Below are positions 1 to 25,310 of a stretch of DNA of 25,310 bases, piece by piece. The translations under genes were made by a program, and so were the position numbers. The stretch covers positions 1 through 25,310 of the IMG/VR virus record IMGVR_UViG_3300017763_000168; one strand, written 5' to 3'. Position 1 is the stretch's first letter; every line of letters begins with the position of its first letter. The notes under the pieces were generated by a model. The model ran no database searches and was not told where the DNA came from. It saw only the letters and a program-made list of their open reading frames with translations. The stretch is from a virus.

Positions 1-25
1 AAATTATGGTGGAGTGTAAATTTAA

Positions 26-427
26 ATGAAAGCTTATAAAACCCCTCTTCGTTATCCTGGTGGTAAGTCTAGAGCAGTGCAAAAGTTATTTGCGTATTTG
101 CCTAACAGGAAATACGATGAACTCCTTACTGATGATCCAGAAGTTTTTACATATCTAGATCCTCCATATGATATCAAAGATAATCTTTATGGGAATAAGG
201 GCGATATGCATAAGAGGTTTGGTCACGATAAGTTTGCTATTGACTGTGATCAGTGTAAAGGACATCAATTAATATCTTATAATTCCTCTCAACTTGTAAA
301 GGATAGGTTTAAAAACTGGAAAGCATCTGAGTTTGACCTTACATACACTATGAGATCTGTTGGTCAATATATGCAGGAGCAGCAAGATCGTAAAGAATTA
401 GTCCTCATGAATTATGAGGTAGAGTAA
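26..427 (+). CDS. Dam-like D12-class DNA adenine methylase, internally deleted
   Basis: The 133-residue product starts with the D12-class N6-adenine methyltransferase N-terminus (PLRYPGGKSRA, residues 7-17) and carries the catalytic DPPY motif near residues 45-48. The C-terminal half looks like a normal Dam tail (HQLISYNSS, then FDLTYTMRSVGQ). Full-length T4-type Dam proteins are about 260-270 residues. What is missing between residues about 28 and 35 is the region that should hold the FxGxG S-adenosylmethionine loop and the target-recognition domain. The frame is intact across the junction, so this is an in-frame deletion. Start ATG 26 has a GGAG at 11-14. The stop overlaps the carbamoyltransferase start as TAATG. 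Methylation activity is doubtful without motif I; a DNA-binding or remnant role is inference. Family call is strong, function weak. Confidence 0.8.
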   Translation: MKAYKTPLRYPGGKSRAVQKLFAYLPNRKYDELLTDDPEVFTYLDPPYDIKDNLYGNKGDMHKRFGHDKFAIDCDQCKGHQLISYNSSQLVKDRFKNWKASEFDLTYTMRSVGQYMQEQQDRKELVLMNYEVE

Positions 428-2127
428 TGAAAATTATTGGAATTTATGGTGCTTTAGATTGGGATGCAAATCTTTTTGACAAAGCTGATACTTATATTCA
501 TGATGCAGGAGCAACTCTGTTTATTAATGGAATTCATATTAGAAGCATTAATGAAGAAAGATTGACTCGTATTAAAGATGAGGGTAATTTTCCATATAAG
601 TCTATTGAATATGTTCTTGGTGGATATACAAAAGAAGAAATTGATGTTGTTTGTTACCCCACATCTTATAATGATGTATTTCAGAAACAACTTGTAGATG
701 GCACTGCTAGTAGGATGATTAAGGAACAGTTTCCTAATGCTGAGATTTGGTTATTGTCACATCATCTTTGCCATGCAGCATCTACAGTCTTTACTTCACC
801 TTTCAATAGTGGTAGTTTCTTAACTCTTGATGGCCTTGGTAGTGGGATTTGGGATTTTGCTAGTGGACATACTCGCGGTGGTGAAAATAATAGTATTGGA
901 TATTTTGATAAGAGTAAACGCATCTTCAGATTCTTTAGGGGAACTGGTGATCTAGGTATGAACTCATTTGGTGAGTACTATTGTAATATGTCTCAGATGA
1001 TTTATGATGATAAGCATAAAGAATTGATGCAGCAAGAGTCTAAATTAAAACCTAATGTAGTAGAAAATCTTCAGTTTGCTCAAAACTTTGATGTAACCCC
1101 AAAAGAGGGTAAGATCATGGGGTTGTCAGCTTACGGTAAATTGTTAGAAGGGCAAGGACCTCCCACATGTATATCTACTTTGTTTCCTACATCTCATTTT
1201 GGTATTGATCGCTGGGAATTTGGAATGCCAGAAGTGCATTTCTATGACTATGAAATGCTGTATAATAATTTGAAGGGAACTGTAGAAGATAAAGCATACT
1301 ATGTTCAGTATTGGTTTGAAAAGAGTCTTGAGTATTTAATTCACGAATTAAAAAAAGATTATCTAGAAGAAGATAATTGTTTTGCTGGAGGAACTTTCCT
1401 TAATGTATGTGCAAATACTATATTGAGACCATTGTTCCGTAACATTCATATTCCTCCGTTTACTAATGACTCTGGAATTCATTTTGGTGCAGCAGCTTGG
1501 GGTGCTTATAGATCTAAAGAAACTATTGAATTACCACATAACATTGCACTACTAGGTAAATCTTATGATGACTTTGTTCCAGAAGAAAAAAATTGTAAGC
1601 ATTATGATAATTTTGATGATCTCTGCGAATTCCTAGCAAAAGAATTGGATGATAATAAGATCGTTGGTTGGTTCCAAGGCAGGTCAGAATACGGTCCTAG
1701 GTCTTTGGGATCTAGGTCATTGTTGATGAGTCCCAAGAGATCTGAAAACAAAGATATTCTGAATGATAGGGTTAAAAAGAGAGAGACCTGGCGTCCTTTT
1801 GCTGGTATAATGTTAGAAGAAAAAGTTGGTGAATACTTTGATCCTGGTTTTGTGAGTCCGTATATGTTGTACTCTCAAACTTCTATCACTAAGAAACTTC
1901 CTGCAATTACTCACAAGGATATGTCGTGTAGAATTCAAACTGTAAATGAGCAACAGAATGCTAGGATGTATCAACTTCTTTCTAAACTTCAACCACCAGT
2001 ATTATTGAATACTTCATTCAATCAGAGTGGAGAACCAATCATTGAAACTCCAGAGGATGCCATCTCCTCTTTTAAAAAAATGGATATTGATTATCTTGTT
2101 ATTGGAAATTATTTGTTATGGAATTAA
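427..2127 (+). CDS. Carbamoyltransferase, NodU/CmcH family
   Basis: This 566-residue protein has the two-part architecture of NodU/CmcH/TobZ O-carbamoyltransferases, which move a carbamoyl group from carbamoyl phosphate, via an adenylated intermediate, to a hydroxyl of a sugar or small molecule. The N-terminal Kae1-like part shows the metal-binding HHLCHAAS near residue 112 and a TLDGLG glycine loop near residue 135. The C-terminal part has the hallmark GRSEYGPRSLGSRS (about 419-432), then RETWRPFAG and LLNTSFNQSGEPI near residue 530. Length is normal for the family. Its start overlaps the Dam stop by one base and its end overlaps gp62 by ten bases, so it is translationally coupled to both. 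The acceptor substrate cannot be read from sequence. Related genes are known in T4-like cyanophages; a role in modifying surface polysaccharide or nucleotides is inference. Confidence 0.93.
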   Translation: MKIIGIYGALDWDANLFDKADTYIHDAGATLFINGIHIRSINEERLTRIKDEGNFPYKSIEYVLGGYTKEEIDVVCYPTSYNDVFQKQLVDGTASRMIKEQFPNAEIWLLSHHLCHAASTVFTSPFNSGSFLTLDGLGSGIWDFASGHTRGGENNSIGYFDKSKRIFRFFRGTGDLGMNSFGEYYCNMSQMIYDDKHKELMQQESKLKPNVVENLQFAQNFDVTPKEGKIMGLSAYGKLLEGQGPPTCISTLFPTSHFGIDRWEFGMPEVHFYDYEMLYNNLKGTVEDKAYYVQYWFEKSLEYLIHELKKDYLEEDNCFAGGTFLNVCANTILRPLFRNIHIPPFTNDSGIHFGAAAWGAYRSKETIELPHNIALLGKSYDDFVPEEKNCKHYDNFDDLCEFLAKELDDNKIVGWFQGRSEYGPRSLGSRSLLMSPKRSENKDILNDRVKKRETWRPFAGIMLEEKVGEYFDPGFVSPYMLYSQTSITKKLPAITHKDMSCRIQTVNEQQNARMYQLLSKLQPPVLLNTSFNQSGEPIIETPEDAISSFKKMDIDYLVIGNYLLWN

Positions 2128-2495
2128 AAGACTGGCTTAATTCCATTAACCTCACTAAAGAAGATCTGAGTGAGGATCCAGAAGATATTAAAAAGTATCC
2201 TCCTTACATCATAAACCGTTGTCTCTCTGGACATTTGGATGCAATCTTATTTGCGAATGAGATGAATAAGAACACTCATTTGTCAAAAGATATGCAGTAC
2301 CAATTCCTGCTACATAGCATTAGAAAGAAGAAAAGATTCTCTCCTTGGTTGCGCCAAGAAAAGATTGCAGATTTGGAACTTGTAAAAAAATATTATAAGT
2401 ATAGCAATGAGAAAGCTCAGCAAGCTTTGAAGATTCTTATTCCAGAACAACTAGAGTACATTCGTAAAAAACTCGATACAGGTGGAATTAAATGA
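2118..2495 (+). CDS. 62: Clamp-loader small subunit (T4 gp62-like)
   Basis: The 125-residue product resembles the short gp62 proteins of T4-like cyanophages: an acidic N-terminus (MELKDWLNS), then YPPYIINRC, and the central SIRKKKRFSPWLRQEK, which parallels the RGKRYGKWAKL segment of T4 gp62. The tail LDTGGIK follows a helix ending in EQLEYIRKKL. In T4, one gp62 joins four gp44 ATPases to load the gp45 sliding clamp for polymerase gp43. It is shorter than T4 gp62 (187 residues) but consistent with what I recall for cyanophage versions. Start ATG 2118 lies within the end of the carbamoyltransferase, and its stop overlaps the next start (ATGA). gp44, usually directly upstream, is not in the adjacent position here. 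The call rests on remembered similarity and on the nearby regA and gp43. Confidence 0.72.
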   Translation: MELKDWLNSINLTKEDLSEDPEDIKKYPPYIINRCLSGHLDAILFANEMNKNTHLSKDMQYQFLLHSIRKKKRFSPWLRQEKIADLELVKKYYKYSNEKAQQALKILIPEQLEYIRKKLDTGGIK

Positions 2496-3334
2496 CAAAA
2501 GTTCTTAGCATTGATATTGATTATTGTTTTCCTAATGTTGAAGACTGGCCTAACGAAGATGACGAACTCTGGGATGAGTGGCATCCGACTACAAAATGGA
2601 ATCTATACTTTGCAAAATATCCTGATCTTAAGCAGAGAGAAAAAATTATTGATGAAGAGTGCCTAGACTACATGCTAGACACCTTTACAAAAGCATTGAC
2701 AGCTAATCCAAATATAACTGTTGCCTTTGGATTGGATCATGATTATATTCTTGACTCTGTTCTAGACAAAGATGATCTGGAAATAATTAATATCGATCAT
2801 CATGATGACTTTCTAGCAGGATGCTACATTGATAAGATTGAAACTGATACCGGTGACTACAGCAATGAAACTTTTTTAGCACTTCACCTCTTAGAGTATC
2901 ACCTGACAAAGGCTTATGGTAAAGTTGATGAGGGTAGTTGGGGAGCTTATCTACACACCTTAGGTAAACTCAAGAGAATGGTATGGATTCATAATGGAGA
3001 TAAATCTGAAGAAGATACTAGGAGTCCTGTAAATAGATTTATTTGCAATCATGTTGGAGAGTATGCTGATTGGGGATTTGCAACTGCAGAAGAGTATGAT
3101 CATGGGGATTATGATTATGATCATATCTTTGTTTGTCTGTCACCTCAATATTTTCCAAACTGCCACTGGGATTTACTGAGTGTATTCATGGGAATATATG
3201 AAGATCACACAGGCAAAGATTGTAAATTGGAAGAGTTTTGGGATAAGCGGTGGATCAATAAAATGGCTTATAAGGAAACCTATGAAATACTTAAACCATC
3301 GTTAGCGGATGTCAAGAGGAGTTTAGCTAAATAA
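2492..3334 (+). CDS. UPF0489-like / arginase-deacetylase-fold protein of unknown function
   Basis: A 280-residue protein with an aspartate- and histidine-rich pattern suggesting the arginase/histone-deacetylase fold as in UPF0489: VLSIDIDYCF at residues 4-13, FGLDHDY near 79-85, and IINIDHHDDF near 98-107, a typical metal-ligand strand. Further on come VWIHNGDKS and FVCLSPQYFP, which resembles the LSP segment that follows strands in this fold. No signal peptide or membrane segment is seen. It overlaps gp62 by four bases (ATGA) and is followed 21 bases later by regA, so it sits inside the replication operon. A metal-dependent hydrolase acting on an amide or guanidino substrate would fit, but substrate and function are unknown. 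Fold assignment is by motif reading only. Confidence 0.55.
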   Translation: MTKVLSIDIDYCFPNVEDWPNEDDELWDEWHPTTKWNLYFAKYPDLKQREKIIDEECLDYMLDTFTKALTANPNITVAFGLDHDYILDSVLDKDDLEIINIDHHDDFLAGCYIDKIETDTGDYSNETFLALHLLEYHLTKAYGKVDEGSWGAYLHTLGKLKRMVWIHNGDKSEEDTRSPVNRFICNHVGEYADWGFATAEEYDHGDYDYDHIFVCLSPQYFPNCHWDLLSVFMGIYEDHTGKDCKLEEFWDKRWINKMAYKETYEILKPSLADVKRSLAK

Positions 3335-3355
3335 TAAAAAGTTTTTGTTTTTGAC

Positions 3356-3799
3356 ATGAGCGTCGTTATTGAACCGACCGTTGAGTGGTCGTCTGAAGAA
3401 ATGGTAGAAGTTTCTCTCAGTGAACCGGATGATTTCTTAAAAGTGAGAGAAACGCTAACTAGAATTGGCGTAGCATCTAGAAAAGAAAAGAAACTTTATC
3501 AGTCATGCCATATCTTGCATAAGCAAGGAAGGTATTTCATCGTACATTTTAAAGAGTTGTTTGCTCTTGATGGTAAGAAAGCAAATCTTACTTTAAATGA
3601 TGTTCAAAGACGCAATAGAATTACTCAATTGCTTGCTGACTGGGGACTTATTTCTGTTGTTGATGCAGAAAGGATTCAAGATATTGCTCCCCTCAATCAG
3701 ATTAAAGTCTTAGCATATAAAGATAAAGGAAATTGGACCTTAGAGACTAAGTATAATATTGGTCGTAAAGTTAAAGTTGAAGGTGAAGAGAATCCATAA
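3356..3799 (+). CDS. regA: RegA translational repressor
   Basis: The product aligns closely by eye with T4 RegA: DFLKVRETLTRIG, then LYQSCHILHKQGRYFIVHFKE, LLADWGLI and a C-terminal KYNIGRK. In T4, RegA binds the translation start regions of many early mRNAs, including its own and those of replication genes, and blocks ribosomes. The gene may start at ATG 3356 (147 residues) or at ATG 3401; the latter matches the T4 N-terminus (MVEVSLSEPDDFLK versus MIEITLKKPEDFLK). Neither has a strong Shine-Dalgarno. I keep 3356 because residues 2-15 look like ordinary coding sequence. A U-rich tract (3341-3352) just before ATG 3356 would suit RegA autoregulation, which is inference. The TAA stop lies inside a CATAAATA box. 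Confidence 0.93.
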   Translation: MSVVIEPTVEWSSEEMVEVSLSEPDDFLKVRETLTRIGVASRKEKKLYQSCHILHKQGRYFIVHFKELFALDGKKANLTLNDVQRRNRITQLLADWGLISVVDAERIQDIAPLNQIKVLAYKDKGNWTLETKYNIGRKVKVEGEENP

Positions 3800-3802
3800 A
3801 TA
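3795..3802 (+). promoter_or_regulatory. Late-promoter-like box CATAAATA overlapping the regA stop
   Basis: CATAAATA matches the T4 late box TATAAATA at seven of eight bases. It contains the regA TAA stop (3797-3799). By T4 spacing a transcript would begin near 3808 and meet the hairpins at 3858-3876 and 3907-3930, giving a short RNA of roughly 70-120 bases. Activity is inferred from the motif only. Confidence 0.4.
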
Positions 3803-3857
3803 AATCGTCGCTCTTTCGTGCGCGACTCTCTACGACGGATTCGCTACCAAAGTAGAT

Positions 3858-3877
3858 AGGGGGATTAACGCCCCCTT
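3858..3877 (+). terminator. G/C hairpin after regA, terminator-like
   Basis: AGGGGG (3858-3863) pairs with CCCCCT (3871-3876) around a seven-base loop. The T tract is only two bases, so it may be a weak terminator or an mRNA 3' stabiliser. Confidence 0.5.
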
Positions 3878-3906
3878 CCCAATTAATGTAAACCGAATAA
3901 AAAAAT

Positions 3907-3930
3907 ACGGGGTTCTCTACCCCGTTTTTT
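3907..3930 (+). terminator. Rho-independent terminator upstream of hsp20
   Basis: ACGGGG (3907-3912) pairs with CCCCGT (3920-3925) around a seven-base loop, followed by six T residues (3925-3930). This is a classic intrinsic terminator closing the regA operon. Confidence 0.85.
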
Positions 3931-3940
3931 AATGTTGTTT

Positions 3941-3948
3941 GATAAATA
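3941..3948 (+). promoter_or_regulatory. Late-promoter-like box GATAAATA for hsp20
   Basis: GATAAATA matches the T4 late box TATAAATA at seven of eight bases. It lies 10 bases after the T tract of a strong terminator and 57 bases before the hsp20 start, the expected place for a promoter. T4 spacing predicts a transcript start near 3954. Confidence 0.6.
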
Positions 3949-3951
3949 TTA

Positions 3952-3972
3952 GTGGATGCCTTCGGGGTCCAC
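3952..3972 (+). promoter_or_regulatory. UUCG-capped hairpin in the hsp20 mRNA leader
   Basis: GTGGATGCC (3952-3960) folds onto GGGTCCAC (3965-3972) with a TTCG loop closed by C-G, giving eight pairs (one G-T wobble) and one bulged G at 3958. The cUUCGg tetraloop is exceptionally stable. The hairpin begins at the predicted late transcript start and ends 32 bases before the hsp20 ATG. Confidence 0.7.
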
Positions 3973-4004
3973 ACAATACAAACTCGCTTTTAAAGGAGCT
4001 AAAA

Positions 4005-4439
4005 ATGACCGACCTTACTAAGTATGGTGCGTCTAACATCGACCAATTTTTGGATCGTGTTCACCGCAATAGCATTGGTATGAACGAATACTTTGATCGT
4101 TTATACTCACTACATGAGACTACTACTAACTATCCTCCCTACAATCTAGTATCCATAAATTCTGTAGAGTCCAGGCTAGAGATCGCCCTGGCAGGGTTTA
4201 AAAAAGCAGAGTTATTTGTCTATACACAGGATGGCAAACTCTTTGTAGAGGGTCAGAAAGAGGACAAGGAGACCGAAACTACTTATCAGCATAAAGGACT
4301 AGCACAGAGGTCCTTTACGAGGGTATGGACGCTCTCTGAGGATGTAGAAGTGAAGAGTGTAGAATTTGAGGATGGACTCCTTTCAATATGTTTGGCTAGG
4401 ATAGTTCCAGAGCATCATCAACGGAAAGATTGGTTCTAA
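4005..4439 (+). CDS. Small heat-shock protein, Hsp20/IbpA family
   Basis: The 144-residue product is an alpha-crystallin-domain chaperone. The N-terminus (TNYPPYNLVSI) leads into the domain: RLEIALAGFKKAELFVYTQDGKLFVEGQK, then QRSFTRVWTLSEDVEVKSVEFEDGLLSICL with the GLL(S)I strand that marks this family. Such ATP-independent holdases bind unfolding proteins; Hsp20 genes are common in cyanomyoviruses. I chose ATG 4005 because AGGAG at 3994-3998 is correctly spaced; a TTG at 3939 would lie in the promoter and leader. The gene stands alone between a terminator and late box upstream and another terminator downstream, so it is probably a monocistronic late gene. Confidence 0.93.
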   Translation: MTDLTKYGASNIDQFLDRVHRNSIGMNEYFDRLYSLHETTTNYPPYNLVSINSVESRLEIALAGFKKAELFVYTQDGKLFVEGQKEDKETETTYQHKGLAQRSFTRVWTLSEDVEVKSVEFEDGLLSICLARIVPEHHQRKDWF

Positions 4440-4448
4440 ATATCGGCA

Positions 4449-4472
4449 GGGGGGTGTATGCCCCCCATTTTT
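4449..4472 (+). terminator. Rho-independent terminator after hsp20
   Basis: GGGGGG (4449-4454) pairs with CCCCCC (4461-4466) around a six-base loop, followed by ATTTTT. It lies ten bases after the hsp20 stop. Confidence 0.85.
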
Positions 4473-4476
4473 ATGG

Positions 4477-4482
4477 TATAAT
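4477..4482 (+). promoter_or_regulatory. Putative early-type -10 box TATAAT
   Basis: A perfect TATAAT lies just after the hsp20 terminator and 22 bases before the next ATG. No TTGACA-like -35 is seen at the usual distance, where the terminator hairpin lies. It is the natural place for a promoter of the gp43/uvsX/gp41 operon. Confidence 0.5.
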
Positions 4483-4504
4483 AGGAAGAGGTAAAAACTG
4501 CATT

Positions 4505-4816
4505 ATGTCTGTTAGAATTGCTATCATCGGCAATGACTCCATCATTGCTGACATTAAAGAGTTGATTGACCCTGAAGATAAGGCTCGTCAATACATGTTC
4601 ACTAAACCATTTCGTGTTATCATGCAGCCAACCATGCTGCTATCAGAAGATAATAATGAAACCGCAGAGAATACATCTCAAGTATCTCTTGCTACTTGGC
4701 AACCTCTTACTCAAGAGACTACCTTCATTGTAAATCCAAATTCGGTTCAAACTATCTTTGAACCAGTTGCTGATCTCAAAAAAATGTATCAAGAGGTAAC
4801 TGATGGATCCAATTAA
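4505..4816 (+). CDS. Small conserved phage protein upstream of gp43, possibly Sm-like
   Basis: A 103-residue protein of unknown function. It contains an N-terminal strand pattern (VRIAIIGNDSIIADIKELID), a middle KPFRVIMQP, then LATWQPLTQETTFIVNPNSV and a C-terminal helix EPVADLKKMYQEV. This layout (short beta strands, a proline-rich WQPL segment, an N-P-x-x-V strand) is reminiscent of small Sm/Hfq-like barrels, a guess from pattern only. It resembles the next gene in motif order, suggesting tandem paralogues. ATG 4505 is chosen because the extension to 4430 would run through the terminator and -10 box. A weak AGAGG (4487-4491) lies upstream. The end overlaps the next gene by 14 bases. Confidence 0.75.
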   Translation: MSVRIAIIGNDSIIADIKELIDPEDKARQYMFTKPFRVIMQPTMLLSEDNNETAENTSQVSLATWQPLTQETTFIVNPNSVQTIFEPVADLKKMYQEVTDGSN

Positions 4817-5093
4817 AGTAATCGTATTCAAGGAAGACTACCTCTGCATTATTGCAGGCATTAAGGAAGTTGGTGCTGACATTGGAGAACCCGATTGTGA
4901 GTTAGAAAACCCCTATGAGTTTGTCCCTCAAGATGATGATTTCAAGGGCGAGTATAAAGAGCGTCTTGTACCTTGGAAAGTATTGAAAATGTCTTCCGAT
5001 AAGAAGTGCAGAATTCAAAGTGATACTATTCTGACTCTAGTTGATCCTGAGCCACACATCCTCCAAGCATACAACGAACTGCTTTCTGAATGA
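4803..5093 (+). CDS. Small conserved phage protein, paralogue-like partner of the preceding gene
   Basis: A 96-residue acidic protein of unknown function. It follows the same order of motifs as its upstream neighbour: an early IIAGIKEV (neighbour: IIADIKEL), then NPYEF (KPFRV), a VPWKVL segment (TWQPLT), a strand IQSDTILTLVDP (VNPNSVQTIFEP) and a final helix ILQAYNELL (LKKMYQEVT). It overlaps that neighbour by 14 bases and overlaps the gp43 start with ATGA, so its translation is coupled to the polymerase. Cytoplasmic; no membrane segment. A role linked to replication or RNA binding is inference from position only. Confidence 0.75.
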   Translation: MDPIKVIVFKEDYLCIIAGIKEVGADIGEPDCELENPYEFVPQDDDFKGEYKERLVPWKVLKMSSDKKCRIQSDTILTLVDPEPHILQAYNELLSE

Positions 5094-7585
5094 AATTCTA
5101 TACTAATGTACAAATGATTGGGGATCAGTTCCTCGTTCGTGGTTATGAAAATGGTGAGTACATTCAGTTTAGAGAAAAATACAAACCTACATTATTTGTT
5201 CCTGCCAAGAAAGAAACTTTTCATAAAACTCTTGATGGGGATTATGTCGAACCAATTAAACCTGGTTTCGTATCGGACTGTCGTGACTTCTTAAAAAGTT
5301 ATGGTGAGGTAGATAATTTTAAAGTGTATGGTAATGAGAGGTACATCTATCAGTATATTTCTGATAAGTATCCTCAAGATGAGATTAAATTTGACGCTAG
5401 TAAGATTCGCCTCATCACAGTCGATATCGAAACTCGTGCTGAGAATGGATTTCCTGATGTTGAGACAGCTGATCAAGAGATCCTGCTGATCACTATTCAA
5501 GATTATAATACAAAAGAGATTACAACCTGGGGTCAGGGTCCGTTCAAGATTAAACAGGACAATGTTCGCTACATTCAGTTCAACAATGAGCGGGATCTAC
5601 TCAACAGTTTTATTAACTGGTGGATGGAGAATACTCCTGATGTTGTGACTGGTTGGAACATTCAGTTGTTCGATATGCCATTCATTGCAAAGCGTATTGA
5701 TCGTGTTCTTGGCGAAAAACTTGCTAAGAGATTATCGCCTTGGGGATTAGTATCTCAAAAAGAAGTCTTTATCAAAGGTCGTAGACAAATTTTCTACGAT
5801 ATTGGTGGTATTTCACAGTTAGATTATCTCGATCTTTATAAAAAGTTTACATATACCAATCAGGAATCATATCGTCTTGATCATATTGCCAATGTAGAAC
5901 TTGGTCAGAAAAAACTTGACCACTCTGAGTTTGATACATTCAAGGACTTCTATACTCATGGGTGGCAAAAATTTGTAGAATATAACATTATCGATGTGGA
6001 GCTCGTAGACCGTCTTGAAGATAAGATGAAGTTGATCGAGCTTGCTTTAACTATGGCATACGATGCTAAAGTGAACTATAGTGATGTATTCTATCAAGTA
6101 AGGATGTGGGACACCATCATCTATAATTATTTGAAGAAGAAAGGTATAGTCATTCCCCCCAAGGAAAAAACTGATAAGGATGAAAAGTATGCAGGAGCCT
6201 ATGTTAAGGAACCGATTCCGGGAGTCTATGACTGGGTGGTTTCTTTTGACCTCAACAGTCTGTACCCTCATCTTATTATGCAGTACAACATATCACCAGA
6301 AACCCTCTTGGACGAAAAGCATCCAACAGCAACAGTTGATAAGATACTTTCTGAGGAGATAAGTTTTGAGATGTATAAGGACAATGCTGTTTGTCCGAAT
6401 GGTGCTATGTTCCGTAAAGATAAGAAGGGGTTCTTGCCTGAGTTGATGGAGAAGATGTATGGTGAGAGAGTTATCTTCAAGAAGCGTATGCTTAAAGCCA
6501 AGCAAGAGTTTGAGAAGACTCCTACTGATACACTTAAGAAAGAAATCTCCAGATGTAACAACATTCAAATGGCGAAGAAGATTTCTCTTAACTCTGCTTA
6601 TGGTGCTATTGGTAATCAATATTTCAGGTATTTTAAACTAGCAAACGCGGAGGCTATTACTTTATCTGGTCAGGTCTCAATTCGTTGGATTGAGAACAAG
6701 ATGAATCAATATCTAAACAAACTCTTATCTACTGAGGGTGAAGATTATGTTATTGCATCTGACACTGACTCAATCTATCTTAACCTTGGACCTCTTGTTA
6801 CTAAATTTCTTGGTAATAAATCTGATGATAAAGCAGCAATTGTTGCACTACTTGATAAAATCTGTGAAGATAAATTAGAACCGTTTATTGATAACTCGTA
6901 TCAAGATCTTGCGGATTATGTTTCGGCATACGAACAAAAGATGCAAATGAAGAGAGAGAATATCGCTGATCGTGGCATCTGGACTGCAAAGAAGAGGTAC
7001 ATTCTTAATGTTTGGAATAGTGAAGGTGTTCAATATACAGAACCTAAATTAAAAGTGATGGGTATTGAGGCTGTAAAGTCTTCCACACCTGCACCTTGTC
7101 GTCAAATGTTGAAGGACTCTTTCAAAATTATGATGACTGGATCTGAAGATGATATGATTAACTACATAGGTGACTGTCGCAAGAAATTTAATAAACTAAC
7201 TCCTGAAGAGATCTCTTTCCCAAGATCCGTCAGTGATGTAGTGAAGTATAGATCTCCGTCAGATATTTACACTGAAAGAACTCCTATTCATTGTCGTGGA
7301 GCTCTTCTATACAATCATTATATTAAGAAAGCGAATCTTACTAACAAGTATTCTCTAATTAAGAATGGAGAAAAGATTAAATTTTGTTATTTGGAGATAC
7401 CAAATACTATTCATGAGAATGTTATCTCTTTTATTCAGGACTTTCCCAAAGAACTAAATCTTAATAAGTATATTGATTATGATTTGCAATTTAGCAAGGC
7501 ATTTTTAGAACCGTTAAAGACCATTCTTACTGCTATTGGATGGTCCGTAGAAAAAACCGCAACCTTAGAGGACTTCTTCTCATGA
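5090..7585 (+). CDS. 43: DNA polymerase, family B (T4 gp43-like)
   Basis: The replicative polymerase with 3'-5' proofreading, 831 residues against 898 in T4. Exonuclease motifs: VDIETRAE (Exo I, near residue 111), NIQLFDMPF (Exo II) and YNIIDVE (Exo III). Polymerase motifs: DLNSLYPHLI (motif A, near 387), KISLNSAYGAIGN (motif B, near 496), SDTDSIYL (motif C, near 556) and KKRYIL (near 634). The C-terminus ends in a short acidic/hydrophobic tail (LEDFFS), as expected for a clamp-binding peptide. No intein or frameshift interrupts it. Start ATG 5090 overlaps the previous stop (ATGA) and its own stop overlaps the next small gene the same way. RegA encoded upstream may repress its translation, as in T4, but no operator is shown. 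Confidence 0.98.
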   Translation: MKFYTNVQMIGDQFLVRGYENGEYIQFREKYKPTLFVPAKKETFHKTLDGDYVEPIKPGFVSDCRDFLKSYGEVDNFKVYGNERYIYQYISDKYPQDEIKFDASKIRLITVDIETRAENGFPDVETADQEILLITIQDYNTKEITTWGQGPFKIKQDNVRYIQFNNERDLLNSFINWWMENTPDVVTGWNIQLFDMPFIAKRIDRVLGEKLAKRLSPWGLVSQKEVFIKGRRQIFYDIGGISQLDYLDLYKKFTYTNQESYRLDHIANVELGQKKLDHSEFDTFKDFYTHGWQKFVEYNIIDVELVDRLEDKMKLIELALTMAYDAKVNYSDVFYQVRMWDTIIYNYLKKKGIVIPPKEKTDKDEKYAGAYVKEPIPGVYDWVVSFDLNSLYPHLIMQYNISPETLLDEKHPTATVDKILSEEISFEMYKDNAVCPNGAMFRKDKKGFLPELMEKMYGERVIFKKRMLKAKQEFEKTPTDTLKKEISRCNNIQMAKKISLNSAYGAIGNQYFRYFKLANAEAITLSGQVSIRWIENKMNQYLNKLLSTEGEDYVIASDTDSIYLNLGPLVTKFLGNKSDDKAAIVALLDKICEDKLEPFIDNSYQDLADYVSAYEQKMQMKRENIADRGIWTAKKRYILNVWNSEGVQYTEPKLKVMGIEAVKSSTPAPCRQMLKDSFKIMMTGSEDDMINYIGDCRKKFNKLTPEEISFPRSVSDVVKYRSPSDIYTERTPIHCRGALLYNHYIKKANLTNKYSLIKNGEKIKFCYLEIPNTIHENVISFIQDFPKELNLNKYIDYDLQFSKAFLEPLKTILTAIGWSVEKTATLEDFFS

Positions 7586-7749
7586 CAGATCAAGAAAAAT
7601 GGAATAGAGGACTTGATCTTTTTATCGAGTCCGTTCATAAACCGGATCATAAACTTAGATCCTGTGCTCACAACCAAGAATGTTTTAATGAACTGATGTC
7701 AATGCGCGAAAATGTGCTAGAATACTTGAAAACCTTGAGATGGAGTTGA
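7582..7749 (+). CDS. Small hypothetical protein between gp43 and uvsX
   Basis: A 55-residue charged, probably helical protein with no recognised domain. It has two cysteines eight positions apart (SCAHNQEC) flanked by histidines. ATG 7582 overlaps the gp43 stop (ATGA), and its TGA is immediately followed by the uvsX ATG, so it is translated as part of the replication operon. An upstream in-frame start at 7540 exists but would lie deep inside gp43. Function unknown. Confidence 0.65.
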   Translation: MTDQEKWNRGLDLFIESVHKPDHKLRSCAHNQECFNELMSMRENVLEYLKTLRWS

Positions 7750-8754
7750 ATGGATTTTCTTAAAGAGATTATCAAAGAAATTGGAGATGACTATACTCAG
7801 TTGGCCAAAGATATTGACGACTCTGAAACTTATGTGGACACGGGTTCTTACATTTTTAATTCACTGGTCTCAGGTAGCGTATTTGGTGGTGTTTCTGGGA
7901 ATAAGATTACTGCCATTGCTGGTGAGTCTTCTACTGGGAAGACTTTCTTTAGCCTCGCTGTCGTTCAAAATTTCCTTGACACTAATCCTGATGGGTATTG
8001 TCTCTATTTTGACACTGAAGCAGCAATTAATAAGTCTCTTCTTGAGAGCCGTGGACTACCTCTTGATCGCTTGGTAGTTGTCAATGTTGTAACTATCGAA
8101 GAGTTTCGTAGTAAAGCATTGAGAGCAGTTGATTTGTATCTGAAGAAACCCGAAGGAGAGCGCAAACCATGTATGTTTGTATTAGATTCTCTTGGTATGC
8201 TTTCAACTGAGAAAGAGATCCGTGATGCTTTGGATGAAAAGCAAGTTCGTGATATGACAAAATCACAACTGGTTAAAGGTGCCTTCAGGATGTTGACATT
8301 GAAGCTAGGACAGGCTAGAATACCTATGATTGTTACCAACCATACTTACGATGTCATTGGCGCATATGTACCTACAAAAGAAATGGGAGGAGGTAGTGGA
8401 CTCAAGTATGCAGCAAGTACAATCATCTATCTCAGCAAGAAGAAAGAGAAGGATGGAACAGAAGTCATCGGAAACCTTATCAAGGCTAAGACTCACAAGT
8501 CTCGTTTAAGCAAGGAGAACAAAGACGCCACTATTCGGTTATACTATGATGAGCGTGGACTTGATCGTCATTATGGATTGCTTGAATTAGGAGAACTTGG
8601 AGGTCTCTGGAAGAATGTTGCAGGTCGTTATGAGATTGATGGTAAGAAAGTCTATGCCAAGCAAGTTTACAAGGAACCTGAGAAGTATTTTACTGAAGAA
8701 GTGATGCAACAACTTGACGAGATTGCTCGTAAAGAATTTAGCTATGGTGAATGA
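7750..8754 (+). CDS. uvsX: RecA-like recombinase (T4 UvsX-like)
   Basis: The 334-residue strand-exchange ATPase forms filaments on single-stranded DNA for recombination-dependent replication and repair. Walker A is GESSTGKT near residues 58-65. Walker B is CMFVLDSLG near residues 140-148. The core continues with IPMIVTNHTYDVIG and MGGGSGLKYAASTIIYLSKK, the L2/DNA-binding and RecA-core segment. Many lysines follow (KAKTHKSRLSKENK). It is shorter than T4 UvsX (about 390 residues), mostly at the C-terminus. It follows the 55-residue gene with no gap and overlaps gp41 by four bases, giving the cyanophage order gp43-uvsX-gp41. Confidence 0.97.
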   Translation: MDFLKEIIKEIGDDYTQLAKDIDDSETYVDTGSYIFNSLVSGSVFGGVSGNKITAIAGESSTGKTFFSLAVVQNFLDTNPDGYCLYFDTEAAINKSLLESRGLPLDRLVVVNVVTIEEFRSKALRAVDLYLKKPEGERKPCMFVLDSLGMLSTEKEIRDALDEKQVRDMTKSQLVKGAFRMLTLKLGQARIPMIVTNHTYDVIGAYVPTKEMGGGSGLKYAASTIIYLSKKKEKDGTEVIGNLIKAKTHKSRLSKENKDATIRLYYDERGLDRHYGLLELGELGGLWKNVAGRYEIDGKKVYAKQVYKEPEKYFTEEVMQQLDEIARKEFSYGE

Positions 8755-10130
8755 TGAGTGACAGGATTGAACTGACTATTCTAAGAAACCTCATTCATGA
8801 TGAAGAGTTTCTTAGAAAGGTTCTACCATTTATAGAACCTGATTATTTTGATGAGCGCAATGAAAGACTTGTTTTTGAGGAGATCAGTTCCTTTGTCAAT
8901 CTATACGATAGGATTCTAACACCAGAAATCCTTAATATTGAAGTACAGAACCGTAGTGATATCTCTGAATCCGAATGTAAAGATACTCTAACCTTAGTGG
9001 AAGTATTGACTGAGAGTGAAACTCATACTCAGTGGTTGTTAGATGCTACTGAAAAGTGGTGTCGCGACCGGGCTATTTACTTGGCACTGATGGAGTCTAT
9101 TCAGATTGCAGACGGTAAAGATAGCGAAAAGACCAGAGATTCTATCCCTGGTATTATGCAAGATGCCCTTGCGGTTTCTTTCGATAATCATATTGGTCAT
9201 GATTATCTTCAAGATTATGAAGCAAGATACGACTTTTATCATAAAGACGAATCAAAGATACCATTCGATCTTGAATATTTTAATAAGATTACGAAAGGAG
9301 GTATGCCCAATAAGACACTTACTATTGCTCTAGCTGGTACTGGTGTTGGTAAATCTCTCTTTATGTGTCATGTAGCAAGTTCAGTTTTATTGCAGGGCAA
9401 AAATGTTTTATACATTACGCTTGAGATGTCTGAGGAAAAAATTGCTGAAAGAATTGACGCTAACCTTTTAGATGTTAATATCAGAGACTTGACAGAGTTA
9501 CCTCGTCAGTTATTCGAGACAAAAGTATCTAAAGTTGCTGCAAAAACTCAGGGCACTCTTATAATTAAAGAGTATCCAACAGCCAGTGCCCACAGTGGAC
9601 ATTTTAAATCTCTGCTCAACGATCTGGCACTTAAGAAATCTTTTCGCCCTGATATTATTTTCATTGATTACCTTAATATTTGTGCTTCCGCTAGGTATCG
9701 CGGAGCTGTCGGTGTCAACTCTTATAGTTATATCAAGGCTATTGCTGAAGAACTTAGAGGATTGGCTGTCGAAGCCCAGGTCCCTATCGTTTCTGCCACC
9801 CAGACCACTCGTTCTGGTTATAGTAGCAGTGATGTTGACATTACTGACACTAGCGAGTCCTTTGGTCTCCCTGCTACTGCTGATCTTATGTTTGCCCTTA
9901 TTTCATCTGAAGATCTTGAAGGACTCGGGCAGATCATGGTGAAGCAATTGAAGAATAGATACGGTGATCCGACTATGAATAAGAGATTTGTTATTGGTAT
10001 TGACAGATCGAAGATGAGGTTGTATGATTGTGAACAAAGTGAAGGTGGATCTCTCCATGGATCTGGAGATGATACTAAAGAAGAAACTTTTGTAAAAGAG
10101 AACAAATTTCAGGGGTTTAAATTTGATTAA
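8751..10130 (+). CDS. 41: Replicative DNA helicase (T4 gp41, DnaB family)
   Basis: A 459-residue hexameric 5'-3' helicase. An N-terminal DnaB-like helical domain (RIELTILRNLIHDEEFL) leads to the RecA-fold motor: Walker A AGTGVGKSL near residues 194-202, LYITLEMSEEKIAERI after it, Walker B DIIFIDYLNI near 300, SATQTTRSGYSSSD (switch with conserved Gln) near 347, and KNRYGD near 402 with the arginine-finger region. It works with primase gp61, encoded at 18133. Start is ATG 8751 (ATGA overlap with uvsX) or ATG 8754; both give nearly the same protein. Confidence 0.97.
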   Translation: MMSDRIELTILRNLIHDEEFLRKVLPFIEPDYFDERNERLVFEEISSFVNLYDRILTPEILNIEVQNRSDISESECKDTLTLVEVLTESETHTQWLLDATEKWCRDRAIYLALMESIQIADGKDSEKTRDSIPGIMQDALAVSFDNHIGHDYLQDYEARYDFYHKDESKIPFDLEYFNKITKGGMPNKTLTIALAGTGVGKSLFMCHVASSVLLQGKNVLYITLEMSEEKIAERIDANLLDVNIRDLTELPRQLFETKVSKVAAKTQGTLIIKEYPTASAHSGHFKSLLNDLALKKSFRPDIIFIDYLNICASARYRGAVGVNSYSYIKAIAEELRGLAVEAQVPIVSATQTTRSGYSSSDVDITDTSESFGLPATADLMFALISSEDLEGLGQIMVKQLKNRYGDPTMNKRFVIGIDRSKMRLYDCEQSEGGSLHGSGDDTKEETFVKENKFQGFKFD

Positions 10131-10983
10131 ATCAGCAACAAAAGTATGGAACGATATTTCTCAGGTCAATAATCTTGAATTTCAGTACCATCTCTTGCCT
10201 GGTGGGGCTGCAATCCTTACTGCAAGCGATGTCTTCCAGTATCCTGATAAAGTTTATGATTTTCTTTCTAATTTAGATTACTGGGAAACCCAGCACTTTA
10301 GTGATACTGATATCATTCGTCCTGGACTAACTCATCAGTTTGCTCCTGGACTTTTCAGTATGCTTGGTAGTGGTCTTAGCCAAAGAATGAAAAAAATCTT
10401 TGGAGTTTCTGAATTGAGTACATTAGATATGTACATTCAATCCACGAAAGGTGATATGACTTTAGATGTTACTGGTGGATTATGCTGCTATCCGCATATT
10501 GATTCAGCAGTAATGGATTCTAATGAAGAAGATCTCCCTCATATTGTTTCAAACCTCAATCTCTCAAAAAGTTCTGATCCTGTAAGGACTGGATTCTGGT
10601 CCTTTAGGGGTAAGAGTAATGTTCTAGAGTTTAATAGAGACGATAAGAATGCATTCAATAATTTTTATGATCGGCATGAAGATGTGACTATTTCTGAGTG
10701 GTTTCAAATTAATGATTACGAAGACTTTAAATTTGAAAGTTCTGTTGAAATGGTGTATAATAGTCTTGTAGTCTATAGTACGGGAACAATTCATAATCCG
10801 TACATCAAACCTAATTGGTTTGCTGATAATGATAGGTTAGTGTTATCAACTTTTTTCTCTGTAGATCCAGAGAGATTAAACTTTGAAGAAAAAGATGTCG
10901 ATGTTGTTTCCTACACATGGGAACATTTCAGGCTAGATACACTATTCAACTATCACCCACAACAAACAGCACCGCAATTTTAA
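10123..10983 (+). CDS. DUF6445-like putative Fe(II)/2-oxoglutarate dioxygenase
   Basis: A 286-residue protein resembling the DUF6445 family. DVFQYPDKVYDFL (36-48) and RPGLTHQFAPG (66-76) form the N-terminal part. The putative metal site is CCYPHID (H125, D127) with the distal IHNP (H224), and R238 in DRLVLSTFF could bind 2-oxoglutarate. Substrate is unknown. The only in-frame start near the expected N-terminus is TTG 10123, overlapping the gp41 stop by eight bases, with AGGGG at 10111-10115 upstream. The first internal ATG would remove about 80 residues. It is one of three likely 2OG-type oxygenases in this window. Family call is by motif reading. Confidence 0.65.
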   Translation: MIKSATKVWNDISQVNNLEFQYHLLPGGAAILTASDVFQYPDKVYDFLSNLDYWETQHFSDTDIIRPGLTHQFAPGLFSMLGSGLSQRMKKIFGVSELSTLDMYIQSTKGDMTLDVTGGLCCYPHIDSAVMDSNEEDLPHIVSNLNLSKSSDPVRTGFWSFRGKSNVLEFNRDDKNAFNNFYDRHEDVTISEWFQINDYEDFKFESSVEMVYNSLVVYSTGTIHNPYIKPNWFADNDRLVLSTFFSVDPERLNFEEKDVDVVSYTWEHFRLDTLFNYHPQQTAPQF

Positions 10984-10985
10984 TC

Positions 10986-11654
10986 ATGCCTACTTATTCA
11001 AGCGCAATCGCTGATGCGACACCAGATCCTCAGCGTCCTACTACTGCTACTCCCCCTCGCCGTCCTAGGGCTAAAGAGTTTTGGGAAGCAGAACCCGGCG
11101 ATCCTGGTACTGAAGGATGGTCCGATGATCCAGAAGATCGTACTGGACCCCAGCTAGGTAATCCTACCAATCCTCAACCAACAGTTGTTGCTACTCCCCC
11201 TGCTCCACCAGCAGCACCACCAGTCATGCCAGTAGTTTTGACTTCTCCTCAAACTACTCCTAAAGATGGTTACCTTGAGTTTGTTAACCAAGTAACTAGT
11301 GCTCCATCTAAGGATCCTGCACAGTTTATTGCTCGTGTTGCTGCACTTCAAGCAGGTGGTTGTGAGATTCAGCGTCTTCTAACTGCTGCTGTAGGTATCT
11401 CTGCTGAAGGTGGTGAGTTCATGGAGATTGTTAAGAAGATTATTTTTCAAGGCAAACCCTGGGAAGAAGATAATATTGAGCACCTGAAGATTGAACTGGG
11501 TGATGTTATGTGGTATGTTGCTCAGGCATGTATGGCACTTGACATCTCTTTGGAAGAAGTTCTTGATCGTAATATTGATAAACTATCAAAGCGTTATCCA
11601 TCAGGAACTTTTGATTCTTATTATTCAGAAAATCGTAAGAAAGGTGACCGGTAA
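10986..11654 (+). CDS. mazG: MazG nucleotide pyrophosphohydrolase with proline-rich N-terminal extension
   Basis: The C-terminal ~120 residues are a MazG domain of the marine-phage type: EIQRLLTAAVGISAEGGEFMEI holds the first acidic cluster and IELGDVMWYVAQACMAL the second (ExxD), the Mg-binding residues for cleaving nucleoside triphosphates to monophosphates. Marine phage MazG has been proposed to alter host ppGpp or nucleotide pools. The first ~90 residues are unusual: low complexity, rich in Pro, Thr and Ala, and probably disordered. ATG 10986 is two bases after the previous stop; an ORF extension to 10917 is rejected because it overlaps the oxygenase. The stop overlaps the next ORF as TAATG. 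Confidence 0.88.
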   Translation: MPTYSSAIADATPDPQRPTTATPPRRPRAKEFWEAEPGDPGTEGWSDDPEDRTGPQLGNPTNPQPTVVATPPAPPAAPPVMPVVLTSPQTTPKDGYLEFVNQVTSAPSKDPAQFIARVAALQAGGCEIQRLLTAAVGISAEGGEFMEIVKKIIFQGKPWEEDNIEHLKIELGDVMWYVAQACMALDISLEEVLDRNIDKLSKRYPSGTFDSYYSENRKKGDR

Positions 11655-11773
11655 TGGACGGAGCAGTACATGCATGGAACTCTATGTCCTACGGAGAGGG
11701 GTTCCTCTTCTCTGTATGGATCTTAGGAATGTATTATGTCAAACTAAAAATGGATAAGAGGTTTGGACAATGA
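11654..11773 (+). CDS. Tiny single-membrane-span protein
   Basis: A 39-residue ORF, MDGAVHAWNSMSYGEG followed by a hydrophobic stretch FLFSVWILGMYYVKL that could span the membrane, then a basic tail. Its ATG overlaps the mazG stop (TAATG) and its TGA overlaps the next ATG (ATGA), which supports real translation despite the small size. Function unknown. Confidence 0.55.
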   Translation: MDGAVHAWNSMSYGEGFLFSVWILGMYYVKLKMDKRFGQ

Positions 11774-11928
11774 GTAAAAAATCATTTAAGAATAAACATC
11801 AGCAGGAATGGGAATGGGAAGAAACTCCTGAGACTAAGGCAGCAATTGCTGCTCTTCATGAAGGCATTCGTTTTCGTAAATTAAAAGAAGAGGATGATAA
11901 ACTAGGTTACGATACTAGTGGTAAATAA
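11770..11928 (+). CDS. Small charged hypothetical protein
   Basis: A 52-residue ORF starting MSKKSFKNKHQQEWEWEE, rich in Lys and Glu, with a predicted helix (TKAAIAALHEGIRFRKLKEE). It overlaps its neighbours at both ends (ATGA upstream, TAATG downstream), consistent with translational coupling from mazG. A possible AGAGG (11757-11761) lies nine bases before the start. No domain recognised. Confidence 0.6.
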   Translation: MSKKSFKNKHQQEWEWEETPETKAAIAALHEGIRFRKLKEEDDKLGYDTSGK

Positions 11929-12122
11929 TGCTTAGTCTCTGGATCCACATACGAGCATTCTTTGCTGTTGTGGTTGTTGGTTGTTCTCAACCTGTCAACT
12001 GGAAACATTGTGTTCGTGTGGACCAGTGGCTCTTGCCAGAAGTTAAGGAAGGATATAGACTATGGACAGGACAGACAACCCCGTATCAGTCTGAAAAGGA
12101 CTATCTAAATAATAGGGAGTAG
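11928..12122 (+). CDS. Small hydrophobic-N-terminus hypothetical protein
   Basis: A 64-residue ORF whose first ~19 residues (MLSLWIHIRAFFAVVVVGC) are hydrophobic and end in a cysteine, reminiscent of a signal or lipoprotein leader, but the VVGC motif is a poor lipobox. The rest is polar and aromatic. It overlaps the previous stop (TAATG) and its TAG lies inside the loop of the terminator that follows. Function unknown. Confidence 0.5.
   Translation: MLSLWIHIRAFFAVVVVGCSQPVNWKHCVRVDQWLLPEVKEGYRLWTGQTTPYQSEKDYLNNRE
12104..12111 (+). promoter_or_regulatory. Late-promoter-like box TCTAAATA
   Basis: TCTAAATA matches TATAAATA at seven of eight bases, 26 bases before ATG 12138, overlapping the end of the previous ORF. 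The predicted transcript start (~12117) lies inside the first arm of the adjacent terminator, so a transcript from here would not form that hairpin. Confidence 0.4.
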
Positions 12123-12135
12123 TGCTCCCTATTTT
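12112..12135 (+). terminator. Rho-independent terminator ending the mazG operon
   Basis: ATAGGGAG (12112-12119) pairs perfectly with CTCCCTAT (12125-12132) around a five-base loop, followed by a T tract to 12136. The 11928 ORF stop is in the loop and the next ATG is only two bases after the T tract. Confidence 0.82.
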
Positions 12136-12137
12136 TA

Positions 12138-13472
12138 ATGGCTGAACCGTCTGAAGGATTTTTTGCTGGTTGTGCTTTATGTACCAATCAAGAAATGGAT
12201 GCCGCTCTAAAGGATGAGACTAGCATTCAAAACTTTTACAATGTAATGTACCAGAGGTACACGAGTAATGGAGTTATTGGTGCCGGTAATGTAAAAAAAG
12301 ATTTTGAGAAAGCAGTTACCCTGGGACCTTCTGTAAAAAAAGATAAGTTTTATTCTGATCTTGTCGTAGGTATCTCTGCAGTAAAAGCAGTCAGATCTTT
12401 CCTTTCTACAAATTCTGCAATGAAAGGTATATCTGGGAATGCAATACCTAATGCAGTATACCTGACAGGAACTCAATGGCCTAAAGAAGTTCAGCAATTT
12501 AAGTTTGCTGCTTTTGGTATGGCAGACTTTAACTCCTCTGATTTGATTCTTCAGTATGGATCTAATTATGTTGGGGTATCTCTAAAGAAAAAACCAAAAG
12601 GAACTGCACCTGATCCGACTCTAATCAATAAAGCATTTGATACTGTATTGAATGGATCTCAATTTGCTCCTATTAAGGCACAGCTGCAGCAAGCTAGACA
12701 GCAGTTTTTTGCTGGAGTAATTAGGGATGCATTAACTACTGGTCCTTTAGTTGGACTTGCTCAACTTCCTGATGGATCTAATCCTAGAAATGCTGCACCA
12801 GAAAAACTCTGGAGTACTAGAATTGGTATCTACAAAAATGGTAAGATACAAACAGTTCCATTAATTAATCTAAAAGATGTTTCTGCTATTGGTGATCCAA
12901 CTCTATTGAATAGTAAAGAAGTTGATAGAAATACTACAAATGCCATGCGTGATTATGTAAACACGAGACTTGGTAAAGTAGGTAACCAACCCAATACTTT
13001 ATATAAACAGTTTCTAACTATTATTAAGAGAAATCAGCAATTGTTTGCTGACACCTTAATCAATCTTATCCTTAAGAAACAATTGATGGATGAGATGAGT
13101 GAGTATACTAGAAGTAACTTTGAATTTATCTTGACCACTGGAGTGGGACAGGTTACGATATCTAAGTCCAACGGTATGAATATTCAGGAAGGTAGTGGTA
13201 CTTGTATTGGTATTGACAGTGTTGCACTTGCTCTTGCTTATCTTAAAAGACAACCTAAAACTATTGATATAGATACTGCAAAAACAGAGTCATCAAATGC
13301 GGCTAAGTTATTTTTCAAAGTTAGAGCAGGTACACTAGATCTCTTAGAACTTGAGTTAAGATATAAGGGTGACTTTAAATCTCAACCTCAGTTCCAAGCA
13401 TTTCTTTCACCCCAATTTAAATCCTTACTTAAGGGTGACTTTGGAAACGCACGAAACATTATTTTTGGTTAA
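12138..13472 (+). CDS. Conserved phage hypothetical protein, 444 residues
   Basis: A large cytoplasmic protein that I do not recognise with certainty. The N-terminus has clustered cysteines (FFAGCALCTN). A central segment, SSDLILQYGSNYVGVSLKKKPKG near residues 133-155, resembles the D...(x)xK core of PD-(D/E)xK nucleases in the variant where a serine precedes the lysine strand (xSLK), so a nuclease is possible but unproven. It is rich in Asn, Gln and Lys, with no membrane segment or repeat. It follows a terminator and a late-type box and is immediately followed by the 2OG oxygenase gene. No Shine-Dalgarno is visible other than GGGAG at 12115-12119, which is too distant. Confidence 0.75.
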   Translation: MAEPSEGFFAGCALCTNQEMDAALKDETSIQNFYNVMYQRYTSNGVIGAGNVKKDFEKAVTLGPSVKKDKFYSDLVVGISAVKAVRSFLSTNSAMKGISGNAIPNAVYLTGTQWPKEVQQFKFAAFGMADFNSSDLILQYGSNYVGVSLKKKPKGTAPDPTLINKAFDTVLNGSQFAPIKAQLQQARQQFFAGVIRDALTTGPLVGLAQLPDGSNPRNAAPEKLWSTRIGIYKNGKIQTVPLINLKDVSAIGDPTLLNSKEVDRNTTNAMRDYVNTRLGKVGNQPNTLYKQFLTIIKRNQQLFADTLINLILKKQLMDEMSEYTRSNFEFILTTGVGQVTISKSNGMNIQEGSGTCIGIDSVALALAYLKRQPKTIDIDTAKTESSNAAKLFFKVRAGTLDLLELELRYKGDFKSQPQFQAFLSPQFKSLLKGDFGNARNIIFG

Positions 13473-14078
13473 ATGTACACTGATTTATTCCCCAGTAGAA
13501 TTTTTAAATATCATTTAGATCTTCCTGACCTGAAACAAAATATGTTAGACAGGTATAACTCCTGGTCTAATCATTCAGTAAATGAGACTCCTGAGGGTTG
13601 GAGTTGTGATTGTAGAACGGAGTTTCAGGGCGCATTCCCTCACGAAAACCGGCATCATTATACTGAAATTTTGAAAGAATGGTCAAAAGAAATGGGACTA
13701 CTTGATCGTCCCTACATTGATGAGATCTGGATGAATGCATATGAGCAACAGCAGTTTCAAGAATCTCATACTCATTTGCCAGGATTCTTTTCTGGGATTC
13801 ATTACATAATGTTTGATCCTGAAGAGCATGAAGCTACTACATTTCAAAACCCACAAGACAATATTCATGCTTTTATGTTCGATGAAAGTTTTCTGGACAA
13901 AGATATTAACCAATACCTACACGAAAACCATACTCCTAAAGTTGTAGAGAGTGATATTATTTTATTTCCATCTCATCTGAAGCATTTTGTTAAAAGGAAT
14001 AATAGTAAAAAACTTCGTATGACTATATCCTTTAACATAAATAGAATTGCTGAGTCTACACGACGGGTGTTTGCGTAA
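13473..14078 (+). CDS. 2OG-Fe(II) oxygenase superfamily protein (PF13759-like)
   Basis: A 201-residue protein with the layout of phage 2OG-FeII_Oxy_5 enzymes: IWMNAYEQQQFQESHTHLPGFFSGIHYIMF (residues 85-114; candidate metal ligands H99 or H101), an acidic FDPEEHE segment, then DIILFPSHLKHFV (distal H near 171) and LRMTISFNI (2-oxoglutarate-binding Arg 182). Such enzymes hydroxylate proteins or small molecules; phage substrates are unknown. ATG 13473 abuts the previous stop with no gap, and only two bases separate its stop from the nucleotidyltransferase start. Confidence in family is good, in substrate none. Confidence 0.82.
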   Translation: MYTDLFPSRIFKYHLDLPDLKQNMLDRYNSWSNHSVNETPEGWSCDCRTEFQGAFPHENRHHYTEILKEWSKEMGLLDRPYIDEIWMNAYEQQQFQESHTHLPGFFSGIHYIMFDPEEHEATTFQNPQDNIHAFMFDESFLDKDINQYLHENHTPKVVESDIILFPSHLKHFVKRNNSKKLRMTISFNINRIAESTRRVFA

Positions 14079-14080
14079 TA

Positions 14081-15277
14081 ATGAAGAATTTTTTTCAATT
14101 CTTAACTGAAGCACAGACTAACGCAGCAAAGCAAGCTAAGAAGCTTGGACTGAAAGGTGATGGCCATGGATCATGGGTTGATCCAGCTGGAAAAATTGTT
14201 GGTAGAACTATAGAAGGTGAGTTAGTTTTCTCTAGTGGTAGAAAACCATCACAAGAATCTGATCCAAACAGACCTGGAAGAGCAGCAAGAGCTTTACCTC
14301 CAGAAAATCCTCCTCCTTCAGCACAACAAAGTGGTGGAGTTGGTGAACCCGAAGAGCAGGAAGAGGTAGAAAAAACTCGTGGTGCTGTTACTATTGGATT
14401 TGGTAGATTCAATCCTCCTACAGCAGGTCACGAAAAATTACTTGATACTATTAAAGATACTGCAGATGATGGGGAGTACAAGGTATACCCATCTCACTCA
14501 GTAGATCCACAGAAAAATCCTCTTGATTCTGAGACTAAAGTTCTCTTTATGAAGAAGATGTTCCCTGTGCATGCGAACGCAATCGTATACGATCCTGCCG
14601 TTCGTACTATACTAGATGCAATGAAGCAAGCCGATGTCGAAGGATTTAGTAGCGTCAACATCGTGGTTGGTGCTGACAGACAAAAAGAGTTTGAGGGGCT
14701 CGCGAACAAATACAACGGGCAACTCTATAATTTTGATGCGATTAATGTCATCTCTGCAGGAGAACGGGATCCCGATGCTGAAGGGGTGGAGGGCATGTCT
14801 GCTTCCAAATTACGAGCCTTAGCTGCTGATGGTGACTTTGATTCTTTCAAGAAAGGATTACCTAAGGCTGCTAAAGGAATGATTGCTCGGGAACTGTTTA
14901 ATACCGTTCAGAGATCTATGAGTGCTGCAGCTGTAACAGAAGGCATAGAAATGTGGCAAATTGCTCCTAAGTATGATGTAAAAACTCTTAGAGAGAATTA
15001 TGTTAATGGTAGACTGTTTGGTATGGGATCTCTTGTAGAGTCTTTAAATACTGGACTAGTTGGTAGAATTATTAGACGCGGTGCAAATCATGTAATCGCT
15101 GTTACATCTGAAGGCATTATGTTCAAATCTTGGATTAGAGATTTGACTGAATATGTTTCTCGTATTCCTTCCGGTGTTCCTGCGAGTAAAAGAGAAATCG
15201 GTACAGATTCCTATAGAGAGTATGTTCAAAAACTTACTCCTTTAGAGAAGGTGAAGTCATTTATAAATAGAAGTTAG
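14081..15277 (+). CDS. Cytidylyltransferase-like nucleotidyltransferase with capsid-targeting-like N-terminus
   Basis: A 398-residue multi-part protein. Residues 1-11, MKNFFQFLTEA, match the pattern of the T4 internal-protein capsid-targeting sequence (MKTYQEFIAEA), including an LTE|A site of the kind cut by prohead protease gp21. A charged and proline-rich linker follows. The catalytic domain begins with GFGRFNPPTAGHEKL near residues 106-120 (GxxxPxxxGH of HxGH nucleotidyltransferases), continues with IVVGADRQKEF and closes with GMSASKLRALAADGD near 236-250 (SxxxxR-type phosphate site). The last ~110 residues (ENYVNGRLFGMGSLVES, GLVGRIIRRGANHVIAV) form a separate beta-rich domain. It probably transfers a nucleotide onto a phosphorylated substrate such as NMN; the substrate is not evident. 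Confidence 0.85.
   Translation: MKNFFQFLTEAQTNAAKQAKKLGLKGDGHGSWVDPAGKIVGRTIEGELVFSSGRKPSQESDPNRPGRAARALPPENPPPSAQQSGGVGEPEEQEEVEKTRGAVTIGFGRFNPPTAGHEKLLDTIKDTADDGEYKVYPSHSVDPQKNPLDSETKVLFMKKMFPVHANAIVYDPAVRTILDAMKQADVEGFSSVNIVVGADRQKEFEGLANKYNGQLYNFDAINVISAGERDPDAEGVEGMSASKLRALAADGDFDSFKKGLPKAAKGMIARELFNTVQRSMSAAAVTEGIEMWQIAPKYDVKTLRENYVNGRLFGMGSLVESLNTGLVGRIIRRGANHVIAVTSEGIMFKSWIRDLTEYVSRIPSGVPASKREIGTDSYREYVQKLTPLEKVKSFINRS
15262..15269 (+). promoter_or_regulatory. Late promoter box TATAAATA
   Basis: A perfect TATAAATA inside the last codons of the nucleotidyltransferase, 33 bases before ATG 15302. T4 spacing places the transcript start near 15275. Confidence 0.7.
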
Positions 15278-15301
15278 GAGACCGCTGAGTATTCAGGATC
15301 G

Positions 15302-15979
15302 ATGACAAATTTTATTGCAGATAGCGCCGACCAGATCGTGCTTAATAGCATGGCAAATGTTTTTATGGAAAAACTTGATCCTGTCGGTAAAGAAGATTCT
15401 GATATTGATAATGATGGTGATTCTGATAAGTCTGATTCTTATTTGAGAAATCGTCGCAAAAATGTTGGCGCTGCTATTGCTGCTGACAAGGCTAAGAAAG
15501 TAAAGAAAGAAGAGATTGAACTTTCTCTTCGTGGAAAGGTTGGAGCATTAACCGAAAAAAAGCTCTATAAGTCTGAGAAAGCTACAAACTCAGACGAAAA
15601 AGAAATAGAGATTTCAGAGAAGTCTGTAAAAAATAAAGTAACTATTAATCCTGATATCCAAGAAGGTAAGAAAGGTCTCTGGGATAATATCCATGCCAAG
15701 CGTAAGCGTGGCGAAAAACCTGCTAAGAAGGGTGATAAGGATTATCCTAAAACATTGAATGTTGAGGAAACTGAAGATTCTTTAAGAGACCGTCGCATGG
15801 AGCGCGGTGGAGTTGATGGCAACAACCGTTACAATAAGGCACCAGGTAAACCTAATACTGCCGGTAAGAAAAAACCCTATGATGGTATGTCTGCCGTCGA
15901 GAAAGTAAAGGCAAGCATCCGTGCTAAGTATGGTGATAAAGCAATCATGGATACTAAGAAGAAAAAGGAAAAAGATTGA
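15302..15979 (+). CDS. Lysine-rich disordered head-type protein with an EF-hand/dockerin-like loop
   Basis: A 225-residue, very charged and probably disordered protein. Residues 34-45 fit a calcium-binding loop (D34, D36, D38, G39, D45). The middle is Lys/Glu-rich. Residues 122-153 carry the GKKGLWDNIHAKRKRGEKPA...DYPKTLN module that I recall from several cyanophage head-associated proteins. IQE|G (119-122) and LTE (83-85) fit the short gp21 prohead-protease pattern. A perfect late promoter precedes it. A packaged, DNA-binding internal head protein is the best inference. The Shine-Dalgarno is weak (AGGA 15295-15298, only three bases from the ATG). Confidence 0.75.
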   Translation: MTNFIADSADQIVLNSMANVFMEKLDPVGKEDSDIDNDGDSDKSDSYLRNRRKNVGAAIAADKAKKVKKEEIELSLRGKVGALTEKKLYKSEKATNSDEKEIEISEKSVKNKVTINPDIQEGKKGLWDNIHAKRKRGEKPAKKGDKDYPKTLNVEETEDSLRDRRMERGGVDGNNRYNKAPGKPNTAGKKKPYDGMSAVEKVKASIRAKYGDKAIMDTKKKKEKD

Positions 15980-15982
15980 GCC

Positions 15983-15990
15983 TATATAAA
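15983..15990 (+). promoter_or_regulatory. Weak late-promoter-like box TATATAAA
   Basis: TATATAAA lies four bases after the previous stop (15977-15979) and 20 bases before ATG 16011. It is an imperfect match to the late box and overlaps the adjacent hairpin, so activity is uncertain. Confidence 0.25.
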
Positions 15991-16006
15991 AGAAGTTCGC
16001 TTCTTT
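15989..16006 (+). promoter_or_regulatory. Perfect seven-base hairpin with TTCG loop
   Basis: AAAGAAG (15989-15995) pairs with CTTCTTT (16000-16006) around TTCG. The stem is A/T-rich and is not followed by a T run, so it may be an mRNA processing or stability element rather than a terminator. It ends four bases before ATG 16011. Confidence 0.55.
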
Positions 16007-16010
16007 AATA

Positions 16011-16214
16011 ATGCTTGCTTTTTTACTTCCATTAGCATCAAAAATCATCACCGATGCCATTTCTAAAATTCCTGAGAATGAAGAACTGGGTGAGAAGATG
16101 GTTGAGATCTGTCTTGTTATTCTTGCTAAAGCGGTTAAGTTAACCAAGACTGATATGGATGATCAACTTCTTGAAGTTGTCACCAAAGCTATCAAAACCC
16201 GCGAGGATGCGTAG
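16011..16214 (+). CDS. Small amphipathic/hydrophobic hypothetical protein
   Basis: A 67-residue protein with a hydrophobic N-terminus (MLAFLLPLASKII) and a second hydrophobic helix (VEICLVILAKAVKL), separated by an acidic turn. It could be membrane-associated, but the segments are short and amphipathic, so a helical bundle is equally possible. A hairpin just upstream leaves no visible Shine-Dalgarno. Function unknown. Confidence 0.65.
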   Translation: MLAFLLPLASKIITDAISKIPENEELGEKMVEICLVILAKAVKLTKTDMDDQLLEVVTKAIKTREDA

Positions 16215-16216
16215 GT

Positions 16217-16224
16217 TATAAATA
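16217..16224 (+). promoter_or_regulatory. Late promoter box TATAAATA
   Basis: A perfect TATAAATA three bases after the previous stop and 34 bases before ATG 16258, in a 43-base gap. T4 spacing predicts a transcript start near 16230. Confidence 0.75.
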
Positions 16225-16257
16225 ATTGTATGAAAACTGTAGTTCGGGTGTAAGAAC

Positions 16258-16761
16258 ATGGCTCTCTGGGGTCTTAACGACAATATTCAAACCTTTGGTA
16301 CTGTTGCAGTTAGTGGTAATACTGTAACTGGTACGGGGACCACTTTTACAACCGATGTTGAAGTTGGTCAAGTAATCCGGGTTGGAACCCGTGGTGGTGT
16401 TGGTACATATTACGGTGACGCTGTTATCAGTGGTATCACCAGTGACCGAATTCTTACCATCGATTCTACTGCTGGACTTAGTGCAGTTAGCATTGCTGCT
16501 ACTGCTTATGGTATCAGTGAATTACCAATGTATACTGTTAAGGACAGTGTATATCAAGAAGAAAGATCTGAAGCAGATTCTTTAGTCTATGGTATCTCTA
16601 CAGATACTGCCGGTCAATATGGTGTTGCTCATCATGGTTGGGTTGGTGTTACCACTTATATGGATATGCACGGTAATCTGAGAGTCAAGAGCGAAGTTCT
16701 TGTTGCTCAGTCTGGTATTCAAACTGGTGCTAACGGAATCGCTTATCCTACAGATGAATAA
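16258..16761 (+). CDS. Probable virion structural protein, beta-rich
   Basis: A 167-residue protein rich in Gly, Thr, Val and Ser with alternating hydrophobic strands, starting MALWGLNDNIQTFG and followed by a VSGNTVTGTGTTFTTDVEVGQVIRV strand-turn-strand segment typical of phage decoration or fibre-like domains. The C-terminal part HHGWVGVTTYMDMHGNLRVKSEVLVA has the pattern of a conserved structural protein of marine T4-like phages. A perfect late promoter lies upstream. No Shine-Dalgarno is obvious before ATG 16258. Function as a head or tail surface protein is inference. Confidence 0.75.
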   Translation: MALWGLNDNIQTFGTVAVSGNTVTGTGTTFTTDVEVGQVIRVGTRGGVGTYYGDAVISGITSDRILTIDSTAGLSAVSIAATAYGISELPMYTVKDSVYQEERSEADSLVYGISTDTAGQYGVAHHGWVGVTTYMDMHGNLRVKSEVLVAQSGIQTGANGIAYPTDE

Positions 16762-16769
16762 TTGAGTGA

Positions 16770-17141
16770 ATGAAATTCCATGAATTGAACGATAGCAACT
16801 ATCTCCTTTTTGCAATTAAGAATTATGAGAATCCTCAAGCAGTTACTGAGGATGACTTCTATGATGATCTTAAGAGAATTAAGTACATTAAAAGACTACT
16901 AAAGAGGTATAAGAATAGTGGTGAGTTGAGAACTCATCTTATTCTAAATCACTTTATAGTCCTTTTTAATGTTTTTGGTGACGCTGGAGTTCCCCTTTTA
17001 TATTTTAAATTAGATAAAGAACTCTGGTCTTGTACTAAGAGTTTTTTGACATATCTGGGCAGGGTTCCTGAATTTCCTCGTACAGAACTAAATATTATTA
17101 TTGATGATGAGTATTGTTTAAATCAACTTAGAGAAGTCTAA
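16770..17141 (+). CDS. Conserved phage hypothetical protein (DUF7207-like)
   Basis: A 123-residue protein of a family I recognise in many marine and T4-like phages: an N-terminal LNDSNYLLFAIKNYENPQ, then EDDFYDDLKRIKYIKRLLKRY, RTHLILNHFIVLFNVFG and a C-terminal PxTELN...I segment. The helical core and tyrosines are conserved; no function is known to me. The start follows the virion protein by eight bases and the stop overlaps the next ATG by one base (TAATG). Probably late, from the promoter at 16217. Confidence 0.75.
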   Translation: MKFHELNDSNYLLFAIKNYENPQAVTEDDFYDDLKRIKYIKRLLKRYKNSGELRTHLILNHFIVLFNVFGDAGVPLLYFKLDKELWSCTKSFLTYLGRVPEFPRTELNIIIDDEYCLNQLREV

Positions 17142-17719
17142 TGGATGATTCTTTAAATGAAATGATGGCTGGCAATGCTGTCGGTCAATCTGGAGGATTT
17201 AGTAGCAAATCTGATGCTGCCGGTCCTGTTGCTGGATATGATAAGAAATTAAAGAATCGTACCATACTTGCAAAAGGTCTTATGCCTGGTTCTAGAAAGC
17301 GTTGGTCTATGAAAGAAGAGACTGTTGATGAAGGAATCCGACTTAAGAGTTTTGGTGAGTTTAAAGGCGGCATCAAGTCTGCTGGTGAGCGTCTAAATCG
17401 TCATGTGGTTCAACCAGCAGGTCAAGCGTTGCGGAGCCTGAAGAATCTGATAACTCCTAGTACTCCTAGTCCTTCAAAGACAACAAAACCGTCTAATGAT
17501 GGTCGCCGTGCTACTGGTGGACTTGATGGTGTAGGAACTAAAGCTGACAATAAAGGTGCAGTTAAATTAACAGTTCAAAATGATCCTGGACTAGACGCAA
17601 TTAATCGTTCAGCTCAGATGAGTACAAAAAAGAATTATCCTAGTTGGTGGGCTAAGAAAGGTCCTTCTGGTACAGCATGGCAGGGGCAGCAACAATTCCA
17701 AAGAGATCTAACCAAGTAA
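17141..17719 (+). CDS. Disordered Gly/Lys/Ser-rich hypothetical protein
   Basis: A 192-residue low-complexity basic protein. The N-terminus MDDSLNEMMAGNAVGQSGG, then SSKSDAAGPVAGYD, resembles a small protein often found next to the upstream conserved gene in marine phages. A helix near residues 58-105 (ETVDEGIRLKSFGEFKGGIK) precedes a Pro/Ser/Thr stretch (TPSTPSPSKTTKPS) and a C-terminal YPSWWAKKGPSGTAWQGQQQ. A head-associated role is possible but unproven. It is coupled to the previous gene (TAATG). Confidence 0.65.
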   Translation: MDDSLNEMMAGNAVGQSGGFSSKSDAAGPVAGYDKKLKNRTILAKGLMPGSRKRWSMKEETVDEGIRLKSFGEFKGGIKSAGERLNRHVVQPAGQALRSLKNLITPSTPSPSKTTKPSNDGRRATGGLDGVGTKADNKGAVKLTVQNDPGLDAINRSAQMSTKKNYPSWWAKKGPSGTAWQGQQQFQRDLTK

Positions 17720-17729
17720 TCTAACAGCA

Positions 17730-18152
17730 ATGGACTCTAATTTAAATACTACAATTTTAAATACTGCCATTATCGAAAGATTGGAAAAGGTCGTAGACTC
17801 TTTGCAGGATAACTCCGTAAAGATGGGTCAGTTACTTGCTGTTCATAATGAAAAGCTAGCCAAGCAAAGTGAAGTCGATGGAATTCTATTTGAAAAAGTA
17901 GATAGACTTCATTCGGATCTGAATAAAGAGACAGACACAATCAAGAAAGGTTGTGAGAGAGACATTCGTATGGTAGATGACAGACTCAGGATGATGGAGA
18001 AAAAGATGTGGACCATCTTCGGTGGTCTCGCTGTGATCTCATTTATGGTCAGCGTTCCCGGTCAAGCATTGATGAGGGGATTGACATCGACACAAGAAAC
18101 CAGTATGATAGTACCAGGCACTGGACTGGTTAATGGATCTAATAGATTCTAA
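17730..18152 (+). CDS. Coiled-coil membrane protein, holin-like topology
   Basis: A 140-residue protein with a long N-terminal coiled coil (residues about 10-85: heptad-like leucines and valines such as AIIERLEKVVDSLQD), followed by a single membrane span MWTIFGGLAVISFMVSVPG near residues 93-111 and a short polar tail. This layout resembles XhlA-type phage membrane proteins, but also many scaffolding or anchoring proteins, so no function is assigned. No endolysin gene is next to it in this window. It overlaps the primase gene by 20 bases. Confidence 0.7.
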   Translation: MDSNLNTTILNTAIIERLEKVVDSLQDNSVKMGQLLAVHNEKLAKQSEVDGILFEKVDRLHSDLNKETDTIKKGCERDIRMVDDRLRMMEKKMWTIFGGLAVISFMVSVPGQALMRGLTSTQETSMIVPGTGLVNGSNRF

Positions 18153-19101
18153 GTATATTGGTCTAGTTTCTGCTAGACTTCAAAAATTTAAAAGGGTCAA
18201 AGCAGACCTCTACAACTTTCGTTGCCCTATATGTGGCGACTCTCAGCGGTATAAGAATAAGGCTAGAGGGTACATCTATTCGGTAAAAAACAATACTAAT
18301 TTCAAGTGCCATAACTGTGGTGCTTCAATGTCGCTTAACAATTTTCTAAAGAAGATTGATATGACACTGCATAAGAAGTATGTTATAGAAAAATTTAAAG
18401 GTGGATTTACTGGTAAAACATTTACAACTGATGAACCCACATTCGTTTTTGAAAAGCCCGTATTCCAATCTAAGATCCTTCTCCCTCTATGCAGTGAGGT
18501 GGAAGTTGGTAGAGCCTACTTACAAAATCGTGGAATCGACCCCGCCAAATTCTATTTTGCAGAGAAGTTTAAAACCTTTGCTAATTCATATAAGAAAGTT
18601 TTTGCAAGCACATCTTTTGAAGAGTCTAGGATCATAATTCCTTTGTTTTATAATCAAAACCTAATTGGATTCCAGGGCAGAGCTCTGGGTCGTAGTAAGG
18701 TTAAATACATCACTGTAATGCTTGATGACAACGCACCAAAAATTTATGGATTTGACACAACCAATAAGAACCTACCAATCTATGTGGTCGAAGGACCCTT
18801 TGACAGCACTTTCCTCAACAATAGTGTGGCTTTGTGTGGCGCTGACGGTGACCTTCGTTGTCTTGAGGGAAGCGATTGCGTTTATACTTTTGATAACGAG
18901 CCCCGTAATGGCGAGATTGTTGGACGCATCAGAGGAGCTATATCTAGAGGCGAGAAAGTCGTCATCTGGCCAAGCAGTATCCAAGAAAAAGACCTGAACG
19001 ATATGGTATTGAGTGGCATTAATGTAAATGATGTGGTAGAATCACATACATATTCAGGTCTTGAAGCACAAGTAAAATTCACAGAGTGGAAGAAGGTATG
19101 A
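18133..19101 (+). CDS. 61: DNA primase (T4 gp61-like)
   Basis: The 322-residue primase makes RNA primers for lagging-strand synthesis with helicase gp41. The N-terminal zinc ribbon is FRCPICGDS (C31, C34) with FKCHNCGA (C59, C62), and NKARGYIYS between them matches T4 gp61. A FQGRAL segment, then YVVEGPFDST near 216-226 and FDNEPRNGE near 254-262, are the TOPRIM acidic motifs. The C-terminus has KDLNDMVLSG as in T4 (KDVNDMI). ATG 18133 overlaps the previous gene by 20 bases without an obvious ribosome site; its stop overlaps the nrdA ATG (ATGA). Confidence 0.95.
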   Translation: MDLIDSKYIGLVSARLQKFKRVKADLYNFRCPICGDSQRYKNKARGYIYSVKNNTNFKCHNCGASMSLNNFLKKIDMTLHKKYVIEKFKGGFTGKTFTTDEPTFVFEKPVFQSKILLPLCSEVEVGRAYLQNRGIDPAKFYFAEKFKTFANSYKKVFASTSFEESRIIIPLFYNQNLIGFQGRALGRSKVKYITVMLDDNAPKIYGFDTTNKNLPIYVVEGPFDSTFLNNSVALCGADGDLRCLEGSDCVYTFDNEPRNGEIVGRIRGAISRGEKVVIWPSSIQEKDLNDMVLSGINVNDVVESHTYSGLEAQVKFTEWKKV

Positions 19102-21386
19102 CAAACGGGACTAAGGTTCGTAAAAGATCAGGATCGTTAGAGATTCTTGATCTAAACAAGATGCACAAAATGGTAGAAGAGGCATGCAAAGATCTTGCTG
19201 GTGTTTCAGCCTCTCAAATTGAAATTAATTCTGGAATTCAATTTTATGATGGAGTTACAACAGTTGAAATTCAGGAGATTCTAATTCGCTCTGCTTCCGA
19301 CCTTATCGATCTAGATAACCCCAACTATCAATTCGTTGCTGCAAGACTCCTTCTGTTCGCTCTCAGGAAGCAACTATGGGGTCGTATGCACGAGTCTCCA
19401 TCTCTACAATTACATATTGATAATTGTGTCACCCGTGGAGTCTATGATGCTGAGATTGTTTCTAAGTATTCTTCTGAGGAATGGGAAGATCTAAACTTGC
19501 TTATTGATCATGATCGCGATTTCTTGTTCACTTATGCTGGATTGCGACAGGTTGCAGATAAATACCTAGTCCAGGATCGCAGTAGTGGTGAAGTCTACGA
19601 GACTCCACAATTCATGTACCTGATGATTGCCGCTACTATTTTTGCGGAATATCCCAAAGATACTAGGCTAGAATATGTCAGAAGATACTACGAAGCAATC
19701 AGCAAGCACAAAGTCAACATCCCAACCCCGATCATGGGAGGTGTCAGGACACCCTTGCGTCAATTTGCATCTTGTGTTCTCGTTGATGTTGATGACTCCC
19801 TCGATAGTATCTTTAGCAGTGATATGGCTATTGGTAAATATGTCGCACAAAGGGCTGGTATCGGTATTAACGCAGGCAGAATTCGTGGGATCAATTCTAA
19901 AATTAGAGGCGGCGAGGTACAACACACAGGCATTATCCCCTTCCTTAAAAAGTTTGAGAGCACTGTCAGATGCTGCACTCAGAACGGCATCAGAGGTGGT
20001 TCTGCTACAGTTCACTTTCCTATCTGGCACAAAGAAATCCAAGACATAATTGTTCTGAAGAACAATAAGGGAACTGAAGACAATCGCGTTCGTAAGTTAG
20101 ATTATAGTATTCAACTTAGTAAACTCTTTTATGAGAGGTTTATTTCAAATGGGCAAATCACACTCTTCAGTCCTCACGATGTACCAGGTCTCTATGATGC
20201 TTTTGGGACTGATGCATTTGACGCTCGCTATGTGGACTATGAATCAGATAGATCTATTCCGAGACAAACTGTATCAGCTCAGGAGTTATTCTTAAGTCTT
20301 CTTAAGGAACGGGCAGAGACTGGTCGTATCTATATCATGAACATTGATCATTGCAATTCTCACTCATCCTTTAATGATAAGGTAGAGATGAGTAATCTAT
20401 GTCAGGAAATTACTCTTCCAACTAAACCTCTCCAACATATTGATGGTGAAGGTGAGATTGCACTGTGTATTCTTTCTGCTATCAATGTGGGTAAACTTCG
20501 TAGTCTAGATGAACTAGAGGAACTTTGTGATCTTTCTGTTCGTGGACTTGATGCCTTGATTGACTTCCAAGGATATCCTGTTAAGGCTGCTGAGATTGGT
20601 ACTAAGAATCGTAGGTCTCTGGGTGTAGGTTATATCGGTCTTGCACACTATCTGGCTAAGCATAAGGTGGGATATGATGATCCTGCGGCACATCAACTGG
20701 TACATGACCTTACAGAGGCGTTTCAATATTACTTATTGAAGTCATCTAATCAGCTTGCTAAAGAGTATGGACCTTGTGGTTATTTTGATCGTACTAAATA
20801 TTCTGACGGTATCTTACCAATCGATACTTATAAAAAAGATGTTGACGGCATTGTACCTCACAGTTTAAAATATGATTGGGAAGCTCTTAGAGAATCTATT
20901 GTATCCAACGGACTTAGGAACTCAACATTGTCCGCACAGATGCCTTCGGAGAGCAGTTCCGTTGTGTCAAACGCAACCAATGGAATTGAACCTCCTCGTG
21001 GATACCTGTCCGTTAAGAAGTCTAAAAAAGGACCACTCAAGCAAATCGTTCCACAGTATAATACTCACAAGAGTCACTACACTCTTCTCTGGGATATGCC
21101 ATCAAATGATGGTTACATTAAGATCGTTGCTGTAATGCAAAAGTTCTTTGATCAGGCTATATCTGGTAACTGGAGTTACAATCCAGAGAACTATCCTGAC
21201 AATGAAGTTCCTGTGTCTCAGATGGCAAATGATCTACTTACTACATATAAGTACGGTTGGAAGACTAGCTATTATCAGAACACTTATGATAATAAAAATG
21301 ATGAGATAGAAGAAGAAACGCCAGATCTAAATACCCTACTAACCAACCTAAGTAAAGAAGACGAGTGTGACGCCTGTGCAATTTAA
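19098..21386 (+). CDS. nrdA: Ribonucleoside-diphosphate reductase, class Ia alpha subunit
   Basis: A 762-residue catalytic subunit that reduces NDPs to dNDPs using a radical from NrdB. Residues 8-100 fit an ATP-cone (RSGSLEILDLNKMHKMVEE). Catalytic residues are visible: C226 (FASCVLV), NLCQE with C435, C457 (ALCILSA) as the partner disulfide, and the radical-relay tyrosines Y725-Y726 (TSYYQNTY). The tail ends CDACAI, the reducible CxxC that shuttles electrons. ATG 19098 is chosen over GTG 19086 because of the ATGA overlap with gp61 and a GAAGG at 19092-19096. No intein or split is seen. Confidence 0.97.
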   Translation: MTNGTKVRKRSGSLEILDLNKMHKMVEEACKDLAGVSASQIEINSGIQFYDGVTTVEIQEILIRSASDLIDLDNPNYQFVAARLLLFALRKQLWGRMHESPSLQLHIDNCVTRGVYDAEIVSKYSSEEWEDLNLLIDHDRDFLFTYAGLRQVADKYLVQDRSSGEVYETPQFMYLMIAATIFAEYPKDTRLEYVRRYYEAISKHKVNIPTPIMGGVRTPLRQFASCVLVDVDDSLDSIFSSDMAIGKYVAQRAGIGINAGRIRGINSKIRGGEVQHTGIIPFLKKFESTVRCCTQNGIRGGSATVHFPIWHKEIQDIIVLKNNKGTEDNRVRKLDYSIQLSKLFYERFISNGQITLFSPHDVPGLYDAFGTDAFDARYVDYESDRSIPRQTVSAQELFLSLLKERAETGRIYIMNIDHCNSHSSFNDKVEMSNLCQEITLPTKPLQHIDGEGEIALCILSAINVGKLRSLDELEELCDLSVRGLDALIDFQGYPVKAAEIGTKNRRSLGVGYIGLAHYLAKHKVGYDDPAAHQLVHDLTEAFQYYLLKSSNQLAKEYGPCGYFDRTKYSDGILPIDTYKKDVDGIVPHSLKYDWEALRESIVSNGLRNSTLSAQMPSESSSVVSNATNGIEPPRGYLSVKKSKKGPLKQIVPQYNTHKSHYTLLWDMPSNDGYIKIVAVMQKFFDQAISGNWSYNPENYPDNEVPVSQMANDLLTTYKYGWKTSYYQNTYDNKNDEIEEETPDLNTLLTNLSKEDECDACAI

Positions 21387-21426
21387 AATCAACGCTGATC
21401 CTATGCCCAAAACTAGTGTTCGTGGG

Positions 21427-22557
21427 ATGACAGTTTTTAATACGAGTGATCATAGTACAATGAAACAACCAATGTTCTTCGGTGCTCCACTTGGAGTTCA
21501 AAGATATGATTCCTATAAGTATCCTGTCTTTGACAGGTTAACGACTCAGCAGTTGGGATATTTCTGGAGACCAGAAGAGGTCTCTCTACAGAAGGATCGG
21601 GGCGATTATCAACTACTTCGTCCAGAACAAAAGCATATCTATACTTCTAATCTGAAGTACCAGATCATGCTTGATTCTATTCAAGGTCGTGGTCCTGGTA
21701 TGGCATTCAGCCCGTACTGTTCTCTTCCTGAACTAGAAGCATGTATGAATGCTTGGCAGTTTATGGAGATGATTCACAGTAGGTCCTATACTTACATTAT
21801 TAAAAATGTTTATAGTGATCCTTCAGAGATCTTTGACACTATCATTCATGATGAAAGGATTCTAGAAAGGGCTAGATCAATCACACATGCTTATGATGAG
21901 TTCATCAATGCTGCCCAACAGTATGGTAATACTGATGATTGGGTTCATGCTCAAGAAGGTGCAGGAACCTTTAGAAGTAATAGATACGAATTAAAGAGAA
22001 AACTATTTCGCGCTGTCGCCAATGTCAATATTCTCGAAGGCATCAGGTTTTATGTCTCGTTCGCTTGCTCGTTTGCGTTTGGTGAACTCAAGCTTATGGA
22101 AGGATCCGCTAAAATTATCTCTCTCATCGCAAGAGACGAAAACCTCCATCTTGTCATTACTCAAAACATCCTCAACAACTGGAAGAAAGGCGATGACCCA
22201 GACATGCAACAGATTGCTAAAGAGGAACAATCGTGGCTGATTGATACCTTTAAGGAAGCTGTTGGACAAGAGAAGCAATGGGCAGAGTATCTGTTCAAAG
22301 ACGGATCTATGATTGGTCTGAATGAGAAACTTTTGTCTCAGTATGTTGAGTGGGTAGCTAACCGTCGTATGAAAGCGATTGGTCTTGATCCTATCTATGA
22401 TATTGCTGCTAAGAATAACCCACTGCCTTGGACTACTCATTGGACATCCTCTAAGGGTCTTCAGGTAGCACCTCAGGAGACAGAGGTTGAGTCTTATATC
22501 GTTGGTGGTATCAAGCAGGATGTGAAGAAAGATACCTTTGCTGGATTCCAACTATAA
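21427..22557 (+). CDS. nrdB: Ribonucleotide reductase, class Ia beta subunit
   Basis: A 376-residue diiron tyrosyl-radical subunit. The ferritin-like iron site is visible: LLDSIQGR (Asp), EMIHSRSYTY with E114, H117 and radical Y121, EGIRFYVSF (Glu) and IARDENLHL (Glu, His). The C-terminal DTFAGFQL is the NrdA-binding tail. I prefer ATG 21427 (MTVFNTS...) because T4 NrdB starts MSTVFNT; ATG 21403 and GTG 21367 are upstream in frame, and none has a good Shine-Dalgarno. The TAA stop is inside a perfect TATAAATA box. Confidence 0.96.
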   Translation: MTVFNTSDHSTMKQPMFFGAPLGVQRYDSYKYPVFDRLTTQQLGYFWRPEEVSLQKDRGDYQLLRPEQKHIYTSNLKYQIMLDSIQGRGPGMAFSPYCSLPELEACMNAWQFMEMIHSRSYTYIIKNVYSDPSEIFDTIIHDERILERARSITHAYDEFINAAQQYGNTDDWVHAQEGAGTFRSNRYELKRKLFRAVANVNILEGIRFYVSFACSFAFGELKLMEGSAKIISLIARDENLHLVITQNILNNWKKGDDPDMQQIAKEEQSWLIDTFKEAVGQEKQWAEYLFKDGSMIGLNEKLLSQYVEWVANRRMKAIGLDPIYDIAAKNNPLPWTTHWTSSKGLQVAPQETEVESYIVGGIKQDVKKDTFAGFQL

Positions 22558-22560
22558 ATA
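22553..22560 (+). promoter_or_regulatory. Late-promoter box TATAAATA overlapping the nrdB stop
   Basis: A perfect TATAAATA contains the nrdB stop (22555-22557). A transcript from here (start near 22566) would reach a terminator at 22578-22615, making an RNA of about 50 bases. Activity is inferred. Confidence 0.5.
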
Positions 22561-22577
22561 AAGTATATCGTCGCCGC

Positions 22578-22615
22578 AGAGGGTCCTGGTCACAGTCAGG
22601 TAACCCTCTTTTTTT
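22578..22615 (+). terminator. Rho-independent terminator after nrdB
   Basis: AGAGGGT (22578-22584) pairs with ACCCTCT (22603-22609). CCTG/CAGG (22585-22588 / 22597-22600) extends the stem past a two-base bulge, and seven T residues follow (22609-22615). Confidence 0.88.
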
Positions 22616-22620
22616 ATGCT

Positions 22621-22628
22621 TATAAATA
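22621..22628 (+). promoter_or_regulatory. Late promoter box TATAAATA
   Basis: A perfect TATAAATA directly after the nrdB terminator, 26 bases before ATG 22655; predicted start near 22634. It should drive the low-complexity head-type gene. Confidence 0.75.
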
Positions 22629-22654
22629 ATTCTACTGGAATATGTTGAAGAGAA

Positions 22655-24529
22655 ATGCTTTCCTCTGATCTTAACAAACTTGCGGACTCTTATGCTCAGA
22701 TTGTTTCTGAGGCAATTGATCCAAAAGGTGCAGCTCGTATGGATGCCTCTAAGGGCAAAAAGAAAGAGACACAAGACGAAATTGATAAGCGTCTAATGTT
22801 AGGTAAGTATTCTCCTGGCAGTAAGAAGAAGAAAACTGATAAGTGTACATCTGAGTCCTTCTATCTGAAGAGACTACAGGCTATGAATCCTGTATTTGCT
22901 GAACAGTACTTTGCTATTGCAGAGGTTCTGGTCGAAGATGGATATGAGAACTCTAGACTTATTGATAATATTGTAGAAGCATTTCCTCCTGAGGTGGTTG
23001 GGTATGAGTTTCGTGCTGCATTAAAGGCAGTTAACCCTAGGATCAATGAGAATCTTGACATTGCAGAGAAGCGGCAGGCAAGAGCTATCATTGTAGAATT
23101 TAATTTGATGAAGAAACTTGGTGATGCAAAACGCGCTTTATTTCCTGATGCAGCTAATTCTAACAATCCAAATGTAAGATCTGGAGTTCAGACTAGACAA
23201 TCTGCTTCCAATCTTTTTGGTCCCCCCAAGAATACACCAACCAAACCTGCTACTCCTCCTTCATCAACATTAGCTTCTCAGCAACCATCAAGCAGTCGTC
23301 CTCCATCTCCTCCAAAGAACCAAGGAACTGGTGAGCGTTCTGCTGCAGCAAATGTTGCCAAGCAACAGGCAGCAAAACTTGCTAATCAAAATAAATCTTC
23401 TACCCCTAGTCCTTCACCTAAACCTACACCTACACCTACACCTACACCTACACCTAAAGCAAAACCTACTGGTCCTATCACAAGTAGAGCAGCTATTGCT
23501 GGTGGTAGTAAGGAAGGTCAAGGTCCTAAGTCTGCTGCTAGCACCTACACTGGTGCCAATGATAAGACAAAGGTAGGTCGTTATAAAACCCTTGCACAAC
23601 ATCGTGCTGCTGTTGCTGCTAATAAGAAGTCAATGTCTGAGGGTAGTGTCTTTGAAAGTTTGAAGAAAGCCCGCGAGAATGTTGGTGCTTCTACCTGTTG
23701 GGATGGTTACAAGGCAAAGGGTACAAAGAAAAAGGGCGGTAAGGATGTACCTAACTGTGTAAAGGAAGAGGATCTCTTGGAAGCACCATATGGTGTATCA
23801 CCTAATAAAGATCCTATGGTTCCCAAGAGTCATAATGAGCGTATGAGAGAAGTTGGTGATAGAGTCAAAAAGCAAGGTGTTTTTCTACCCCCCTATATTG
23901 GTCCAGAACCAAAAAGAGTAAAAGCTAAACCAACCACTCAAACGGCTGGTTACGAGCCAGAAGGTGAGATGGTTGATGAAGGTTCTATCGGTGATAGAAC
24001 ACGAAAAGTTGTCGGTGATCAAAGACAAGGTGTTCATGGCGATGATGATGCAATCAGAAGAGACACTAATTCAATTAAAAATAATTTACTTAAGATGAGA
24101 CCTTATGGTGCAAAAGGATTCCCAGCCACAGTCAACTCTAGTAAAGATAAGAAGACCACTCAGGTAGCACACTTTGAACCAGAAGGTAAATTGTTAGAAG
24201 GTATTAGGGATAATGATCCTGAAAAGGGTACTAAGGAGAGAAAGGCCCGCCTTGAGAAGAAGCGTGGGATGAAGGTGGATGACCATCCTGAGTATCTTGA
24301 GACTAATATGAAGAAGCGTCAGGAAAATAACGAGAAGGCTCGTAAGGATATGGATAAAGTGAAGGGTCAGAAGAATCCTCACTTTGAAGATGTTAGTCAC
24401 TATGATGTAATCCTTGCTTTTCTTAGTGAGAACAACCTCATTGAGAGTGTAGATGAAGCAGAAGAGATCATGATGCAACTCACTGGTGCTCAGATTGTTG
24501 AGATCATTGATGAATTCATGAACAACTGA
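22655..24529 (+). CDS. Large low-complexity head-type protein with repeated modules
   Basis: A 624-residue, largely disordered basic protein driven by a perfect late box. Its order is: an N-terminal helix (DLNKLADSYAQIVSEA), a Lys-rich segment, a helical domain (residues 68-165), a Pro/Ser/Thr/Ala-rich linker with a Pro-Thr repeat near 255-270, the module CWDGYKAKGTKKKGGK...PNC (348-368) that I recall from many cyanophage proteins, paired GYEPEGEMVDEG (~434) and HFEPEGKLLEG (~506) motifs, and a C-terminal helical domain (HYDVILAFLSENNLIES to the end). LLE|A (374-377) and LLE|G (513-516) fit prohead-protease sites. A packaged or prohead-core role is inference. GAAGAGA at 22647-22653 is too close to the ATG to be a clear ribosome site. 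Confidence 0.8.
   Translation: MLSSDLNKLADSYAQIVSEAIDPKGAARMDASKGKKKETQDEIDKRLMLGKYSPGSKKKKTDKCTSESFYLKRLQAMNPVFAEQYFAIAEVLVEDGYENSRLIDNIVEAFPPEVVGYEFRAALKAVNPRINENLDIAEKRQARAIIVEFNLMKKLGDAKRALFPDAANSNNPNVRSGVQTRQSASNLFGPPKNTPTKPATPPSSTLASQQPSSSRPPSPPKNQGTGERSAAANVAKQQAAKLANQNKSSTPSPSPKPTPTPTPTPTPKAKPTGPITSRAAIAGGSKEGQGPKSAASTYTGANDKTKVGRYKTLAQHRAAVAANKKSMSEGSVFESLKKARENVGASTCWDGYKAKGTKKKGGKDVPNCVKEEDLLEAPYGVSPNKDPMVPKSHNERMREVGDRVKKQGVFLPPYIGPEPKRVKAKPTTQTAGYEPEGEMVDEGSIGDRTRKVVGDQRQGVHGDDDAIRRDTNSIKNNLLKMRPYGAKGFPATVNSSKDKKTTQVAHFEPEGKLLEGIRDNDPEKGTKERKARLEKKRGMKVDDHPEYLETNMKKRQENNEKARKDMDKVKGQKNPHFEDVSHYDVILAFLSENNLIESVDEAEEIMMQLTGAQIVEIIDEFMNN
23423..23452 (+). repeat. Hexanucleotide tandem repeat encoding Pro-Thr
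   Basis: Five perfect CCTACA units, flanked on each side by a degenerate CCTAAA unit (23417-23422 and 23453-23458). They encode Pro-Thr pairs with Pro-Lys at the ends, in the linker of the 624-residue protein. The unit is a multiple of three, so copy changes keep the frame. Confidence 0.95.
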
Positions 24530-24532
24530 GAC

Positions 24533-24540
24533 TATATAAT
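24533..24540 (+). promoter_or_regulatory. AT-rich box TATATAAT upstream of the GIY-YIG gene
   Basis: TATATAAT, containing TATAAT at 24535-24540, lies in the 27-base gap before ATG 24557. It could be an early -10 or a weak late box; no clear -35 is seen. TTTAAATA (24545-24552) also resembles the late box but is very close to the start. Confidence 0.35.
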
Positions 24541-24556
24541 GTAGTTTAAATATATC

Positions 24557-25003
24557 ATGGTTGATTATGAAAACCCCTGGATTTTTGAAGGACAACCTTT
24601 TTTATCTGAGAACATTGGTGAGTTTGTCGGTTTTGTCTACCGGATTACTAATCTTAAATCAGGTAGACAATACATCGGTAGGAAATACTTTTACCAACTA
24701 CGAAAGCCTAGAGGTGGAGGTAGGAGAGTTAAAAGTGAGAGCGACTGGAAAAGATACTACGGAAGTTCTGACGAACTTAATCAGGACCGCCGTGGACTTG
24801 GAAATAGTTCCTTCAGACGAGAAATACTTTCGTTACAATTAACAAAGGGAAAAGTTAACTACGAAGAAACCAAACAATTATTTGTTCATTCTGTCCTAAC
24901 AGAATCTCTTGACAACGGCGACCCCAAGTATTACAATAGTAATATCTTGGGTCGATATTATAAAAAAGATTATTATGATTATAAGATATGGAGTACTGAC
25001 TGA
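24557..25003 (+). CDS. GIY-YIG family endonuclease
   Basis: A 148-residue protein whose N-terminus fits the GIY-YIG nuclease core: GFVYRITNLKSGRQYIGRK at residues 25-43, where FVY and YIG are the two signature strands. The downstream segment WKRYYGSSDEL resembles the phage family (W...YYGSS..L). It is short, without an obvious separate DNA-binding domain, so it may be a minimal nuclease. It is not inserted inside a gene or intron here. Related single-domain proteins are found in T4-like cyanophages. Function in DNA processing or homing is open. Its end overlaps the next gene by 29 bases. Confidence 0.8.
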   Translation: MVDYENPWIFEGQPFLSENIGEFVGFVYRITNLKSGRQYIGRKYFYQLRKPRGGGRRVKSESDWKRYYGSSDELNQDRRGLGNSSFRREILSLQLTKGKVNYEETKQLFVHSVLTESLDNGDPKYYNSNILGRYYKKDYYDYKIWSTD

Positions 25004-25310
25004 AGAAGTTTTACTTAACTGTGAAAATTTTCTTGAGAATTCTTTAGGAGAAAATGTTTGGTCTGTTAGTGAGTTATTTTGGGATGACTCTTTGAAGGTT
25101 GGTGTGACAGGAAATGTCACCATGACTAACTTACCTGCAGAACTTAGACATTCTGTGCTAAGATGTATAGATCCATATGTTCTGCCATATGCTGAAGCTG
25201 AGGTACAACTTTATGTTTGGCATAAAAATTCTGGCATATCTATGCATGACGATAACGGTCGGTATGGGTGTACTATATACTTAAACCGAGAGTGGGATAT
25301 CAATTGGGGA
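24975..25310 (+). CDS. 2OG-Fe(II) oxygenase, 3' end outside the window
   Basis: The frame from ATG 24975 stays open for 112 codons to the window end. It contains AEVQLYVWHKNSGISMHDDNGRYGCTIYLNREWDINWGG in order; the HDD (first His and Asp metal ligands) and the YGCTIYLN strand are typical of prolyl-4-hydroxylase-like phage oxygenases, where WGG(L) normally follows. The distal His and the Arg for 2-oxoglutarate should lie beyond the window. The start overlaps the nuclease gene by 29 bases and lacks a clear ribosome site, so the true start could differ. Confidence 0.8.
   Translation, partial: MIIRYGVLTEEVLLNCENFLENSLGENVWSVSELFWDDSLKVGVTGNVTMTNLPAELRHSVLRCIDPYVLPYAEAEVQLYVWHKNSGISMHDDNGRYGCTIYLNREWDINWG

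Follow-up and report, generated by a model that had tools for sequence, protein, structure and literature searches.

The nucleotidyltransferase ORF and its setting

The window (here the whole stretch of DNA that was analysed, 25,310 nucleotides) is a 25.3-kb viral contig whose gene content and order are those of T4-like cyanomyoviruses, with genes for DNA polymerase, recombinase, helicase, primase, nrdA and nrdB. Head genes are absent from this fragment, and comparisons of capsid proteins and protease were made in relatives. At position 14081 an ATG opens a frame of 398 aa, with the N-terminus MKNFFQFLTEAQ, which a strong PHROG profile match assigns to phrog_395 (cytidyltransferase); 561 phage records match this ORF, cyanophages forming the majority. 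From the N-terminus on, a peptide of ten residues is followed by a DGHG domain, a variable linker, the nucleotidyltransferase core and a C-terminal domain, located as follows:

14081..15277, + strand: CDS, 398 aa, cyanophage cytidyltransferase/NMNAT family (phrog_395; T4-GC190)
14081..14110, + strand: putative capsid-targeting propeptide, residues 1-10 (MKNFFQFLTE), from homologue N-termini, T4 reference sequences and PMC9026906
between 14110 and 14111, + strand: predicted cut, the mature protein starting at Ala11
14114..14236, + strand: DGHG domain, about residues 12-52
14237..14374, + strand: variable low-complexity linker, about residues 53-98, from column entropy and pLDDT
14375..14860, + strand: nucleotidyltransferase core, about residues 99-260, PPAT/NMNAT fold
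14402..14431, + strand: active-site motif GRFNPPTAGH, residues 108-117, TxGH type
14792..14815, + strand: second nucleotide-binding motif GMSASKLR, residues 238-245, ISSTxxR type
14981..15274, + strand: C-terminal domain, about residues 301-398

Mean column entropy in the homologue alignment is 2.72 bits for the linker versus 0.94 bits for residues 1-11, and pLDDT falls below 50 across residues 55-93 of the AlphaFold model. The predicted mature protein (residues 11-398) has a mass of about 42 kDa and a pI of 8.0. The C-terminal domain is also found without the nucleotidyltransferase, in P-HM2_164 and at two further loci (L188, L210), and the DGHG domain recurs at loci L188, L210, L199 and L356 (S-CRM01 128), in some cases in proteins lacking the nucleotidyltransferase core.

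Two other ORFs of the window merit mention. One of 133 aa (26-427) has a DNA adenine methylase-like start (TPLRYPGGKS) and a DPPY motif; it is much shorter than the 291-aa methylase of S-SCSM1, possibly through internal shortening. The other (22655-24529), adjoining nrdB, encodes a low-complexity protein of 624 aa whose sequence includes YAQIVSE|A at residue 19 as well as stretches common to several phage families of unknown function; it could be a head or virion protein.

The AlphaFold model of the 398-aa protein has a mean pLDDT of 74.6, and Foldseek matched it to PPAT and NMNAT/NadD structures with E down to 8e-6 and target TM-scores up to 0.69; the best fold matches are PPATs, with NadD and NMNAT structures nearly as good, all at 12-20% sequence identity. 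A sequence-profile search of the PDB gave no match, and scores missed the curated cut-offs of both PF01467 (17.4 vs 21 bits) and TIGR00125 (17.2 vs 27.7 bits). The motifs GRFNPP[TH]xGH and GxSASxxR are conserved throughout the alignment, with G108-P113, G116 and H117 invariant in its 36 sequences and G238, S240, A241, S242 and R245 invariant in the aligned sequences. As modelled, the enzyme has an NMNAT/PPAT fold with intact active-site motifs and, since both motifs are conserved, it is probably active. It thus resembles cellular PPAT (CoaD) and NMNAT/NadD in fold, TxGH motif and ISSTxxR-like motif, but differs from them in its extra N- and C-terminal domains and in scoring below the Pfam and NCBIfam cut-offs.

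The preliminary description had proposed that a host nucleotide cofactor or RNA is modified; the fold indicates an NMNAT/PPAT-type adenylyltransferase, and no support was found for RNA as a substrate. We consider NAD the likeliest, if unproven, product. That the protein is packaged as proposed below, but acts on a substrate other than NMN (as a phosphopantetheine adenylyltransferase, a sugar-nucleotide synthase or an enzyme of some other small substrate), is nevertheless a serious contender, which we would place only a little short of an even prospect. PPATs provide the best fold matches and share the TxGH motif, the Pfam and NCBIfam scores lie under their cut-offs, nicotinamide phosphoribosyltransferase is absent from the S-SCSM1 annotation, and the phages with NadM in a published survey all had NadV as well (PMC9503650). 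On the other hand, NadD and NMNAT structures match almost equally well, and published annotations favour NMNAT (PMC9602691).

The N-terminal peptide and its counterparts in T4

The first eleven residues, MKNFFQFLTEA, are identical at 5 of 11 positions (M1, K2, F7, E10, A11) to MKTYQEFIAEA, the start of T4 IPII and IPIII, with F for Y at position 4 and L for I at position 8; the T4-like character originally noticed at the start of this ORF therefore stands. Only four N-termini among 501 proteins of two cyanophages reach 5/11 identity, three of them being of the tag type and two belonging to orthologues of the 398-aa protein. The corresponding degenerate DNA pattern (MKxFxxF[LIVMF]xEA) has a single match in the window and no match in 100 shuffles. 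Some particulars of the preliminary description need amendment. Residues 1-11 occupy 14081-14113, so that the end given for them, 14115, is two bases beyond, and after cleavage at LTE|A the mature protein would begin with residue 11 instead of 12. The set of T4 proteins cited as carriers of the signal is also looser than stated: in the T4 record IPII and IPIII have MKTYQEFIAE|A, IPI has the longer MKTFKEFTSTTTPVSTITE|A, and Alt, which had been included, is rejected as a carrier because its N-terminus reads MELITELFDE|D.

Capsid-targeting sequences of the T4 type occupy about 10-19 residues at the very N-terminus. In T4, mutagenesis of IPIII showed targeting to depend chiefly on residues 4 and 7, and processing on residues 8 and 10 (PMC9026906). 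The window ORF has L8, E10 and A11, and shares with IPII, IPIII and IPI a short peptide at the N-terminus in which positions 4 and 7 are aromatic, position 8 is L or I, and E10 and A11 follow. Internal proteins of T4 are described as basic (PMC9026906), as tagged proteins tend to be here, and relatives of the window phage likewise have a gp21-type protease and an LxE|A capsid site. Unlike the T4 internal proteins (8-20 kDa), the cargo here would be a conserved enzyme of some 42 kDa that has a DGHG domain in addition, its cleavage and ejection being proposed by analogy. T4 Alt, an injected ADP-ribosyltransferase, provides a parallel for a head-carried enzyme that could act on the host at time zero, although its fold, chemistry and N-terminus all differ. 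A 54-aa hypothetical protein of T4, gp61.1 (NC_000866.4 18966-19130), starts MKTFKEFIKED and looks like a further tagged protein of that phage.

A first set of homologues had been partly seeded with MKNFFQFL and was set aside as biased; conservation was assessed instead in a set collected with residues 96-398 only, whose N-termini were read afterwards. All 79 readable N-termini, in 39 different versions, fit M[KR]x[FY]xxF[LIFCMV]xE, with positions 1, 2, 4, 7 and 10 nearly invariant and positions 3, 5, 6 and 9 variable; in the 36 aligned sequences F4 never changes and conservation of F7 is 90% or higher. At residue 11, 71 of the 79 have A (63) or S (8), and the other 8, with T (4), V (3) or N (1), fit the usual protease site less well. 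Judged from these sequences, conservation of the tag matches the T4-critical residues position by position.

Comparable sites occur in the capsid proteins. T4 gp23 has FLTE|A at residue 65, its known cleavage site, and capsid sites at residues 56-58 read FLAE|A in S-SCSM1, LLTE|A in S-CREM2 and MLSE|A in a relative whose nucleotidyltransferase is 91% identical to that of the window and whose contig also encodes the gp21 protease. LTE at residues 8-10 followed by A, already proposed as a gp21 site, fits the LxE|A prohead-protease site that these relatives have kept.

Detection in virions of related phages

Orthologues of the window ORF, annotated as NMNAT or cytidylyltransferase, have been found by mass spectrometry in purified particles of three cyanophages. 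ORF91 of S-SCSM1, 48.8% identical to the window ORF over its full length and starting MKSFLQFLKEA, was detected in CsCl-purified virions (PMC9602691) and is labelled a virion protein in the genome record; T4-GC190 was found in virions of S-SM1 (PMC3037559), and ORF154 of S-CREM2, with the N-terminus MKNFSSFLTEA, in virions of that phage (PMC10665884). The S-SCSM1 and S-CREM2 proteins have the same type of N-terminus as the window ORF, although ORF154, unlike it, is without a DGHG domain. None of the three papers proposes a targeting signal or mechanism, and no cyanophage capsid-targeting sequence was found in the literature searched, which included few subscription papers.

In S-CREM2 the tag is present on 5 of 52 virion proteins versus 1 of 167 others (Fisher p=0.003; 219 proteins). 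The five (gp6, gp13, gp14, gp136 and gp154) are unrelated, non-structural proteins and differ in annotated function. Two S-CREM2 virion proteins, moreover, have the DGHG domain following a similar tag: in gp12, annotated as Cas9-like, FASFMAEA close to the N-terminus precedes a DGHG domain, and gp14, a kinase, combines the tag with two DGHG-like stretches. The Cas9 label of gp12 and the SAM-hydrolase label of gp6 are the annotators' claims. Among S-SCSM1 virion proteins taken alone there is no significant enrichment (1/48 vs 2/234 others), and gp30 of this phage is tagged yet undetected in the published proteome of its virions. Any LxE[AGS] site, regardless of position, was rejected as a marker of virion proteins, its density in S-SCSM1 being equal in both classes (1.77 per 1000 residues in virion proteins vs 1.96 in others); the information lies only in the N-terminal pattern.

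The authors of the S-SCSM1 and S-CREM2 studies themselves left open co-purification of the enzyme (PMC9602691, PMC10665884), and only 3 unique peptides represent ORF154 (PMC10665884). Under such an explanation the N-terminus would be an inherited feature of the enzyme family with no part in targeting, and presence in virions would reflect contamination by an abundant protein of the infected cell. This we regard as improbable. The protein was detected repeatedly in separate phages, its conservation tracks the positions critical in T4, and the same N-terminus is carried by unrelated proteins, a fact left unexplained by common descent of the enzyme.

Distribution of the tag and the proposed delivery of cargo

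When viral contigs were scanned for MKxFxxF[LIVMF]xEA, at least 120 proved to have matches, although the contigs listed may not be a random sample. Among the 125 listed matches, 124 mark the start of a gene and not one is internal to a gene. About 55 are members of the nucleotidyltransferase family or its terminal domains; the remainder fall into at least about 37 groups with no BLAST similarity between groups, and include GNAT acetyltransferases, glucosaminidases, DUF6267 proteins and proteins resembling lytic transglycosylases, 2'-phosphotransferases and deoxyribonucleotidases. A control motif with AE for EA is carried by only 58 contigs of the whole collection, and 18 of its 58 matches stand at ORF starts; T4-like genes are present on 113 of the 120 listed tag contigs versus 16 of the 58 control contigs. 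Of the listed tagged proteins outside the nucleotidyltransferase family, 85% carry a net positive charge, versus 22% of the proteins in two cyanophage proteomes (p=8e-25). A shorter pattern, applied to nine complete phage genomes, had 11 matches, which start genes, and its reversed control had none.

Virion proteomics is silent on place within the particle, and some tagged proteins are cell-wall hydrolase-like (PF01832, PF03330), an activity often located in tails; the tag might accordingly direct proteins to another part of the particle or to an assembly intermediate, such as the tail or baseplate, instead of the head interior. We think this less probable still than contamination: no annotated tail or baseplate protein of S-CREM2 or S-SCSM1 is tagged, the motif for cleavage is the one that the prohead protease recognises, and the internal head proteins of T4 use the same pattern. 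Finally, the strict location of the listed matches at gene starts could suggest an element acting at the DNA or RNA level, a translation-start signal for instance, that encodes the peptide by chance, but this is scarcely credible given that synonymous positions vary freely, that 65 of 76 listed non-nucleotidyltransferase proteins have I or L at position 8 (47% expected among L, I, V, M and F), and that most phage genes lack the tag.

Weighing against the proposal, the nucleotidyltransferase cores of RaK2 and P-HM2 are without the tag. Tag and enzyme can thus occur apart, as would be expected of a targeting module, though virion detection is still not guaranteed. In P-HM2 the untagged core and the C-terminal domain are separate genes, and the protein with the C-terminal domain, P-HM2_164 (L357 3583-4899), starts MKSLSDFTKKSKVAEA, like the long signal of T4 IPI.

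Overall, residues 1-10 are most likely a T4-type capsid-targeting sequence, and the reading as a whole, in which they mark an NMNAT-like enzyme that would be packaged, cleaved and ejected, is one that we hold with considerable confidence. The capsid-targeting reading of the preliminary description has strong support from the retention of T4-critical positions and of LxE|A, from the published detection of orthologues in virions, and from the tag on unrelated virion proteins of S-CREM2; packaging in the head is well supported by this evidence. Since the tag is of the T4 kind and recurs on dozens of unrelated marine-phage proteins, the enzyme is probably inside the particle, from which it could be delivered into the host cell. 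In the mechanism we envisage, the tag would bind the scaffold core during head assembly, so that the enzyme is enclosed in the prohead; a gp21-homologue prohead protease would cut after Glu10, and the enzyme of about 42 kDa (residues 11-398) would remain alongside the DNA in the mature head. Ejected with the genome when a cell is infected, it would immediately act as an NMNAT-like adenylyltransferase, whose most likely role would be to make or restore NAD from NMN, with presumed benefit to the phage. By analogy with T4, a role as an injected effector, as first suggested, is likely, and early injection with modification of a host cofactor plausible.

Authors of cyanophage studies have repeatedly met this enzyme in virions and could not tell cargo from contamination. 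A T4-type targeting sequence offers a concrete mechanism and a precise peptide prediction, namely a new N-terminus at residue 11. Delivery of a nucleotide-cofactor enzyme at time zero would also bear on how phages cope with NAD-depleting defences, perhaps by supporting or restoring NAD early in infection; other phages are known to reconstitute NAD against such defences (PMC12774641, PMC9503650).

From a broader perspective, we think it rather probable that MKxFxxF[LI]xE serves T4-like marine phages as a general delivery signal at the N-terminus, borne by dozens of unrelated and mostly uncharacterised proteins, that a second reusable cargo module, the DGHG domain, stands behind it, and that injected cargo can be read from sequence. 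With similar assurance we would count among such cargo nucleotidyltransferases, GNAT, glucosaminidase, lytic-transglycosylase-like, 2'-phosphotransferase-like and deoxyribonucleotidase-like proteins, the kinase and the annotated Cas9-like protein. If this wider census is right, the proteins that these phages bring into their hosts become directly searchable.

At one locus (L198 3736-4530, + strand) two adjoining tagged genes encode a weakly RNA 2'-phosphotransferase-like protein (ART fold) and a GNAT acetyltransferase, and S-CRM01 has a similar tagged acetyltransferase-like protein (L362). A terminase-adjacent family of about 102-109 aa (phrog_1742), tagged MKxFKxF[LMI]xES/A, has members in S-SCSM1 (44215-44535, gp30, L083/L363) and at loci L381, L384 and L248, as well as in a close relative (G001), and is a candidate cyanophage internal head protein.
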